Source: Actinomadura xylanilytica
GTDB lineage: Bacteria; Actinomycetota; Actinomycetes; Streptosporangiales; Streptosporangiaceae
Direction: 5' to 3'
Assembly (NCBI RefSeq): GCF_030283145.1
Contig: NZ_JASNWE010000001.1
Location: 804,690-868,689 of the forward strand
DNA: 64,000 bases
Shown: positions 1 through 64,000 of the stretch, one piece after another
Position numbering within the stretch: position 1 is the stretch's first letter
Layout of the letters: each line of letters starts with the position of its first letter
Notes under the pieces: generated by a model
Seen by the model: the letters and a program-made list of their open reading frames with translations, nothing else
What the model was told of the DNA's origin: nothing
Databases searched by the model: none
Made by a program: the position numbers and the translations under genes

Positions 1-333
1 GGGGCGGTGCTCCCGGCGATGGTGTTCATCTACTGCATCCTGGTACCGCGCTTCCTGCGCCTCACCGGGTCGACCGCGACGACCGTCATCCTGGGCGGGC
101 TGGCCTACACGGCGCTGCACGTATGGGACGCGTGGACGGTGTTCGACTCCCCCGGCCGGGCGGTGCTGTCGCTGGTCTTCCTGCTGGCCACCTACTTCGC
201 GCCCGGGATGATCAAGACCTGGCTGACCGTGCGGACCGGCAACGCCTGGGTGCACGTGTGGGCCTACCACGCGTTCGCGCCGCACACCCTCCACGACACC
301 CCGAACATCGTGCGCATCTTCGGCATCCGCTGA
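1..333 (+). CDS. C-terminal part of a multi-spanning membrane protein (5' end outside window)
   Basis: The reading frame is open from base 1, so only the last 110 codons are visible. The protein is very hydrophobic, with about three membrane segments (roughly residues 5-17, 27-42 and 53-68 of the visible part), and ends in a soluble tail rich in His and aromatic residues (WVHVWAYHAFAPH, then HDTPNIVRIFGI). The His-rich end loosely recalls CPBP-type intramembrane proteases, but the Glu-Glu motif of that family would lie outside the window. I do not assign a function. The first visible GTG (base 7) is internal, not the start. Confidence 0.6.
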   Translation, partial: GAVLPAMVFIYCILVPRFLRLTGSTATTVILGGLAYTALHVWDAWTVFDSPGRAVLSLVFLLATYFAPGMIKTWLTVRTGNAWVHVWAYHAFAPHTLHDTPNIVRIFGIR

Positions 334-388
334 ATCCGCCGGGCGGGCGGGCCGCAGCGTTCAGGGCCCGCCGCCCGGACGGCGGTCC

Positions 389-937
389 TCAGGCTCGGAG
401 GCCGTCCAGCATGACCCGGGTCATGGCGTCGCCCGGACGGGCACCGGGGCGGCAGACCGTCGCGCTGAACAGCTCGATCACCTCGCCGGGCGTGATGTCG
501 CCGCGTACCGCGCCCTCCCGCTGGGCCCGCCCGGCGATCTCCTCCAGCAGGCCGGTGACCTCGCGCTGGAGCTCGATACGCTCGCGCGCGCCCACCGTAC
601 AGGTCCCCGCGCCGTCCTCCGCGGTGTCCTCCGCCAGCGACTTGAGCAGGGCCAGCGGCTGTCCGGTGCAGTAGCCGACGAGGAGGTTCAGCACCTCCCA
701 GCCCGGCAGCTCGCGTCCGACCAGCGAACGCACCTCGGCGCGGAGCCGGTGCAGCACGTCCATCCCGATCTCCTCCAGCAGCCCGCGCCGGTCGGGAAAG
801 TGCCGGTAGAGCGTCCCCACGCCGAGCCCGGCCGCGCGCGCGATCTCCTCCATCGACACGCCCGGTCCGCGCTCGGCCAGCAGGTCGAGCGCCGTCTGGA
901 CGATGCGATCGCGGTTGCGCCGCGCGTCGGCCCGCAT
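389..937 (-). CDS. TetR/AcrR-family transcriptional regulator
   Basis: A 182-residue protein with an N-terminal TetR helix-turn-helix (residues about 8-55, ending in the typical VGTLYRHFPDRRGLLEEI) and a variable C-terminal ligand domain of the actinobacterial SbtR-like type. It starts at an ATG and is divergent from the F420-type oxidoreductase at 1030. A long imperfect palindrome (956-978) lies between them, about 20 bp upstream of this ATG, so the regulator probably represses itself and the oxidoreductase gene. The ligand cannot be read from the sequence. Confidence 0.9.
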   Translation of the reverse strand: MRADARRNRDRIVQTALDLLAERGPGVSMEEIARAAGLGVGTLYRHFPDRRGLLEEIGMDVLHRLRAEVRSLVGRELPGWEVLNLLVGYCTGQPLALLKSLAEDTAEDGAGTCTVGARERIELQREVTGLLEEIAGRAQREGAVRGDITPGEVIELFSATVCRPGARPGDAMTRVMLDGLRA

Positions 938-955
938 CGTTCCCTCCCCGAGGTC

Positions 956-978
956 AACCGGAATCGTAGATTCAGGTT
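956..978. promoter_or_regulatory. Candidate TetR operator
   Basis: AACC-n-GAATC-nnn-GATTC-n-GGTT: a 23-bp dyad with nine matched positions on each side, in the divergent space between the TetR gene and the LLM oxidoreductase. Size and place fit a TetR dimer site. An overlapping stretch (972-990) weakly resembles an iron box, but the dyad fits TetR better. Confidence 0.55.
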
Positions 979-1029
979 ACCCTAGGCGAGTAAACGGAAC
1001 CGGAAGATCCGATTCATCTTGGAGGAGCC

Positions 1030-1932
1030 ATGCGCATCGGCACGTTCTCGGTCGCCGCGGCGGCGACGCTGGAGGAGCTGACCGCCGAGGTCCAGGCCGC
1101 CGCGGCGGCCGGGCTCGACAGCGCGTTCTTCGGCCAGACCACCGCGTGGGACGCGATCACCGTGGCGGCGATCGCGGGCCGGGCCGCGCCCGGGATCGAG
1201 ACCGGCACCGCGATCACGACGACCTACCCCCGGCACCCGATCGCGCTGGCCAGCCAGGCGGTCACGGCCCAGGCGCTCACCGGCGGCCGGTTCACGCTCG
1301 GCATCGGGCCGAGCCACCGGTCGATCGTCCAGGACGCGTTCGGCTACTCCTACGACCGCCCGGCCCGGCACACCGAGGAGTACCTGACCGCCCTGCGGCC
1401 CCTGCTGCGTGGCGAGGAGGTCGACTTCCACGGCGAGACGCTGACCGCCGTCGGGCAGGTCGACGCCCCCGGCGCCACCCCGCCGTCGGTGCTGATCTCG
1501 GCGCTCGGCCCGGTGATGCTCCGGATCGCGGGCGAGCTGGCCGACGGCACGGTCACCACCTGGGTCACGGCGCAGGGCGTCGCCGAGCACATCGTGCCCG
1601 GGCTCACCAAGGCCGCCGAGGCCGCGGGCCGCCCGGCGCCGCGCGTCGCGGTCGGCACCGTCATGGCCCTCACCGGCGACCCGGACGGCGCGCGGGAGCG
1701 GCTCGCCGAGCAGCTCGGCTTCGCCGGCGAGTTCCCCGGCTACCGGGCGATGCTCGACCGGCAGGGGCTGTCCGGCGTGCACGAGACGATCATCGCGGGC
1801 GACGAGGCGGAGATCGAGCGGGCCGTCCGCCGCTTCGCCGCCGCCGGGGCCACCGACCTGCTGGTCAGCGCCCTCGGCGACGACGCCGAGCGGGCCCGCA
1901 CGATCGAGCTGCTCGGCGCCCTGCGCGGCTGA
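1030..1932 (+). CDS. LLM-class F420-dependent oxidoreductase
   Basis: A 300-residue luciferase-like monooxygenase fold protein of the actinobacterial F420-dependent type. It has the usual N-terminal strand MRIGTFS, the LTGGRFTLGIGPSH segment (about residues 82-98) and the RPARHTEEYLTALRPLL helix. Members use reduced F420 as hydride donor on varied small substrates; the substrate here is unknown. The ATG start is supported by GGAGGA eight bases upstream. It stands alone, divergent from the TetR gene, and is probably derepressed by that regulator's ligand. Confidence 0.85.
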   Translation: MRIGTFSVAAAATLEELTAEVQAAAAAGLDSAFFGQTTAWDAITVAAIAGRAAPGIETGTAITTTYPRHPIALASQAVTAQALTGGRFTLGIGPSHRSIVQDAFGYSYDRPARHTEEYLTALRPLLRGEEVDFHGETLTAVGQVDAPGATPPSVLISALGPVMLRIAGELADGTVTTWVTAQGVAEHIVPGLTKAAEAAGRPAPRVAVGTVMALTGDPDGARERLAEQLGFAGEFPGYRAMLDRQGLSGVHETIIAGDEAEIERAVRRFAAAGATDLLVSALGDDAERARTIELLGALRG

Positions 1933-1977
1933 CGGCCGCGCCCGGCCGGGCACGGCGCGGGCCGGCGGCGCACCGGG

Positions 1978-2646
1978 TCAGCCCGGGACGATGAACCCGG
2001 TCTCGTACGCGCGGATGACCGCCTGCGTGCGGTCGCGGGCCTGGAGCTTGGCCAGCACGTTGCCGACATGGGTCTTGACGGTCTGCGGGCTGACGAACAG
2101 CTCCTGGGCGATCTCGGCGTTGGAGTGCCCCTTGGCCATCAGCCTCAGCACATCCGCCTCGCGCTCGGTGAGCCGCCGGTGCCAGCGCGCGCCGCCGTCC
2201 GCGCCGCCGGGGCCGGGGCCGGACGGGCCGTGCGCGGCGGCCAGCGCCCGGATCGCGGCCGGGAACAGCAGGGTGTCGCCGTGCGCCACCATCCGGACGG
2301 CCTGGAGGATCTCCTCCGGCCGGGTCCGCTTGAGCAGGAAGCCGTGGGCGCCCGCCTTGAGCGCGTCGTAGACGTACTCGTCGTTCTCGAACGTGGTGAC
2401 GACGATGATCCGGGGCGGCTCGGCCATCGTCTCCAGCAGGTGCCGGGTGGCCTGGATCCCGTCCAGCTTCGGCATCCGGACGTCCATCAGCACCACGTCG
2501 GGCCGCAGCCGCGACACCTCGCCGGGGACCTCGGCGCCGTCGGCGGCCTCGCCGACCACGGTGAGGTCCGGCTCGGCGTTGATGATCGCGGCCAGCCCGG
2601 CCCGGATCAGCCGCTCGTCGTCCACCAGCAGCACCTTGATCGTCAT
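1978..2646 (-). CDS. NarL/FixJ-type response regulator
   Basis: About 222 residues: a receiver domain (VLLVDDERLIRAGL; phosphoacceptor Asp in VVLMDVRMPKLDG near residue 54; TTFENDEYVYDALKAG; Lys in FLLKRTRPEE) and a C-terminal LuxR helix-turn-helix (LTEREADVLRLMAKGHSNAEI onward). The ATG before TIKVLLVDDE is chosen; an in-frame extension to 2694 adds only a low-complexity leader. It lies 44 bp downstream of the histidine kinase and both follow the copper genes on the same strand, so it is the kinase's partner. Confidence 0.9.
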   Translation of the reverse strand: MTIKVLLVDDERLIRAGLAAIINAEPDLTVVGEAADGAEVPGEVSRLRPDVVLMDVRMPKLDGIQATRHLLETMAEPPRIIVVTTFENDEYVYDALKAGAHGFLLKRTRPEEILQAVRMVAHGDTLLFPAAIRALAAAHGPSGPGPGGADGGARWHRRLTEREADVLRLMAKGHSNAEIAQELFVSPQTVKTHVGNVLAKLQARDRTQAVIRAYETGFIVPG

Positions 2647-2690
2647 GCCCGGGACCCTACCGGCCGGGGCCGGCGTCCCGGCGGGCCCGC

Positions 2691-3920
2691 TCATCCGTGG
2701 CCCAGCGGCAGCGAGACGTCCATCCGCCAGCGGCCCTCGGCCGGGCCCGCCGTCATCCGCCCGCGCAGCACGGTGACACGCTCGCGGATGCCGCCCAGCC
2801 CCCGACCGCCGCCGTGGCCGGCCCCCTCGGCGGGGGCCCCGAGCGGGTTGCTCATATCGATCTCCAGCCTGTCGTCGCGGATGCCGACGCGCAGCCGCAC
2901 CGGCACCTTGCCCGCGTGCCGGAGGGCGTTGGTCAGCCCCTCCTGCACGATCCGGTACGCCTCACGCGACACGGCGGCGGGCACGTGCGCCACCTCCGGG
3001 TCGACCTCGGCGTCGAGCCGGACCCCGGCGATCCGGGTCTGCTCCAGGAGCCGGCCCAGGTCGGCGAGGGTGAGCTGCGGGGCCGTGCGGGGTGTGGAGT
3101 CCTCGCGCAGCAGCCCGAGCACATGGTCCAGGTCCTCCAGCGCGGACCGGGCCGAGTCCTCGATCGCGCCGAGCGCCTCCCGGGCGAACGCGGGATCGGT
3201 GTCGAGCACCCGTCCCGCCGCGCCGGCCTGGAGTGTCACCACGCTGAGCGCGTGCCCCACCGAGTCGTGCAGCTCGCGGGCCAGTCGGTTGCGCTCGGCC
3301 AGCCGGACGGCCCGCGCCTCCGACTCGGCCAGCCTCTCGTCGGCCGACGGACCGAGGAAGCGCGGCGCGAGCCGGGCCATCACCCGGCCCGCCGCGACGA
3401 TCCAGGCGAGCAGCGCGGCCAGCGCCAGCAGCCCACCGGCCGGCCCGAACCACTGCTGCCAGGACACCTGCCATCCCCAGGCGTCCAGGAAGCTCTCGTC
3501 CCAGCGGACGAGCGGGGCGGCGAGCAGCACGAAGGCGAGCGGCGGCACCGCCAGGCTCGGCCCGCTGACCAGCACCCCAGTGAGCAGGTGCAGGCTGAAC
3601 CAGGCGCCGGTGCGGGACCGGCTCTCCCACGAGCGGGACGGCCCTGGGCCGAGCGCCGCGGCCGGGCCGCCGAGCAGCTCCCGGGCCATCGAGCCCTCCA
3701 GCACCCGTACGATCGGCACCAGCCCGGTGATGAACGTGCCGACCGTCGGCAGGACCAGCATGGCCGTGACGGTGACGGCGACGGAATCGCCGTACGGGAG
3801 CAGCGGGAGCACGAGCATCCCGAGGAACCAGTAGGGCATGAGCAGCCCGCCGCCCACGACCATGAAGGACCACCGGCGCCAGGTGGCGTGGTCGGTCAGC
3901 GGCTGGAAGATTCTGGACAC
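2691..3920 (-). CDS. Sensor histidine kinase (HisKA_3/NarX type)
   Basis: About 409 residues. The N-terminal half has four to six hydrophobic segments. A HisKA_3 dimerisation box follows with the phosphoacceptor His in RLARELHDSVGHALSVV, then an HATPase domain whose G-box is near GGRGLGGIRERV at the C-terminus. The GTG at 3920 (VSRIFQPLTDH) is preferred to a TTG at 4010, which would add a Gly/Pro/Arg-rich leader. It follows the CopD-CtaG gene by 86 bp and precedes its regulator by 44 bp. A role in copper or respiratory sensing is inferred from place only. Confidence 0.85.
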   Translation of the reverse strand: MSRIFQPLTDHATWRRWSFMVVGGGLLMPYWFLGMLVLPLLPYGDSVAVTVTAMLVLPTVGTFITGLVPIVRVLEGSMARELLGGPAAALGPGPSRSWESRSRTGAWFSLHLLTGVLVSGPSLAVPPLAFVLLAAPLVRWDESFLDAWGWQVSWQQWFGPAGGLLALAALLAWIVAAGRVMARLAPRFLGPSADERLAESEARAVRLAERNRLARELHDSVGHALSVVTLQAGAAGRVLDTDPAFAREALGAIEDSARSALEDLDHVLGLLREDSTPRTAPQLTLADLGRLLEQTRIAGVRLDAEVDPEVAHVPAAVSREAYRIVQEGLTNALRHAGKVPVRLRVGIRDDRLEIDMSNPLGAPAEGAGHGGGRGLGGIRERVTVLRGRMTAGPAEGRWRMDVSLPLGHG

Positions 3921-4006
3921 ACCGTCGATCCTGGCAGAGCGTCGGGGGCGTTCCCCTCCCCCTCGGGGCGGTCCCCCTCCCCCGTGCGGGGGAGAAGGAC
4001 CCGCGC

Positions 4007-6205
4007 TCAAGGTTTCCGGGCCTTGCCGTCGCCCCCGCCGCCGTCCTCGGCGGCGTCATCAGCGATCTTCGCGCTCTGCCCGGTCTGCTCGGTCTGCTCG
4101 GTCTGCTCGGTCTGCCCAACCTTGGTCGGGCCGGCCTGCGTTTCCTCGGCGTCCTTGGCGGCCAGCTTGGCGAGCCGGGCGTTGTAGAGGGCCAGCTCGT
4201 CGTCCTCGGGACGTCCCCCGTCGCGCTCGGCCCGGTCGGCCTTGCGGTCCTCGCGCCGGGCCTGCCGCTGGTCGTCGAAGTACCACTGGAAGGCCAGCAC
4301 GAGCAGGACGATGAACGTGGGGATCTCACCGAACGCCCAGGCGATGGCGCCGCCGGTGTGCTGGTCCTTGATGATCGAGGTGCCCCACGGCGGGTCGACC
4401 GCGGTGTACCAGCCGCGGGCGAGCGGCTGCCCGAGGCTCATCAGCGCGATCCCGAAGAACGCGTGGAACGGCATGGTGACGAACAGCAGCAGGATCCGGC
4501 CCGGGTAGGGCAGCTTCCTGGGCGCCGGGTCGACCCCGACCAGCACCCAGAAGAACAGCGTGCCCGAGAGCAGGAAGTGCACCATCATCGCGATGTGCCC
4601 GAGATGGCTGCGCATCGACGCCTCGAACAGCGGCGTGAAGTACAGCGCGAACGTGCTCGCCACGAAGATGATCGTGGCCACCGCGGGGTGCGCGACCAGC
4701 GCGGTGAAGCGGCTGTGCAGCGCGGCGGTCAGCCACTCGCGCGGGCCCCGGTCGCCGCGCACCCGGGCGGGTTTGAACGCGCGCAGCGCCAGCGTCACCG
4801 GGGCGCCCAGCACCAGGAAGATCGGGGTCAGCATGGACAGCACCATGTGCTGCACCATGTGCACGCTGAACAGGATCGGCGCGTACCGGGCGGCGCCCGT
4901 CTCGGTCACGATCACGATGGTGGCCAGCCCGATGAACCAGGCGGCCGTGCGTCCCGCCGGCCAGGCGTGGCCGCGCCGCCGCAGCCGGACCACGCCCGCC
5001 ACGTAGAGCGCGGCGAGCACCGCGACCAGCACCGCGAAGAAGAAGTCGAACTGCCACAGCGTCGCCAGCCGGGCCGGGGTGAGCGCCGGCGGCAGGTCGT
5101 AGCCGATGAGCGCCTTGATCGGGCTCTCCTCGGTGGTGGGCGCGGGCGGCGCGGTGCGCGCCAGCGCCACCGCCAGGCCCATGGTGCCGGCCATGACCGC
5201 GACCTCGACACTCGCCAGCCGGGCGAACAGCCAGGACGCGCGCCGCCCCGGAGCGCCGGACGGGGCACCGGACGGCGCGCCACCGGACTCGGCGGCGGCG
5301 AGGGCGGGCACGGTGCGGCCCCGGTGCCACCAGCCGAACCAGCCCAGCGCCGCGAACGCGATGATCTTGCCGAGGGCGAGCCGGCCGTAGTCGGTGCCGA
5401 GCATCTCGGCCGGGTCGGGCAGCCGGGCGATCACGTTGACCAGCCCGCTGACGCCGACGGTGACGTAGCACCACAGCGCCATCCGGCTGAACCGCCCGGC
5501 CATCACCCCGAGGCCGGGCCGGCCGCGCAGCGCGTGCGCACCGACGATGGCGAGGCCGCCGACCCAGGGGGCGACCGCGGCGACGTGCAGGGCGACGCCG
5601 GTGACCGCGACCGAGTGGTTGGCCGCGGACGCGGAGTGCCCGGTGAGCGGCGCGGGCAGCAGCGCCACCCCGGCCATCGCCAGCAGCCCGAACGCGGCGG
5701 CGGGGGTGGTGGTGGTGCGGGCCAGCAGCGCGACGACGACGGTGAGCAGCACCACCAGCATCAGCGCGGTGCCCTGCGGGAGCTGGCCGACGTAGCTGCT
5801 CAGCTCGCTGCCGGTGAGCACCTCGCCGACCGGCTGGCCCAGCACGTCGGCGACGGTGAAGATCAGGGTGGCCGCGGCGGCGGCGGCCCAGGCGGCGGCC
5901 AGCCAGGACGCGGCCCGCAGGTAACCGATCGCGTCCGCCGACAGCCGGGGCGCGCCCCGGCCGCCCTCCAGCGGGAGCAGCGCCGCCGCGGCGAGCAGCG
6001 CGCCGACCGTCAGGGCGCCGCCGAGGTCCATCACCAGGCGGGACACCGGCAGTCCCCAGCGGGTGACCGCGCCGGCGTCGCTCAGCCCGGGGATGACCTG
6101 CTCGGCGACCGACCCGCCGAGGAGCAGGCCGGCCGCCAGGACCGCGATCGCCACGGCCGCGGCGACCGCCGCGGTCCGCAGGATGCGCAGGCCGGTCCTA
6201 CTCAC
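4007..6205 (-). CDS. Fusion of copper-resistance CopD and cytochrome c oxidase assembly CtaG domains
   Basis: A 732-residue polytopic membrane protein. The first half (about 1-330) matches the CopD copper-transport domain; the second (about 380-690) is a caa3-type CtaG assembly factor, with conserved His/Met-rich membrane segments such as VHMVQHMVLSMLTPIFL and HIAMMVHFLLSG. Such fusions are common in actinobacteria and are thought to move copper across the membrane and supply it to oxidase. The charged cytoplasmic tail carries a TEQ repeat (9-bp DNA repeat about 4080-4114). Its start overlaps the end of copC by 8 bp. Confidence 0.9.
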   Translation of the reverse strand: MSRTGLRILRTAAVAAAVAIAVLAAGLLLGGSVAEQVIPGLSDAGAVTRWGLPVSRLVMDLGGALTVGALLAAAALLPLEGGRGAPRLSADAIGYLRAASWLAAAWAAAAAATLIFTVADVLGQPVGEVLTGSELSSYVGQLPQGTALMLVVLLTVVVALLARTTTTPAAAFGLLAMAGVALLPAPLTGHSASAANHSVAVTGVALHVAAVAPWVGGLAIVGAHALRGRPGLGVMAGRFSRMALWCYVTVGVSGLVNVIARLPDPAEMLGTDYGRLALGKIIAFAALGWFGWWHRGRTVPALAAAESGGAPSGAPSGAPGRRASWLFARLASVEVAVMAGTMGLAVALARTAPPAPTTEESPIKALIGYDLPPALTPARLATLWQFDFFFAVLVAVLAALYVAGVVRLRRRGHAWPAGRTAAWFIGLATIVIVTETGAARYAPILFSVHMVQHMVLSMLTPIFLVLGAPVTLALRAFKPARVRGDRGPREWLTAALHSRFTALVAHPAVATIIFVASTFALYFTPLFEASMRSHLGHIAMMVHFLLSGTLFFWVLVGVDPAPRKLPYPGRILLLFVTMPFHAFFGIALMSLGQPLARGWYTAVDPPWGTSIIKDQHTGGAIAWAFGEIPTFIVLLVLAFQWYFDDQRQARREDRKADRAERDGGRPEDDELALYNARLAKLAAKDAEETQAGPTKVGQTEQTEQTEQTGQSAKIADDAAEDGGGGDGKARKP

Positions 6206-6836
6206 CGCTGCCGGCCGCCGGCCGCTGCCTGCGCTTGGCCCGGAGCACCAGCGCGCCGCCGATGCCGATGCCGATCAGCACCCCGCCGCCGATCATGATC
6301 CAGGTGACCATCCCCGACCCCGAGTCGTCGGTGGCCTTCGCGGGCTCCTGGTCGGCCTTGAGCGGCTGCTCGTCGGCGGTCGCGGCGGCGCCGGTCTGCT
6401 CGGCGGCGGCGACCCCGCCGGTCGTCGGCTCCTCGCCACCGCCGCCGCCCTCGCCCGCGGTGGCGGTGAACTTGAGGTCGGCCTTCTGGATCCGGTGCCC
6501 GTCCTCGCCCACCACCCCGTAGGCCACGGTGTAGGTGCCGGCGGGCAGCGCGGCGGACAGCTTCTGGGTGACCTTCGGGCCCTCGTGCTCGGCCTTGCCC
6601 TGCTGGAACGCCTTGCCCGCGGCGTCCTTGACCACCACCTCCGCGAAGCTGATCTTGTCGCTGAAGACCAGCTCGACCTCGGTGACCGAGGCGGCCGAGG
6701 CGTCCTTGCCGGGGGTGCTGCTCACCAGCCGGGTGTGCGCGAGCGCCGGCGTGGCCAGCGCCCCGCCGAACGCGACGACGAGGGCGGCGACGACGCCGAG
6801 GCGGCGCATCGGCGGAAGGGGCATGAAGGTCTTCAT
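6198..6836 (-). CDS. copC: CopC copper-binding protein, membrane-anchored
   Basis: A 212-residue exported protein. A signal peptide (about residues 1-33) ends at ALA, so the mature protein begins HTRLVSSTPG with the N-terminal His of the CopC copper site. The beta-sandwich CopC domain follows (to about residue 120), then a Gly/Glu/Thr linker and a C-terminal membrane helix (WIMIGGGVLIGIGIGGALVL) with a short basic tail. It is the first gene of a copper set with the overlapping CopD-CtaG fusion, and probably passes copper at the outer membrane face. Confidence 0.9.
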   Translation of the reverse strand: MKTFMPLPPMRRLGVVAALVVAFGGALATPALAHTRLVSSTPGKDASAASVTEVELVFSDKISFAEVVVKDAAGKAFQQGKAEHEGPKVTQKLSAALPAGTYTVAYGVVGEDGHRIQKADLKFTATAGEGGGGGEEPTTGGVAAAEQTGAAATADEQPLKADQEPAKATDDSGSGMVTWIMIGGGVLIGIGIGGALVLRAKRRQRPAAGSGE

Positions 6837-6925
6837 GGGAGGTGGATCTCCAGTCAGGGGTGGATGCCGCCCACTAGCCTACTGAGCCCCGCCCGTGCGG
6901 ACGCCCCGGGTGGATCGGCGGCCGT

Positions 6926-8620
6926 TCAGAGGGCCGTCAGGACGTGCGCGCGGCCGTGCGCCGCGAACTCGGCGCGCAGCTCCCCGGCCCGCGCGTGCGT
7001 CAGCGGCTCGTAGGCGAGGTCGCGGCCGGGCCGCCACCAGACCGGGTCGCCGGCCTCCCAGCGGGTGCGGCGCAGCGGGCGCTTGTCGACCTTGCCGGTC
7101 GCGGTCAGCGGCATCGCCCGGACGAGGCGGACGAAGCGGGGCGCCCACTTGGTGCCGAGATCGGGCTGGGCCGCCAGGAACGCCGCGAACGCCCCGGGGT
7201 CGAAGCCCCCCGTCCCGCCGGGGTCGCCGTGCAGTTCCAGGGCGGCCATGACCTGGTCGCCGGTGCGCGGATCGGGGACGGGGTAGACCGCGCACATCAC
7301 CACCGGCGCCCAGCGGGCCAGGATCCGCTCGACCGGGGCGGCGGCGAAGTTCTCGCTGTCGACCCGGAGCCGGTCGGCGCCGCGTCCGGCGAAGTAGAAG
7401 AAGCCGTCCTCGTCGCGGTAGCCGAGGTCGCCGCTCCAGTACTTGCCGTCGCGGACCCGCTCGGCGTCGGCGGCGGGGTCGTTGTAGTAGCCCTCGAACG
7501 CGGCGGCGACGTTCAGCCCGACGATCTCGCCGATGGCCTCGCCGGGGTTGGCGAGGCCGCCGGAGCCGTCGAAGCGCGCGCGGGCGCACTCGGCGCCGGT
7601 CTCCGGGTCGAGGACGGCGATCCGGATGTCGCGCTGCGGCACGCCGAGCGCGTCGGGCGGCGTCTCCGGGGTCTTCTGCATGGCGATCGCGCCCTCGCTG
7701 GACCCGTACCCCTCGATGATCCGGCAGCCGAACCGGGCGGCGAACCTGGTCATGTCCTGCGCGGACGCCTCGGTCCCGAACGCGGCCCGGAGGGTGTTGG
7801 CGGCGTCGCCGGGGTCCTCGGGGGTGGCCAGGATGTAGGCCAGGGCCCGTCCGACGTAGTTGAAGTAGGTCACGCCGTACCGGCGCACGTCGGGGAGGAA
7901 CCCGGACGCCGAGAACCTGCGGCGCAGCGCGACGGTCGCGCCCGCGTGGGCCGCCATCGCCAGGTTCGCCATGACCGCGTTGCCGTGGAACAGCGGCATC
8001 GCGGCGTAGGTGACCGAGTCGCGGGTGATGCCCATCTGCGCGGACCGTCCGGCGATGGACGCCAGGCGGCCCTGGCTGCACGCCACCGCCTTCGGCGTCC
8101 CGGTCGAGCCGGAGGTGAACAGCAGGAGCAGCCGGTCGTCCGCCCGCGGCTCGCGGCCCGGCCCGGCACCCACGCCCGCCTCCGGCTCCGGGACGGCGTG
8201 GAGCCGGTCGCGGTAGGCCGGGGAGTCCACCACGTGGACGCGTCCGGCGGGGAACGGCTCGGGGAACTCGGCCAGCAGCGGGACGTGCGCGGCGTCGGTG
8301 ATGATCAGGTCGCAGTCGGTGTGCCGGACGTCGGCGGCCAGCTCCGCCCCGCGCCGGGTCGGGTTGATCCCCACCACCGTGGCCCCCGCGAGCGCGGCGG
8401 CGCCGATCCAGTAGACGTACTCGGGGACGTTCTCCAGCAGCACCCCGACGTGGCGCGGCCGGCCCGCCGGCGCGGGGCACGCCCCGGCCAGCATCCGGGC
8501 GCGCGCCCGGGAGGCCGCCACCATCTGGGCCCAGGTGCGGGTCTCATCCTCGAACCGCAGCCCGGGGTGCTCGTCGTCGGTCCGTTCCAGCAGCACTCTC
8601 GCGAAGGTCTCGCTCGCCAC
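6926..8620 (-). CDS. Acyl-CoA synthetase (AMP-forming, FadD-like)
   Basis: A 564-residue adenylate-forming enzyme that activates a carboxylic acid (probably a fatty acid) with ATP and CoA. Motifs seen: LLLFTSGSTGTPKA (ATP/AMP loop, about residue 170), GYGSSEGA (A5), SGDLGYRDEDGFFYFAGR (A7/A8) and the C-terminal Lys in TATGKVDKRPL (A10). The start is a GTG without a clear ribosome site, so the mRNA may be leaderless or nearly so. A TetR-like palindrome lies 17 bp upstream. It stands alone between the copC and DUF5685 transcription units. Confidence 0.88.
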   Translation of the reverse strand: MASETFARVLLERTDDEHPGLRFEDETRTWAQMVAASRARARMLAGACPAPAGRPRHVGVLLENVPEYVYWIGAAALAGATVVGINPTRRGAELAADVRHTDCDLIITDAAHVPLLAEFPEPFPAGRVHVVDSPAYRDRLHAVPEPEAGVGAGPGREPRADDRLLLLFTSGSTGTPKAVACSQGRLASIAGRSAQMGITRDSVTYAAMPLFHGNAVMANLAMAAHAGATVALRRRFSASGFLPDVRRYGVTYFNYVGRALAYILATPEDPGDAANTLRAAFGTEASAQDMTRFAARFGCRIIEGYGSSEGAIAMQKTPETPPDALGVPQRDIRIAVLDPETGAECARARFDGSGGLANPGEAIGEIVGLNVAAAFEGYYNDPAADAERVRDGKYWSGDLGYRDEDGFFYFAGRGADRLRVDSENFAAAPVERILARWAPVVMCAVYPVPDPRTGDQVMAALELHGDPGGTGGFDPGAFAAFLAAQPDLGTKWAPRFVRLVRAMPLTATGKVDKRPLRRTRWEAGDPVWWRPGRDLAYEPLTHARAGELRAEFAAHGRAHVLTAL

Positions 8621-8636
8621 GCGGCGAGACTGTCAC

Positions 8637-8652
8637 CCAAACGATCGCTTGG
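8637..8652. promoter_or_regulatory. Candidate TetR-type operator upstream of the acyl-CoA ligase
   Basis: CCAARCGATCGYTTGG: a 16-bp near-perfect palindrome (one mismatched pair) starting 17 bp upstream of the ligase GTG. Motifs of this kind often precede fatty-acid genes under TetR repressors in actinobacteria. No TetR gene is adjacent, so the regulator would act in trans. The half-site CCAAGCG recurs in a palindrome at 41113-41126. Confidence 0.5.
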
Positions 8653-8659
8653 TCAAGTC

Positions 8660-9973
8660 CTAGCAGTCGATGCAGCAGCAGCCACAGCATTCGCACCCGC
8701 AGCCGTCACATCCGCAGCCGTCACAGCCTGAGCAGCCTGAGCAGTCGGGGCAGTCGCAGCCGCCATCGCAGGCACGGCTGCACCAGCAGCGGTCCGAGCA
8801 GTCCTGGCCGTGGTGCTTGCTCCACTCCGGCTGGAAGACCCCGCACGTCATGCAGACCACGGTGCCGGTGAAGCACGGAAGCGGGAATCCCGGCCGCTGG
8901 CCGGAAGGCCCATGCCCGGAGCCCCCACCGCCCGGACCTCCCCAGCCGCCGCCTCCGCCGCCCCAGCCGCCATCGCCGCCGCCCCAGCCGCTTCCGTCGC
9001 CTCCGGGCGGCGGCTGCGCCCCCTGCTGGGGCTGCTGCGGGTAGGGCCCCTGCGGCGGGTACGGGCCCTGCTGGGGATACGGGCTGTGCTGCGGGTACTG
9101 GCCGGGCGGGGGGCCTCCCGGGTATCCGGCGAAGACGCGGTCGACCGAGCGGCGCACCTCGCGTCCGAGCAGCGCCCGGACGAGCGCCGGGCTCTCCAGC
9201 TCGAGGTCGGCGAGCGCGAGCCGCAGCCCGTGCAGCGCGTCGTCGCAGTGCCGGCGCGCCTCGGCCGGGCCGGTGCCGGTGGCCACGAGCGGGTTGAACG
9301 CGCCCGCCGCCAGGTCGGGCCGGACGTCCTCGACCGCGTCGATCAGGTGCGCGAGGCGGCCGAAGAAGCGGCCCGCCTCGGCCAGGGACTCGGCGTTGTG
9401 CTCCTTGCCCGCCAGCACCGCGGTGTGCGCGAACACCGCGGCGACCGCCGTCTCGGTCGGCTCGGTCAGCTCCAGCAGCCCGAGCCCGCCCGCCGCCTCC
9501 AGCGCGCCCTGCCGCGCGATCGCCGCGCGCAGCACGGCCGGGTCGAAGCCCACCGCCGCGCCCGTCCGGCCGCCGGCGGCGTCCCAGCGCCCGGCCATCC
9601 GCCCGGCCGCCGAGGCGACGAGCCGGCGCGCGTACGGGCCGTCGCCGTCGGCCACGTGGTCCCGCGTCTTGCCCGCCGCGAGCAGCAGGGACGTCGCGGC
9701 GGCGAGCTGGGCGCCCTCGGCGCGGGCCGTGACCACCTCGGCACCCTTCATCCCGCGCAGCGCGCAGCGCCCGGCCTTGCGGCGCGGCGACCGGTCCGGG
9801 CGCTGCGCCTCGACCAGGACCGACACCAGCAGCCCGTCGTAGTTGGTGACCAGCCGGGCCGCCTGCCCGTGCTCGTCGCGCAGCGTCAGGCACAGCCCGC
9901 ACAGGTGCGCCATCCAGTCCTTGAAGAGCGTCCCGCACAGGCCGTGCCGGCACGGCCTGACGACTCCGAACAC
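8660..9973 (-). CDS. DUF5685 family protein with a 22-cysteine C-terminal tail
   Basis: 437 residues in three parts. Residues 1-290 are an alpha-helical DUF5685 domain beginning with paired cysteines (CRHGLC and HLCGLC). Residues about 290-365 are a Tyr/Pro/Gln-rich then Gly/Trp-rich linker (repeats like YPQQGPYP and GGGWGG). The last 70 residues hold 22 cysteines in CxC, CxxC and CC patterns, ending CCIDC. No signal peptide is seen, so the tail is probably cytoplasmic and binds metal or an Fe-S centre. The family's function is unknown. It follows the XRE-TPR regulator by 10 bp and is probably co-transcribed with it. Confidence 0.85.
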   Translation of the reverse strand: MFGVVRPCRHGLCGTLFKDWMAHLCGLCLTLRDEHGQAARLVTNYDGLLVSVLVEAQRPDRSPRRKAGRCALRGMKGAEVVTARAEGAQLAAATSLLLAAGKTRDHVADGDGPYARRLVASAAGRMAGRWDAAGGRTGAAVGFDPAVLRAAIARQGALEAAGGLGLLELTEPTETAVAAVFAHTAVLAGKEHNAESLAEAGRFFGRLAHLIDAVEDVRPDLAAGAFNPLVATGTGPAEARRHCDDALHGLRLALADLELESPALVRALLGREVRRSVDRVFAGYPGGPPPGQYPQHSPYPQQGPYPPQGPYPQQPQQGAQPPPGGDGSGWGGGDGGWGGGGGGWGGPGGGGSGHGPSGQRPGFPLPCFTGTVVCMTCGVFQPEWSKHHGQDCSDRCWCSRACDGGCDCPDCSGCSGCDGCGCDGCGCECCGCCCIDC

Positions 9974-9983
9974 GTCCCGTCCC

Positions 9984-11354
9984 TCAGACGCCGGCGCAGG
10001 TCAGCGCGCGCCGGTACGCCGACAGCCGCGGCCCCTCGTCGCCACCGGTCTCGGCGAGCACCTCGGCGAGGTCGAACCACGCCTGCGCCGCCTCCCGCGA
10101 CGACTCCATCTTCTCCAGATGGGTCGCGGCCCCGGCGAGCGCCTCGACGGCGCGGTCGCGGCGGCCGAGCCGCACCGACGCCTCACCGAGGACGGTCAGC
10201 GCACCGGCGGTGGCCCGCCGCGGCGCGCCGCCGAGCAGGTCCATCGCCTCCTCGGCGAGCCGGACCGCCTCGGCCGGGCGGCCGAGCGCGTTCTCGGCGC
10301 GGGCCAGCTCGGTCAGGCACCGGGCGACGTCGATCTCTCCGGCCGCGCTCGCGTCGGCCTCGCCGCGCACCCGGGCCAGCAGCTCGCGGGCGCGTCCGGA
10401 CTGGTCGGGACGGGCGCGCAGCAGCAGCCCCGCGTAACCGACGCGCAGCCGGTTCAAGCCCCGCGGGTCGGCCCCGCCCTCATCAAACGGCTCCCCGGCC
10501 CCGGCCCCGGCGGGCCCGACCGCCTCCTCCGCCGCCCCGACGACGTCGTCGCCGGCCAGCGCCAGCGCGCGTTCGGCGAGCGCGACGCCCTCCTCGTACT
10601 CGCCGCGGACCTCCGCGACGTAGGCGGCCTCCCAGTACGCAGCCATCCGCGCGCGGTCGCTGCCGATCCGCTCGGCCCGTTCGACGAGCTGCGCCGCGAG
10701 CTGCCGGGCCCGCACCAGGTCGCCCCGGCCGATGAACGCGGCCAGCAGCGCCGCGCCGAGGTCGATCGCCGCGTCGGTGGCGTCGGCGCCCGTCGCGATG
10801 AGGTGGCGCAGCGCCCCCTCGGCCACCTGGACGGCGGCGCTGATGTCGCCGCGCTCGCGCAGGCAGCGGCTCAGCGCGACGTGCACCTTGGCCCAGTGGT
10901 CCAGGTCGGCCTCGGCGGAGGCCGCCTCGGTCAGCTCGCGCAGGCCGCCGATCGCGTCCTCCAGCTCGCCGGCCGCCTCCTGCGCGAGCGCGTAGCCCCA
11001 CCGCGCCTGGTGCAGCATCTCGGGCAGCGCGACCGCGTCGGCGCTGGCGAGCACCTCGGCGTACCTGGCGCGGGCCTCGCCGGCCGCGCCGTTGCGCAGC
11101 GCGATCTCGGCGTAGTCCAGGGTCACCCGCAGCTCGTCCACGACGTCCTCGCTGACGCCGCTGACCAGGTACGTCGCCGAGCAGTTCAGCTTGACCGCGA
11201 GCAGGTCCACCACGCTCGGCGCGGGCACCCGCTTGTCGCTCTCGATCAGTGAGATATAGCTGTCGGACAGCTCGGGGAAGGCGAGCTGGGCCTGGCTCAC
11301 ACCCTGCCGGATGCGCAGGGCCCTGATCCGCTGCCCCAGTGTCTCCCGGTCCAT
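9984..11354 (-). CDS. XRE-family regulator with TPR-like helical repeats
   Basis: 456 residues. The N-terminal helix-turn-helix (about residues 1-60: LGQRIRALRIRQG, then SDSYISLIESDKR) is followed by about ten helical pairs of TPR character, as in actinobacterial regulators that sense a small molecule or peptide. ATG start. It ends 10 bp before the DUF5685 gene and starts 15 bp after the PucR-type HTH gene, so the three genes look like one operon. The ligand is unknown. Confidence 0.85.
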   Translation of the reverse strand: MDRETLGQRIRALRIRQGVSQAQLAFPELSDSYISLIESDKRVPAPSVVDLLAVKLNCSATYLVSGVSEDVVDELRVTLDYAEIALRNGAAGEARARYAEVLASADAVALPEMLHQARWGYALAQEAAGELEDAIGGLRELTEAASAEADLDHWAKVHVALSRCLRERGDISAAVQVAEGALRHLIATGADATDAAIDLGAALLAAFIGRGDLVRARQLAAQLVERAERIGSDRARMAAYWEAAYVAEVRGEYEEGVALAERALALAGDDVVGAAEEAVGPAGAGAGEPFDEGGADPRGLNRLRVGYAGLLLRARPDQSGRARELLARVRGEADASAAGEIDVARCLTELARAENALGRPAEAVRLAEEAMDLLGGAPRRATAGALTVLGEASVRLGRRDRAVEALAGAATHLEKMESSREAAQAWFDLAEVLAETGGDEGPRLSAYRRALTCAGV

Positions 11355-11369
11355 CGTTTGACCACCCGC

Positions 11370-11738
11370 CTACGAGGTTCTCGCCGGGCGCACGGCGCGC
11401 AGGGCGAGGAAGAAGTCGACTCGATCTTCCAGTGTGCCGAGGTCGCGGCCCGTTAGGTCCTCGATCCGGCGAATTCGGTACCTAAGCGTGTTCACGTGGA
11501 CGTGCAGCCTGGCCGCGGTCGTGCTCCAGGACCCGGAGCAGGACAGGAAGACCTCCAGCGTGTGCAGCAGCGCGGCGCGGCGCGCGCTGTCGTACTCCTC
11601 CAGCGGCCCGAGCATCCGGTCGCGGAACGACGAGCGCGTCCCCTCGGGCACCGAGGCCAGCAGCGACGCGTACGAGTCGGCGCCCGGCACGCCGCGCGGA
11701 AGCCCCTCGTCACCGCTCGCGCCCGCCGAGTCTCGCAT
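11370..11738 (-). CDS. Short PucR/CdaR-type helix-turn-helix protein (C-terminal domain only)
   Basis: About 122 residues from the ATG at 11738 (TTG and GTG codons lie just upstream). Residues about 40-115 match the C-terminal PucR HTH: LLHTLEVFLSC, then ARLHVHVNTLRYRIRRIE, then LTGRDLGTLEDRVDFFLALR. Full PucR proteins have over 400 residues with N-terminal sensor and GGDEF-like parts, all absent here. It is divergent from uraH, which fits a purine-catabolism regulator, but also sits 15 bp before the XRE gene. It may be a reduced functional regulator or a remnant. Confidence 0.7.
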   Translation of the reverse strand: MRDSAGASGDEGLPRGVPGADSYASLLASVPEGTRSSFRDRMLGPLEEYDSARRAALLHTLEVFLSCSGSWSTTAARLHVHVNTLRYRIRRIEDLTGRDLGTLEDRVDFFLALRAVRPARTS

Positions 11739-11828
11739 TCGCACCAAGGCAGGCTATAGCGGTTCGATCTCGGCACGGGGCGCAGGCCTGGCGAACCCGC
11801 CGGGCGGACGGGCTGGTGTACTTGCGCC

Positions 11829-12161
11829 ATGACCGTATCCACGCACGTTCTCGACACGCATCGCGGGAGCCCGGCGCCGGCGGTCCCGGTGCGGCTCGAC
11901 CGTCACGACGGGGAGTCCTGGCGCCCGGTCCAGGAGGGGGAGACCGACGGGCGCGGGCGCTGGACGGCCGCCGGCGGCGCGGGCTCCGAGCCCGGGACCT
12001 ACCGGCTCCGGTTCGGCACCGGCCCCTACTTCTCCGGAATCGGGACCGACACTTACTACCCCGAGGTCGTCGTCGTCTTCACCGTCCCGGCGGGCAGCGG
12101 GCACCACCACGTCCCCCTGCTGCTCAGTCCGTTCGGCTACTCCACCTACCGGGGCGACTGA
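11829..12161 (+). CDS. uraH: 5-hydroxyisourate hydrolase (transthyretin-like)
   Basis: A 110-residue protein with both family signatures: N-terminal STHVLDTHRGSPA and C-terminal HHHVPLLLSPFGYSTYRGD (catalytic His and the closing YRG motif). It hydrolyses 5-hydroxyisourate to OHCU in urate breakdown. Length is normal. A purine-type NCS2 permease and a glycerate kinase follow on the same strand, and a PucR-type HTH gene is divergent; together these suggest purine use. No uricase or OHCU decarboxylase is in the window. Confidence 0.95.
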   Translation: MTVSTHVLDTHRGSPAPAVPVRLDRHDGESWRPVQEGETDGRGRWTAAGGAGSEPGTYRLRFGTGPYFSGIGTDTYYPEVVVVFTVPAGSGHHHVPLLLSPFGYSTYRGD

Positions 12162-12330
12162 GCGGGCGGCCGAGCAGCGCCATAAAGCTCCACGAACCAG
12201 CACGGATCCGACACGACGGCCCCTGGAGGGCCGTTTCGACCACAACGGGTCATGGGCAGCTAATCTGTGCACGCCTTTTTCGAGATCACCGCCTGTGCGT
12301 GATCATGCTGCTGGATTCGGAGCGCGCGTC

Positions 12331-13779
12331 ATGTCGCACGTCACTACCGCCGAGCCCGGGGACGCCCCACCGCCTCAGGGCCCTCGCAACCCCCTGGACC
12401 GGTTCTTCGACCTGACCGGGCGCCGGACCAGCGTCGGGCGGGAGGTGCGCGGCGGCGTCACGACGTTCTTCGCGATGGCCTACATCATCCTGCTGAACCC
12501 GATCATCTTGGGCGGGGCCAAGGACGTCAACGAGGCGACGCTGTCGATCCCGCAGCTCACCACGATGACGGCGCTGTCGGCGGCGATCACCACGATCATC
12601 ATGGGCCTGGTCGGGAACGTGCCGCTCGCGCTGGCCGCGGGGCTCGGCATCAACGCGGTCGTCGCCTTCCAGGCGGCGCCGGTGATGACCTGGCCGCAGG
12701 CGATGGGGCTGGTGGTGATCGAGGGGTTCGTGATCGTCCTGCTGGCCCTCACCGGGGTGCGCGAACGGATCATGAACGCGATCCCGCTGGCGCTCAAGCA
12801 CGCGATCGCGGTCGGCATCGGCTGCTTCATCGCGCTGGTCGGGCTGGTGGACGCGGGCTTCGTGACCTCCAAGACGGAGAGCCCGCCGCTCGCCCTCGGC
12901 ACCGGCGGCCACCTGGAGACCTGGCCGGCGCTGGTGTTCGCGGTCACGCTGCTGCTGATGATCGTGCTGTACGTGCGGCGGGTGCCCGGCGCGATCCTGA
13001 TCAGCATCGTGGTCGGCACCGTCCTGGCAGTGATCATCGAGAGCACGGCCTCGCTCCCCGACAACGGCTGGGGCGTGGTGACGCCCGCGATGCCGGAGAA
13101 GCTGTTCGCCGCCCCCGACTTCGGGCTGCTCGGCGAGGTCGACCTGTTCGGCGGGTTCGGCCGGGCCGGGGTCGTCACCGCGCTGGTCGTGCTGTTCACC
13201 CTGGTGCTGTCGGGGTTCTTCGACGCGATGGGCACCATCCTCGGCGTCAGCGACGAGGCCGGCCTGGTGGACGAGCGCGGGCAGGTGCCCCGGCTCGGCC
13301 GGATCCTGTCGGTGGACGGCGTCTCGGCCGCGCTCGGCGGCGTGACCAGCTCCTCGGCCAACACTGTGTTCGTGGAATCGGCGGCCGGCGTGGGCGAGGG
13401 CGCCCGCACCGGGCTGGCCAACCTCGCGACCGGCGCGCTGTTCACGGTCACCCTGTTCCTCACCCCGCTCGCCGAGGTGGTGCCGGCGCAGGCCGCCGCC
13501 CCCGCGCTGGTCGTGGTCGGCGCGCTGATGATGGCGCAGGTCGCCAAGCTCGACTGGAGCGACCTCGGGATCGCGATCCCGGCGTTCCTCACCATCGTGT
13601 TCATGCCGTTCACCTACTCGATCACCAACGGGATCGGCGCCGGGCTGATCGCCTACAGCGTGATCCAGGCGGCCCGCGGCCGGTGGCGGCAGACGCACTG
13701 GCTGCTGTGGATCATCTCGGTGGTGTTCGTCCTGTACTTCGGGCTGAACGTGGTCGAGCGGGCCCTCGGCGTGAAGTAG
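12331..13779 (+). CDS. NCS2 family nucleobase permease (AzgA/PbuG-like)
   Basis: About 482 residues from the ATG at 12331 (a GTG at 12295 is the alternative). Twelve or more membrane segments are visible. The family motif ALAAGLGINAVVAF lies in the first third and a TSSSANTVFVESAAGVGEG motif, typical of the AzgA hypoxanthine/adenine/guanine branch, in the last third. It imports a purine base with protons. It follows uraH by 169 bp, so it may have its own promoter. Start choice is uncertain because both candidates have weak ribosome sites. Confidence 0.9.
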   Translation: MSHVTTAEPGDAPPPQGPRNPLDRFFDLTGRRTSVGREVRGGVTTFFAMAYIILLNPIILGGAKDVNEATLSIPQLTTMTALSAAITTIIMGLVGNVPLALAAGLGINAVVAFQAAPVMTWPQAMGLVVIEGFVIVLLALTGVRERIMNAIPLALKHAIAVGIGCFIALVGLVDAGFVTSKTESPPLALGTGGHLETWPALVFAVTLLLMIVLYVRRVPGAILISIVVGTVLAVIIESTASLPDNGWGVVTPAMPEKLFAAPDFGLLGEVDLFGGFGRAGVVTALVVLFTLVLSGFFDAMGTILGVSDEAGLVDERGQVPRLGRILSVDGVSAALGGVTSSSANTVFVESAAGVGEGARTGLANLATGALFTVTLFLTPLAEVVPAQAAAPALVVVGALMMAQVAKLDWSDLGIAIPAFLTIVFMPFTYSITNGIGAGLIAYSVIQAARGRWRQTHWLLWIISVVFVLYFGLNVVERALGVK

Positions 13780-13887
13780 TCCCGGATCGCGGCGCCCGCT
13801 CTCGCGGAATGGGAAGTCTCGGGGGCCGTTCGGGTGTCAAATAGTGCCGTCATGGCGTAAGCAGAAGGTAGGACCTTACCTCCCGGC

Positions 13888-15099
13888 GTGAAAGGCGTGG
13901 CTGTGGTGTCCGCGGACTCTCCCCCCGACCGGCCCCCGCCGCCGGTCCCGGCCCCCCCGGTCCCGGCGCCGCGCGGTCACGTCCTGCTCGCGCCCGACCG
14001 GTTCGAGGGCGCGCTGACCGCGGCGCAGGTCGCCCGGCACCTCGCCGCCGGGCTGCGCCGGGCCCGGCCCGGCGTCCCGCTGGTGGAGCTGCCGGTGGCC
14101 GATGGCGGCGACGGCACCGCCGAGGCCGCGATCGCAGCGGGCTGGCGGCGGGTCGAGGTGGAGGTGTGCGGGCCGATCGGCCGCCCGGTCACCGCGGCGC
14201 TGGCGCTGAACGGCCGCAGCGCGGTGGTGGAGCTGGCCGAGGCGTCCGGCGTGCGCCGGCTCCCGGACGGCCGGCCCCGCCCGATGGTCGCCTCCAGCGT
14301 CGGCACCGGGCAGCTCATCGCGCACGCGGTGCGGCTCGGCGCCCGGCGGATCGTGCTGGGCCTCGGCGGCGGCGCCTGCGCCGACGGCGGCGCGGGCCTG
14401 GTGCAGGGCCTCGGCGGCCGGCTGCTGGACGCCCTCGGCAAGGACCTGCCGCCCGGCGGCGCGGCGCTCCGCTCGCTGCACCGGCTCGACCTGCGCGGGC
14501 TGCCCGACCTGTCGGGCGTCCGGGTGGTGGTGGCCGGCGACGCCGCCGGGCCGCTGCTCGGCCGCGCCGGGGCCGCCGCGGCCGGCGCGCGGCGGGGCAC
14601 CACCCGCGAGGAGGCGCGCGCACTGGAGGCGGGGCTGCGCCGGTGGGCCGACCTCGCCGAGGCCGCCTCCCGCCGGACGGCCCGCGACCTGCCGGGGGCC
14701 GGGACGGCGGGCGGGGTCGGGTTCGCCGCGCTGGCGTTCCTCGGTGCCACGGTGGAGCCCGGCGCGTCCCTCATGCTCGACCTGCTCGGCTTCGCCGACA
14801 AGGCGCGCGGCGCGCTGCTGGTGGTCACCGGCGAGGGCGTGCTGGACGCCCAGTCGCTGCGCGGCCGGGCGCCGATCGGGGTGGCGCGCGCCGCCGCGCG
14901 GGCGGGCGCGCCGGTCGTCGCGGTGACGGCGCGGCGCGGGCTGACCGGCGAGCAGCTCCGCAAGGCCCGCATCCAGGCCGTCTACACGCTGGCCGACATC
15001 GAGCGCGACCCCGACCGCAGCGGGCGGCGCGCGGGCCCGCTGCTCGAGCAGCTCACCGTGGCGATCGCCGACGAATGGCTGCCGCCGGCGCGGCACTGA
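13888..15099 (+). CDS. Glycerate kinase (GlxK/GarK family)
   Basis: Up to 403 residues. The first 30 are a Pro-rich leader, so a later GTG (13900 or 13909) is also possible; the domain begins at HVLLAPDRFEGALTA. Seen are ADGGDGTAEAA, VELAEASG and the glycine-rich LGLGGGACADGGAGLVQGLG. It phosphorylates D-glycerate, the exit step of glyoxylate made from allantoin. In enteric bacteria this gene also sits with allantoin genes, so its place after uraH and the nucleobase permease supports a purine-to-glycerate route. It is usually near 370 residues. Confidence 0.9.
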   Translation: MKGVAVVSADSPPDRPPPPVPAPPVPAPRGHVLLAPDRFEGALTAAQVARHLAAGLRRARPGVPLVELPVADGGDGTAEAAIAAGWRRVEVEVCGPIGRPVTAALALNGRSAVVELAEASGVRRLPDGRPRPMVASSVGTGQLIAHAVRLGARRIVLGLGGGACADGGAGLVQGLGGRLLDALGKDLPPGGAALRSLHRLDLRGLPDLSGVRVVVAGDAAGPLLGRAGAAAAGARRGTTREEARALEAGLRRWADLAEAASRRTARDLPGAGTAGGVGFAALAFLGATVEPGASLMLDLLGFADKARGALLVVTGEGVLDAQSLRGRAPIGVARAAARAGAPVVAVTARRGLTGEQLRKARIQAVYTLADIERDPDRSGRRAGPLLEQLTVAIADEWLPPARH

Positions 15100-15234
15100 C
15101 CCCGGCGGGATCGTTCCACCAAAGATCGCCTGGTTTCCGGCCTTCCGGCTGTCCATCCGAGTACGATTCGGCCCCAAAGGCACCGGCCCCCCGGGCGCGG
15201 ACGACTCCAGAGCGGCACCACGCGGAGGACCGAC

Positions 15235-16044
15235 ATGGCGGACGAGCGGTACAACTGGGCCTCACTCGGGATCGACACCACCAAGCCGAGCATCGCCCGC
15301 ACCTACGACGTCGTGCTGCGCGGCAAGGACAACTTCGAGGTCGACCGGGCGTTCGTCGACCAGATCGTCAAGGTCGTCCCCGAGATCTACGACGTGGCCG
15401 CCTACAACCGCCAGGTGCTCGGCCGCGGGGTGCGGTACCTCACCGAGGAGGCCGGGCTCCGGCAGTTCCTCGACCTCGGCTCCGGGCTGCCCACCGTGCA
15501 GAACACCCACCAGGTCGCACAGGCGTCCGCCGCCGACGTGCGGGTGGTGTACGTCGACAACGACCCGATCGTGCTGGCGCACGGCCGCGCACTGCTGGCC
15601 GAGAACGACCGGACCACGGTGGTCACCGCCGACGTCCGCAGGCCCGAGGAGATCCTCGCCGACCCCGAGGTCCGCCGCCTGATCGACTTCGACCGGCCGG
15701 TCGGGCTGATGCTGGTCGGCATCCTGCACCACCTGCACGACGACGAGGGACCGCAGCGCATCGTCGACACCCTGATGGACGCGGTGCCGTCCGGCAGCCA
15801 CCTTTTCGTCACCTGCTTCTGCGCGTCCGGCCAGGAGTCGCGGGACGCCGAGCAGCAGTACCTGGCGATGCTCGGCACCGGCCGCTTCCGCACCCCCGAC
15901 GAGATCACCGCCTACTTCGACGGGCTGGAGCTGCTGGAGCCGGGCGTGGTCGCGCTGCCGCTGTGGCGGCCCGAGGGCGAGGTGCCCGCGGAGCTGAGCG
16001 TCGGCCAGCGGCTGATGTTCGGCGGCATCGCCCGTAAGCCCTGA
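15235..16044 (+). CDS. SAM-dependent methyltransferase, DUF574 type
   Basis: 269 residues of the DUF574 S-adenosylmethionine methyltransferase family, which is greatly expanded in actinomycetes. Seen are the N-terminal family signature KPSIARTYDVVLRGKDNFEVD, the SAM loop FLDLGSGLPT (motif I), VVYVDNDPIVLAHG (motif II) and LMLVGILHHLHDDEGP (motif IV). ATG start with GGAGG upstream (15222-15228). Substrate unknown. No clear operon partner. Confidence 0.9.
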   Translation: MADERYNWASLGIDTTKPSIARTYDVVLRGKDNFEVDRAFVDQIVKVVPEIYDVAAYNRQVLGRGVRYLTEEAGLRQFLDLGSGLPTVQNTHQVAQASAADVRVVYVDNDPIVLAHGRALLAENDRTTVVTADVRRPEEILADPEVRRLIDFDRPVGLMLVGILHHLHDDEGPQRIVDTLMDAVPSGSHLFVTCFCASGQESRDAEQQYLAMLGTGRFRTPDEITAYFDGLELLEPGVVALPLWRPEGEVPAELSVGQRLMFGGIARKP

Positions 16045-16188
16045 CCCGCCCGCCCGACCGTCCACCTGAGCGGCCTTACATAGTGTCAGCGGAACGGGGA
16101 ACACCAATACACGCTGCGCATGGCCGCGAGGGACGCGCGGGCCGCACGCTGTAGGCGTACATCCTGGTCAGCGTTGACGGAGGACACC

Positions 16189-17307
16189 GTGAAGATCGGC
16201 GTTCCGCGGGAGATCAAGAATCACGAGTACCGGGTGGCGATCACCCCGGCGGGGGCGCACGAGCTCACCCGCCACGGACATGAGGTGTTCGTCGAACGGG
16301 GCGCCGGGCTCGGGTCGGCCATCCCCGACGAGGACTTCACCGACGCGGGCGCCAAGATCCTGGACGGCCCGGACGAGGTCTGGGCCGAGGGCGACCTGAT
16401 CCTCAAGGTCAAGGAGCCCATCGCCGCCGAGTACCACCGGATGCGCCGGGGCCAGACCCTGTTCACCTACCTGCATCTGGCCGCGTCCCGCGAGTGCACC
16501 GACGCGCTGCTGTCGGCCGGCGTCACCGCGATCGCGTACGAGACCGTCCAGCTCCCGAGCGGGGCACTGCCGCTGCTGGCGCCGATGTCGGAGGTGGCCG
16601 GGCGGCTCGCGCCGCAGGTCGGCGCGTACAACCTGATGGCCTCCAACGGCGGTCGCGGCGTGCTGCCGGGCGGCGTGCCCGGCGTCGCGCCGGCCCGGGT
16701 GCTGGTGATCGGCGGGGGCGTGTCCGGGCTCAACGCGGCGCAGGTCGCGGTGGGCATGGGCGCGGCGGTGACCGTCCTGGACGTCAGCGTCGACCGGCTG
16801 CGGCAGATCGACGCGATCTACCAGGGCCGGCTGCGGACCGCGGTGTCCAACGCCTACGCCCTCGACCAGGAGGCGCGCGCCGCCGACCTGGTGATCGGCG
16901 CGGTGCTGATCCCCGGCGCGCGGGCGCCCAAGCTGGTCTCCAACGACCTGGTGGCGCGGATGCGGGCCGGCTCAGTGCTGGTCGACATCGCCATCGACCA
17001 GGGCGGCTGCTTCGAGGACTCGCGGCCGACCACGCACGCCGCGCCCACCTACCGGGTGCACGAGTCGATCTTCTACTGCGTGGCCAACATGCCCGGCTCG
17101 GTGCCCACCACCTCCACCCAGGCGCTCACCAACGTCACCCTCCCCTACGCCGCCGCGATCGCGGGCCGGGGCTGGCGGGACGCGCTGCGCGCCGACCCGG
17201 CGCTCGCGCTCGGCCTCAACACCCACGGCGGCGACCTGGTCTACGACCACGTGGCCGAGGCGCACGGGCTCCCGCACGTCCCCCTGGCGGCCGTCCTCGC
17301 CGCATGA
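16189..17307 (+). CDS. ald: Alanine dehydrogenase
   Basis: 372 residues, the family's usual length. The GTG start ([17 protein letters not shown]) follows GGAGG. Lys/His substrate residues lie in the N-terminal region ([29 protein letters not shown]). The NAD-binding loop is [21 protein letters not shown], and [19 protein letters not shown] is typical of Ald. It interconverts L-alanine with pyruvate and ammonia and commonly supports nitrogen assimilation or redox balance. It ends 24 bp before the phosphatase gene. Confidence 0.95.
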
Positions 17308-17331
17308 TCGGGCCGCCCTTAGGGTGAGGGC

Positions 17332-17922
17332 ATGGGGCAACTGATCATCCTGCGGCACGGCGAGACCGAGTGGAGCCGGGCGCGCAGGCACACCGGCCGG
17401 ACCGACCTGCCGCTGACCGGACGCGGCGAAAGGCAGGCCCGCTCGCTGGCCGCGCCCATGGCGGCGCGCCGGGTCGTGCGGGTGGTGTGCAGCCCGGCCG
17501 AGCGCGCCCGCCGCACCGCCGCGCTGGCCGGGCTGAGGGTGGACGAGGCCGACCCCAACCTGTGGGAGTGGGACTACGGCGGCTACGAGGGCGTGACCAG
17601 CGAGGCCATCCGCGAGGGGCGCCCCGGCTGGCTCCTGTGGGACGACGGGGTCGTGCCCGGCGACGCCGAGCACCCGGGCGAGCCGGTGGAGCGGGTCGGC
17701 GAGCGGGTGGACGCGGTGCTCGCGCGGGTACGGCCGTACCTCGCCGAGGGCGATGTGGCCCTGGTCGCGCACGGGCACGTGCTGCGCGTCCTCACCGCGC
17801 GCTGGCTCGGGCTGGAGCCCGCCGCGGGACGGCTGTTCGCGCTCGACACCGGTACCCTGTCCACGCTCGGCACCGAGCACGACCGGCCGGTGATCACCTC
17901 GTGGAACCTGCCGCCCGGCTGA
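17332..17922 (+). CDS. Histidine phosphatase superfamily protein (phosphoglycerate-mutase-like)
   Basis: 196 residues. The catalytic RHG motif is LIILRHGETEWS; the second catalytic His is in VALVAHGHVLRVL; the acid residue region is LWEWDYGGYEG. The short length and lack of insertions fit a phosphatase of the CobC/GpmB type rather than true dPGM. It starts 24 bp after ald, so the two may be co-transcribed. Substrate unknown. Confidence 0.9.
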   Translation: MGQLIILRHGETEWSRARRHTGRTDLPLTGRGERQARSLAAPMAARRVVRVVCSPAERARRTAALAGLRVDEADPNLWEWDYGGYEGVTSEAIREGRPGWLLWDDGVVPGDAEHPGEPVERVGERVDAVLARVRPYLAEGDVALVAHGHVLRVLTARWLGLEPAAGRLFALDTGTLSTLGTEHDRPVITSWNLPPG

Positions 17923-17950
17923 GCGCGCGGGCCGGGCGGGACCGCGGGAT

Positions 17951-17971
17951 ACCATACCCCTCGGGGGTCGG
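17951..17971. promoter_or_regulatory. Candidate CsoR-type operator
   Basis: A G/C-tract dyad with core ACCCC-TC-GGGGGT (17956-17968), about 57 bp upstream of the csoR ATG. CsoR proteins bind GC-tract inverted repeats of this kind, often at their own promoter. Place and form fit autoregulation; no second copy was noticed by eye near copC. Confidence 0.5.
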
Positions 17972-18024
17972 CCCCCGTGCGGCGGCCCGCCGACCGCGGC
18001 CCCGGACCGATTGCGAGGACGACG

Positions 18025-18324
18025 ATGGCGACCAGCGACACCCCCACCCGCGGCTACACCGCCAGCAAGGACCAGCTCCAGACCCGGCTGCGCCGGATCG
18101 AGGGCCAGGTCCGCGGGATCGAGCGGATGGTCGAGGACGATCGCTACTGCATCGACATCCTCACCCAGATCAGCGCCATCCAGGCGGCCCTCGACAAGGT
18201 CGCGCTCGGCCTGCTCGACGGGCATGTGCGGCACTGCGTGGCCGAGGGCGCTGAAGAGGGCAAGTCCGAGGCCATGTCCACCGAGCTGATGGCCGCGGTC
18301 GGCCGCCTCATGCGCCGCGGCTGA
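18025..18324 (+). CDS. csoR: CsoR-family metal-sensing repressor
   Basis: About 99 residues from the ATG at 18025. The all-helical CsoR/RcnR fold is clear (LQTRLRRIEGQVRGIERMV). The Cu(I) ligand set Cys-x(n)-His-xxx-Cys is present: Cys in DDRYCIDIL, and His and Cys in GHVRHC. These are the residues of copper-sensing CsoR rather than nickel-type RcnR. It normally represses a copper exporter. Here the next gene is only a fragment of an MFS transporter, and the copC cluster is 11 kb away, so targets must be elsewhere or lost. Confidence 0.9.
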   Translation: MATSDTPTRGYTASKDQLQTRLRRIEGQVRGIERMVEDDRYCIDILTQISAIQAALDKVALGLLDGHVRHCVAEGAEEGKSEAMSTELMAAVGRLMRRG

Positions 18325-18481
18325 CTCCCCCCCCTCTCCCGAACGGGCGGGGTCAGGCGTTCAGGTCGTCGAGATCGTCCAGGCGAGGCGCGCCCTGGCA
18401 CGCGCGGCGGGCCGGGCAGTGCGCGGACCAGCCGGTCCCGTTCGGCCCGTCCGGTCCGTCAGGTCCATCCGGTCCGTCAGG

Positions 18482-18988
18482 CTCGGCGCGGGCCGCGTCG
18501 TCCCGGTGGGCATCGTCCTGCTGGTGATCGGCACCGTCCCGTTCGCGCTGGTCGGCCCGGACACCTCGTACTGGCTGCTCGGCGCCGCGCTGTACGTGCG
18601 GGGGCTCGGGCTCGGCAGCACGATGATGCCGACGATGTCGGCCGCGGTCACCACGCTCAGCCGGACGGCGGTGTCGCGCGCCAGCAGCTCGCTGAACATC
18701 ATCGTGCAGCTCGGCGGATCGGTCGGGACGGCGCTGCTGGCGGTCATCCTGTCCCGCGAGATCAGCTCGGGGATCCCCCGGCGGGGCGGCGGAGGCGGCG
18801 GCACCGACCAGATGGGCGGGCTGCCGGACCAGGTCCGCGAGCAGATCGCGCCGAAGCTGGCGGACGCCTTCGGCACCACGTTCTGGGTCGCGCTCGGCCT
18901 CACCGCCGTGCTCGTCCTGCCTGTGCTGCTCCTGCCGCGGAACGCCCCGGCGGGCGGCGCGGGCGAGGCCCCTCCCCCGGCGCTCTGA
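18482..18988 (+). pseudogene. C-terminal remnant of a DHA2-type (EmrB/QacA) MFS transporter
   Basis: About 168 codons matching only the last four or five membrane segments of a 14-TM drug exporter (GLGLGSTMMPTMSAA, then the LNIIVQLGGSVGTALLAVIL helix, then FWVALGLTAVLVLPVLLLP). The first two thirds of the gene are missing. The frame upstream is a low-complexity Arg/Ser/Val run from short GGTCCGTC repeats (18435-18480), not protein-like. It is convergent with the MpaB gene two bases away. It probably arose by deletion downstream of csoR. Confidence 0.75.
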
Positions 18989-18989
18989 C

Positions 18990-19916
18990 TCAGGACGCGA
19001 TGGACCAGCCGGCCGGGTCGGACGCGTGCTCGCGCGTGAGCCGCCTGGCCCGCTGGGCGTCCGGGGAGTAGCGGTACCGCTCGGGGATGACGTGGACGGT
19101 GCGGTGCAGGCCCTTGAGGGCGAGCGTCGCGGCGAGGTCGGAGGTGGGCAGGCCGGGCAGCCCGTACATCCGGCGGGCCCAGCGCGGCAGCGTCGAGACC
19201 ACCAGCATCCCGAGGCCGGGCGCGGCCAGCTTGAGCGGCAGGAGCCGGTTCGGCACGTCCGGGCTGAACATCCGGCGCAGCCCGTCGCGGGCCTCGTCGC
19301 AGGCCCAGATCCGCGGGCGCATCCCCGCGTAGTAGTCCTTCAGCTCGGCGACGGAGGCGGGGACGTCGGCGGGGTCGAGCCCGACCACGGCGGCGGCGCG
19401 GCGCTGCTCGTCGACGAACGCGTCGGCGTCGGCGGCGCTCAGCCCGACGCCGGCGCGGCGGGCGACGTCGAGGTAGGAGTCGACCTCGCCGAGGTGCACC
19501 CAGAGCAGGTTCTCGGGGTCGTCCACCGGGAAGGTCTCGCCGGTGCGCAGATCGAGGCCGGTCAGCTTGGAGTGCAGCCTGCGGACGCGGCGGCCGATCC
19601 GGTCGACCTCGGCGTGCGTGCCGTAGGTGCGGACGCGGACGAACTCGACGGTGCGGGCGAGCCTGGACCACGCGGCGTCGCGGTCCATCAGCTCGGAGTT
19701 CTGCGCGGTGCCCCACATCGACCTGGGGTGCAGCGCCTGGAGCAGCAGGGCGCGGATGCCGCCGATCATCAGCACCGGCTCGCCCATCACCCGCCAGGTC
19801 ACCGAGCCGGGCCCGAACAGGCCGTGATCGTCGAGCAGCTCCTCACGCGGTCCCTCGCGCACGCGACCGCCCCCTCTCTCCGCGGCCGAGGAAACCACGC
19901 CCGGCGGGGTAATCAC
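18990..19916 (-). CDS. Oxygenase MpaB-family protein (DUF2236)
   Basis: 308 residues of the MpaB/Lcp-like family, helical proteins often binding b-type haem. Typical features are LFGPGSVTWRVMGEPVLMIG near the N-terminus, LLLQALHPRSMWG with its His, and YGTHAEVDRIGRRVRRLHS. Members cut or oxidise hydrophobic substrates, but most are uncharacterised. GTG start; a later GTG (near VVSSAAER) is possible. It stands alone on the minus strand. Confidence 0.82.
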   Translation of the reverse strand: MITPPGVVSSAAERGGGRVREGPREELLDDHGLFGPGSVTWRVMGEPVLMIGGIRALLLQALHPRSMWGTAQNSELMDRDAAWSRLARTVEFVRVRTYGTHAEVDRIGRRVRRLHSKLTGLDLRTGETFPVDDPENLLWVHLGEVDSYLDVARRAGVGLSAADADAFVDEQRRAAAVVGLDPADVPASVAELKDYYAGMRPRIWACDEARDGLRRMFSPDVPNRLLPLKLAAPGLGMLVVSTLPRWARRMYGLPGLPTSDLAATLALKGLHRTVHVIPERYRYSPDAQRARRLTREHASDPAGWSIAS

Positions 19917-20031
19917 AGACTTATTTCCCCGTTATGACCTGAGTCACACCACAAAACGGACATCGCCCCGGTCCGCGCGGACGGGCGCGGACCGGAGCGG
20001 GACCGGAGCGGGACCGGAGCGGGACCGGGCG

Positions 20032-20403
20032 TCAGGCGTCGCCGGTCCCCGCGTCGTCGGCGTCGTCGTCGCCGGGCTCGGGCGACTCGGTCTGCTCGGC
20101 GATCCACGCGAGGTAGTCCATGCTGCCCGCCACCACCGGGGACGCGATGATCTCCGGGGTGTCATAGGAGTGGCCCTCGGTGATCAGCGAGGCCAGTTCG
20201 TCGAACCGGTCGGCGGTGGTCTTGAAGACGATCAGCCATTCCTCGGCCGACTCGATCTCGCCCTCCCACCAATAGGTGCTGGCGACCGGGCCGACGAGCT
20301 GGGCGCACGCCGCGAGCCGCTCGGCCACCGCCGACCGGGCCAGCCCGGCCGCCTCCAGCCGCGAGTCGGTGGTGGTGGTCACCTGGACGTAAGCCTGCGC
20401 CAT
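20032..20403 (-). CDS. cutA: Divalent-cation tolerance protein CutA
   Basis: 123 residues with the CutA trimer fold: VQVTTTTDSRLEAAGLA, AACAQLVGPVASTYWWEGEI and EEWLIVFKTTADRF are strong signatures. The C-terminal 15 residues are an acidic Asp/Glu tail not needed for the fold. CutA binds copper in vitro; its in vivo role is unsettled. Three copies of a 10-bp GGACCGGAGC-type repeat lie downstream (about 19989-20028). Confidence 0.93.
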   Translation of the reverse strand: MAQAYVQVTTTTDSRLEAAGLARSAVAERLAACAQLVGPVASTYWWEGEIESAEEWLIVFKTTADRFDELASLITEGHSYDTPEIIASPVVAGSMDYLAWIAEQTESPEPGDDDADDAGTGDA

Positions 20404-20473
20404 CGCATGCTCCTTCCCCCATGACGATCGTAACCGTGCGTCTCTCCGGCGTTCCTCCCGGTCACTTGCCCGG

Positions 20474-22351
20474 TCACCTGCCCGGCCGTACGACCATGGC
20501 GCTGCCCCCGCCCCGGCGGACCGGTTCGGCGACGGCCTGGACCAGTCCGGGCCGCAGGATCTCCAGCGCGGTGGCGGCTCCGATCACGCCCGCGGGCGGT
20601 CCGGGGAACAGCTCGAGGCGGTGCCCGCGCGCGGCCAGCTCCCTGCCGTAGCCGTCGATGAACGCCTTCTCGGCGAAGACCTGCGGAGTGTTGCGCTGGG
20701 TGGCGCGCGGCGCGGCGAGCGCGGCGGGCAGGTCCATGCCGAGGTCGAGCCGGTTCAGCAGGATCTGGAGCACGGTGGTGATGATGGTGGACCCGCCCGG
20801 CGTGCCGAGGGCGAGCTTGGGCCGTCCGTCCTGGAGGACGAGCGTCGGCGCCATGCTGCTGCGCGGGCGCTTCCCGGGGCCGGGCAGGTTCGGGTCGGGG
20901 CTCGCGCCGGGGGCGGGCGGCTGCTGGGTGAAGTCGGTCAGCTCGTTGTTGAGCAGGAACCCGCGGCCGGGGACGGTGATCCCGCTGCCGCCGAACTGCT
21001 CGATCGAGACGTTGTAGGCGACGACGTTGCCCATCTTGTCGGCGACGACGAGGTGGGTGGTCTGCGGTCCCTCGTAGGCCAGCGTCCGGGTGGCGCCGCC
21101 GGGCGGGACGCACGGGGTGTAGCGGCCGTCCGGGGAGCCGGGCGCCACCGGCGCCGTGGCGGCCTCGCCCGGCTTGATGAGGCAGGCGCGCTCGCGGGCG
21201 AACCCGGTCGACAGCAGCTCGCCGAGCGGGACCTTCACCTTGGCGGGATCGCCGACGTAGCGTCCCCGGTCGGCGTAGGCGAGCTTGGACGCCTCCAGGT
21301 AGTAGTGCAGCGCCTTGACCGGGTCGCGGGAGTCGAACCGGAAGTCGCCGAGGATGCCGAGGGCCTCGCCGACCGTCGAGCCGCCGGACGAGGACGGCGG
21401 CGCCCCGTACACCTCCGTGCCCCGGTAGGACGTGCGGGTGGGGCGCTTCGACAGCGCCCGGTAGGCGGCCAGGTCGCGTGGCTCCATCAGCCCCGCGCGG
21501 ACGTTGCGGGTAGAGGACGGGTCGAGCGGCGGCTTGCGCACCGTCTTGGCGACCTCCTTGCCCAGCCCTCCCCCGTACAGCCAGCCGGGGCCGCGCTCGG
21601 CCAGCTCGCGGTAGGTGGCGGCGAGATCGGGGTTGCGGAACACCGAGCCGACCGCCGGGAGCCTCCCGCCGGGCAGGAACAGCTCGCGGGTCGGCCCGAA
21701 GTCGCGGAAGCGCGCCTCGTTCACCGCGGTCTGGTCGCGGAACTCCTGGTCGACGACGAAGCCCTTGTCGGCGACGCGGATCGCGGGCCGCAGCAGCGTG
21801 CCGAGGTCGCGGGTGCCGAAGCGGCGCAGCGCGAGGTCCCACTGGGCCAGGGTGCCGGGCACGCCGACGCCGAGCCCGCTGGTGACCGCCTCGTCGAACG
21901 GAATCGCCTTGCCGGTCGCGGGGTCGACGAAGGACGAGGCGCGCATCCTCGCCGGCGCGGTCTCACGGCCGTCGATCGCGTGGACGCGGCGCGTCTTGGC
22001 GTCGTAGTAGGTCAGGTAGCCGCCACCGCCGATCGCGGCCACGTACGGCTCGGTCACCCCGAGGGTGGCGCCGGCCGCGACCGCGGCGTCCATCGCGTTG
22101 CCGCCGCGCTTGAGCACCTCCAGGGCCGTGCGGCTGGCATCAGGGTCGACGGTGGAGACGGCGCCCCCGTACCCGGTGGCCACGGGCCGCCGGTCGGACG
22201 GCGCGGACGGCGCGGCGGGGCCCGCTCCCGGGGCGCGCGCGGCGGCGGCGCCGGGCTGGAGGGGGGCGGCGAGGGAGAGGGCGACGACGAGCCCGGCCAC
22301 CGGTGCGGTGCGGCGGCGCAGGGCGCTCCGGGGCGATGTGTTTCGGGACAC
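20474..22351 (-). CDS. ggt: Gamma-glutamyltransferase (secreted)
   Basis: About 625 residues. The GTG at 22351 is chosen because GGAGG lies five bases upstream and it begins a signal peptide (RRRTAPVAGLVVALSLAAPL). The mature part starts DRRPVATGYGGAVST. The autocleavage and nucleophile Thr is in GPQTTHLVVADKMGNVVAYN, and GSGITVPGRGFLLNNE is present. It cleaves glutathione and transfers gamma-glutamyl groups outside the cell. It is divergent from an amino-acid permease, which could take up the released amino acids. Confidence 0.93.
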   Translation of the reverse strand: MSRNTSPRSALRRRTAPVAGLVVALSLAAPLQPGAAAARAPGAGPAAPSAPSDRRPVATGYGGAVSTVDPDASRTALEVLKRGGNAMDAAVAAGATLGVTEPYVAAIGGGGYLTYYDAKTRRVHAIDGRETAPARMRASSFVDPATGKAIPFDEAVTSGLGVGVPGTLAQWDLALRRFGTRDLGTLLRPAIRVADKGFVVDQEFRDQTAVNEARFRDFGPTRELFLPGGRLPAVGSVFRNPDLAATYRELAERGPGWLYGGGLGKEVAKTVRKPPLDPSSTRNVRAGLMEPRDLAAYRALSKRPTRTSYRGTEVYGAPPSSSGGSTVGEALGILGDFRFDSRDPVKALHYYLEASKLAYADRGRYVGDPAKVKVPLGELLSTGFARERACLIKPGEAATAPVAPGSPDGRYTPCVPPGGATRTLAYEGPQTTHLVVADKMGNVVAYNVSIEQFGGSGITVPGRGFLLNNELTDFTQQPPAPGASPDPNLPGPGKRPRSSMAPTLVLQDGRPKLALGTPGGSTIITTVLQILLNRLDLGMDLPAALAAPRATQRNTPQVFAEKAFIDGYGRELAARGHRLELFPGPPAGVIGAATALEILRPGLVQAVAEPVRRGGGSAMVVRPGR

Positions 22352-22471
22352 CGAACCTCCTGGGGACGCGGCGTCACCACCGTGCCACCGATCTTGCCGC
22401 GGCGCCAGCGTCCGGGCGGCCGGGGCCCGGCTGGGCCCGGTCGCGCAACGGGGGTTCCGTTCCGCGCCCAT

Positions 22472-22626
22472 CCCGTGCCTTTCCGTGGACGGGCAACGGC
22501 AAAATCACATCAATTCGCGAGAAAACATTGCGAATGGCTCATTCCTGGTGAATTCTGAGGGACTTCGACCAGTACCAGCACTGTCTCGCGAACAGCGGCG
22601 CGGGGTCAGGCCAGGGGGGGACACCT
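22472..22626. other. Divergent, AT-richer promoter region between ggt and the permease
   Basis: With the ggt leader this forms a 275-bp gene-free space. Bases about 22499-22560 are much richer in A/T than the surroundings and contain an imperfect dyad ATTCGC-n11-GCGAAT. It probably holds both promoters. No known operator was recognised. Confidence 0.4.
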
Positions 22627-24393
22627 ATGACCTGGGACGGCCGCACGCGCAACACCATGTTCCGGCGCCTGCCCGTCGAGCGGGCCACCGGCCGGCTGTA
22701 CGGGGGCCGGCACCGGTTGCGCGTGGTCTACCGGACCCGCGATCTGATCGTGCTCGGACTCGGCGTGATGGTCGGTTCCGGCATTTTCAAGATCGCCGGG
22801 GAGCAGGCCGTGCACACCGCCGGCCCGGCGGTGATCATTTCTTTTCTGATCGCCGGCGGCGTGTGCCTGCTGGCCGCGCTCGCCTATGCGGAGTTATCCT
22901 CGATCGTCCCGGTCGCGGGGAGCGCCTATTCCTTCAGCTACGTCGCCTTCGGCGAGGTCTGGGCCTGGGTGGTCGGCTGGGCGCTGGTGCTGGAGCTGCT
23001 GCTCGCCGCGTCGGTGGTCGCGCGGGCGTGGTCGCTGTACGCGGCCCAGGCACTGAGCGACTTCGGCGTCCCGGTGCCGTCCGGGCTCGCCGGGGTGATC
23101 GGCCAGGAGCGCGGCTTCGACGTGTTCGCCCTCGGCATCCTGGTGCTGCTGGTGGTGCTGCTGGCGGTGGGCGGCCGGATGAGCCTGCGCACCCTGTGGT
23201 TCATGGTGGTGGCCAAGCTGATCGTGGTCGCGCTGGTGGTCGCCACCGGGCTGAAGTTCTTCAGCCCCGGCAACCTCACCCCGTTCGTGCCGCCGCCCGC
23301 CGAGCAGCCCGGCGGCGAGGCCCGCACGGTGCTGGACGTGCTGTCCGGGCTGGCCGGCGGCGGCGCCCCGCACGCGTTCGGCGTCTGGGGGGTCTTCGCC
23401 GCCGCGCCCGCGATCGCGTTCGCCTACATCGGCTTCGACCTGATCGCGACCGCCTCGGAGGAGACCGACGACGCCCCACGCAAGGTGCCGCGCGGGATGC
23501 TCACCAGCCTGGTCGTCGCGGTCGTGCTCTACGCCGCGGTGGCGGTGGCGATGGTCGGCATGGCCGGGCTGGACGGGCTGGCCGGCCTCGGCACGGACCG
23601 GCCGCTGCTCGCCGCCGCGTTCGCCTCGGCCGGCGCCGGGGCGATGGGCCGGGTCATCGACGTCGGCGCGGTGCTCGCGCTGAGCACCGTCATCCTGGTG
23701 GTGCTGATCAGCCTGACCCGGGTGCTGTTCTCGATGGCGCGCGACGGCCTGCTGCCGCGCCCGATCGCGGGGATGAGCCGGTTCCGGGTGCCGTCCCGGG
23801 CGACGCTGGTGGCGGGCGGCGCGGCGGTGCTGATGTCGCAGGTCTTCGACGTGCTCACGCTGGAGCAGATGGTGGTCATCGGCACCCTGTTCGCGTTCCT
23901 GTTCGTCTCCGCCGCGGTGCCCGCGCTGCGCCGCGGGCGGCCCGACCTGCACCGCCCGTTCCGCGTCCCGGCGGCCCCGCTCACCGCCGCGCTGAGCATC
24001 CTGGCGACCGGCTGGATGATGCTGAACCTGAAGGTCGAGACGTGGCGCAACTTCGCCCTCTGGATGGCCGCGGGGGTGCTGCTCTACCTGCTGTACGGAC
24101 GGCGCAAGAGCCAGATGAGGCTGCTCCTGGACCAGCCCCCGCCGCAGCACCCGGCCGCGGCGGGGCGGCAGCCACCGCCCGGCGCCGTCCCGGTGCAGGC
24201 CCCCGTCCCTCCTCCGCCCGCACGCCGGCTGCCGCCCGGCGTCGCGCCGCTCGACGGCCCAGTGCCGTCCGGCAGACCGGCGGCGTCCGGCGGACCGGCG
24301 GCGTCCGGCGGACCGGCGGCGTCCGGCGGACCCGCCCCGGACGGCGCCCAGCCCGATCCGCCGCGGCCCGGGGGCGGCAGGCACCGCCGCTGA
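22627..24393 (+). CDS. APC-family amino acid permease with a Pro/Ala-rich cytoplasmic tail
   Basis: 588 residues. About twelve membrane segments, starting with the APC signature LIVLGLGVMVGSGIFKIAG (about residues 38-56); the substrate segment AFAYIGFDLIATASEETD is typical of cationic-amino-acid-type permeases. The last 100 residues are Pro/Ala/Gly-rich and include a PAASGG repeat from a 15-bp DNA repeat (about 24277-24335). The ATG follows a G-rich site. It is divergent from ggt and may import amino acids that enzyme frees. Confidence 0.88.
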   Translation: MTWDGRTRNTMFRRLPVERATGRLYGGRHRLRVVYRTRDLIVLGLGVMVGSGIFKIAGEQAVHTAGPAVIISFLIAGGVCLLAALAYAELSSIVPVAGSAYSFSYVAFGEVWAWVVGWALVLELLLAASVVARAWSLYAAQALSDFGVPVPSGLAGVIGQERGFDVFALGILVLLVVLLAVGGRMSLRTLWFMVVAKLIVVALVVATGLKFFSPGNLTPFVPPPAEQPGGEARTVLDVLSGLAGGGAPHAFGVWGVFAAAPAIAFAYIGFDLIATASEETDDAPRKVPRGMLTSLVVAVVLYAAVAVAMVGMAGLDGLAGLGTDRPLLAAAFASAGAGAMGRVIDVGAVLALSTVILVVLISLTRVLFSMARDGLLPRPIAGMSRFRVPSRATLVAGGAAVLMSQVFDVLTLEQMVVIGTLFAFLFVSAAVPALRRGRPDLHRPFRVPAAPLTAALSILATGWMMLNLKVETWRNFALWMAAGVLLYLLYGRRKSQMRLLLDQPPPQHPAAAGRQPPPGAVPVQAPVPPPPARRLPPGVAPLDGPVPSGRPAASGGPAASGGPAASGGPAPDGAQPDPPRPGGGRHRR

Positions 24394-24399
24394 CCTGTG

Positions 24400-24435
24400 A
24401 AGGCGCCGCTCTCCCGGACCGGGGGGCGGCGCCTT
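24400..24435. terminator. Hairpin between convergent permease and iron-uptake operon
   Basis: AAGGCGCCGC at 24400-24409 pairs with GCGGCGCCTT at 24426-24435 (10-bp perfect stem, GC-rich loop). It lies just after the permease stop and before the end of the binding-protein gene, so it can serve both strands. Confidence 0.7.
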
Positions 24436-24462
24436 CGCCGTGCCGTCAGGAGTGGCGGACGG

Positions 24463-25443
24463 TCACTTCGCCGCGAGCGGCGTCAGGTACTTCTGGAGGT
24501 CGTCCAGGATGCGGCCGGCGGCGGTGACGCCGATGCCGGTCATCCAGGTCTCGTCGTCCACCACCTGGGCGTGCCCGGCCTTGACCGCGCCGAGCTTCTG
24601 CCACAGCGGGCCGGCGGTGACCTCGGCCTGCTCCTGCGCGGCCTTCTCGCCGTACGCCGCCACGAAGATCATGTCGCCGTCGGCCTGGTCGACCCGCTCG
24701 GGGCTGAGCGCGGCGAACCGCTTGTCGGCCTTGTCCGCGAGCCGCTGCCGCTCGGGCCGGCCGAGGCCGGTGTCGCCGAGGACGATCCCGGCGAACGACT
24801 CGGGCCCGTACACGCGCAGCTCGTCCGGCATGAACCTGACCAGGCTGACCTTCAGCCCGGACGGGTCGCCGAGCTTCTCACCGAGCCGCTTGGCACGGTC
24901 CTGGTACGCCTGGAGCTTCTGCTCCCCCTCGGCCTTCTTGCCCACCGCCTCGGCGTCGAGCAGGAAGTTCTGCTTCCAGGTCACCCCGACCTTGTCGGTG
25001 AAGACGGTCGGCGCGATCTTCGACAGCTCGCCGTAGAACTTCTCCTGGCGGAACCTGGAGCCGAGGATCAGGTCCGGCTCGAGCGCGGCGATGGCCTCGG
25101 TGTCGGGCTCCTGGAGCGTGCCGACGCTCTTGATCTTCGCGTACCCGTCGCCCAGGTACTTCGGCATCCCGGCGGCCTGGTCCGGCAGCGCCGTCCCGAC
25201 CGGGGTCAGCCCGAGGCTGTAGAGGGTGTCGAGCTTGTCGCTGTCGAGCACCACGATCCGCTTCGGGGCCTCGGGGACCTTGCTCTCCCCCATCGCGTGC
25301 TTGACCACGCGGGTCGGCCCGTCGGCCTGCCCCGAGTCGCCGCCGCCGCACGCGGTCAGCGCCAGGGCGGCCGTCGCGAGCACCGCGATCCCCTGCGCGA
25401 GCCGCCCGCCTCTTCCGTGGAGCTTCACTGCCTTTCCCTTCAT
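24463..25443 (-). CDS. Iron-siderophore ABC transporter, lipoprotein binding protein
   Basis: 326 residues from the ATG at 25443. A lipoprotein signal ends in LALTACGGG (lipobox Cys near residue 31). The FecB/FhuD-like periplasmic-binding fold follows: RIVVLDSDKLDTLYSLGLTP, EAIAALEPDLILGSRF. It captures a ferric siderophore at the cell surface for the two permeases and ATPase encoded just upstream, whose last gene ends 11 bp before this start. It is the last gene of an iron-box-controlled operon. Confidence 0.92.
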   Translation of the reverse strand: MKGKAVKLHGRGGRLAQGIAVLATAALALTACGGGDSGQADGPTRVVKHAMGESKVPEAPKRIVVLDSDKLDTLYSLGLTPVGTALPDQAAGMPKYLGDGYAKIKSVGTLQEPDTEAIAALEPDLILGSRFRQEKFYGELSKIAPTVFTDKVGVTWKQNFLLDAEAVGKKAEGEQKLQAYQDRAKRLGEKLGDPSGLKVSLVRFMPDELRVYGPESFAGIVLGDTGLGRPERQRLADKADKRFAALSPERVDQADGDMIFVAAYGEKAAQEQAEVTAGPLWQKLGAVKAGHAQVVDDETWMTGIGVTAAGRILDDLQKYLTPLAAK

Positions 25444-25454
25444 CGAACTGTCGG

Positions 25455-26264
25455 TCAGGCCGGGGCATCCGGCACGATCATCGGTGCGCCCGTCACCGGG
25501 CACGGCACGACCACGCCGCCGAGGCCGAACACCCCGGCCAGGCAGGCCGCGTCCATGACCTCGTCCGGCGGGCCCTGCGCGGTCACCCGGCCGTCCTTCA
25601 TCACCACGAGGTGGTCGGCGTAGCGGCATGCCTGGTTGAGGTCGTGCAGGACGGCGAGCACGGTCCGGCCGCCGTCCCGGTTGAGCCGCCGCAGCAGATC
25701 GAGCACCTCGACCTGGTGGGCGAGGTCGAGGAAGGTGGTGGGCTCGTCCAGCAGCAGCGCGTCGGTGTCCTGGGCGAGGGTCAGCGCGATCCACACCCGC
25801 TGCCGCTGCCCGCCCGACAGCGCGTCCACCGGCCGGTCCCGCAGGTCGCCGAGCCCGGTGAGCCGGAGCGCCCGCTCGACGGCGGCCGAGTCCTCGCCGC
25901 TCCACTGCCGGAACCAGCGCTGGTACGGCTGCCGTCCGCGCGCGACCAGGTCGGCGACGGTCAGCCCCTCGGGGGTGACCGGGCTCTGCGGCAGCACGCC
26001 GAGCCGCCGGGCCAGCTCGCGGGTCGGCTGCGCGTGCAGCTCGGCGCCGTCGATCAGGACGGTGCCGGAGCGCGGCGCCAGGAGCCGCGCGAGGGTGCGC
26101 AGCAGCGTGGACTTGCCGCAGGCGTTGGGGCCGACGATCACGGTGAACGCGCCGCCGGGCAGCTCCAGGTCCAGGCCGTCGATGACGGTGCGGTCGCCGT
26201 ACCCGACGGTGAGGCCGCGGGTCGCCAGCCTCACCGGGGGCCGGTCTGCGGCGTCGGTCGTCAT
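25455..26264 (-). CDS. Iron-siderophore ABC transporter, ATP-binding protein
   Basis: 269 residues from the ATG at 26264, preceded by GAGGAGGAA. Walker A is VGPNACGKSTLL, the ABC signature LSGGQRQRVWIALTLAQ, Walker B ALLLDEPTTFLDLAHQ, and the switch His is in VLAVLHDLNQACRYA. It is of the FecE/FhuC type and powers the two FecCD permeases. Its ATG overlaps the upstream permease stop by 4 bp (ATGA), implying coupled translation. Confidence 0.95.
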   Translation of the reverse strand: MTTDAADRPPVRLATRGLTVGYGDRTVIDGLDLELPGGAFTVIVGPNACGKSTLLRTLARLLAPRSGTVLIDGAELHAQPTRELARRLGVLPQSPVTPEGLTVADLVARGRQPYQRWFRQWSGEDSAAVERALRLTGLGDLRDRPVDALSGGQRQRVWIALTLAQDTDALLLDEPTTFLDLAHQVEVLDLLRRLNRDGGRTVLAVLHDLNQACRYADHLVVMKDGRVTAQGPPDEVMDAACLAGVFGLGGVVVPCPVTGAPMIVPDAPA

Positions 26265-27328
26265 CGGTTCCTCCTCCGTACGAGCAGCCACAGCAGGTAG
26301 GGACCGCCGAGGGCCGCGGTGAGCACCCCGACGGGGAGCTGGACGGGCGCGAACGCGGTGCGGGCGATCAGGTCGGCGACGACGGTGAGCAGGGCGCCGG
26401 TGAGCGCGGCGCAGGCCAGCGGGGGCCGCTCGGCGCGGACCAGGCGGCGGGCGAGCTGCGGCGCGGCGAGCGCGACGAAGTCGACCGCGCCGGCCTGCGA
26501 GGTCGCCAGGGCGGCCAGCACCACCGCGACGCCGGCCAGCGCGAGGCGGCGGCGGACGACGCGGACGCCGAGGCCGCGGGCGACGTCGTCGTCCAGCGCG
26601 GTGGTGTCCATGGCCCGGCCCGCCCACACCAGCACCGGCGCGAGCAGCAGCACCGGGACCAGCAGCGTCAGCGTCTCCCGGTGGCCGAGCCCGGCCAGGC
26701 TCCCGGCCAGCCAGATCCGGGCCCGCTGGCCCTCGATCGGGTCGGCGCCGACGATGAACACCTCGGTCAGCGCCTTGAGCGCGAGCGCGACCGCGACGCC
26801 GCCGAGGACGAAGCGGTGCGCGGCCAGCCCGTGCCGGCCCGAGACCGCGAACACCGCCGCGGCGGCGGCGAGCCCGCCGAGCAGGGCGAACGGGCCGAGC
26901 CAGGCCGAGCCGAGGCCGGCGCTCATCACCAGCGTCGCGGCGAGCCCGGCGCCCTGGCTCACCCCGACGACGTCCGGGCTGGCCAGCGGGTTGCGGCTGA
27001 CCGCCTGGAGCAGCGCGCCGGACAGCCCGAGGACGGCACCGACGGCGAGGCCGAGCACGATCCGGGGCAGCCGCAGATCCTGGACGACGACGGTGGACGG
27101 CCCGTCCCCCGCGAGCGCCCGGACCACGTCCAGGGGGGCGATGAAGGTGCTGCCCACACCGAGGGAGACCAGCGTCGCGGCGGCGGTGAGCACGATGAGG
27201 AGCAGGCCGGCCGCGGCCGCGCGGCGCCGGACGACGAACGCGAGCGGGCCGGCGCGGACGACCGTCCGGCCCGCGGCGGGGTGGGACCGCGCGGAGGGGC
27301 GGAACGGCACGGCGGCGCTGGTCTTCAC
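26261..27328 (-). CDS. Iron-siderophore ABC transporter, FecCD-type permease (second)
   Basis: 355 residues from the GTG at 27328, whose GTGA overlaps the previous permease stop. About ten membrane segments; FecCD signatures include GAVLGLSGALLQAVSRNPLA and GAVDFVALAAPQLARRLV. The N-terminal 35 residues are basic and cytoplasmic. It forms the membrane channel as a heterodimer with the product of the gene upstream. Confidence 0.93.
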   Translation of the reverse strand: MKTSAAVPFRPSARSHPAAGRTVVRAGPLAFVVRRRAAAAGLLLIVLTAAATLVSLGVGSTFIAPLDVVRALAGDGPSTVVVQDLRLPRIVLGLAVGAVLGLSGALLQAVSRNPLASPDVVGVSQGAGLAATLVMSAGLGSAWLGPFALLGGLAAAAAVFAVSGRHGLAAHRFVLGGVAVALALKALTEVFIVGADPIEGQRARIWLAGSLAGLGHRETLTLLVPVLLLAPVLVWAGRAMDTTALDDDVARGLGVRVVRRRLALAGVAVVLAALATSQAGAVDFVALAAPQLARRLVRAERPPLACAALTGALLTVVADLIARTAFAPVQLPVGVLTAALGGPYLLWLLVRRRNR

Positions 27329-28362
27329 GCGGTCACCGTCCGGGCCCGGCGGACGAGCATGATGAGGAAGGGGGCGCCGATCAGCGCGGTGACGACGCCC
27401 GCGCGGACCTCGGCGGGCGGGGTGACCAGCCGTCCGATCACGTCGGCGGCGAGCAGCAGCGCGGGCCCGAGCAGCACCGAGACCGCCAGGACCCAGCGGT
27501 GCCCGGCGCCGACCAGGCCGCGGGCCAGGTGCGGCACGGCGAGGCCGACGAACCCGATCGGGCCGGCGGCGGCGACGGCGGCGCCGGTCAGCATGATCGC
27601 GGCGACCGCCGCGGCGAGCCGCACCATGCCGACGTTGCGGCCGAGGCCGCGGGCCAGGTCGTCGCCGAGGGCGAGCGCGTCCAGGCCGCGGGCCGCGCCG
27701 AAGGCGAGCACCACGCCGGCCGCGACGAACGGCAGCAGCCACAGCGCGACCTCGGGCGGCCGGCCGGCCAGCGACCCGACGGCCCAGAACCGGTACTGGT
27801 CGAAGGTCTGGGAGTCGACGGTCAGCACGCCGACCACCACGCCGCTGAGCGAGGCGTCCAGCGCGGTGCCGGCCAGCGCGAGCGTGACGGGCGAGGCGCC
27901 GTCGCGGGTGCGCGCGGCCAGGGCGTAGACGAACGTGCCGGACAGCGCGGCGCCCGCGATGCCGAACCAGATGTAGGCGGGCAGCGCGGTCAGCCCGAAC
28001 ACGCTGATCGCCAGGACCACGCCGAGTGAGGCGCCGGAGGTGACGCCCATGATCCGCGGGTCGGCGAGCGGGTTGCGGGTGAGCGCCTGCATCAGCACCC
28101 CGGAGAGGGCGAGCGCGGCGCCGGCCGCGACGCCGGTGACGGTGCGCGGCAGCCGCAGCGAGCGGACGATCGTGCTCTCCTCGCCGCCGTCCGGGTGCAG
28201 CAGCGCGTCCAGGACGTGGCCGGGGGCGATCCCGCGGCTCCCGGCGGCGAGGCTCGCGAGGACGGCCGCGGCGAGCAGCAGCGCGCTCAGCGCGAGGACG
28301 ACCGGGCGCCGGGCGCGTCCGCCTCGATCGGTCACCCGCGCCACCCCTGCGTTCCGGCCCAC
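27325..28362 (-). CDS. Iron-siderophore ABC transporter, FecCD-type permease (first)
   Basis: Up to 345 residues; GTG codons at 28362 and 28344 are both possible starts. About ten membrane segments with FecCD signatures GAALALSGVLMQALTRNPLA and GPIGFVGLAVPHLARGLVG. It is the first gene of the four-gene importer (permease, permease, ATPase, binding protein), with an iron box just upstream. Confidence 0.93.
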   Translation of the reverse strand: MGRNAGVARVTDRGGRARRPVVLALSALLLAAAVLASLAAGSRGIAPGHVLDALLHPDGGEESTIVRSLRLPRTVTGVAAGAALALSGVLMQALTRNPLADPRIMGVTSGASLGVVLAISVFGLTALPAYIWFGIAGAALSGTFVYALAARTRDGASPVTLALAGTALDASLSGVVVGVLTVDSQTFDQYRFWAVGSLAGRPPEVALWLLPFVAAGVVLAFGAARGLDALALGDDLARGLGRNVGMVRLAAAVAAIMLTGAAVAAAGPIGFVGLAVPHLARGLVGAGHRWVLAVSVLLGPALLLAADVIGRLVTPPAEVRAGVVTALIGAPFLIMLVRRARTVTA

Positions 28363-28371
28363 CTGCCGAAC

Positions 28372-28390
28372 ACAGGTAAGGCTTGCCTAA
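28372..28390. promoter_or_regulatory. Iron box (DtxR/IdeR/DmdR-type operator)
   Basis: AGGTAAGGC-TTGCCTAA fits the actinobacterial iron-box consensus TWAGGTTAGSCTAACCTWA at 14 or more of 19 positions. It lies within 12-30 bp of the candidate starts of the first permease, so iron-loaded regulator would block transcription of the importer. Confidence 0.75.
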
Positions 28391-28478
28391 ATCCCCGGGA
28401 AGATTAGGCGACGACCACGGAAAACGACAAATCCGGACTAACCGCTGGACGGAACGCACCACCCGGCGCTATGTTCTT

Positions 28479-28517
28479 CTCATAACGAGTTCAACTCACC
28501 TTGAGATTTACTCATAA
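28479..28517. promoter_or_regulatory. Double operator upstream of the Nudix-VWA-PurA-like operon
   Basis: Three nested signals: a perfect dyad GAGTT-C-AACTC (28487-28497), a second dyad TGAG-n5-CTCA (28502-28514), and a direct repeat CTCATAA (28479-28485 and 28511-28517) with a 32-bp period, three helical turns. It ends 14 bp before the regulator ATG, overlapping the leader with AAGGAG. Autoregulation by the Nudix-type regulator is the simplest reading. Confidence 0.6.
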
Positions 28518-28531
28518 GGAGAACAACACCG

Positions 28532-29353
28532 ATGAGCCCGGACCAGCGGCCCGCCGACGAGAGCGGCTTCCTCGCCGCCTACGACCCCCGGGACTACGAC
28601 CCGGTCTCGGTGACCGTCGACGTGGTCGCGCTCACCATCCGCGACGGCGGCCTGCACGTGCTGCTGGTTCGGCGCGGCGCGGCGCCCTTCGCGGGCATGT
28701 GGGCGCTGCCCGGCGGATTCGTGCGCGGCGTGCGCGACGCTGAGGACCTCCCCGACGCGGCGGTCCGGGAGCTGGCCGAGGAGACCGGGCTCAGCACCGA
28801 GGGCGGCGCCCTCGACCGGGTCCACCTGGAGCAGCTCGGCACCTACGGCGCCCCCGGCCGGGATCCCCGGATGCGCGTCGTCTCCGTCGCCTACCTGGCG
28901 TTCGCGCCCGAGCTGCCCGATCCGGAGGCGGGCGGCGACGCCGCCGACGCGGGCTGGGTGCCGGTCGGCGCGCTCGGCCTGACCGAAGCCGGGGGCCAGC
29001 TGCCCGGCACCACCCGCCGGCTCGCCTTCGACCACGCGCGGGTCCTGTCGGACGGGCTGGAGCGGGCCCGCGCCAAGCTCGAGTACACCCCGCTCGCCAC
29101 GGCGTTCTGCGACGGCACGTTCACCATCCCCGAACTGCGCGCCGTCTACGAGGCGGTGTGGGGCGAGGAGCTGCACGCCGGGAACTTCCACCGCAAGGTC
29201 CTGTCGGTGCCCGGGTTCGTCGAGAGCACCGGGGACACCGCGGACCGCGGCGGCCGGCGCGGCGGCCCGCGCCCCCGCCTCTACCGGACGGGCGACGCCC
29301 GCCTCCTGCACCCGGCGCTGCTCCGGCCCGGCCGCGAGGAGCAGATCCGGTGA
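28532..29353 (+). CDS. NrtR-like regulator: Nudix domain plus winged helix
   Basis: 273 residues. Residues about 25-165 are a Nudix domain of the NrtR group (WALPGGFVRG, then REUxEExGU as RELAEETGL). The Nudix box has three extra residues between the first Gly and the first Glu, so hydrolysis may be weak or lost. Residues about 170-235 are the C-terminal winged helix (ATAFCDGTFTIPELRAVYEAV, NFHRKVL). NrtR proteins bind ADP-ribose or related nucleotides and control NAD or sugar genes. ATG with AAGGAG upstream. First gene of an operon with the VWA and PurA-like genes. Confidence 0.85.
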   Translation: MSPDQRPADESGFLAAYDPRDYDPVSVTVDVVALTIRDGGLHVLLVRRGAAPFAGMWALPGGFVRGVRDAEDLPDAAVRELAEETGLSTEGGALDRVHLEQLGTYGAPGRDPRMRVVSVAYLAFAPELPDPEAGGDAADAGWVPVGALGLTEAGGQLPGTTRRLAFDHARVLSDGLERARAKLEYTPLATAFCDGTFTIPELRAVYEAVWGEELHAGNFHRKVLSVPGFVESTGDTADRGGRRGGPRPRLYRTGDARLLHPALLRPGREEQIR

Positions 29354-29429
29354 ACGCCGCCGCGGCGCCGTCCCGGGGACGCGGCGCGGCTGCCGGAAGA
29401 GACCGAGATGAGAGAGAAAGGTGACCCCC

Positions 29430-30425
29430 ATGGGAAGCGGACACTGGTCCACCGACGTCTACACATCCGCGGCGAGGTACCGCGCCGCCAGGGGAACCAG
29501 CCCCTTCGCCTACAACGACGGCGGCGCCACCGCCGTCCACCCCGACCTCGACCCGAAGGGCGTGACCGTCCGGGAGAGCCGCGACTCCGACGACCACCCC
29601 GAGTCCCTCGGCATCGGCGTGCTGTTCGACGTCACCGGGTCGATGGGCGGCGTGCCGCGCACGCTCCAGACCAAGCTGCCCGACCTGCTCGGCCTGCTGC
29701 TGCGCAAGGGCTACGTCGCGCACCCGCAGATCCTGTTCGGCGCCGTCGGCGACGCGACCTGCGACCGGGCGCCGCTCCAGGTCGGCCAGTTCGAGGCCGA
29801 CAACCGGATGGACGACGACCTCGGCAAGATCCTGCTGGAGGGCGGCGGCGGCGGCCAGTTCACCGAGTCGTACGAGCTGGCGATGTACTTCATGGCCCGG
29901 CACACCGCGCTCGACTGCTGGGAGAGGCGGGGCCGCCGCGGCTACCTGTTCATGATCGGCGACGAGCTGGCCTACCCGGCGGTCAAGCGCGCCGAGGCGG
30001 CCAGGGTCATCGGCGCCGGGCCGGACGAGGACGTCCCGGTCGCGGCGCTCGTCCGCGAGTTGCAGCGGATGTACGACGTGTACTTCATCATCCCCGAGGG
30101 CGCGCACCACTCCCGCGACGCCCGGCTGCGGGAGTTCTGGCGCGGGCTGCTCGGCCAGAACGTCCTGTACCTGGACGACCTCGGCGCGGTCTGCGAGACG
30201 ATCGCGCTGACCATCGGCCTGGCCGAGGACGCGATCGACCTCGCCGAGGGGCTCGGCCACCTGGCCGAGACCGGGTCGGGCGCGGGCGCCTCGGTGTCGC
30301 GGGCGCTCGCCGCGCTGGACGGCCCCCGTCCCCCGGCTCCGGCGTCCCCGAACCCGCGGTCCGGCCCATCCTCCGCCCCGTCGCGGCGGAACCGCGGCGG
30401 GCCCTCCAGGACCGCCTGGCTGTGA
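29430..30425 (+). CDS. VWA-like (von Willebrand factor A fold) protein of unknown function
   Basis: About 331 residues, ATG at 29430 (GTG at 29421 is the alternative). A MIDAS-type metal site is seen in GVLFDVTGSMGGVPRTLQ (about residues 70-87); further acidic positions lie at GAVGDATCD and FMIGDELAY. No signal peptide or membrane helix, so it is cytoplasmic. The last 40 residues are Pro/Arg/Ser-rich and disordered. It starts 76 bp after the Nudix regulator and its stop overlaps the next start (GTGA), so translation with the PurA-like enzyme is probably coupled. VWA proteins usually assemble or activate partners. Confidence 0.75.
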   Translation: MGSGHWSTDVYTSAARYRAARGTSPFAYNDGGATAVHPDLDPKGVTVRESRDSDDHPESLGIGVLFDVTGSMGGVPRTLQTKLPDLLGLLLRKGYVAHPQILFGAVGDATCDRAPLQVGQFEADNRMDDDLGKILLEGGGGGQFTESYELAMYFMARHTALDCWERRGRRGYLFMIGDELAYPAVKRAEAARVIGAGPDEDVPVAALVRELQRMYDVYFIIPEGAHHSRDARLREFWRGLLGQNVLYLDDLGAVCETIALTIGLAEDAIDLAEGLGHLAETGSGAGASVSRALAALDGPRPPAPASPNPRSGPSSAPSRRNRGGPSRTAWL

Positions 30426-31750
30426 CCCGGCACATGGTCGTGGCGGACCTCGGGTTCGGGGACGCCGGCAAGGGCACCGTCGTCGACTGGCTCTGCCTGC
30501 GGGGGCCTGAACCGGTCGGCGCCGTGGTGCGGTTCAACGGGGGCGCGCAGGCGGCGCACAACGTGGTCGCGGCGGACGGGCGGCACCACACGTTCGCCCA
30601 GTTCGGCTCGGGGAGCCTGACGGCGGGGGTGCGGACGCACCTGTCCCGGTTCATGCTCGTCGATCCGCTGGCGCTGGGCGCCGAGGCCGCGCACCTGCGC
30701 TCCCTCGGCGTAGCCCAGCCGCTCGGCCTGCTGACCGCCGACCGCGACGCGCCGCTGACCACGCCGTACCACCGGGCCGCCAACCGTGCGCGGGAGGCGG
30801 CCCGGGGCGCGGGACGGCACGGATCGTGCGGGATGGGCGTCGGCGAGACCGCCGCATACGCGCTCGCGCACGAGGACGCGCCGCGCGTGGGCGACTGCCT
30901 CTCGCGCGCGCGTCTGCGGCGGACCTTGACCGCTGTACACGACCACTACCGCGACACGTTCCCCAGCGTCTTCCCCGGCGACGAGATGCCGCCGGTCGAC
31001 GACTGCGTGGAGGCGTTCCTGGCCTTCGGCGAGAACGTCCGGATCGTCGACGGCCGGTACCTTCCCGGGCTGCTGCGGTCCACGAACGTGGTGTTCGAAG
31101 GCGCCCAAGGTGTGCTGCTGGACGAATGGCACGGCTTCCACCCGTACACGACCTGGTCGACCACCACGTTCGCCAACGCCGAGACCCTCCTCGCGGAGGC
31201 GGGCGCGCACGCGACCCGGCTCGGCGTGCTGCGTGCGTACGCGACGCGCCACGGCCCGGGACCGTTCGTCACCGAAGACCCGGCCCTCACAGCGGAGCTG
31301 CCCGACCGGCACAACGGCACGGGACCCTGGCAGGGCGCATTTCGGACCGGACACCTTGACGCGGTGGCCCTCCGGTACGCGCTCGACGTGACTGGCGGGG
31401 TGGACGCCCTGGCGGTCACCCACCTGGACGTGGCGAACGCCCGCAGCGACCTTCGTCTGTGCAGCGCGTACGACATGGACGGCGAACTCGTCCACCGCCT
31501 ACCCACTGGGCCTCCGGGCGGGGCGCCGGGCGGCCTGGAGCGGCAAGCCGCCCTGACCGATCGCCTGATGAGGGCACGTCCCGTCTACAGACCGCTCCCC
31601 GATCCCGTGCAGGCGATCGAAGAGGAGGCGGGCGCTCCGGTGGTGCTGCGCTCCTACGGGCCGACGGCGGGAGACAAGGTCCACGTCCCCCAAGGGACTC
31701 GCATCGCGCGCCCCGGGGCCGCAACCGGCCCCGTGCCCGCCGGCCATTGA
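30422..31750 (+). CDS. Divergent adenylosuccinate synthetase-like enzyme (PurA family)
   Basis: 442 residues from the GTG that overlaps the VWA stop (an ATG at 30434 is the alternative). Family features: ADLGFGDAGKGTVVDWL (GTP loop; catalytic Asp kept, the usual next Glu replaced by Ala), FNGGAQAAHNVV (catalytic His kept), FEGAQGVLLDEWHGFHPYTT and THLDVANA. The usual GTTxRGIGPAYxD loop is changed to HGSCGMGVGETAAYAL. PurA joins aspartate to IMP using GTP; here the changed loops and the operon with a Nudix regulator suggest another nucleotide or acceptor. Probably not the housekeeping PurA. Confidence 0.8.
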   Translation: MTRHMVVADLGFGDAGKGTVVDWLCLRGPEPVGAVVRFNGGAQAAHNVVAADGRHHTFAQFGSGSLTAGVRTHLSRFMLVDPLALGAEAAHLRSLGVAQPLGLLTADRDAPLTTPYHRAANRAREAARGAGRHGSCGMGVGETAAYALAHEDAPRVGDCLSRARLRRTLTAVHDHYRDTFPSVFPGDEMPPVDDCVEAFLAFGENVRIVDGRYLPGLLRSTNVVFEGAQGVLLDEWHGFHPYTTWSTTTFANAETLLAEAGAHATRLGVLRAYATRHGPGPFVTEDPALTAELPDRHNGTGPWQGAFRTGHLDAVALRYALDVTGGVDALAVTHLDVANARSDLRLCSAYDMDGELVHRLPTGPPGGAPGGLERQAALTDRLMRARPVYRPLPDPVQAIEEEAGAPVVLRSYGPTAGDKVHVPQGTRIARPGAATGPVPAGH

Positions 31751-31845
31751 CCGCGGCGGCCGATGCGATCATGATCTCGCTGTACGCACGACGGCCGGAC
31801 CGGGGGACCGCGCGTGGTGCGCCTCTGCGATCCGGGAGGTCGGCC

Positions 31846-33855
31846 TTGCGTTCCTCTGTCCTGCGCGCGACGGCCTCGGCCGCCGGCGCCCTGCTGGCCC
31901 TGGCGCTGCTCGCCGCGCCCCCGCCGGCCACCGCCGCCGGGCCGTCCGCCCCCGCGCGGCCCGCCGCGGCGTCGCCGGCCGAGGGGGACGGCTGCGACCC
32001 GATCGATCCGGCCGCGTGCCTGCTCCCGTTCCCGAGCGACTGGTACACCCGTCCCGATCCGTCCACGCCGACCGGCCGCCGGGTCGCCCTGCGCACGACG
32101 CTGCGCAACTCGATCGGGATCCCGGTCGACCCCGCCGAGTGGAACCGGTCGGACGGCTTCTCGCCCGGCTCCATGCTGCTCGCCCGGGTGCCCGGCGTGG
32201 ACGTCGGCCGCAGCGGCGTCGCGCCGATCACCGACATCGGCTCCTCGCTGCGCCCGGACGCCCCGGTCGTCATCGTCGACACCGCGACCGGGGAGCGGGT
32301 GCCGTACTGGGCCGAGCTGGACGCGAACGCCGACACGGCCGACCGGCGGGCGCTGATCGTCCGGCCCGCGCGCAACCTCCGCGAGGGGCACCACTACGCC
32401 GTCGCGTTCCGGAACCTGCGCGGCGCGGACGGCGCGGCCATCGCGCCCGGCGCCGCGTTCGCCAGGATCCTCGGTCCGGATCTGCCGGCCGCCGACCCGC
32501 TGCGCGCGCGGCAGCGCGCCGAGCGGGCGGTGCTGGCGGGCCTCGCCCGGCACGGGGTGGGACGCGCCGGGCTGTACCTCGCCTGGGACTTCACGGTGGC
32601 GAGCCGGCAGGGCCTGTCCGGGCGGATGCTGAAGATCCGCGACGACGCGCTCGCCGGGCTCGGCGACGGCTCCCCCGGCTTCGCGGTCACCCAGGTCGCC
32701 GACGACGTGGACGAGCAGATCGGCCGCGAGGTGAAGGGCTTCCTCCTCGCGCCGAGCTATCTGGACCAGCCCGGCGGCCCGCCCGGCTCGGCGTTCCGGT
32801 ACGGCGCCGACGGGCTCCCGTCCCGGCTGCCGGGCAACCTCCAGCTCGTCGCCTTCCAGTGCGAGATCCCGAAGTCGGCGTTCACCAAGGCGGCCCGGCC
32901 CGCGCTGTACGGGCACGGGCTGCTCGGCAAGGAGAGCGAGGTCGGCGCCGGCAACGTCAAGGCGATGGCGGCCGAGCACGGCTTCGCGTTCTGCGCGACC
33001 AAGTGGTCGGGGATGGCCGACGAGGACATCCCGAACGTCCTCACCGCGCTCGCCGACATCTCCCGCTTCCGGACGGTCGCCGACCGGCTCCAGCAGGGCA
33101 TGCTGAACTTCATCGTGCTCGGCCGCGCGATGACCCGCGGCTTCGCGCGCGACAAGGCGTTCCAGGACGGCGCCGGCAAGCCGCTGATCGACCCGTCCGC
33201 CGGCCTGGCCTACGACGGCAACAGCCAGGGCGGCATCATGGGCGGCGCGCTGACCGCGGTGTCGCCCGACCTCCGCCGGTCCGTGCTCGGCGTCCCGGCG
33301 ATGAACTACAGCACGCTACTCAACCGCAGCGCCGACTTCCCCACCTACGAGCAGGTCCTCTCCCGGTTCTACCCCGACAAGCTCGACCAGCAGATCGGGC
33401 TGGGCCTGATCCAGATGCTCTGGGACCGGGGCGAGGCCAACGGCTACGCCTGGCACATGACCGACCGGCCGCTCCCGGGCACACCGAAGCACCGGGTGCT
33501 GATGCACGTCGCGTTCGGCGACCACCAGGTCGCCCCGGTGGCCGCGGAGGTCGAGGCCCGCACGATCGGCGCCCGCGTGCACGCCCCGGCGCTGACGCCC
33601 GGCCGCAGCCCCGACAAGGTCCCGTTCTGGGACCTCCCGGCCCTCGGCGCCGACCCCTACGACGGCTCCGCGCTGGTGCTGTGGGACAGCGGCTCGCCCG
33701 CTCCCCCGCTGACCAACACCCCGCCGACGGAGGGCCGCGACCCGCACTCGGACCCGCGCGGCGCCGCCCTCGCGCGGCGGCAGAAGGCGGTCTTCCTGTC
33801 GACCGGCCAGGTCGTCGACGTCTGCGGCGGCGCCCCCTGCGTGATCACCCCGTAG
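31846..33855 (+). CDS. Secreted alpha/beta-hydrolase-like protein
   Basis: 669 residues from a TTG preceded by GGGAGG at good spacing, which gives a clean signal peptide (LRSSVLRATASAAGALLALALLAAPP cut after TAA; shown in part). An ATG at 31771 would add 25 odd residues. The N-terminal half resembles the Ig-like part of bacterial lipase-type virulence proteins; a nucleophile elbow GNSQGG lies near residue 463 (LAYDGNSQGGIMGG), and a catalytic-type His is in MHVAFGDHQV. Probably a secreted esterase or lipase; substrate unknown. It is 95 bp after the PurA-like gene but looks functionally separate. Confidence 0.75.
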   Translation: MRSSVLRATASAAGALLALALLAAPPPATAAGPSAPARPAAASPAEGDGCDPIDPAACLLPFPSDWYTRPDPSTPTGRRVALRTTLRNSIGIPVDPAEWNRSDGFSPGSMLLARVPGVDVGRSGVAPITDIGSSLRPDAPVVIVDTATGERVPYWAELDANADTADRRALIVRPARNLREGHHYAVAFRNLRGADGAAIAPGAAFARILGPDLPAADPLRARQRAERAVLAGLARHGVGRAGLYLAWDFTVASRQGLSGRMLKIRDDALAGLGDGSPGFAVTQVADDVDEQIGREVKGFLLAPSYLDQPGGPPGSAFRYGADGLPSRLPGNLQLVAFQCEIPKSAFTKAARPALYGHGLLGKESEVGAGNVKAMAAEHGFAFCATKWSGMADEDIPNVLTALADISRFRTVADRLQQGMLNFIVLGRAMTRGFARDKAFQDGAGKPLIDPSAGLAYDGNSQGGIMGGALTAVSPDLRRSVLGVPAMNYSTLLNRSADFPTYEQVLSRFYPDKLDQQIGLGLIQMLWDRGEANGYAWHMTDRPLPGTPKHRVLMHVAFGDHQVAPVAAEVEARTIGARVHAPALTPGRSPDKVPFWDLPALGADPYDGSALVLWDSGSPAPPLTNTPPTEGRDPHSDPRGAALARRQKAVFLSTGQVVDVCGGAPCVITP

Positions 33856-34018
33856 CCGCCCTCCCGCGCGAGGACGTCCCCGCTACCATGGCGCCCGCGC
33901 CGTCCCGGACCACCGGAGTCACGCCGAACGCGCCCGCAGAATCCCGGTCCACAGGGTTGGCAACCTTGCGTGTCCGCGCGATGATTCTGTGTCACCGTCC
34001 CCGATGCGAAGGTCACCC

Positions 34019-34411
34019 ATGAAGGACACCGCGGTCGATGTGCTCGTGATCGACGGCAGGCGGCACACCACGGTGCTGCTCAGCGGCGAGCTCGACCGGC
34101 TCACCGCCCCGGAGGCACGGCGCCGGCTGCGCGCCGTGGTGCGCGCCGCCGACCGGCCGCTGGTGCTCGACCTGTCGGGGGTCTCGTTCTTCGACGCGGC
34201 GGGCATGCGCACCGTCTCGGCCGCCGCCGAGCACTGCGCGGCGCGCGGCACCGGCCTCGCCGTGACGGGCGTGCGGCCGTTCGCGGCCAAGATGTTCCGC
34301 ATCCTCGGCATGCACGAGCGGATCACGCTGTGCGGCTCGCTAGACGAGGCGCTGTGGTGCCTGTTCCCGCCCACCGACGAGGAGATCGAGGACTGGCTCC
34401 GCGACGGCTGA
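34019..34411 (+). CDS. STAS-domain protein, anti-sigma-factor antagonist type
   Basis: About 130 residues from the ATG at 34019 (AAGG upstream). A single STAS domain: VDVLVIDGRRHTTVLLSGELD, then the conserved loop VLDLSGVSFFDAAGMRTV. In regulated antagonists (SpoIIAA, BldG) the loop is DSSG/DSTG and the Ser is phosphorylated by an anti-sigma kinase; here it is DAAG, so that Ser is missing. The protein may be always active or may act on a non-kinase partner. No kinase or phosphatase gene is adjacent. The C-terminus is acidic. Confidence 0.85.
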   Translation: MKDTAVDVLVIDGRRHTTVLLSGELDRLTAPEARRRLRAVVRAADRPLVLDLSGVSFFDAAGMRTVSAAAEHCAARGTGLAVTGVRPFAAKMFRILGMHERITLCGSLDEALWCLFPPTDEEIEDWLRDG

Positions 34412-34430
34412 CCGCACGCGGCCACCGCAC

Positions 34431-34483
34431 GCCGGGTACCGGGTGCCGGGTGCCCCACGCCGGGTGCCGGGTGCCAGGTGCCG
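34431..34483. repeat. Short GGGTGCC direct-repeat cluster
   Basis: Five or six near-copies of a 7-8 bp CGGGTGCC unit lie between the convergent STAS and thiamine-binding genes. It may form loose hairpins and aid termination. No other role is visible. Confidence 0.5.
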
Positions 34484-34486
34484 GAG

Positions 34487-34780
34487 TCAGCCGGCCAGGT
34501 GGCGTTCGATCGTCTCGACCTTGGCCTCGAGTGCCCCGGTCGTGCCGGGCCGCAGGTCGGCCTTGACGACGAGGCTGACCCGGGGCGCGCGGGCCGCGAC
34601 GGCGTCGGTGGCCTCCTTGACCACCGCCATCACCTCGTCCCACTCGCCCTCGATGGTGGTGAACATGGCGTCGGTGCGGTTGGGCAGGCCGCTGGCCCGC
34701 ACCACCCGGACCGCCTCCGCGACGAGCTCACCGACGTCCGTACCGGTTCCGAGCGGGGTCACCGAGAACGCGACCAGCAT
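34487..34780 (-). CDS. MTH1187/YkoF-family thiamine-binding protein
   Basis: 97 residues with the family's ferredoxin-like fold: [13 protein letters not shown] at the start, [23 protein letters not shown] in the middle, and [15 protein letters not shown] near the end. Members bind thiamine or related compounds and form tetramers; the in vivo role is not settled. ATG with GGAGG upstream. It follows the DUF7715 gene by 15 bp and is probably co-transcribed with it. Confidence 0.88.
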
Positions 34781-34795
34781 GAGCGCACCTCCTGG

Positions 34796-35182
34796 CTAGG
34801 GTTGGACGACCTGCCTGACCACAATCTCATCGAGCCGCCGCTCGACGATCACCCCCTCCGGCCAGTCGCGCACCAGGCAGCGCAGCATCGCCGCCTCGTG
34901 CTCGGCGTAGGTGGGGTCGTGGCCCTGCTGCTCCAGGCTGGACCGGATCGCCTCGACGTAGTCGCCGGCGGTGAACCCGGGGACCTCGCGGACCATCGCG
35001 GTGGTGGTGGCGCGGTGCGAGTTGAGCCCGGCGAACGCCCGGCCGCAGCCGCAGCCGCCGTCGGGGTCGCCGCGGTCGCGGGCGCACACCACGCCGATGT
35101 GGACCAGCTCGCCCTCGACGCACCAGTCGAAGTCGTTGTCGCGGTATCCCTGGCTGACGTCGGTCGCGGTGAGCAGCTTCAC
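34796..35182 (-). CDS. Small conserved actinobacterial protein (DUF7715-like)
   Basis: About 128 residues from the GTG at 35182 (GAGGGGG eight bases upstream). Features are VKLLTATDVSQGYRDNDFDW, CVEGELVHIGVVCARD and a GGCGCGRAFAGLNSHRATTT segment; the three or four Cys may bind metal. The family name is given from memory. Function unknown. Co-directional with the thiamine-binding gene. Confidence 0.7.
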   Translation of the reverse strand: MKLLTATDVSQGYRDNDFDWCVEGELVHIGVVCARDRGDPDGGCGCGRAFAGLNSHRATTTAMVREVPGFTAGDYVEAIRSSLEQQGHDPTYAEHEAAMLRCLVRDWPEGVIVERRLDEIVVRQVVQP

Positions 35183-35258
35183 GGCCGGACCCCCTCGGCG
35201 CATCCGTGGACCCGCCCACGGTACGCCGGGGGTCCGACATCCGGCACGGGTTCGCCCG

Positions 35259-35882
35259 TCACGGCCGCACGTACAGTGCGTACGCCAGGTCGGGCACCAT
35301 GCCCGGGAGCTCGTGCACCAGGCCCGCCACCACCCGTGTGTACACCACCGAGTAGAGCCCGCCGATGGTCAGCTCGGCGGTCAGCGCCGGGGCGCGGTAG
35401 CCCGGCGAGAGCCGCCGCACCTCCAGCTCGGCGAGCCCCGCGAAGGTGCGCAGCATCTCGTCCCGCCGGGCGGTCGCGCGCCGCCCGGCGGGCAGCACCT
35501 CCACGATGCACATGCGGGCGGCGGCCGGATCGGCGGCCAGCCCCTCCAGGAACGCGCGCAGCCCCGCCTGGAACCGGTCGGGGATGCCGGTCTCCCGCTG
35601 GTACGCCTCGGCGGTGCGCTCCAGCAGGCCGTTCATCACGTGGTCGTAGGCGGCGAGGAACGCCTCCTCCTTGTTGCCGAAGTGCTCGTAGAAGGTCCGG
35701 CGGGACACCTGGGCCCGGCCGATGACGGCCTCCACGCTCATCCGCGAGTAGCCGATCTCCCCGGCGGCGGCGACGACGGCCGACAGGATCCGGCCGCGCT
35801 GGTTGTCCCGTACGTAGTCGCGCGACAGCCCGTGCCGGCCGCCGTGCAGCTTGCCGGGCCCCCCGTCAGCGGACCCGACCAC
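35259..35882 (-). CDS. TetR/AcrR-family regulator
   Basis: 207 residues from the GTG at 35882, chosen because GGGAGGG lies upstream; earlier in-frame sequence is low complexity. The HTH is ILSAVVAAAGEIGYSRMSVE, then RAQVSRRTFYEHFGNKEEAF. It is divergent from the enoyl-CoA hydratase gene, with a short dyad just before that gene's ATG, so it probably controls it. Ligand likely an acyl-CoA or aromatic, by inference. Confidence 0.88.
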   Translation of the reverse strand: MVGSADGGPGKLHGGRHGLSRDYVRDNQRGRILSAVVAAAGEIGYSRMSVEAVIGRAQVSRRTFYEHFGNKEEAFLAAYDHVMNGLLERTAEAYQRETGIPDRFQAGLRAFLEGLAADPAAARMCIVEVLPAGRRATARRDEMLRTFAGLAELEVRRLSPGYRAPALTAELTIGGLYSVVYTRVVAGLVHELPGMVPDLAYALYVRP

Positions 35883-36027
35883 CGTCGGCCCTCCCGGAAC
35901 GCCCGTCCGGCGGGACGGGCGGAGGCGATCCGGGTCGGGTCCGGGGTGGGTCCGGGATCGATGCCGTCGTCGCTCGCGCCATGCCGCCAGCCTAGGGACC
36001 GTGCCCCCCGTGCGACAGGGACGGCGC

Positions 36028-36040
36028 TGACGTAGCGTCA
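36028..36040. promoter_or_regulatory. Candidate operator before the crotonase gene
   Basis: TGACG-TAG-CGTCA, a perfect 13-bp dyad ending five bases before the ATG of the enoyl-CoA hydratase. It would block the ribosome site or promoter. The divergent TetR protein is the likely binder. Confidence 0.45.
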
Positions 36041-36045
36041 CGGTC

Positions 36046-36810
36046 ATGAGCGATGTCCTTGTCCAGCGCGACGGCGCCTTCACCACCATCACCATGAACC
36101 GGCCGCGGCGGCGCAACGCGCTGTCCCGCGCGTTCCTGCTGTCCCTCACCGAGGCGTTCCGCGAGGTGGCGGACACCGACGCCCGCGGGATCGTCCTGGC
36201 GGCGGAGGGGCCAGTGTTCTCGGCCGGCCACGACTTCGCCGACCTGGCCGGCGCGTCCCACGCCGAGGTGCGGAGCCTGCTCCAGACCTGCACCGAGCTG
36301 ATGCGGACGATCCAGTCCGTGCCGCAGGTCGTGGTCGCCCGCGTCCACGCACTGGCCACCGCCGCGGGCTGCCAGCTCGTCGCGAGCTGCGACCTGGCGG
36401 TGGCCGCCGAGAGCGCCGGGTTCGCCGCCCCCGGCGGCAAGGGCGGCTGGTTCTGCCACACCCCGATGGTCCCGATCGCGCGCGGCGTCGGCCGGAAGCG
36501 GGCGGTGGAGATGGCCCTCACCGGCGAGGTGGTGGACGCCCGCACCGCCGCCGCGTGGGGCCTGATCAACTACGCGGTACCGGACGCCGAGCTCGGCGAG
36601 GCCACCCTCGCCCTGCTGACCCGGGCCACCCAGGGCAGCCCGAGCAGCAAGGCCCTCGGCAAGCAGGCGCTGTACGCCCAGCTCGACCGTCCCGAGGCCG
36701 ACGCCTACACCTACGCCATCGAGGTCATGGCCGCCGCCAGCCAGACCCCGGAGGCGCAGGAGGGCATGCGCGCGTTCCTGGACAAGCGCCGCCCCGACTG
36801 GCCCGCCTGA
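36046..36810 (+). CDS. Enoyl-CoA hydratase/isomerase (crotonase) family protein
   Basis: 254 residues. Crotonase features: ITMNRPRRRNALSRAFLLSL, the oxyanion-hole segment VFSAGHDFADLAG (about residues 60-72) and VHALATAAGCQLVASCDLAVA (about 100-120). One active-site Glu of true hydratases (in the G-G-C-E-L motif) is Gln here (GCQLVASCD), and the second region reads FAAPGGKGGWFC, so it may be an ECHDC3-like or isomerase member rather than a classical hydratase. ATG start. Divergent from the TetR gene. Confidence 0.87.
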   Translation: MSDVLVQRDGAFTTITMNRPRRRNALSRAFLLSLTEAFREVADTDARGIVLAAEGPVFSAGHDFADLAGASHAEVRSLLQTCTELMRTIQSVPQVVVARVHALATAAGCQLVASCDLAVAAESAGFAAPGGKGGWFCHTPMVPIARGVGRKRAVEMALTGEVVDARTAAAWGLINYAVPDAELGEATLALLTRATQGSPSSKALGKQALYAQLDRPEADAYTYAIEVMAAASQTPEAQEGMRAFLDKRRPDWPA

Positions 36811-36952
36811 CGCGGGCCCGCCGGGACGGCGCCAGGATCTCGGCGCGGCGCCGCGCGCGGGACGGGCTCCCGGGGATGTCGAGACCGGGGCCTCCGCTCC
36901 GACCTCTGCTGTGAGGGCCCGCACCCGGGGCCGCGAACGTGAGGAGCCGAAC

Positions 36953-37348
36953 GTGAAGTACATGCTGCTGATCTACGGAAACCCGGAGAACTGGGGGCAC
37001 CCGATGTTCCTGAACGTGCCCGAGAGCCTGGCGCTGCCGGCGGCCGAGCGCGCCGGGATGACCGCGCGGTTCGAGGAGCTGATCAAAGAGATCACCGAGT
37101 CCGGCGAGCTGGTCGGCGCGGAACCGCTGGCCGACCCGCTGAACACCCGGACCGTCCGGGTGCGCGGGGGCGTCGCGGCGACCACCGACGGGCCGTTCGT
37201 CGAGGCCAAGGAGCAGCTCGCCGGGTACTTCGTGGTCGACTGCGAGAGCCCCGGCCGGGCCGCCGAGATCGCGGCGCGGCTGCCCGACGCCCGGTTCGCC
37301 GCGGTCGAGGTGCGTCCGGTCATGGGCCCGTCCGGCCAGGAGATGTGA
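36953..37348 (+). CDS. YciI-like DGPF-domain protein
   Basis: 131 residues from the GTG at 36953 (GAGGAG upstream). A YCII ferredoxin-like domain with the diagnostic TTDGPFVEAKEQLAGYFVVD. The stop overlaps the next start (GTGA at 37345-37348), which couples it to the sigma factor. Association of DGPF proteins with ECF42-type sigma factors is established for actinobacteria; the biochemical role is not known. Confidence 0.92.
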   Translation: MKYMLLIYGNPENWGHPMFLNVPESLALPAAERAGMTARFEELIKEITESGELVGAEPLADPLNTRTVRVRGGVAATTDGPFVEAKEQLAGYFVVDCESPGRAAEIAARLPDARFAAVEVRPVMGPSGQEM

Positions 37349-38622
37349 CGACCGGGGCCGGGGTCGAGGACCTGCTGCGCCGGCTGGCGCCGCGGGTCCT
37401 CGGTGCGCTGGTGCGGCGGTTCGGGAACTTCGAGACCGCCGAGGACGCGATGCAGGAGGCGCTGCTGGCCGCCGCGACACGGTGGCCCGTGGACGGGACG
37501 CCCGTCGACCCGCGCGGCTGGCTGATCACGGTCGCGTCCCGCCGGATGGCCGACCAGCTCCGCAGCGAGGGCGCGCGCAGGCGGCGGGAGGAGGAGGCGG
37601 CGTCCCGGACGCCGCCGGACGACCTCCTCGCGCCCGCCGCCGACGCGGGCGGCCCGCGGGACCGGGACGACACCCTGACCCTGCTGACGCTGTGCTGCCA
37701 CCCCGCCCTCACCCCGGCCTCGCAGATCGCGCTCACCCTCCGCGCGGTCGGCGGTCTGAGCACGGCCCAGATCGCCCGCGCGTTCCTGGTGCCCGAGGCG
37801 ACTATGGCGCAGCGCGTCAGCCGCGCCAAGCAGCGGGTCAGGGCCGCGGGCGCCCGATTCCGGCCGCCGCCCGAGCACGAGCGGGGCGACCGGCTGCGGG
37901 CCGTCCTGCACGTGCTCTACCTGATCTTCACCGAGGGCCACACCGCCACGTCCGGCCCGGACCTGCACCGCGGCGAGCTGACCGCCGAGGCGATCCGGCT
38001 CGCCCGCGCCGTGCACCGGCGGCTGCCCGGCGACGGCGAGGTCGCCGGACTCCTCGCGCTGATGCTGCTGACCGACGCGCGCCGTCCGGCCCGCACCGGA
38101 CCGGACGGCGCGCTGGTCCCGCTCGCCGAGCAGGACCGCGGCCGGTGGCACCGGGAGTCGGTGGACGAGGGCGTCGCCCTGGTCGCCCGCGCCCTGGACC
38201 GCACGCCGCTCGGCCCGTACCAGCTCCAGGCCGCCATCGCCGCCGTCCACGCGGAGGCCGCGCGCGCCGAGGACACCGACTGGCCGCAGATCCTCGCCCT
38301 GTACGGGCTGCTCGAGCGGCTCGCCCCCAACCCCATGGTCACCCTCAACCACGCCGTCGCGGTCGCCATGGTGCGGGGGCCGCGGGCCGGGCTGGACCTG
38401 CTCGTCCCGCTCGGCTCCGACGACCGGATGAGCGGGCACCACCGCCTCCACGCGGTACGGGCGCACCTGCTGGAGATGGCGGGCGACCACCGGGGCGCGC
38501 TGGGGTCCTACCGGACGGCGGCGCGCCTGACCACCAGCATCCCCGAGCAGCGCTACCTTCGGAGCCGGGCGCGACGCCTCCCGGGCGGGGTCCTGCGGCC
38601 CCCGCCGGACGGTCGTACGTAG
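37345..38622 (+). CDS. ECF42-type RNA polymerase sigma factor with C-terminal TPR-like extension
   Basis: 425 residues. Sigma region 2 (about 1-75: RVLGALVRRFGNFETAEDAMQEA) and region 4 (about 110-170: LRAVGGLSTAQIARAFLVPEATMAQRVSRAK, given in part) are followed by a 250-residue helical extension (LYLIFTEGHTAT and LNHAVAVAMVRGP are typical). This extension and the coupled DGPF gene define the ECF42 group, which has no anti-sigma factor. GTG start overlapping the DGPF stop. Its last three bases overlap the 3' end of the convergent tRNA-Met gene. Confidence 0.93.
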   Translation: MTTGAGVEDLLRRLAPRVLGALVRRFGNFETAEDAMQEALLAAATRWPVDGTPVDPRGWLITVASRRMADQLRSEGARRRREEEAASRTPPDDLLAPAADAGGPRDRDDTLTLLTLCCHPALTPASQIALTLRAVGGLSTAQIARAFLVPEATMAQRVSRAKQRVRAAGARFRPPPEHERGDRLRAVLHVLYLIFTEGHTATSGPDLHRGELTAEAIRLARAVHRRLPGDGEVAGLLALMLLTDARRPARTGPDGALVPLAEQDRGRWHRESVDEGVALVARALDRTPLGPYQLQAAIAAVHAEAARAEDTDWPQILALYGLLERLAPNPMVTLNHAVAVAMVRGPRAGLDLLVPLGSDDRMSGHHRLHAVRAHLLEMAGDHRGALGSYRTAARLTTSIPEQRYLRSRARRLPGGVLRPPPDGRT

Positions 38623-38693
38623 GGCGGGCGGGACTCGAACCCGCGGCCCAGGAATTATGAGTTCCCTGCTCTAACCAGCTGAGCTACCGCCCC
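38620..38693 (-). tRNA. tRNA-Met (CAT)
   Basis: The minus strand folds as a full cloverleaf: acceptor GGGGCGG/CCGCCCT (G-T closing pair), D arm GCTC-AGCTGGTTA-GAGC, anticodon arm GGGAA-CTCATAA-TTCCT with anticodon CAT, T arm GCGGG-TTCGAGT-CCCGC. CCA is not encoded. Lack of three GC pairs in the anticodon stem means elongator type; tRNA-Ile2 (CAT with lysidine) cannot be fully excluded. Confidence 0.92.
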
Positions 38694-38859
38694 CGGGCAG
38701 CCCCCGCGAAGTGAGAGAAGAGATAGGGGCGCGCCGTAGGTCATCTTAGCGGCGGGGTCTCGGCCGGGGCCACCGCGAAGGAGATCTCCACCTTTGGTCG
38801 GACGATGTCATACCTCCAGGCGAGTGACGCCCGAGGTGACCGGTCGGTAGGGTCCGCCT

Positions 38860-39564
38860 ATGCCACGACTCCGCGCTCGCCTCGTCCCCCTCGTACCTGC
38901 GATGTTCGCCCTGGTCATGGCCGGTGCGTGCGACGGAGGGGGCGGCGGCGGGTCGGACCGGCCCAGAGCCGCGGCGTTCGACGGCGCCGCGACGCTGCGC
39001 GAGGCGTCGGCCGCGATGGCCCGGCTGAAGAGCGTCAACGTCCGGATGTCGACGGCGGACAAACCCCCGATCATGGTGCAGGGCGCCGACATCAAGCTGC
39101 TCAAGAGCGGGGACGCCGAGGGCACGCTGACCGTCGCGCAGTCCGGGCAGACCGTCGAGATGAAGATCGTCGCGCTGGGCGAGAGCATCTACCTCGACGC
39201 CGGGACGGGCGGCTGGCGCAAGGTGTCCAAGACGCTCGCGGCGGCGATGTACGACCCGTCCGCGGCGCTCGACCCGGACCGGGGCATCGCCAAGCTGCTG
39301 GCCTCGGCGACGGGGGCCAAGGCCGAGGCCGAGGAGAGGATCGGCGGCAAGGACGCCTACCGGGTGCGCGCGACGCTGGCCAAGGACGACCTCGGCCGGC
39401 TGGTGCCGGGCATCGGCGAGGACGTCGCCGGGCAGGTGTGGGTGGGCAAGGCCGACCACCGGCTGCTCAAGGTCAAGGGCAACGTCCCGAGTAACGGGAA
39501 GGGCACGGTGACCATCGACTTCACCGAGTTCGACGCCCCGTACAAGATCAGCGCGCCGAAGTGA
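38860..39564 (+). CDS. LppX/LprA/F/G-family lipoprotein
   Basis: 234 residues. A signal peptide ends at a lipobox (LVMAGAC, Cys near residue 25) followed by a Gly linker. The rest matches the LppX_LprAFG fold, a half-barrel with a hydrophobic cavity ([38 protein letters not shown]). In mycobacteria LprG carries triacylated lipids and glycolipids and works with the P55 exporter. Here the stop overlaps the start of an MFS exporter by 4 bp (GTGA), the same arrangement as lprG-p55. Confidence 0.9.
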
Positions 39565-41078
39565 CCCGGCGCCGCCTCGCGGTCGGGGTCGGCGGCACCG
39601 TGGTGCTGCTGGCCGCGCTCGACGCCTACGTCGTCACCACGATCCTGGTGGCGGTGGTCGAGGACCTCGGCATCCCGGTGAACCGGCTGGAGCGGGTGAC
39701 GCCCGTCCTGACCGGGTTCCTCCTCGGGTACGTGGCGGCGATGCCGCTGCTCGGGCAGCTCTCCGACCGGTTCGGGCGGCGGCCCGTACTCCAGGCGTGC
39801 CTGTTCTTCTTCGCGGTCGGGTCGGCGGTCACCGCACTGGCGCACGGGGTGCCCGTGCTGACCGCCGGGCGGGTGGTCCAGGGCATCGCCGGCGGCGCGC
39901 TGCTGCCGGTGACGATGGCCCTCGCGAGCGACCTGTGGGACGAGCGGCAGCGTCCGGTGGTGCTGGGCGGGGTCGGGGCCGCGCAGGAACTCGGCAGCGT
40001 CCTCGGACCGCTCTACGGGGCGGGGATCGCGGCGGCGCTCGACTGGCGCTGGATCTTCTGGATCAACCTTCCGCTGGCCGCCGCGGCGATGGTCGCGGTG
40101 CACCTCTCGGTGCCGGGCGGCCGGAAGGAGGGGCCGCGCGGCGGCGTGGACGTGGTGGGCGGCCTGCTGCTCGCGCTCGGCCTCGGGCTCCTGGTCTGCG
40201 GCGTCTACAACCCCGAGCCGGAGAGGTCGGCGCTGCCGCCGTGGGGCGTCCCGGTGATCGCGGCCGGGCTGGTGGCGCTGGCGGCGTTCGTGCTGTGGGA
40301 GGTCCGGACGCGGACGCGGCTGCTCGACCTCGGCGGCGTGCGGCGCGGGCCGCTGCTGGCGACGCTGGGGGTGAGCCTGCTGTCGGGCGCGGCGCTGATG
40401 GTGACGCTGGTCGACGTGGTGCTGGTCGCGCAGACGCTGCTCGGCAGGGACGCGTTCGGCGGCGCGCTGCTGCTGACCCGGTTCCTGGTGGCACTGCCGG
40501 TCGCGGCGGTGCTGGGCGGGGTGGCCGCGCGCCGGTTCGGCGAGCGGTGGCCGATGGCCGCCGGGCTCGCGCTGGCCGCCGGCGGCTACCTGCTGATCGC
40601 GGGCTGGCCCGCCGACCTGGAGGCCGCCTCGTACGGGGCGCTGCCCCGGCTGGACGTCGACCTGGTGGTGACGGGCTTCGGCCTCGGGCTGGTGATCGCG
40701 CCGGTGTCGTCGGCGGCGCTGCGGTTCGTCCCGGCGACGCAGCACGGCGTGGCGTCGGCGGCGGTGGTGGTGGCGCGGATGATGGGGATGCTGCTCGGCA
40801 TCTCGGCGTTGTCGGCGTGGGGCTTCCACCGGTTCCACGCGCTGACCGCCGAGCTGAGGCCGCCGCTGCCGTTCCTGATGTCCAAGGCGGAGTTCAAGCA
40901 CGAGATGGCGGCCTACACGGCGGCGGTGCAGGACGCGCTGCGGGCCGAGTACCAGGAGATCTTCTGGATCACCGCCGGCCTGTGCGCGCTCGGGGCGGTG
41001 CTGGCGCTGGCGGTGCGCGGGCCCGCTGATGAGCCCGGTTCCTCCCCCTCGTCCCGGGAACGACACTTGACACACTGA
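39561..41078 (+). CDS. MFS transporter (DHA2 type; P55-like partner of the lipoprotein)
   Basis: 505 residues with about 14 membrane segments. MFS motif A is [16 protein letters not shown]; motif C region is [19 protein letters not shown]. The overlap with the LprG-like gene and the order lipoprotein-then-transporter match the mycobacterial lprG-Rv1410c operon, whose products move triacylglycerol and lipoarabinomannan-type lipids to the cell surface. A similar job here is inferred from order and family only. GTG start. Confidence 0.88.
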
Positions 41079-41112
41079 TCTCCCGATACGAGGCTGTCCC
41101 GGACCGGCTTAG

Positions 41113-41126
41113 TGACCGCTTGGTCA
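41113..41126. promoter_or_regulatory. Candidate TetR-type operator before the esterase gene
   Basis: TGACC-GCTT-GGTCA, a 14-bp palindrome 38 bp upstream of the esterase ATG. Read on the other strand it contains CCAAGCG, the half-site also found in the palindrome before the acyl-CoA ligase at 8637-8652. A common lipid regulator in trans is possible. Confidence 0.4.
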
Positions 41127-41163
41127 GTAGGCCGGCCCGCCGGCACCGCGTGGGAGGTCGCAG

Positions 41164-42180
41164 ATGGACCCCGTGATCGAATCCCGTCCGGGCGCCACCG
41201 TGCGCGCGCGGCTGACCGCGCGCGGCCTGAGGCTCACGGCCCGCCCGCTGCTGTCATGGTGGCCGCTCGGCCCGCGCGGGCTGCGCCCGGCGTTCGCGAT
41301 CGACCTGGCCGCGCCGCTGGCGCTCCCGGCGCCGCGGTGGGCGCGGGTCGAGCCGGTCCCGTTCGGCGACTTCCGGGCCGAGTGGGTCTCGGCGCCGGAC
41401 CCGTCCGGCACGGGCACCTCGGATGCGGGCGGGCGGGCGGTGCTGTACTTCCACGGCGGCGGGTTCTTCTCCTGCGGGCTCCGGACGCACCGGCGGCTGG
41501 TCGCGCGGATCTCGGCGACGTCGGGCGCGCCGGTCCTGTCGGTGGCGTACCGGCAGCTTCCCGCCGCGCCGCTCGCGGTGTCGGTGGCCGACTGCGTGCG
41601 CGCCTACCGGTGGCTGCTCGACCGGGGGTACGCGCCCGGACGGATCGTCGTCGCGGGCGACTCCGCCGGCGGCTTCCTGGCGTTCGCCGCGACGATGCAG
41701 GCGCTGGCCGAGGGGCTGCCGTCGCCGGGCGGCATCGTGGCGCTGGCCCCGCTGACCGACCTGGACCACACCAGCAAGGTCGCGCACGAGAACGCGCGGC
41801 TGGACGCCTACCTGCCGGCGCGGCGGGTGGAGCGGCTGGCGGGCCTGCTGACCGAGGGCGCGGTACCACTCGATCCGATGGCGTCGCCGGTGAACGGGCC
41901 GCTGGAGGGACTCCCGCCGGTGCTCATCCAGGTGGGATCGACCGAGATGCTGCTGCCGGACGCCGAACTGATGGCGGGACGGCTGGCACGGGCCGGGGTG
42001 CCGTGCCGGCTCCAGGTCTGGGAAGGGCAGGTCCACGTGTTCCAGGTCTTCGCGGACCTGGTGCCGGAGGGGCTGGCCGCGCTGCACGAGGTGGGCGCGT
42101 TCGTCCGCGAGCACACGGCGGCGAAGGCGGCCCCGGTGCGGCGCCGCACCCGCCGCCGCGCGAAGGACGTCGCCGCGTAG
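41164..42180 (+). CDS. Alpha/beta hydrolase of the hormone-sensitive lipase group
   Basis: 338 residues. The HSL oxyanion motif is YFHGGGFFSCG (about residue 95), the nucleophile elbow VVAGDSAGGFLAF (about 163), with the acid Asp region LLPDAELMAG and a catalytic His in GQVHVFQVF. No signal peptide; a basic tail of 15 residues ends it. ATG with GGGAGG. It hydrolyses acyl esters; next to a triacylglycerol synthase and a lipid-export pair it may mobilise stored lipid. Confidence 0.9.
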   Translation: MDPVIESRPGATVRARLTARGLRLTARPLLSWWPLGPRGLRPAFAIDLAAPLALPAPRWARVEPVPFGDFRAEWVSAPDPSGTGTSDAGGRAVLYFHGGGFFSCGLRTHRRLVARISATSGAPVLSVAYRQLPAAPLAVSVADCVRAYRWLLDRGYAPGRIVVAGDSAGGFLAFAATMQALAEGLPSPGGIVALAPLTDLDHTSKVAHENARLDAYLPARRVERLAGLLTEGAVPLDPMASPVNGPLEGLPPVLIQVGSTEMLLPDAELMAGRLARAGVPCRLQVWEGQVHVFQVFADLVPEGLAALHEVGAFVREHTAAKAAPVRRRTRRRAKDVAA

Positions 42181-42249
42181 CACCGCGCCACCGCGTAGCA
42201 CCGCGCCACCGCGTAGCACCGCGTCACCGCGTAGCACCGCGTCACCGCA
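42181..42249 (+). repeat. 18-bp tandem repeat directly after the esterase stop codon
   Basis: Three full copies and one partial copy of CACCGCGYCACCGCGTAG, period 18, directly abut the esterase TAG. Since 18 is a multiple of three, every copy carries an in-frame TAG, so changes in copy number cannot extend the protein. It looks like slippage expansion of the gene's end. Confidence 0.8.
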
Positions 42250-42414
42250 CAGGGCCCCGAATGGGCCCCACACAAAGGACATCGCGGACATAAGTCGCCG
42301 CTCGCCGGGTAGCGGCGGGAACGGATGGCCGTATGCGGCCGGACCCGGACGGCACCCCGTCCCCACCGCCCGCGTTCCCCCTGCGACCCCCAACGGAAAA
42401 GAGATGGTGAGGCC
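42250..42414. other. Gene-free leader before the acyltransferase
   Basis: The stretch has no convincing ORF or hairpin. A GAGATGGTGAGG segment just before the GTG at 42415 supplies the ribosome site. Nothing else recognised. Confidence 0.4.
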
Positions 42415-43794
42415 GTGCAACGGATGAGCGGACTGGACGCCAGCTTCTACCTCCTGGAGGACGAGAACACCCCCCTGCACGTGGCGTCGGTGGTCGTGTT
42501 CGAGGGGCCCGCCCCTTCCTACGGCGACCTGATCCGGACGATCGTCGGCAAGCTCCCCCAAGTCCCGCGCTACCGGCAGCGCGTCCACCCGGTGCCCCTG
42601 CACCTGGGGCGGCCCGTCTGGGCCGACGACCCCCACTTCCAGATCCTCTACCACGTCCGGCACACCGCGCTTCCGGCGCCGGGCAACGACGAGCAGTTGC
42701 GCAACCTGGCCGGGCGGATCCTCGCGCAGCGGCTCGACCCCGCCAAGCCGCTCTGGGAGATCTGGCTGGTCGAGGGGCTGACCGGCGGGCGCTGGGCGAT
42801 GATCGTCAAGGTGCACCACTGCATGGTGGACGGCGTCGCCGGGATGGACCTGGCGACCGTGCTGTTCGACCTGTCCCCCGAGCACGAGCCGCCCGCCGAG
42901 ACCGCCCGCTGGGAGCCGGAGGCCCCGCCGTCCGGGCTCGACCTGCTGGTCGACTCGGCCCAGCGCGGGCTCACCTCGCCCGTCCGGCAGCTCGGCGACG
43001 TCGCGCGCAGCACCGTGATGCCGGAGGCGCGGCAGCTCCGCGACTTCGCGGCCGGGCTGCGCCGGGCCGCCGCCCGGTTCGCCCGCCCGTCGGCGGGGTC
43101 GCTGAACGGGCCGATCGGCCCGCACCGCCGCTGGTGCTGGCAGCAGGTGCCGCTCGGCGAGGCCAAGGCGATCCGCGCGGCGCTCGGCGGGACGATCAAC
43201 GACGTCGTCCTGGCCTCGGTCACCGCCGGGTACCGTGACCTGCTGAACGGGCGCGGCGACCTCGCCGGGGACACCGTGGTGCGGTCGGCGGTGCCGGTCT
43301 CACTGCGCGCCGCCGACGAGCACGGCGTGCTCGACAACCGGGTCGCGGCGGTGTTCGTGAACCTGCCGGTGGGCGTCGATGATCCGCTGGAGCGGCTGCG
43401 CCGCGTCCGCGAGCAGACCGACGACGTCAAGCGCAGCAACCAGGCGGCCGGGACCCAGACCCTCACCCGGCTGACCGACACGGCCGTGGCGCCCGCCCTG
43501 CTGTCGCTCGGCGCCCGCCTCCCGATCCGGCTGCGGCAGGATCTCGTGCAGACGGTGACGACGAACGTGCCGGGCCCGAACTTCCCGCTGTACGTACTCG
43601 GCCGCAGGGTGCTGGAGATGCACCCGTACGTGCCGCTGACCGGCGGCATCCGGGCGGCGACGGCGATCGTGTCGTACTGCGGGTCGCTGCACTTCGGCAT
43701 CACGGGCGATTTCGACGCCATGCCCGATCTGGACGTGCTGGCCAAGGGCGTCCAGGGCGGTTTCGACGAGCTGGCAAGGGCCGCCGGGGGCTGA
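42415..43794 (+). CDS. Wax ester synthase/diacylglycerol acyltransferase (WS/DGAT)
   Basis: 459 residues from the GTG at 42415 (an ATG at 42424 is possible). N-terminal MSGLDASFYLLEDENTPLHV and the catalytic HHxxxDG as VKVHHCMVDGVAG (about residue 135) are diagnostic; NDVVLASVTAGYRDLL and TTNVPGPNFPLYVLGR lie in the C-terminal domain. It joins fatty acyl-CoA to diacylglycerol or alcohols to make storage lipid. It follows an esterase and an LprG-P55-like pair on the same strand. Confidence 0.95.
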   Translation: MQRMSGLDASFYLLEDENTPLHVASVVVFEGPAPSYGDLIRTIVGKLPQVPRYRQRVHPVPLHLGRPVWADDPHFQILYHVRHTALPAPGNDEQLRNLAGRILAQRLDPAKPLWEIWLVEGLTGGRWAMIVKVHHCMVDGVAGMDLATVLFDLSPEHEPPAETARWEPEAPPSGLDLLVDSAQRGLTSPVRQLGDVARSTVMPEARQLRDFAAGLRRAAARFARPSAGSLNGPIGPHRRWCWQQVPLGEAKAIRAALGGTINDVVLASVTAGYRDLLNGRGDLAGDTVVRSAVPVSLRAADEHGVLDNRVAAVFVNLPVGVDDPLERLRRVREQTDDVKRSNQAAGTQTLTRLTDTAVAPALLSLGARLPIRLRQDLVQTVTTNVPGPNFPLYVLGRRVLEMHPYVPLTGGIRAATAIVSYCGSLHFGITGDFDAMPDLDVLAKGVQGGFDELARAAGG

Positions 43795-43899
43795 GAATCG
43801 CCGGCCGCGGGCCCTGTGCCGATCGGCGGCCCCGGGAATATCCTGGAATCCGATGGCCAACGGCCTCTCACCGGGAAGGTATCCCCGGGGAGGTGACGC

Positions 43900-44517
43900 G
43901 TGATGAGCAGGTTCGGTGCCGGTCCGGCGGTCCGGCCGTCCGATCGGCTGCGGCGCCGGCTCGGCCTGGAGCGCAACGATCTGCGCCGCCGGGTCGACCG
44001 GTTCCAGCGGCTGATCGCGCTCGTCCTGCTGCTGGTCCTGCTGGCCGCGGCGCCGCCGCTGGCCGCCTGGGCGGCCGGCTGGTCCTACCGGCAGGGCTCG
44101 CGGGCCGAGCGGGCCGAGCGGGCCGACCGGCACCAGGTGGTCGCGACCGTGCAGAGCACCGGCGGCATCGGCTCGGTCGGCGACCGCTACGTCCATGAGA
44201 CCGTGCGGGCGCAGTGGCCGGGCCCCGGCGGCAAGGTGAAGTCCGGGTCACTGCCGAGTTGGCAGGACGCCAAGGACGGCGCGCGGCGGCAGATCTGGAT
44301 CGACCGGGAGGGCGAGCCGACCGTCCGGCCGCGCGCGCACAACCGGACGCTCACCGACGCCGCGTACGCGGGCTTCGCGGGCGTCCTGGTGGCGGGGCTC
44401 CCGCTGCTGCTGGCGTACGGAGTGCTGCGGCGGCGCTGCGACCGGTACCGCGACGCCCTGTGGGAGGCCGACTGGGCCCGGATGGACGCCGACGCGGGGC
44501 GCAACCGCCCGTCCTGA
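43900..44517 (+). CDS. Rv1733c-like two-helix membrane protein
   Basis: 205 residues, GTG (or ATG at 43903) with GGGGAGG upstream. A basic N-terminus, membrane helix LIALVLLLVLLAAAPPLAAW (about 50-70), a central extracytoplasmic part with VHETVRAQWPGPGG, and a second helix (AAYAGFAGVLVAGLPLLLAYGV; about 152-173, shown in part). This is the layout of actinobacterial Rv1733c-family proteins, whose function is unknown. No clear operon partner. Confidence 0.75.
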   Translation: MMSRFGAGPAVRPSDRLRRRLGLERNDLRRRVDRFQRLIALVLLLVLLAAAPPLAAWAAGWSYRQGSRAERAERADRHQVVATVQSTGGIGSVGDRYVHETVRAQWPGPGGKVKSGSLPSWQDAKDGARRQIWIDREGEPTVRPRAHNRTLTDAAYAGFAGVLVAGLPLLLAYGVLRRRCDRYRDALWEADWARMDADAGRNRPS

Positions 44518-44552
44518 ACCGCCCGTCCCGAACCGCCCGCCGGTCCACAGCG

Positions 44553-45026
44553 TCAGCTTGACGCGACGAGGCGGGCGGCGATCCGGTCGAGCGCGGCCAG
44601 GTCGCCCCCCGGGAGGTCGTGGAGGGCCGGGAGCGGGGTGTCCAGGATGCGCTCGGCCTCGTCCGCCGCGGCCCGCCCGGCCGCGGTGACCGACACGATC
44701 TTGGACCGGCGGTCGCCGGGGTTCGGCGCCCGCTCGGCCAGGCCGCGCTTGACCAGGTCCTCCACCACCAGCGTGGTGTAGGGACGGTCGGTCAGCAGCC
44801 CCTCCGCCAGCTCGCCGAGCGTGGTCGGGCCGGCGGCGATGCGGCGCAGGGCCTTGACCCGGAAGAAGCTCAGGCCGAGCGCCTCGGTCACCTCCCGCCG
44901 CCGGTCGCCGCGCTCGTGCATCAGGATGCGCAGGTTGCGCCACGCCCGCCCGGCGGCGTCCGCGTCGGGCGGGCCGCCCCGCGCGGGTGCGGGGTCGGCG
45001 GTGGCGTCGGGCGGGGATGCGGTCAT
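44553..45026 (-). CDS. MarR-family transcriptional regulator
   Basis: 157 residues. Winged helix: ALGLSFFRVKALRRIAAGPT, TLGELAEGLLTDRPYTTLVV, LVKRGLAERAPNPGDRRSKI. Its ATG overlaps the efflux-pump stop (ATGA), so the pump gene is translated first and the regulator limits the operon by feedback through the dyad at 46479-46509. Ligand probably a pump substrate. Confidence 0.92.
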   Translation of the reverse strand: MTASPPDATADPAPARGGPPDADAAGRAWRNLRILMHERGDRRREVTEALGLSFFRVKALRRIAAGPTTLGELAEGLLTDRPYTTLVVEDLVKRGLAERAPNPGDRRSKIVSVTAAGRAAADEAERILDTPLPALHDLPGGDLAALDRIAARLVASS

Positions 45027-46465
45027 GCGCTCACCGGAGTCCGGGTCGGTTCGGTCTCGAAGAGGGCGGCGGTCCGCTCCGCGCTGCGCGCGGCCCGGCG
45101 GCCGGTGGTGACGGTGCCGAGGACGAGCACGGCCGCCGCGCAGCCCGCCATGATCCAGTATGCCGGGCGGGCGGCGGACACGAAGGTGGCGGGCGAGCCC
45201 GTGTCCGTCCCGGCGGCGAGCACCGCGCCGATCACCGCGACGCCGAGCACCTGCCCCACCTGCCTGCTGGTGGAGGCGACCGCCGCCGCCACGCCTGCCT
45301 GGGCGCGCGGCATCCCGGCCACGGCGGTGTTGGTGATGGGCGCGTTGACCATGCCGAACCCGATGCCGAACAGCACGTACGAGGCGAACAGCAGCACGTT
45401 GCCGGTCTCGGCGTCGAACACGGCGAACAGCAGGGCGCTGGCCAGCATCGCCGCACCGGCGATCTGCAACGGCAGGCGTGCTCCCCGGCTGCCGACCAGG
45501 CGGCCCGACAGCGGCGCGAGGACGGCGGTCATCGCGGCCATCGGCAGCAGGTAGAGCCCCGCGTGCAGCGCCGACAGGCCCCGGACGTTCTGGAGGTAGA
45601 GCGCGTTCAGGAACAGGAACCCGGCCAGCCCGGCGAACGCGCACACCGCGATCAGCGTCGCCCCGCCGAACGGGACGCTGCGGAAGAAGCGCAGGTCGAT
45701 CAGCGGTTCGGGATGCCGGCGCGCGTGCCACAGGAACAGCGCGAGGCCGACGGCGGCGGCGGCCGCGCATCCGGCGATCGCCGGGGAGGCCCAGCCGAGC
45801 GCGGGTCCCTCGATGATCGCGTAGGTCACCGCGGCGAGCGTCACGATCATCAGCGCCTGGCCCGCCGGGTCGGGACGGCGCGGCCTCGGGGCGCGCGACT
45901 CGGGCACCAGCCGGGCGGTCAGCACCAGCGCGGCCAGCCCGATCGGCAGGTTCAGCCAGAAGATCGCGCGCCAGCCGACGCCGTCCACCAGCAGCCCGCC
46001 GACCACCGGCCCGGCGGCCATGCTGACCCCGACGACCGCGCCCCACACCCCGATGGCGCGGGCCCGCTCGCGCGGCTCGGGGAAGGTGTTGGTGATGATC
46101 GACATCGCCACCGGGTTGAGCATCGAGCCACCGACCGCCTGCACCACCCGGGCCGCGACCAGCCAGCCGAGCGTCGGCGCGAGGCTGCACAGCACCGAGC
46201 CCGCGGTGAACAGCGCCAGCCCGATCTGGAACACCTTGCGGCGGCCGATCCGGTCGGCGGTGGACCCGGCCAGGAGCAGCAGCGAGGCGAGCACGATCAG
46301 GTAGGCGTCGATCGTCCACTGGAGGCCGGACAGCGAGGTGTGCAGGTCGCGCTGCATGGCGGGCAGGGCGACGTTCAGGACGGTGTTGTCCAGACTGACG
46401 ATCAGCAGGCTCATGCAGCACACGGCCAGCACGGCCAGCCGCCGCCGGTGGGTGGGTTCGGGCAA
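45023..46465 (-). CDS. DHA2-type MFS drug efflux transporter (EmrB/QacA group)
   Basis: 480 residues, 14 membrane segments. Motif A is LLLAGSTADRIGRRKVFQIG, and antiporter motif C is GAVVGVSMAAGPVVGGLLVD. The TTG start is accepted because GGGAG lies upstream and the N-terminus is normal (RRRLAVLAVCCMSLLIVSLD). First gene of an operon with the MarR repressor. Confidence 0.9.
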   Translation of the reverse strand: MPEPTHRRRLAVLAVCCMSLLIVSLDNTVLNVALPAMQRDLHTSLSGLQWTIDAYLIVLASLLLLAGSTADRIGRRKVFQIGLALFTAGSVLCSLAPTLGWLVAARVVQAVGGSMLNPVAMSIITNTFPEPRERARAIGVWGAVVGVSMAAGPVVGGLLVDGVGWRAIFWLNLPIGLAALVLTARLVPESRAPRPRRPDPAGQALMIVTLAAVTYAIIEGPALGWASPAIAGCAAAAAVGLALFLWHARRHPEPLIDLRFFRSVPFGGATLIAVCAFAGLAGFLFLNALYLQNVRGLSALHAGLYLLPMAAMTAVLAPLSGRLVGSRGARLPLQIAGAAMLASALLFAVFDAETGNVLLFASYVLFGIGFGMVNAPITNTAVAGMPRAQAGVAAAVASTSRQVGQVLGVAVIGAVLAAGTDTGSPATFVSAARPAYWIMAGCAAAVLVLGTVTTGRRAARSAERTAALFETEPTRTPVSA

Positions 46466-46478
46466 GGGGCTCCCGTCG

Positions 46479-46509
46479 TTGTACTCATATAACGGTTTTA
46501 AGAGTACAA
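46479..46509. promoter_or_regulatory. MarR operator/promoter of the efflux operon
   Basis: TTGTACTC-n15-GAGTACAA, a perfect 8-bp inverted repeat, in a locally AT-rich island starting 14 bp upstream of the TTG start. A TATAT on the minus strand within the spacer could be the -10. Arrangement fits MarR autoregulation. Confidence 0.7.
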
Positions 46510-46548
46510 CTAACTACCCGGGGGGCCTCCGCCGAGGGCCGGCCGGCG

Positions 46549-47406
46549 TCACCCGCCGGGCGCCGCGCCGTCGGCGGGCAGGACGCGGGTCAGCCCGAAC
46601 GGGCCGCCCCTCCGGCGCCACTCGCGCGGGTAGCCGAGGGAGACCTCCTCGAACCGCACCCCGTCCTGCCACATGGTCCGGTGGATGTGCAGGTGCCCGT
46701 AGACGACCGCCGCCGCGTCGTACTTCACGTGCCAGTCCGCGGTCAGCTCGGTGCCGCACCACTGCGCGAACTCGGGGTAGTGCAGGACGAGGGTGGGTTC
46801 GCGCACCATCGGGAAGTGGTTGACCAGCACGGTCGGCAGCGCGGGGTCGCGCTCGGCCAGGCGCCGCTCGGTCACCGCGATCCGGGCGCGGCACCAGGCG
46901 TCCCGGCTCGGATGCGGATCGGGGTGCAGCAGCATCTCGTCCGTGCAGACCACCCCGGCCTTGTACGCGATGGCCAGGGCCTCCTCCTTGGTGGAGGCGC
47001 CCGCGGGGCGGAACGTGTAGTCGTACAGCAGGAACATCGGCACGATCGTCGCGGGCCCGCCACCGCCCCGCCACACCGGGTACGGGTCCTCGGGCGTCAC
47101 CACGTCGAGGCCGCGGCACATCTCGACCAGGCCCCGGTAGCGGGCCTCGCCGCGCAGCGCGACCGGGTCGTCCTTCGTCGTCCACAGCTCGTGGTTGCCC
47201 GGCACCCAGACGACCTTGGCGAACCGCTCGCTGAGGACGCGCAGCCCCCATTCGACGTCGGCGAACCGCTCGGCCATGTCGCCAGCCACGATCAGCCAGT
47301 CGGCGTCCGATTCCGGGCGCAGCTCCTCGACGACCGCCCGGTTCTCGGCGAACGCCACGTGCAGGTCGCTGACGGCGAACAGCGCGCCGTCACCCTCGTG
47401 CGTCAT
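46549..47406 (-). CDS. Calcineurin-like metallophosphoesterase
   Basis: 285 residues with the complete metal-site set: DLH (AVSDLHVAF), GD (LIVAGDMAERF), GNHE (WVPGNHELW), His in LVNHFPMVREP and GHLH (VVYGHLHIHR). It hydrolyses a phosphoester; substrate unknown. ATG start, divergent from the Rpn-like gene. No signal peptide, so cytoplasmic. Confidence 0.92.
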   Translation of the reverse strand: MTHEGDGALFAVSDLHVAFAENRAVVEELRPESDADWLIVAGDMAERFADVEWGLRVLSERFAKVVWVPGNHELWTTKDDPVALRGEARYRGLVEMCRGLDVVTPEDPYPVWRGGGGPATIVPMFLLYDYTFRPAGASTKEEALAIAYKAGVVCTDEMLLHPDPHPSRDAWCRARIAVTERRLAERDPALPTVLVNHFPMVREPTLVLHYPEFAQWCGTELTADWHVKYDAAAVVYGHLHIHRTMWQDGVRFEEVSLGYPREWRRRGGPFGLTRVLPADGAAPGG

Positions 47407-47558
47407 GAGGCCCCTCTCCGACGGCCGGCGTGGGCACCGGCCCTTCGCATCCTAGGAACCGAAATGTCCGACGGCGACCTCGTGACGGCTCCATACCGAT
47501 CCGCCATCGAACCCGAAACACGCCTACCGAGCGGAGTTTTTCGGTAACTTAACGCGAC

Positions 47559-48404
47559 ATGCCATCCTCCCGCCACGACGCCCTCAACCAGCTCTTCCGC
47601 GACCGGCCCGAGTTCGCCGTGGAACTCCTCAACGACGTCCTCGGCCTCGCCCTCCCCACCGGCACGCAGGTCAAGCTGGAGGCCAACGACTTCAACGACC
47701 GCCCCTCCAACGGCTTCCGCCCCGACACCGTCATCACCCTCGGCGCCCCCCACGCGCCCGCGCACGGCATCATCGTCGAGATCCAGCAGGACAGGACCGA
47801 GTCCAAACGGCGCCAGCTCCCCCGCTACGCCGCGGCCCTCTGGCTCATGCTCCGCTGCCCCGTCACCGTCCTGGTCATCTGCCCCGACGCCCGGACCGCG
47901 GCCGGCTTCACCGGCCCCATCACGACCGAGCTCCCCGGGTACACCTTCCAGGCCGCCGTCCTCAGCCCCGACCAGATCCCCGTGATGACCGACCCGAAGG
48001 AGATCGCGACCCACCCCGACCTCGCCGTCCTGTCCGTCATGGCCTACGGGAAAGACCCCGCGGTGACCCGGGCGTTCATCACGTCCCTGGGAGCACTGAA
48101 CCGCGATAACGCTGCGCAGTACTATGAACACGCATACAGCATGGCCTCGTTCGCCGTGCAGAAGCTCATGGAGGAGATCGTGTCCACCACCTGGCCCGTC
48201 CACAGCCCCTTCGCCCGCGAGCACTTCGGCCGCGGCGTAACCAAGGGTGAGTCAGAGATGCTGCTGTTCGTCCTCTCCAAGCGCGGTTTGAAGCCCTCAG
48301 AGGCGCAGCGGGCACAGATCACCTCCTGCACCGACGTCGACCAGCTCCACCGCTGGGCCGAACGCGCCCTCCACGCGACCACCGCCGACGACCTCTTCGC
48401 CTGA
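47559..48404 (+). CDS. Rpn/PD-(D/E)XK-like putative nuclease
   Basis: 281 residues. The N-terminal half fits the Rpn (YhgA-like) nuclease fold: LFRDRPEFAVELLNDVLG, then an Asp in NGFRPDTVITLG and the E-x-Q variant of ExK in GIIVEIQQDRTESKRRQLPRY. The C-terminal half is helical (YSMASFAVQKLMEEI; MLLFVLSKRGLKPSEAQ). Rpn proteins promote recombination or act as nucleases, and actinomycetes have many copies. ATG start; no clear ribosome site, preceded by an AT-rich patch. Confidence 0.7.
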   Translation: MPSSRHDALNQLFRDRPEFAVELLNDVLGLALPTGTQVKLEANDFNDRPSNGFRPDTVITLGAPHAPAHGIIVEIQQDRTESKRRQLPRYAAALWLMLRCPVTVLVICPDARTAAGFTGPITTELPGYTFQAAVLSPDQIPVMTDPKEIATHPDLAVLSVMAYGKDPAVTRAFITSLGALNRDNAAQYYEHAYSMASFAVQKLMEEIVSTTWPVHSPFAREHFGRGVTKGESEMLLFVLSKRGLKPSEAQRAQITSCTDVDQLHRWAERALHATTADDLFA

Positions 48405-48417
48405 CGGCGTCGCCCTC

Positions 48418-48609
48418 TCACCGTCGCGCGGGAAGCCGGACCGGTCCGGTGGTGACGGCGGTGACGTCGGCGGACGACGGCAGGATCATGTTGACGACCA
48501 TCAGCGGCTGGTGGCAGTTCGGGCAACTGTGCGCCTCGCCCGCCTGCCCGGCCGCGTCCACCACCGCCAGGCCCGAGGACGCGGCCGGGAGCGTCCGCGT
48601 GCCCGGCAC
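48418..48609 (-). other. Short open frame with a CPNC motif, possible gene remnant
   Basis: 63 codons ending at 48418. The last half reads AHSCPNCHQPLMVVNMILP, then SADVTAVTTGPVRLPARR, which looks more protein-like than shadow frames and may be the C-terminus of a lost minus-strand gene with a zinc-ribbon-like CxxC. No start or family is recognised. It borders the broken P450. Confidence 0.25.
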
Positions 48610-48693
48610 GGTCAGGGTCTCGCGCGCCGGAGTCTCGGGTGCGGCGGGTGCGCAGGTCTCCTCGGGTGCCCGGCCGGCGGGGCGGCCGGGCCG

Positions 48694-49337
48694 GCGACCT
48701 GCTCAGCACGCTGGTCGCCGTCCGCGACGAGGACGACGGCCGGCTCAGCGACAACGACCTGTTCGTGACCGTGATGACCCTGCTCGTCGCCGGCTACAAG
48801 ACGACCGCCGCGCAGATCGGCAAGGGCCTGCTCACCCTCTTCCGGCACCCCGGGGCGCTGGCCGCCGCACAGGCGGGCACCGATGACGCGCACCTGCGCG
48901 CGGTGTCGGAGGAGCTGCTCCGCTACGCGCCGCCCGGCGCCGGCTACGGCATCGCCCGGTACGCCGTCGAGGACGTGGAGGTCGGCGGCGTGACGATCCC
49001 CGCCGGGTCGACCGTCTTCGTCGCCCGCCACTCCGGCAACCGCGACGACGCGCACTTCCCGGACGCCGGGACGCTCGACATCGCCCGCGGCACCGCCAAC
49101 CAGCACCTCACCTTCGGCGCCGGCCCCGCCTTCTGCCTCGGCGCGCCGGTCGCGCGGATCGAGCTGGAGCTCGCCTTCGACGCCCTGCTGCACCGGCTGC
49201 CCGGCCTGGCACTGGCCGTCCCCGAGTCGGACATCCCCTGGAGCAGCGACAACGCGGCCCAGGCCCCCGCCGCGATCCCGATCATCTGGGACGGCCCCGC
49301 CGCCGAACGGCTCCGAGCGACCGGAGGACCCCGATGA
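48694..49337 (+). pseudogene. C-terminal half of a cytochrome P450
   Basis: About 213 codons covering helix I to the end: LLVAGYKTTAAQIG, SEELLRY (ExxR), and the haem loop [19 protein letters not shown] with the Cys ligand. The first 200 or so residues of a normal 400-residue P450 are missing. In helix I the conserved acid before Thr (AGxE/DTT) is Lys. The frame stays open to a stop overlapping the ispG start (ATGA), so it once headed an operon with ispG. Upstream sequence (48405-48690) is not P450-like. Confidence 0.8.
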
Positions 49338-50614
49338 CCGTCGGACTGGGAATGCCCAAGCTTCGGACCGAGGACCCCGTGCCGTCCCCGGCGCCGCGTC
49401 GGGTGTCGCGGCGGATCATGGTGGGTGGTGTGCCGGTGGGTGGGGATGCGCCGGTGTCGGTGCAGTCGATGACGACGACGTTGACGGCGGATGTGAATGC
49501 GACGCTTCAGCAGATTGCTGAGTTGACGGCGTCGGGTTGTCAGATCGTGCGGGTGGCGGTTCCGTCTCAGGATGATGCGGAGGCGTTGCCGGCGATCGCG
49601 CGGAAGTCGCCGAAGTCGCCGATCCCGGTGATCGCTGATATTCATTTTCAGCCGAAGTATGTGTTCGCTGCGATCGAGGCGGGTTGTGCGGCGGTGCGGG
49701 TGAATCCGGGGAATATCAAGAGGTTCGATGACAGGGTGGGTGAGATCGCTCGGGCGGCGTCGGGGGCGGGGGTGCCGATCCGGATCGGTGTGAACGCGGG
49801 GTCGCTCGACAAGCGGTTGTTGGAGAAGTATGGGAGGGCGACGCCTGAGGCGTTGGTGGAGTCGGCGTTGTGGGAGTGCTCTTTGTTTGAGGAGCATGGG
49901 TTTGGTGATATCAAGATCTCGGTGAAGCACAACGATCCGGTGGTGATGATCGAGGCGTATCGGTTGCTTGGGGCGGCGTGTGATTATCCGTTGCATCTGG
50001 GTGTGACGGAGGCGGGGCCGGCGTTCCAGGGGACGATTAAGTCTTCGGTGGCGTTTGGTGCGTTGTTGGCTCAGGGGATCGGTGACACGATCCGGGTGTC
50101 GTTGTCGGCGCCGCCGGTTGAGGAGGTCAAGGTCGGTACGGCGATCTTGGAGTCGCTGGGGTTGCGGCAGCGGGGTCTGGAGATTGTGTCCTGTCCGTCG
50201 TGCGGTCGGGCTCAGGTTGATGTGTACACGCTGGCTGAGCAGGTCACTGCGGGTCTGAAGGATTTCCCGGTGCCGTTGCGGGTGGCGGTGATGGGGTGTG
50301 TGGTCAATGGTCCGGGTGAGGCTCGTGAGGCCGATCTCGGTGTCGCCTCGGGCAACGGCAAGGGCCAGATCTTCGTCAAGGGCCAGGTCGTCAAGACCGT
50401 CCCCGAGGCCCAGATCGTCGAGACCCTCATCGAAGAGGCCATGCGCATCGCCGAGGAGATGGGCGTCGACGTGGACGCCCTGGACACCGAGCCGCTGGAG
50501 TCCATCGCCCCTGACCCGACGGGGCGGACGGCCGGAGGTGCTCCGGCCGTCCGTCGTCTCAGTCGAGGGCGGTGGCGACGGGCTGCTCCCGGATCACCCA
50601 GCCCGCCACGTTGA
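49334..50614 (+). CDS. ispG: 4-hydroxy-3-methylbut-2-enyl diphosphate synthase (IspG)
   Basis: Up to 426 residues. MEP-pathway enzyme with a [4Fe-4S] cluster: [38 protein letters not shown], and cluster ligands in [11 protein letters not shown] and [18 protein letters not shown]. Normal length is about 385; after PLESIAPD (codon 394) the frame runs through a strong hairpin and into the antisense end of the next gene. A one-base gain in CCCC at 50508-50511 would restore a TGA at 50512, so the tail looks like a frameshift run-on. Codons from about 49420 to 50330 end in G/T, the flanks in C/G. Confidence 0.92.
50526..50552. terminator. Strong bidirectional hairpin after ispG
   Basis: A 12-bp perfect stem (GGACGGCCGGAG / CTCCGGCCGTCC) with a 3-base loop, between the functional end of IspG and the end of the convergent LuxR-type gene. 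It lies inside the extended ispG frame, which supports that extension being a run-on. Confidence 0.8.
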
Positions 50615-51740
50615 CGCGCGAGGTGCAGTTGAGCTTGCGCATGACGTTGCGGACGTGGTTGACCGCCGTCCATTCGGCGATGCCGAGTCGGCGCGCGATC
50701 TGCCGGTTGGTCATGCCCTGCGCCACCAGCATCGCCACCTCCTGCTCCCGCGGCGTCAGCGGCTGCGTGTGCGGCGCCGTCCTGGGCTCCTCGGCCGGTT
50801 CGGGCGAGTGCAGGTCGCGGCTGAACGACCGCACTGCGTTCAGCATCCGGAACCGCGGCTCGTCGCCGGGCGAGGCGACGGGGACCAGCAGGTTCTTGTC
50901 CACCAGCGTCTCGACGATCTCGGGCGCGATCCCGGTGCCGGCCATCGGCGAGAACGCGTCCTCATGGACCGCCAGCCTGCGGAAGACCGCCTGCTCGGGC
51001 CCGGTGAGCCGCTCGTAGCTCCACCCGATCGCCTCCCGCATGCTGGAGTGGTGCGACAGGGTGGGACCGCCGTACAGCACGTCCTGCCCGTCCCGCAGCC
51101 GGTTGAGCAGCTCGCGGGGACGGAACAGCTTGAGCCGCGCCGCCGCGAACTCGATCGCCAGCGGCAGGTCGTCGAGCAGCTCGCACAGGTCGTCCGCCTC
51201 GGCGCCGTCGGCGGAGGCCAGCGAGAACCCCGGCCGGACCGCGACGGCGCGCTGCCGGAACAGCTCCACCGACGCGACGCGGGCCAGCGGCGGAACCCGC
51301 AGGACCCGTTCCCCGTACAGGTGCAGCGGCTCCCGGCTGACCAGCAGCACCCGGATCCGAGGCCGCTCGGCGAGCAGCCGGGGCAGCCCCGCCGCGAGCG
51401 CCTCGGTGAAGTGCTCGGCCTGGTCCAGGATGATCAGCCGACCGGTCTCGCCCGGTGCGGACAGCGCCTCGAAGACCGTCTCGGCTCGCTCGTGGCCGGC
51501 CAGGTCCAGGAACTGGGAGCCGCCGGCGAGATCCTCCATGAGCGCCAGCGCAAGCCGGGTCTTGCCGACCCCCGCGGGCCCGGTCATGGTCAGCAACCGT
51601 ACCGAGGGGTCGGCGAGCTGCTGCCGCAGCAGCCCGAGCTCGCCGTCCCGTCCCACGATCGGCGCGAAGGCGGCGGCCCCCGGCCCGGAGCGCGCGCCCT
51701 TCCCCGCCGAGAGACGTGACTGGATCTGCCCTGACGCCAT
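50559..51740 (-). CDS. ATPase regulator with LuxR helix-turn-helix (LAL/AfsR-like, compact)
   Basis: 393 residues from the ATG at 51740 (GAGGGAG upstream; an upstream ATG at 51758 is less likely). An NB-ARC-like ATPase: [17 protein letters not shown], Walker [17 protein letters not shown], Walker [12 protein letters not shown], sensor [12 protein letters not shown]. The C-terminal HTH is [40 protein letters not shown]. The TPR part usual in this family is missing. Convergent with ispG; target unknown. Confidence 0.87.
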
Positions 51741-52433
51741 CCCGTACTCCCTCGACATGAAGATCACGCCCAGTCGCCGATAGATATCAAATGAGATGCG
51801 CATAAGCGGGAAAATGTTCACTTCGCGGAGGACTCCCGGACACGGGTCCGGCGGTCACCACCGCCCCCGCCCGCACCCCCGCCCCTCCTGCACCATTCGC
51901 ACACAAAAAATACCCCCGGCCGGGGCCGGGGGTATCGCGGCTAGCGGGGGCCGATCACGTTGCAGGGGCGCCGCGACCTCCCTGAACGACCGATGGTCCG
52001 CGGCGCCCCGAACCGCCGGCGCCGCAAACCGAGTGATCTCACAAATCACTCTGTGTAGGAGAGTAGTCACCCCCACACCGACAAGTAGACCTTTTCACGA
52101 ACTTCCAAAAAGCCGCCGGCGCGACGATCTACCAAATAACCCGACAGAACCCGTATCAGGCAAATACCATCTCATTCCCAAAGATTCCTTATCGCCCTAT
52201 GCGGACCGGCCGAGGAGGGGGGTCGGAGCGTCGCCGGCGAGGGCTGGGGCAGCCGGTGCGCACCTTCGGGACGCCGCCGCGGAGGCCAAGGTGATCGCCA
52301 CCGCGACCGGCGTCGACGCCGCGCTCAACCTGACCCTGCCGAGCGACCGGCTCACCGCGGTCGCCAGGGCCGTCCGCCCCGGCGGGCGCCGACTTCGTCC
52401 GCCTGCACACCACCGGCTCGGCCGGTAAGCCGA
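51741..52433. other. Gene-free, AT-richer stretch left of the tRNA-Asn island
   Basis: No credible protein gene. It contains a minus-strand intrinsic terminator (51905-51935), a hairpin GAGTGAT-n7-ATCACTC (52031-52051), an AT-rich run (52090-52195), and a short frame around 52265-52380 (AAAEAKVIATATGVDAALNL) that may be a scrap of a medium-chain reductase. Its right end holds a 20-bp stem hairpin. It looks like eroded sequence next to an integration site. Confidence 0.5.
51905..51935 (-). terminator. Intrinsic terminator on the minus strand (orphan)
   Basis: Read on the minus strand: a 12-bp stem (ATACCCCCGGCC / GGCCGGGGGTAT, two-base loop) followed directly by six T. This is a textbook Rho-independent terminator, rare in such GC-rich DNA. 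No protein gene ends here, so the terminated transcript may be a small RNA from about 52080-51905. Confidence 0.8.
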
Positions 52434-52476
52434 ACAAGGCCGGGTCCCGTCTCGTGGAGACGGGACCCGGCCTTGT
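52434..52476. terminator. 20-bp perfect stem, probably the original terminator of tRNA-Asn
   Basis: ACAAGGCCGGGTCCCGTCTC pairs perfectly with 52457-52476 around a GTG loop. It lies 14 bp left of attL. If the island is removed, the tRNA-Asn gene (minus strand) joins this point, so the hairpin would sit just after its 3' end. Confidence 0.75.
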
Positions 52477-52490
52477 CATGTTCGCGCTGA

Positions 52491-52517
52491 GATGGCTCCC
52501 GCGATTGGACTCGAACC
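52491..52517. repeat. attL, 27-bp copy of the tRNA-Asn 3' end
   Basis: Identical over 27 bp to 57088-57114 (begins GATGGCTCCCGCG, ends CTCGAACC), covering CCA, acceptor strand and T arm of tRNA-Asn. The rest of the tRNA is absent here, so this is the displaced copy made by integration. Confidence 0.92.
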
Positions 52518-52758
52518 GGCCACTGCAGTGCGTTCCGATCGGCAGAGGCTCGGTAGCTCGCCGGACAAAGCCCCAGCCATCCACTGGACTCCAGGGGAGT
52601 CCACCCCGGTTGCTACTCACTTTGGTACTCGCCCCCGAGCAAGCCGTCTGAAAGCTGCAACTCGGAGCCACAGAGCGGAACGCCGCCGCCTCGGCGATGC
52701 CGATGACGGCGGCGTGAACCGACTCTAGACACCATCAGATGTCCGCGACCCGCTTTGA
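52518..52758. other. Island left end, no gene
   Basis: Between attL and the end of the DGQHR gene. It contains the arm-type repeat 52614-52632. No coding potential was recognised. Confidence 0.5.
52614..52632. repeat. Putative integrase arm-binding site, left copy
   Basis: TACTCACTTTGGTACTCGC; 18 of 19 bases equal 57006-57024. Each copy itself holds two TACTCRC units 12 bp apart. Both lie just inside the att repeats (96 and 63 bp away), as expected for arm sites of a tyrosine integrase. Confidence 0.65.
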
Positions 52759-53997
52759 CTAGGCCGACTCGGAGGCGAGCTGATCGACCTCCTCATCCTC
52801 TTTCGAAAGCCCCCTCGCCTCAAGTAGCTCATTGATGTGGGGATCCTCACAGATGACCGTCAAGAGAACAGCAGCCGCCGTCTCCCACGCGGTACGGCCC
52901 GCCTGAAGCTTGCCAGTCTCCGGATCGATGAGATTCCCAGCGAAGACGGTGTCTTCAGTCGTGATGTCAGCCGTCTTGGGGGTCCGGTCGAAGCTGACCT
53001 TGTCGAGCGCCCTTACGGCGTCCGTAATCGGGATCTTCAGACCAGTGTTTGCCTGATAGACCGCGAAGGCGATGGCGTACAGCACGCCAGCCGAGGTCAG
53101 ATAAGTGGCCTCACGCAGCTCGGGCGCCTTGATCTCGCCATCGACGATGTCAGCGAAGCGGACCAGCTCTCCGAGAGCAGTCCAGAATTCGATCAACTTC
53201 TCGCGAGCCCCGTCGGCATTACTATCGATCAAGCCCTCGAACTTGGCGTTGACCGCCTTGTCCATGGTGGCAGGGCTGCGGTAGCCATTTCCAACCAGGA
53301 GCAGTCCAGACACGTACCTCACCGTCTTGAACGAGAAGAGCTTTGATGAAAGCTTCCCGGGATTATCCTTGAAGTATTCGACCCGGTCGTTGAAGAGGGG
53401 CACGACCTCGAACAGCTCACTCAGCTCACGGTTGATGGGCTGCCGCCGGTCCATAGACTGGGCGAGCGAGGCCGTCGGCGTCTTGACATTACGCTGAAGG
53501 TCTGTGAAGTCCTGAGCGCGGCGCTTGGGGCTGTCCTCAATGACGATGATCATCGGTTGTCCAGACCGCGCGAGCCGATCCAGAACGGGGTCGTCGTCGT
53601 CACGAGTACTCACGATGTGCTCATGGGCACCGATACGGTGCTGTCCGTCACCGATGTCAAACTTCGCGCCGATGTCCACCGACAAGGTGCCGATCTTCGC
53701 AGCGTCACTTTCCGTCGTAACGCCAGGAAGCTCCGCAGGAGTGAAACTAGCTTCCTTCGAGGTCAGGTAAAGCACGGCCGCCCCGAGGACGAAGTGCTCC
53801 TCTTCGACGAGGTACTTGACGATTCCCTGTAGGTGCTTGGGGTCGCGCGGGCGGTTGCCGTGGACGCTCGTCTTCACAGGGTCCCAAGCTTCCGGCTTGG
53901 AGACCATCCGGACCAGGTCGACCGGGCTCATGGCAGTGACCAGCATCTGGCGGCCGCCCTGCTGGTAGCCGATCACGGGAATGTGGATCTTGGGCAT
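52759..53997 (-). CDS. DGQHR-domain protein (DndB-like)
   Basis: 412 residues. The family hallmark DGQHR is in FDIGDGQHRIGAHEHI (about residues 114-129). Other parts: IPVIGYQQGGRQMLVTAMSP at the start and VVPLFNDRVEYFKDNPGKLS in the middle. DGQHR proteins include DndB, the regulator of phosphorothioate DNA modification, and proteins in other restriction loci. No dndACDE genes are present here. ATG with GGAGGGG upstream. Lower GC than the flanks. Downstream of the SRA-nuclease gene on the same strand, now separated by an IS. Confidence 0.85.
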   Translation of the reverse strand: MPKIHIPVIGYQQGGRQMLVTAMSPVDLVRMVSKPEAWDPVKTSVHGNRPRDPKHLQGIVKYLVEEEHFVLGAAVLYLTSKEASFTPAELPGVTTESDAAKIGTLSVDIGAKFDIGDGQHRIGAHEHIVSTRDDDDPVLDRLARSGQPMIIVIEDSPKRRAQDFTDLQRNVKTPTASLAQSMDRRQPINRELSELFEVVPLFNDRVEYFKDNPGKLSSKLFSFKTVRYVSGLLLVGNGYRSPATMDKAVNAKFEGLIDSNADGAREKLIEFWTALGELVRFADIVDGEIKAPELREATYLTSAGVLYAIAFAVYQANTGLKIPITDAVRALDKVSFDRTPKTADITTEDTVFAGNLIDPETGKLQAGRTAWETAAAVLLTVICEDPHINELLEARGLSKEDEEVDQLASESA

Positions 53998-54239
53998 TTG
54001 CCCCTCCAGGGTTCATGACGCAGACCAGGGTTGGCCAGGGGGGCGCCATGAATTGCCGCAGACGCTACTACGCAGGAATTCATGATCACAAGTCGCGATA
54101 TCTTGCGTAGACTTCGATCCATCCAACATCAGCCGGTCTGTGCGATGCGGCCGGCGCCCCTTCGGTTCGCCTTCAAGCAGCACACCGCCCCGGACGGCAG
54201 GGGCCCGCCGGATGAGGTCGAGCCCTTGCCGTCGTCAAG

Positions 54240-54334
54240 CTAGGCGCAGAGGTAGTGAAAGCCGGGCTTCGGGTGCATCAGGAAGTCGTGGTGGGAGATG
54301 TTCCAGGCGTAGGCGCCGGACATGGAGAAGGCGA
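54240..54334 (-). pseudogene. C-terminal scrap of an unrecognised protein, cut by the IS
   Basis: On the minus strand, about 27 codons read MSGAYAWNISHHDFLMHPKP, then GFHYLCA and a stop. The frame continues across the IS (through CTAG) for about 10 codons to a TGA. The composition is protein-like, but no family is recognised. It suggests a third cargo gene was once between the nuclease and DGQHR genes. Confidence 0.35.
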
Positions 54335-54338
54335 CTAG

Positions 54339-55346
54339 GAGCTGTTTCCTGGATCAACCTCGGAGCCAGATGATCAGGGTCGCGAAGGTGATCGTCCCGA
54401 GGTAGATGTAGGCGCGTTTGTCATACCTGGTGGCGACGGCACGGTGGTTCTTGAGCCTGTTGATCGCTCGTTCGACGACGTTGCGTTTCTTATACCGCTC
54501 GGCGTCGAAGCCGGTCGGGCGGCCTCCGGCCGAGCCGCGCCCACGCCGGTTGGCGCGCTGGTCACGGGGCTCGGGAATGGTGTGCGAGATTTTGCGTCGT
54601 CGCAGGTAGGAGCGGCTGGCGCGAGAACTGTACGCCTTGCCGGCGCTGAGGTAATCGGGCCGGGTCCGGGGCCGTCCCGGCCCGATACGGGGCACCGAGA
54701 TCCTCTCCATGACGGCCTGGAACCGGGGACTGTCACCATGCTGGCCAGGCGTCAGGACCAGCGACAGCGACCGGCAATGACCTTCGGCGGACAGGCGGAT
54801 CTTCGTAGTGAAACCGCCCCGGGAACGGCCTAGGCACTCGCCTGCGCCACCACCTCCGCCAGCCGGGCGGACAGGCCCACCAGCACCGGATCGCCCCACT
54901 TTGTCACGACCGGTCCCCCCTTTTCAGCAGGAACCGGCGGCGGAGGTTTCCTGGGCGCCCCAGCGGCGTGCTGATGCGCCCGTGCGGTCGTGGAGTCCAC
55001 CGACACCTCCCAGTCGATCCGGCCTGCGCCGTCCTGGGCCGCTTGGATCGCAGTCAGCAACCGCTGCCACGTGCCATCCGCCGACCAGCGGCGATGCCGC
55101 TTATAAACCGTCAACCACGACCCGAAACGCCCCGGAAGATCACGCCAGGGCACCCCCGTCCGCACCCGGAACAACACCCCGTTGATCACCAACCGATGAT
55201 CGACCCAACGACCCCCACGCGCCCCACCGGCCGACAGCAACGGCTCCAGCAGCTCCCACTCCGCATTCGTCAGATCTCCTCGACCACCCATACGACCAGC
55301 GTGAACGCAAGGACCTGATCAAATCAGCCGATCCGGGAAACAGCTC
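54339..55346 (-). mobile_element. IS5-family insertion sequence (about 1.0 kb)
   Basis: Ends are inverted repeats GAGCTGTTTCC-n-GGATC (one mismatch over 17 bp), flanked on both sides by CTAG (54335-54338 and 55347-55350), the YTAR-type target duplication of IS5/IS427-group elements. It contains one two-frame transposase gene on the minus strand and lies within the island cargo. Confidence 0.88.
54354..55291 (-). CDS. IS5/IS427-type transposase made by -1 frameshifting; one catalytic residue changed
   Basis: Two overlapping frames. Frame one (55291-54830) has the N-terminal domain (LTNAEWELLEPLL; GVPWRDLPGRFGSW) and the first DDE Asp (VSVDSTTARAHQHA). Frame two (to 54354) has LGRSRGGFTTKIRLSAEGHC and the Glu region KKRNVVERAINRLKNHRAVA. 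A canonical slippery heptamer A-AAG-GGG lies at 54923-54917 where the second frame opens, so a fusion by -1 shift is expected. The second catalytic Asp, normally in LADKAYxS, is Gly (LSAGKAYSS), so this copy is probably inactive. Confidence 0.82.
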
Positions 55347-55408
55347 CTAGCCCGCGACAGAGGTGTGGTCACTCAGTTGGTCACCCGCCAGGCAGCCCCG
55401 CTGACCGT

Positions 55409-56419
55409 TCACACCACCCCAGGAACACCCACGTACGTGGTTCCATCCCAGTACGCCAACCCGATGCCGACCGACTCCAGAAGGGCGCGGAGGTCCTCGT
55501 GCGGCACTGCGGGGAGGAGCACCACGCGCTTAGGGTTTTCGGGCTGGACATGTCGGCTGTAGTCCAGCAGCTGACCGATGGCCATCCGCACGTCTTCACG
55601 CTTGGTCGTGCCCTTGAGCTCGTACAGCACGTGACCTTGCACGTCATACAGGTCGGTCATCAGGATGCCTGTGAGTCCCTTGACCTTGATCTGGAAGCGC
55701 TTCAGCTCACGCCCCTGGCCTGCCATGAAGGCGATGAAGTCATCCGCAAGGTTCGCCTCTCGCCGCTCCGCGATCGTCTTGGGCCCGGCCGACCGCGAGC
55801 TCTTGGTCTTCTTGTTGGTCTCGGGCTCCACGATGGCACTGCTCGTGACGTCAGCGGGAACGGTGATCGCGCTCGTCTCCGGTGCGGGCGGGATGACGTC
55901 GTCCGGGAGGAGCTCGTATTCCTCTTTCGCCGGCCGCATCCGAAAGACGATCACGCGCCGCATCACGTGCTGCTTGTTCGGCGCCTCCCGCAGCACGTAC
56001 GGCTCGTACTTGTCGAGCTCAAACCGTCCCAAGTAGCGGTGACGCCGTGTCCCGGTACCGGGCACGTTGCCAACTGCCTTGAAGACCCTCAGAGTTCGCC
56101 CATCATCGACATGATGCAAGATCGCACGGTTACCGAAGCCGCTACGTCCCTCGAACGTCTGGTCACCCTCGCCATGACCTGTGTACTCCCACACGCGGCC
56201 GTGCTCGTCTTCTTCTTCCAGCCAGCCGTCGTAGTACCCGAATTGCTCGCCAACCAACGGGTCTGTGTAGATCACCACGTTCGGCTCGCTCGCCGACGGG
56301 CAGATCCCCCCTTGAGGACTCCCACCGAAGATCGGCATGATCTCGGCCCGCGTCTTGATCTCCCCCGGCAACACCTGCGCATCCACCATGCGCAGCACCC
56401 TAGCCAGCCCCAGCGACAC
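55409..56419 (-). CDS. Putative modification-dependent restriction nuclease: SRA-like domain plus PD-(D/E)XK
   Basis: 336 residues (GTG at 56419, or ATG at 56389). Residues about 15-165 resemble SRA/YDG base-reading domains: PIFGGSPQGGICPSASEPNV, FGYYDGWLEEEDEHG, WEYTGHGEGDQTFEGRSGFG, NRAILHHVDDGRTLRVFKAV. A charged linker (190-225) leads to a C-terminal nuclease core: Asp in MTDLYDVQGHVLYELKGTTK with the E-x-K in YELKG, then IGQLLDYSRH, the Q-x3-Y-type helix. Such proteins cut DNA with modified bases. Paired with DGQHR in an island. No recognised named family. Confidence 0.75.
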   Translation of the reverse strand: MSLGLARVLRMVDAQVLPGEIKTRAEIMPIFGGSPQGGICPSASEPNVVIYTDPLVGEQFGYYDGWLEEEDEHGRVWEYTGHGEGDQTFEGRSGFGNRAILHHVDDGRTLRVFKAVGNVPGTGTRRHRYLGRFELDKYEPYVLREAPNKQHVMRRVIVFRMRPAKEEYELLPDDVIPPAPETSAITVPADVTSSAIVEPETNKKTKSSRSAGPKTIAERREANLADDFIAFMAGQGRELKRFQIKVKGLTGILMTDLYDVQGHVLYELKGTTKREDVRMAIGQLLDYSRHVQPENPKRVVLLPAVPHEDLRALLESVGIGLAYWDGTTYVGVPGVV

Positions 56420-56699
56420 TCCGTTCAGCTAGTCATCATCGCAGTTTTACAGCACTCACCGCGGACCTATTAGTCGCAAGTCACCCGAACGAGATCCGCA
56501 TGCGTTAATCACAAATCCTTCTGTCGGCTTCTGTCACCGTGTCTCCCGCCCCCGCGCCCCGCGGCTTGACGATGAGCAACGGCACGTTCGACTCCACGAG
56601 GACCCCAAGCGCAAGTCGGCCCGGCCGGCACCGGGCAAGCGTCGGAGCCGTGGCGACGGTGGAGGACTTCACTGGGATGAGGACCGTCAGCGGTGAATC
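56420..56699. other. Upstream region of the nuclease gene, no intact gene
   Basis: It holds an AT-rich stretch (56440-56525) that probably has the nuclease promoter. Frames at 56540-56690 show only Arg/Ser-rich sequence and may include eroded N-terminal integrase sequence. Confidence 0.4.
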
Positions 56700-56995
56700 G
56701 CACCGCTCACGGTCGGATACACACCCGCCGGAAAGCGCATCGTGAGGAGGGCCAGCGACAGGACCAAGACTGGCGCGCTAGCAATGCTTAAAGAAGATGC
56801 GGGAGTACAAGGACGGGCTTCCACCGGAGGACGACAGCCACACCGTGGCCCAGGCCGTTGCCGACTGGCTCAATCGCGCTGTTGGTCGGGCACAGCGGCA
56901 CCCAGGTCACGGAGAAGGTGTACCGGCAGCAGATTCGGCCCGTGATCCAAGACGGCGCGCCGGCGATGGACCTGATCTTCCCGCACCCCAACTAG
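56700..56995 (+). pseudogene. Remnant of the island's tyrosine integrase
   Basis: N-terminal pieces in two frames: TVGYTPAGKRIVRRASDRTK and TGALAMLKE, then after a shift MREYKDGLPPEDDSHTVAQA VADWLN, typical of the arm-binding and SAM-like parts of actinomycete integrases. These join directly, in a third frame, to the C-terminus LLVGHSGTQVTEKVYRQQIR then PVIQDGAPAMDLIF, with the second catalytic His and the nucleophile Tyr. The core with the first Arg is deleted. It ends 92 bp before attR, the usual place for an integrase gene. Confidence 0.8.
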
Positions 56996-57005
56996 ACCGT
57001 CCGGG

Positions 57006-57024
57006 TACTCACTTCGGTACTCGC
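57006..57024. repeat. Putative integrase arm-binding site, right copy
   Basis: TACTCACTTCGGTACTCGC, one mismatch from 52614-52632, same orientation, located between the integrase remnant and attR. Confidence 0.65.
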
Positions 57025-57035
57025 TACAAACGTCG

Positions 57036-57063
57036 GGCCCGCCCTCGACGCCGAGGGCGGGCC
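57036..57063. terminator. Hairpin between integrase remnant and tRNA-Asn
   Basis: GGCCCGCCCTC pairs with GAGGGCGGGCC around a 6-base loop (11-bp stem). It can end transcription from the integrase (plus) and, since integration, from tRNA-Asn (minus). Confidence 0.7.
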
Positions 57064-57087
57064 TGACCTGTGCTTACGGGCGCAGCG

Positions 57088-57114
57088 GATGGCTCCCGCG
57101 ATTGGACTCGAACC
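57088..57114. repeat. attR, 27-bp repeat inside the intact tRNA-Asn
   Basis: Same 27 bp as 52491-52517. It overlaps the 3' end of the tRNA-Asn gene through the T loop, so integration left the tRNA whole. Confidence 0.92.
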
Positions 57115-57165
57115 AATAACCTGCCGGTTAACAGCCGGCTGCTCTGCCGATTGAGCTACGCGGGA
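57090..57165 (-). tRNA. tRNA-Asn (GTT)
   Basis: Minus-strand cloverleaf: acceptor TCCCGCG/CGCGGGA, discriminator G, encoded CCA, D arm with AGCTCAATCGGCAGAGC, anticodon loop CTGTTAA (anticodon GTT), T arm ATTGG-TTCGAGT-CCAAT. It is the attachment gene of the island. Confidence 0.96.
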
Positions 57166-57316
57166 TCGTGCTCGCTCGCCGGGGCCGTTGCCCCTGCCAG
57201 CGCGTCCAGATTAGCGCATGCCAGGGGCTGCTCGCGCACGCTTATCGGGGCGCGGGACTGGAGGCCGGGTTCCTGGGTAGGTGGAGGACACGAATCCGCT
57301 GCACCGGGGGTTGGAC

Positions 57317-57625
57317 ATGAAGTACCGCGCGACGTTCATCGCGGGTGCCGCGGTCGGCTACGTCCTGGGGACGAAGGCCGGGCGCGAGCGCTATGAGCAG
57401 ATCAAACGCACCTCACGGCGGGTGGCGGAGAACCCGACCGTGCAGGAGGCGGCCGGGGTGGTCCGCGCCAAGGGCGAGGAGCTGGCCGGGGCCGCCAAGG
57501 ACAGGGCCGGCGACCTGGCGACGAACGCGCGGGACCGGGTCCCCGACCAGATCGGCGACCGGATCCCCGGCGGGCGGCGGGTGCCGGCGGAGTACCGGGA
57601 CCCGCGCAGCGAGAGCCTGCGCTAG
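57317..57625 (+). CDS. Small YtxH-like membrane-anchored protein
   Basis: 102 residues from the ATG at 57317 (GTG at 57281 possible). An N-terminal hydrophobic stretch ATFIAGAAVGYVLGTKAGRE is followed by a charged, heptad-like helical part (VRAKGEELAGAAKDRAGDLA). This is the YtxH layout, of unknown function, often stress-linked. Its stop overlaps the convergent gene's stop by four bases. Confidence 0.78.
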   Translation: MKYRATFIAGAAVGYVLGTKAGRERYEQIKRTSRRVAENPTVQEAAGVVRAKGEELAGAAKDRAGDLATNARDRVPDQIGDRIPGGRRVPAEYRDPRSESLR

Positions 57626-58119
57626 AGGCCCGTCTGGCGGCGCAGGTCCTGGAGGATCTGCTCCGCGTGGGCGCGCAGGCCCGGGTCGTCCGGGTCGAGG
57701 CCGGCCTCGAAGACGAACGACCAGCGGACGCCGCCCCCTTCGGCGGGGCGGCGTCCGGCGATGCGCACGCCGCCGCCACCCGGGAGGCGGGCGTGATGGG
57801 TGAGGACGACGGTCGCGGTGACGCGTTCGCGCACGGTCTCGGGCACCGAGCCGGGCTCGGTGAGCCGCACGTGGTGCTCGGGGCCGCCGGAGGTCTGCTG
57901 GACGTGCAGCCAGCCGTCCTTCCACGACGCCTGGTCGACGCGTTCCCAAGGGACGCTGGTGAAGCCGCCCTCGGCGGAGGGCAGGCGCAGGGCGGTGGTG
58001 GTCGCGACGACGAACGACCCGCCGCGGGTGGGCGCGTGCGCGAGGACGCGCTCGCCGCGGTCGAGGGCGAGCGCGTCGCGGACGGAGGCGGGCAGCCGGG
58101 CGGCCCGGAGTAGGCGCAT
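57622..58119 (-). CDS. Hypothetical actinobacterial protein (PH-like fold suspected)
   Basis: 165 residues from the ATG at 58119. Begins MRLLRAARLPASVRDALALD and contains GERVLAHAPTRGGSFVVATT, ALRLPSAEGGFTSVPWERVD and ASWKDGWLHVQQTSGG, a beta-rich pattern like bacterial PH domains. The C-terminal helix is HAEQILQDLRRQTGL. No catalytic motif. It follows the glycoside hydrolase gene by 17 bp on the same strand and may belong to that operon. Confidence 0.75.
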   Translation of the reverse strand: MRLLRAARLPASVRDALALDRGERVLAHAPTRGGSFVVATTTALRLPSAEGGFTSVPWERVDQASWKDGWLHVQQTSGGPEHHVRLTEPGSVPETVRERVTATVVLTHHARLPGGGGVRIAGRRPAEGGGVRWSFVFEAGLDPDDPGLRAHAEQILQDLRRQTGL

Positions 58120-58136
58120 CCCCCCAAGGTAGGCGA

Positions 58137-59456
58137 TCACGCCGCCCAGGGCGCGCGGCGGGCCCCGAGCAGGTCCAGGACGACCGCCGCCGACCACGAG
58201 TGGTCGTGGCCGCCACGGCCGGTGCCGTCGAACGGGTCGAAGTACTCGCGGAACCCCGACTGCCGGACGAGCCGCAGCGTCGCCCCGTACAGCAGGTCGG
58301 CGATCACCGGGAGGCCGTGCGCGAGCGCCCCGTGCCAGAGCAGCCAGTTGGTGTTGATCCAGGTCGGGCCGCGCCAGTACCCGCCGCGGTCGAAGGCGGG
58401 CGCCTGGATGTCGCAGGTCGGCACCGGGTACCCGGCCGCGCCGGCGAAGCGGGCCGACAGCAGCAGGTCGACGAGGTGCCGGACGATCGGAGCGGGCAGC
58501 CCCGGGTCCATGAGGGGGCCGAACGCGGCGACGGTGACGACGGGCAGGAGCCGGCCGGCGCGCAGGTCCAGGGCGCGGAAGCAGCCGCCGTCGCGGTCCC
58601 ACAGCCGGTCGAGGAGGGCGTGCCGGATCCGCTGGGCCCGCTCGCGGTGCGGCACCGGGTCCGCGCCGATGATCTCCGCGATCTCGGCGAGGGCGTGCGT
58701 GGAGGCCAGGTAGGCGGCGTTGACGAGCGGGTCCTCCACCGCGAACGGATGGTCCTCGCGCAGGTGGCCAGGGGCGTAGCCGGCCTCGCGCAGGAGGGTG
58801 ACCAGCCACACGTAGCGGTCGTAGTCCTCCCCCGTCGGCATGGTGTGCCGGGTGCGGCGCGGCGCGTACCGGGCGGGCGGCAGCCGCAGTGCGCCGAGCG
58901 GGCGGTCCCAGGCGGGGCTGTTCTCCAGGCCTGACTCCCAGGGATGGCAGATCGCGACGAGCCCGCTGGACTCCAGATCGCGGGCGCGCGCGAGGTAGCG
59001 GTGCTGCGCCACGAGCATCGGGTACAGGCGGGCCAGGAAGCCGCGGCTGCGCTCGCCGTCGGCGGCGCATTCGTGCAGGCGCAGCGCGGCGAGCGCGTGC
59101 AGCGGCGGCTGGACGAGCCCGGACGTGGGCACACCGTGCGGCGCGGCGGGCTGCCGGTCGCTGCGCCACAGTTCGGGGCCGGGGAAGTAGGCGTCCCGCG
59201 CGATCTCGGTGTTGAAGACGATGTGCGGGAGCAGACCGTCGGCCCACTGCCCGCGGAACAGCGACAGGAGTTCGGCCTCGGCGCGGTCCGGCCGGTGCCG
59301 GGCCAGGCCCATGCTGACGAACGCCGAGTCCCAGCTCCACTGGTGCGGGTACAGGCCGGGCGACGGCACGGTGGCCGTCCCGGTCCAGTTGGCGTCCAGG
59401 ACCCGCGCCGCGGCCTGCCACAGCGTGGTCTCGTCGCCGGTCAGACGGGAGGTCAT
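58137..59456 (-). CDS. MGH1-type glycoside hydrolase ((alpha/alpha)6-barrel, GH63-like)
   Basis: About 439 residues from the ATG at 59456. Family motifs: YPHQWSWDSAFVSMGLARHR, LLPHIVFN, ICHPWESGLENSPAWDRPL and GGYWRGPTWINTNWLLWHGA. These match mannosylglycerate hydrolase-like/trehalase-like enzymes that remove alpha-linked glucose or mannose units. No signal peptide, so probably cytoplasmic. It starts 63 bp after the HAD gene, on the same strand, so it may be co-transcribed with the Ter-type module. Confidence 0.85.
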   Translation of the reverse strand: MTSRLTGDETTLWQAAARVLDANWTGTATVPSPGLYPHQWSWDSAFVSMGLARHRPDRAEAELLSLFRGQWADGLLPHIVFNTEIARDAYFPGPELWRSDRQPAAPHGVPTSGLVQPPLHALAALRLHECAADGERSRGFLARLYPMLVAQHRYLARARDLESSGLVAICHPWESGLENSPAWDRPLGALRLPPARYAPRRTRHTMPTGEDYDRYVWLVTLLREAGYAPGHLREDHPFAVEDPLVNAAYLASTHALAEIAEIIGADPVPHRERAQRIRHALLDRLWDRDGGCFRALDLRAGRLLPVVTVAAFGPLMDPGLPAPIVRHLVDLLLSARFAGAAGYPVPTCDIQAPAFDRGGYWRGPTWINTNWLLWHGALAHGLPVIADLLYGATLRLVRQSGFREYFDPFDGTGRGGHDHSWSAAVVLDLLGARRAPWAA

Positions 59457-59519
59457 GGGCTCAGCGTGACCCCCAGGCCGCGTTCTGGCCACCCCCTGGG
59501 GCCGGGCGCGTCCGGGCGG

Positions 59520-60329
59520 TCAGGCATCGGTGGCGCGGGCCAGCAGCCAATCCGCGATCTCCTCGCCCGCGGCGATGCCGGCGGCGGCGGTGACGGCGGT
59601 GCCCGGGGAGGACCAGCCGGTGTCGTGCAGCTCGCCGTGCGCGGGCCGGATCGCGGCGCCGGCCGCCTCCAGCAGTTCGATGTCGAGAAGGGAGTCGCCG
59701 GCCGCGAGCGTCGTCGTGGCGCCGGTGCGGCGGGCGACCTCCGCCGCGGCGGCGGCCTTGGTCAGCGACTCGGGCAGGCAGTAGACCTTGCGGCCTTGCA
59801 GGGACGTCCGCCAGCCGCGTTCGGCGCACCAGCCGGTGAGGTCGTCGACCCAGCCGCCCGGAAGCGCGGCGCGGTCGACGACCGTATAGGCGAAGAGGCC
59901 GGACGCGCTGCGCCGCTTGAGGACGAAGTCGCCGCCGGTGGCGGCGAGGCGCTCCTGCACCTCGGCGAGCGCGACACCGGACTCTGCCGTACGGGCCCGT
60001 ACGGCAGAGGACCAGTCGGCGTCGTCGGCGCCGTCCACCAGAAGGTGACCGCCGTTGGCGCAGATCGCGTACGCGGGGGGCTTCTCCAGCAGGTGCACAC
60101 GCGCGTACTGCTCGGGGGTGCGCGTCGTCGTGGGGACGAGCGTGGCGCCGGCCGCCAGGGTCTCCAGGGTGCGCGCCGCCGTCTCGGTGACGTACGACAG
60201 GGGCGCCCCCTGGTAGAACTCCACGCACAGCAGCCGCGGCATCGTCTCGTCCGGTCCGGTGAGGGCCATCGACGACGCCGAGTAGATGAGCGTGCGGTCG
60301 AGGTCGGAGCAGACCAGCACACCGCTCAT
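59520..60329 (-). CDS. HAD-superfamily phosphatase of the Ter-associated module
   Basis: 269 residues. HAD motif I is VCSDLDRTLIYSASS, motif II Thr in LVPTTTRTPEQYARV, motif III Lys near TKAAAAAEVARRTGA and motif IV TTLAAGDSLLDIELLEAAGA; a C2-type cap lies between. Members remove phosphate from sugar-nucleotide-like substrates. Its ATG overlaps the StiP-like gene's stop by 4 bp (ATGA), so it is the fourth gene of a tightly coupled operon. Confidence 0.9.
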   Translation of the reverse strand: MSGVLVCSDLDRTLIYSASSMALTGPDETMPRLLCVEFYQGAPLSYVTETAARTLETLAAGATLVPTTTRTPEQYARVHLLEKPPAYAICANGGHLLVDGADDADWSSAVRARTAESGVALAEVQERLAATGGDFVLKRRSASGLFAYTVVDRAALPGGWVDDLTGWCAERGWRTSLQGRKVYCLPESLTKAAAAAEVARRTGATTTLAAGDSLLDIELLEAAGAAIRPAHGELHDTGWSSPGTAVTAAAGIAAGEEIADWLLARATDA

Positions 60330-61489
60330 TGGACGGCCTCCTTGCCGAAACGCGGGTGGATCAGCCCCACGCACGCGTAGGGGAACTCCGCTGGGCCGAC
60401 CTCCAGGACGGGAACGTCCCGTTCGGCTGCCAGCAGCCGGATGTGCGTCAGGTCGGGCCCGGCGTCGGCGCGGACGAGGACCTTCCAGGGGACGCGGCGC
60501 AGCAGCACCCGCGTCGTCTCCCCCACGCCCGGCTTGATCAGGTTGAGGTCGTCGACGCCGTGCGCGCGGCCGACGCGCCGCACCGCCTCCCAGCCCGACC
60601 AGTCGGGCGAACGGTCTGCGTCGCGGAGCGCGGGCAGGTCCTTGGCGACGCGTTCGGCGACATCGCCGAACCGCGCGGACACGGTGTCGAGGAACAGTCC
60701 GGACACGTCGTCGGCGGCCAGCTCGGCGTAGGACTTCGCGCCGTGGAAGTCGTCCGGGCCGATCAGCGCGTCGTTCAGCACGGTACGGCTGACCAGCCCC
60801 GACACGGTCGAGTTGAGGCACGCCGAGGGGATGAGGAAATCGTCGCGGGTGCCGTGCAGGGACGTGCAGCGCCCGGGGTCGGCGAGCACCGCGGGCTCGC
60901 CGGGGAACCGGTGCCCGGTCGCGGCGGCGTGCGCGTCGACCGCGGCGGCCAGCTCCCGGGTGATCGCGCCCTTGCCCGTCCAGCCGTCGACGAACAGTAC
61001 GCCGGACGGATCGTGGTGCTCGGCCAGGAACCGCAGCGCCACCCCGTCGATGCCCCGGCCGCGGACGATGCTGACCGCGTAATGGGGCAGGTCGAGCCCG
61101 TGCGCGAACCGCGCCCAGCGCCGCGCCAGCACCCCGACCGGCGTGCCCGCGCGGGCCAGCGAGACCAGCGTGAGGTCGTGGCCGCGCTCGGCGAGGGCCA
61201 GCTCGGTGACCATCGCGGCGGCGTAGGCGACCCGTTCGGCCGACGCCTCCAGCGCCTGGTGGAACAGCCGCCGGTAGGCGGGCCCCGGCTGGTACTCCAC
61301 CGGGAGCGACTCTGCGTAGTGCGCCCGGCCCGCCTGGATGGCGGCCTCGCGCTCCTCGGTGGGCGCCTCCAGCGGCACCGCCGACAGGTCCTTCAGCAGC
61401 CACGCGACATCGGCGGCGGGGTAGCTGCCGAAATCGGGCCCGTACAAGGGGTCCGGCAGGCGCGCGCGCGTGCGGGTCCGGGGGCTCAC
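60326..61489 (-). CDS. StiP/PRTase_1 family protein with C-terminal PELOTA-like domain
   Basis: 387 residues. N-terminal signatures LLKDLSAVPLEAPTEEREAA, HYAESLPVEYQPGPAYRRLF. A PRTase-like core has LVSLARAGTPVGVLARRW and GVLFVDGWTGKGAITRELAA (PRPP-loop-like GWTGKG). The end (LLAAERDVPVLEVGPAEFPY ACVGLI) is PELOTA-like and may bind RNA or a nucleotide. Databases call the family cysteine protease StiP; comparative genomics (Ter systems) instead suggests a phosphoribosyltransferase role in making a nucleoside-like compound. GTG start overlapping the previous stop. Confidence 0.85.
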   Translation of the reverse strand: MSPRTRTRARLPDPLYGPDFGSYPAADVAWLLKDLSAVPLEAPTEEREAAIQAGRAHYAESLPVEYQPGPAYRRLFHQALEASAERVAYAAAMVTELALAERGHDLTLVSLARAGTPVGVLARRWARFAHGLDLPHYAVSIVRGRGIDGVALRFLAEHHDPSGVLFVDGWTGKGAITRELAAAVDAHAAATGHRFPGEPAVLADPGRCTSLHGTRDDFLIPSACLNSTVSGLVSRTVLNDALIGPDDFHGAKSYAELAADDVSGLFLDTVSARFGDVAERVAKDLPALRDADRSPDWSGWEAVRRVGRAHGVDDLNLIKPGVGETTRVLLRRVPWKVLVRADAGPDLTHIRLLAAERDVPVLEVGPAEFPYACVGLIHPRFGKEAVQ

Positions 61490-62934
61490 GGGCGCTCCCC
61501 TCCCCCGCGGAAGGACGGGACGGTGGCGAGGACGACGGGCGCGAGCGCGGCCAGCCGGGCCAGCAGCCCGTCCGCGAGAGCGCGGGTGTCGGCGACGTCG
61601 TCGACCACGAGCACGATCGCGTCGAACGCGCGGGCCGGGTCGCTCCCCGGGGCGACGTTGTAGGCGTACCGCTCGCCCGTCCCGTCGGCCGGGTCGTCGT
61701 GTGCGGGGAAGGCCAGCCGCGTGCGGATGGCGTAGCCCGGGTCGTCGACCGCGAGGACCGGCGAACGGGTCGTCGTGGAGAAGCGGACGTCCACGCGCGG
61801 GAGCATGTCGGCGAGCGCCTCCGCGAGCCGCAGCGGCGCGTACATCAGCTCCTCTGATCCCAGCACCAGCACCCGCCCCTCGGCGCCGGGCAGCCGCGCG
61901 GCGACGCGGCCCGCCATCGCGGGGAGGGCCTCCTCCAGCCGTCCGCGGTCGCCGGGCGAGAACCCGTGCCGCCCGCCGTCGGGCAGCCCCGCCGGCCAGT
62001 CCAGATCGGCCCGGACGACACCGAACCCCGTCCCGGGGGCACCGGTCTCCACGGACCCGGCGGAGAGCCCCGCGACGAGCTGCTGGCCGGCCTCCAGGAC
62101 ACCCTCAGGGAGGCCGACCCGCCCGTGCGCGAGAGCGACCACGTCGATCCGGACGCCGAGCGCCGCGGCGAGCGCCTGCGTCCGCTCCCGGTCGTCCGGG
62201 CCGCGCACGTCCACCAGCGCGGCCACGACGTAGCGGCGGCGCGGCCGGACGGCGTGCAGCGCCTCGATGGTGTTGAGCACGGTGCGGCCGGTGGACAGCT
62301 CGTCGTCGACGAGCACCACCGGGACGTCCCGGTCGAACGCCGCCCGGTCGGCCGGCAGCAGCAGATGGCTGGTGGCGTGGCTGTGCTCCTCCTCGAACCC
62401 GCCGTAGGTGCCGAAACCCGCGACGGGACGCCGGGTGGAGTGCAGGTAGTAGGCCCCGCGCAGGGCGTCGGCGACCGAATGCCCCAGCGACGTGGCCGTC
62501 TCGGCGTAGCCGAGCACCACCGCGTCGACGGGCGGCCCGGACTCGCCCAGCCGGTCACGGAGCGCGGCGGCGGCGCCGGGCGACCCGCCCAGCGATGCCA
62601 GCAGCAGCGGCCCGGACGCGCCGGGACCGGACCCGGCGGCGCCCGTCAGGCGGCCCCGGACCAGCTCGCCCAGCAGCAGCCCCGCCCCGTGCACCAGGCG
62701 CGGATCGGTCGGCACGTGCTTGCCGAGCACCGCCGACACCAGCAGGTGCGCGCGGCGCGGGTTGCGCCGCACCGCCAGCCCCACCAGGTCGCCGAGCCCG
62801 GCGCCCACGGGCCGCTCACCGTCGTCCAGGAGCACCCCGAGGCGCTTGGCGACCCATTCCCCCGGCCAGACGCCGCCGGACCCCGTACCCGGCTCCCGGA
62901 GTGCCCGCGAGTCCTCCACCGGCATCCCGCTCAC
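61486..62934 (-). CDS. Phosphoribosyltransferase with TRSP domain (PRTase_2-TRSP)
   Basis: 482 residues from the GTG at 62934, which overlaps the HpcH gene's stop (GTGA). The PRPP-binding loop is VVLVDDELSTGRTVLNTIEA (about residues 198-217). N-terminal WPGEWVAKRLGVLLDDG; the C-terminal TRSP domain has VLVLGSEELMYAPLRLAEAL, FSTTTRSPVLAVDDPGYAIR and IVLVVDDVADTRAL. Known from Ter-associated operons, where it is proposed to work with the StiP-like and HpcH-like enzymes on a ribosylated metabolite. Biochemistry not established. Confidence 0.88.
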   Translation of the reverse strand: MSGMPVEDSRALREPGTGSGGVWPGEWVAKRLGVLLDDGERPVGAGLGDLVGLAVRRNPRRAHLLVSAVLGKHVPTDPRLVHGAGLLLGELVRGRLTGAAGSGPGASGPLLLASLGGSPGAAAALRDRLGESGPPVDAVVLGYAETATSLGHSVADALRGAYYLHSTRRPVAGFGTYGGFEEEHSHATSHLLLPADRAAFDRDVPVVLVDDELSTGRTVLNTIEALHAVRPRRRYVVAALVDVRGPDDRERTQALAAALGVRIDVVALAHGRVGLPEGVLEAGQQLVAGLSAGSVETGAPGTGFGVVRADLDWPAGLPDGGRHGFSPGDRGRLEEALPAMAGRVAARLPGAEGRVLVLGSEELMYAPLRLAEALADMLPRVDVRFSTTTRSPVLAVDDPGYAIRTRLAFPAHDDPADGTGERYAYNVAPGSDPARAFDAIVLVVDDVADTRALADGLLARLAALAPVVLATVPSFRGGGERP

Positions 62935-64000
62935 GCCTGGCCCGCCCGGCTCAGAACCGCGTCGCCGCGCGCCGGCCCCGCGGGGCCGGCGGCGTCGATC
63001 AGCTCGACGAACGTGACGCCCTCGGCCGCCACCCCGAACACCCGGGCGCGCAGCATCAGCCGCTCGGCCCACGCGCGGTGCGGCTTGGCCTCGTTCATCT
63101 TGTTGGCGTACGAGCTGGCCATCGCGCCGCCACCGGACCAGCCGAGGATGTCGGCGGCGTCGCAGTACTCCTCGTGGGTAACGACCGAGAGCGCGTGCAC
63201 GGTCGCGACATGGCTCGGATGGATGACCGTCTTGCCGGTCAGGCCGTTGGCCTTGTCAAGGTGCACCTCGCGGATCAGCCCGTCCAGGTCGGAGGTGATC
63301 AGCCGCTGCCGCAGCGGCGCGGCGTGCTGCGCCTCGAACGGCGACCGCCGTAGCTGCGGCTTGAACATCCGCTCTCCGGCGGAGAAGTACTCCCACACCG
63401 GCCCGGTCACCACGAAGCCGGTGCCGTCGGCCCGGCCGAGGATGTTGACCACGTCGGAGATCGCGCCCGCGACGGGCCGGATGTCGTAGATCGTCAGGTC
63501 CGGCGGGCGGCGCAGCCCGTAGGCCGCGGACATGTCGGTGGCGCCCAGCCGGATCGCCAGGATCCGGTCGCGGTGCTTGTCGAGCAGCAGCGCCACGTCC
63601 CGCAGCAGCTCAGCGCGGGACTCGGCGTGCACCGCCTCGCGGCTCTCGATCACCGGCATCGCCAGCAGCCGCAGCCCGGTGCGCGCGGCGGTCTCCTCCA
63701 GCGCGTCCAGGAACGGGGCCCCGTCCGCGGCGGTGAACTTGGGCAGCACGAAGCCGGTGACGAGCTCGGCGGCGTCGCCGAGCCGGTCGACCAGGTCGGC
63801 GATCTGCCCGGGGGCGCGGACCCGGACGAACAGCAGCGGGGCGTCGCCGCCCCGCTCGCGCAGGTCGCGGAACTGGGCCACCGCGTTGGCCTCGGCGTCC
63901 GCGACGTCGGCGTCGGCGATGGCGTCTTCCAGGCACACCACCATGCTGGCCACCCCGCGGCGGGCGGCCTTCTGGACGTCGTCGGCGAGCGCCGGACGGG
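62931..64000 (-). CDS. HpcH/HpaI-type aldolase/citrate lyase-like enzyme (5' end outside window)
   Basis: At least 356 residues; the frame is open to the right edge. Seen: VASMVVCLEDAIADADVADA (metal-site Glu-Asp), VTGFVLPKFTAADGAPFLDA, LLAMPVIESREAVHAESRAE, ILAIRLGATDMSAAYGLRRP and KTVIHPSHVATVHALSVVTH, all CitE-like TIM-barrel features. The GGxR-type loop is IRLGATDMS. It is the first visible gene of the four-gene overlapping set; in Ter-type operons this enzyme is proposed to build the carbon part of the metabolite. Upstream ter genes could lie beyond the window. Confidence 0.9.
   Translation of the reverse strand, partial: RPALADDVQKAARRGVASMVVCLEDAIADADVADAEANAVAQFRDLRERGGDAPLLFVRVRAPGQIADLVDRLGDAAELVTGFVLPKFTAADGAPFLDALEETAARTGLRLLAMPVIESREAVHAESRAELLRDVALLLDKHRDRILAIRLGATDMSAAYGLRRPPDLTIYDIRPVAGAISDVVNILGRADGTGFVVTGPVWEYFSAGERMFKPQLRRSPFEAQHAAPLRQRLITSDLDGLIREVHLDKANGLTGKTVIHPSHVATVHALSVVTHEEYCDAADILGWSGGGAMASSYANKMNEAKPHRAWAERLMLRARVFGVAAEGVTFVELIDAAGPAGPARGDAVLSRAGQA

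Follow-up and report, generated by a model that had tools for sequence, protein, structure and literature searches.

Does a nuclease gene that shares a small genomic island with a gene for a DGQHR protein act together with that neighbour, or are the two genes carried side by side as separate cargo? The question is raised by a 64,000-nucleotide stretch of Actinomadura xylanilytica DNA (hereafter the window), in which a preliminary description, with domains called by eye, saw an SRA-like reader fused to a PD-(D/E)XK nuclease and proposed that this fusion and its DGQHR neighbour form a two-gene modification-dependent restriction unit. The reading favoured here, to which we assign a probability of roughly 0.7, is that the fusion is a solo type IV (modified-cytosine-dependent) restriction enzyme and that the DGQHR protein is independent co-cargo, not a required partner. 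The argument turns on the following features of the window.

55409-56419, minus strand: SRA + PD-(D/E)XK protein, 336 aa from GTG as listed; likely start ATG 56389
55901-56383, minus strand: SRA domain of that protein, residues ~13-173; candidate pocket Y62, D64, Y79
55412-55783, minus strand: PD-(D/E)XK nuclease domain of that protein, residues ~213-336; D256, E267, K269, Q283, Y287
52759-53997, minus strand: DGQHR/DndB-like protein, 412 aa; DGQHR motif at residues 117-121
54335-55350, minus strand: IS4/IS5-family insertion, 1,016 bp; 21-bp terminal inverted repeats, transposase in two frames
56700-56992, plus strand: presumed tyrosine integrase remains, two pieces in different frames
57090-57165, minus strand: tRNA-Asn(GTT), integration site
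57088-57114, minus strand: att copy at the tRNA-Asn 3' end, 27 bp
52491-52517, minus strand: second att copy, 27 bp, identical, at the far island end

The Nuclease Gene and Its Family

The reading frame is taken to be a real gene because its codon-position G+C (0.67/0.42/0.81) is of the coding type and because relatives, with identities of 32-74% over the best segment, are found in many genomes. The ATG at 56389 (residue 11) is the likelier start, since the close relative in locus L031 begins there and residues 1-12 of the structural model have a pLDDT below 50. Genome samples of 149, 394 and 392 were searched in all. Among the 149 related genomes, 16 gave a match to the window protein, the window's own genome included; 11 of these matches, again with the own genome among them, span most of the protein at E <= 2e-43, while four cover the nuclease half only and one a short N-terminal stretch. 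The genome_contigs collection yielded 93 relatives, and analysis covered the best 80; viral_contigs yielded nine with the alignment as query and none with the single nuclease protein.

Existing resources do not name the protein. It has no significant match in Pfam, NCBIfam or PADLOC; Pfam offers no SRA match at E <= 1 and, as its sole match, Tox-REase-9 (E 0.17), and phmmer against the PDB returned no match. The SRA part does match phrog_15103 (E 5e-18), a PHROG without assigned function. For the family alignment, 77 match stretches were tried and 73 were left after L075, L118 and L122 (not in one frame) and L084 (one stop) had been dropped. The aligned set of 65 consists of the window protein and 64 of these 73, nine having been omitted by eye as similar to others, and L056, L100, L103, L120, L123-L128, L130 and L139 lie outside it. 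The search patterns used on genome_contigs took in the GYYDGW and GQLLDYxR stretches, and the conservation of Y62, D64, Q283 and Y287 given below is therefore partly built in; D256, E267 and K269 lie outside those patterns, and one viral_contigs pattern included the TDLYD stretch with D256.

The N-Terminal Half Is an SRA Domain

An AlphaFold2 model built on the 65 sequences has a mean pLDDT of 88.5 and a pTM of 0.81. Its residues ~13-172 align with the SRA domain of SUVH5 at Z 12.7 and rmsd 2.9 over 129 residues (VIA-align), and further SRA domains follow: ScoMcrA (Z 12.4), TagI (10.9), AspBHI (10.7), LpnPI (10.6) and UHRF2 (10.5). Homology to known SRA domains is detectable through the family profile, which in an hmmsearch of the PDB matched ScoMcrA alone (5zmn and 5zmm, E 5e-9 and 1e-8). 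SAD_SRA (PF02182) is matched at E<0.01 by nine of the 65 aligned members, the window protein not among them, and Tox-REase-9 by three (best 0.0016).

The aromatic/Asp/aromatic pocket is present as well. Y62 is kept in 64, D64 in 63 and Y79 in 64 of the 65 aligned members, and in most of them a Y-T-G-x-G follows the pocket residues; in the member from Gordonia phage Sidious, one alignment (A5) places G in the Y62 column and F in the Y79 column, an assignment that depends on the alignment. The SRA pocket of TagI is reported to consist of Tyr55, Asp58 and Tyr67, and a Tyr/Asp/Tyr trio is given for both TagI and UHRF1 (PMC6212794). Y62, D64 and Y79 resemble Y55, D58 and Y67 of TagI, as mapped by sequence pattern and not by superposed coordinates.

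The C-Terminal Half Is a PD-(D/E)XK Nuclease

Among the PD-(D/E)XK folds matched by model residues ~181-336 are Can2 (Z 9.2), VC1899 (8.6), XisH (8.5), AF1548 (8.5) and a NucS-type nuclease (8.0), and the helices and strands of the model were likewise taken as evidence for the domain. Because these values are middling, the fold call leans on the residues too: D256, E267, K269, Q283 and Y287 are each present in all 65 aligned members, which puts an Asp and an ExK within the core fold, together with the Q-x3-Y. Both domain calls of the preliminary description, an SRA-like N-terminal half and a C-terminal nuclease with Asp...E-x-K and Q-x3-Y, are thus borne out. The same nuclease end also stands behind other front ends (L041-L044, L123, L124, L127 and L130), and when the non-SRA front ends of L041, L123, L124, L127 and L130 were compared with Pfam, the only match was a sub-cutoff one, to the RNase III-like PF14622 in L127 (E 2e-4).

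In a Streptomyces-type plasmid clade (L048 7989-8882, L049 8007-8900, L050, L190 and L192-L194), E267, K269, Q283 and Y287 are lost in seven of seven aligned members and the SRA Asp, D64, is kept. By annotation, from an incomplete table, a DUF4007 gene adjoins the clade member in two of eight plasmids; the one in L048 is SspB-like in PADLOC, and in L049 a gene annotated as DpdA lies two further on. These proteins are possibly readers or decoys tied to DNA-modification genes.

The DGQHR Neighbour

The DGQHR protein, recognised in the preliminary description as DndB-like, matches PF14072 (E 2e-36, 126 bits against a cutoff of 29) and TIGR03187 (82 against 58.9 bits). It does not qualify as DndB proper: against the DndB equivalog TIGR03233 it scores 58.5 bits where 328 are needed, and no match to dndC was found in the genome that encodes it (96.8% complete, 13 contigs). 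The statement that dnd genes are absent was followed up with dndC and dndD; it stands for dndC, while dndD leaves a single match over model positions 3-56 that, at 34 against 246 bits, is far below cutoff.

Relatives of the DGQHR protein were found in nine of 392 genomes of one genus (g45) at E <= 1e-12 and on one Rhodococcus plasmid (41%). The genus is probably Streptomyces, since locus L040, from its genome G110, is 82-85% identical in DNA to the Streptomyces loci L091 and L095. The closest relatives found, in G622, G773, G342 and G721, are 70-74% identical; the others are in G793 (44%), G493 (a fragment, 65% over 83 aa) and G110, G601 and G539 (33-34%). Scans of viral_contigs with the single DGQHR protein and with a DGQHR alignment were unproductive. 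Plasmids often carry DGQHR genes, with 292 records matched, 248 of them typed conjugative and most enterobacterial, and on one IncL/M plasmid (L156 5818-7101 and neighbours) the DGQHR gene has an antirestriction gene and ssb within ~6 kb.

Nuclease and DGQHR Genes Are Rarely Neighbours

If the two genes did form a system, the NTP-binding, ParB-fold DGQHR protein would sense nucleotides or the state of the DNA and license or repress the SRA nuclease. Such a role would fit two genes on the same strand of one 4.6-kb island, whose divergent homologues are adjacent again in G110 (L040), and it has precedents of a kind: a DndB-like protein is reported to bind ATP and GTP (PMC12704722), DndB is described as binding the dnd promoter, with dnd transcripts up in its absence (PMC4507180), and one account considers NTPase, nuclease or effector roles of DndB open (PMC10853773). 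Against it stands the spacing in the window, where the genes are 1,411 bp apart and, even minus the 1,016-bp insertion sequence in the gap, ~395 bp remain.

The distribution of the two families also counts against a joint system. Four seeds were run by tblastn against 89 scanned nuclease loci, the genome_contigs part being the best 80 of 93, and none (0 of 89) has a DGQHR homologue nearby; within these 89, L123-L125, L127, L128 and L130 match the nuclease half only and L126 and L116 miss much of the SRA part. ORFs in L062 and L091 carry DGQHR-like motifs and are not homologues by tblastn, and the plasmid and phage loci were checked by motif (L047-L050) or annotation (L190-L194) only. Among the relatives' loci L031-L040, one of ten, L040, holds a DGQHR gene. 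Conversely, the nuclease is found in the fetched stretch of one of ten DGQHR relatives, again G110 (the stretch was 6 kb for G793 and ran to the contig end for G539). A nuclease profile run against the nine genomes of genus g45 found the two genes adjacent in G110 and on different contigs in G773; G493 gave a match to the SRA half and G721 a weak one to the nuclease half. The close nuclease relatives in G001, G017, G028 and G029 (63-70% identical) gave no DGQHR match in the 149-genome search.

The adjacencies are therefore two, the window and G110, and they involve different subfamilies of both proteins, with both present but unlinked in one further genome. Two is more than zero, and this counts against the solo-enzyme reading, but there is no conserved pairing in the loci examined, and a conserved SRA-nuclease/DGQHR operon was rejected on the 0 of 89, the 1 of 10 and the unlinked genes of G773. 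The preliminary description had itself said that its two-gene proposal would fall if the two families did not co-occur in other genomes; with adjacency in one other genome, that outcome has nearly been reached. We consider a joint system very unlikely.

Shared carriage can explain the adjacency that is seen. In L040, both the nuclease gene and the DGQHR gene have on their upstream side a copy of a 237-bp repeat (86% identical) and on their downstream side a copy of a weaker 120-bp one (69-71%). The nuclease genes of L091, L095, L102 and L188 (G773) are likewise preceded by the 237-bp repeat, L102 having another copy 2.4 kb downstream, and so is the DGQHR gene of G622 (L165). The downstream flank of the G110 DGQHR gene matches those of the L095 nuclease (85% over 117 bp) and of the G539 DGQHR gene (77%). 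From these related flanks in AICE-like loci it appears that a single cargo site in a single element family may serve both genes, and occasional side-by-side carriage without joint function would then be predicted. The idea is weakened by L070, L071 and L120, where the 237-bp repeat lies kilobases from the nuclease, so that it is not confined to the surroundings of the two genes; none of the repeats seen in the window is of this kind.

The 237-bp repeat (L040 9069-9305 and 11292-11526; also L091, L095, L102, L070, L071, L165 and L188) is partly palindromic and is found in AICE-like elements, often but not always beside cargo genes. A transfer origin or a regulatory element is possible.

The Island and Its Mobile Relatives

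The island measures 4.6 kb, with a G+C content of 63.4% against 73.5% for the window, and a 27-bp direct repeat of the tRNA 3' end, 100% identical, bounds it at both ends, as in an integrative element. The integrase pieces resemble a 395-aa ORF beside tRNA-Asn in G044 (L186; 86% over 44 aa and 52% over 33 aa), which we take, by eye and from its motif, to be an integrase; their identity rests on this similarity because Pfam and PHROGs gave no match to the pieces. The transposase of the insertion sequence matches DUF4096 (2e-28) and DDE_Tnp_1 (3e-7) in Pfam. When the island's flanks are joined, the best of the listed matches that run across the joint is that of G021, at 76% identity, which is supportive of, and no more than supportive of, an unoccupied site there. 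The empty-site search took in 65 genomes, all matching through the tRNA, and among the matches listed none, apart from the window's own two flanks, covered the downstream flank well, and no listed genome matched the whole joint.

With its presumed integrase down to two out-of-frame pieces and an insertion sequence within its bounds, the island could be an immobile relic whose nuclease gene is no longer expressed or active. Loss of expression may follow from this decay and counts against the solo-enzyme reading, yet the frame is intact, its catalytic and pocket residues are conserved and its codon pattern is of the coding type, so that a dead gene seems decidedly unlikely.

Elsewhere the nuclease travels in comparable company. 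It is bracketed by a duplicated tRNA 3' end in five of 103 loci examined, where only tRNA-bearing loci can score: the window (Asn, 27 bp), L080 (Pro, 43 bp), L107 (Met, 48 bp), L114 (Met, 28 bp) and L120 (Arg, 41 bp). Portal and terminase genes adjoin it in L058, FtsK/SpoIIIE genes lie near it in the AICE-like loci L040 and L091, and gp63 of Gordonia phage Sidious is an SRA nuclease with its catalytic residues kept. Two N6/N4-type DNA methyltransferase genes come directly after gp63 in Sidious (L047 5989-8388).

These settings raise the question of whom the gene serves. It might work for the mobile element and not for the host, by excluding rival phages and plasmids or by attacking the recipient's modified DNA on entry. 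The nine viral_contigs loci, phage Sidious, the portal and terminase neighbours, the AICE-like loci and the tRNA-bound islands all fit service to the element, and HHPV4I is described as a virus-borne SRA nuclease (PMC10101028). The SauUSI-like type IV neighbours in Streptomyces genome contigs, described below, point the other way, to an ordinary host-defence setting. Service to the element is on the unlikely side as an account of its own, and it overlaps with the solo-enzyme reading; service to the element and service to the host overlap too.

Companions in Other Clades

Counts of companion genes are taken from tblastn because a home-made gene caller missed the nuclease ORF in 15 of 90 loci. 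The Streptomyces/Kitasatospora clade has a DUF6602 gene arranged tail-to-tail with that of the nuclease in 14 of 89 loci (L060, L061, L063-L071, L073, L079 and L120; ~9150-9970, with ~1686-2483 in L070 and ~3765-4559 in L073), and its L120 member matches CRISPR-associated PD-DExK (2e-29) and NucC-type (6.5e-22) models in PADLOC. A SauUSI-like type IV gene is near the nuclease in nine of 89 loci, seven times behind DUF6602 and twice (L072 and L119) without it; a tenth match, in L105, is weak, and the L065 member is mREase_IV in PADLOC. Judged by these matches, the DUF6602, SauUSI-like and SRA nuclease genes make up a conserved neighbourhood of predicted modification-dependent enzymes. Six Microbacterium loci have a NUDIX hydrolase gene next to that of the nuclease, on the same strand with a 4-base overlap in three (L077, L078 and L082, 8936-9337, plus strand) and on the opposite strand in L084, L085 and L090; the hydrolase could clean up modified nucleotides.

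Two single loci may be added. In L085 (Microbacterium), the nuclease has as neighbours genes for a GIY-YIG/Schlafen-type helicase and a MazG-like protein (5841-7939), and in a small tRNA-Met island of Micromonospora radicis (L114) the nuclease has beside it a gene (6162-6731) for a 189-aa protein that matches the PADLOC model 'cll' (E 4e-25).

A wider interpretation would make the mainly actinobacterial family of ~300-aa SRA-ExK proteins a portable defence module, with varied front ends (SRA, others and one that is RNase III-like), a cargo site in AICE-like elements, prophages and tRNA islands, and clade-specific companions (NucC-like DUF6602 with SauUSI-like genes, NUDIX and DGQHR), the window's DGQHR protein possibly being an NTP-gated switch among the last. 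We put this forward tentatively, as rather improbable in its entirety.

How the Enzyme Would Work

SRA domains bind flipped modified cytosine. On the solo-enzyme reading, the SRA domain of the window protein would flip a modified cytosine of foreign DNA, most likely 5mC or 5hmC, into the pocket lined by Y62, D64 and Y79, and the PD-D...ExK domain tethered to it, probably acting in a dimer or a higher oligomer, would then cut nearby. The gene would be cargo of tRNA-targeting integrative elements, AICE-like elements and prophages, with a presumed role in defence, and the DGQHR protein, predicted to be a ParB-fold, NTP- and DNA-binding member of the DndB family, would be a second, independent cargo of the island. 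A search of the own genome for C5 methyltransferases (PF00145) gave no match, with the control positive in 10 of 14 genomes. A host without 5mC of its own can keep such an enzyme, and this is what would be expected if 5mC were self-harmful; the absent match does not exclude other cytosine methylation.

An SRA domain is in itself no proof of cytosine reading, since the m6A-dependent activity of HHPV4I is reported not to be due to its SRA domain (PMC10101028). The SRA domain studied here might accordingly read another mark (a hypermodified phage base, glucosylated hmC, m6A or phosphorothioate) or only clamp DNA. Besides HHPV4I, such a role is favoured by the plasmid clade without nuclease site, which stands beside a DUF4007 gene (SspB-like in L048) in two of eight plasmids, and by the differing pocket columns of phage Sidious. 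The Tyr/Asp/Tyr pocket and the Y-T-G-x-G argue for cytosine by their resemblance to TagI and UHRF1, if specificity may be transferred in this way, and TagI is reported to take 5mC and 5hmC and was modelled to clash with glucosyl-hmC (PMC6212794); the missing PF00145 match in the host points in the same direction. For phosphorothioate in particular, a link entertained in the preliminary description, no sulfur-binding domain was found by Pfam, by the profile against the PDB or among the fold matches, and dndC was not detected, the last being absence of evidence; it was rejected as the mark read. Altogether a mark other than 5mC or 5hmC appears unlikely, and the solo modified-cytosine-dependent enzyme is retained as the best explanation.

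Should it hold, the small set of SRA-nuclease fusions would gain a family without a name in Pfam, NCBIfam or PADLOC, one with a canonical ExK core and a reader of the ScoMcrA type, whose occurrence in phages, AICE-like elements and tRNA islands links modification-dependent restriction with the competition among actinobacterial mobile elements. It also carries a caution, in that co-location inside a mobile island does not make a functional pair. A search of the open-licence PMC literature (titles and beginnings of abstracts) found no such SRA-ExK family named, which is weak evidence of absence. The SRA-nuclease fusion is of an ordinary principle, and a two-gene modification-dependent unit is unlikely.

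Comparison With Known Systems

ScoMcrA (Sco4631), a type IV enzyme with the order SBD-SRA-HNH that is reported to act on 5mC and 5hmC DNA (PMC7461809), is the sole sequence relative in the PDB, and the likeness extends over the SRA domain. Where ScoMcrA has an SBD and an HNH, the window protein has a C-terminal PD-(D/E)XK domain; SBD and HNH are not among its Pfam or fold matches (residues 10-173 and 181-336), and an unlisted match excludes nothing. TagI shares the SRA domain with a Tyr/Asp/Tyr pocket, and its cutter is an HNH. PvuRts1I and AbaSI also join an SRA to a PD-(D/E)XK domain (Z 7.5 and 7.7 on the SRA part) but are described in the opposite order, with the nuclease N-terminal and the SRA C-terminal (PMC12707154). 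The DGQHR neighbour has the domain and the motif of the DndB/DGQHR family (PF14072, TIGR03187) and yet falls far below the DndB equivalog cutoff.

The domain order of the window protein, an N-terminal SRA-like reader followed by a C-terminal nuclease, is that of the MspJI family (MspJI, LpnPI and AspBHI). The top Foldseek match is indeed MspJI (E 2.5e-6), over both domains and in the same order, at a TM of 0.27 and an rmsd near 20 because the domains sit differently. The family profile did not match MspJI in the PDB at E<=10, and whereas the catalytic site of MspJI is given as PD-QxK (PMC12707154), all 65 aligned members of the present family have D-x10-E-x-K, for which reason the window protein is not filed with the MspJI family. 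From sequence and model together, it is best read as an enzyme that probably combines the domain order of MspJI with an ExK core and a reader of the ScoMcrA type.
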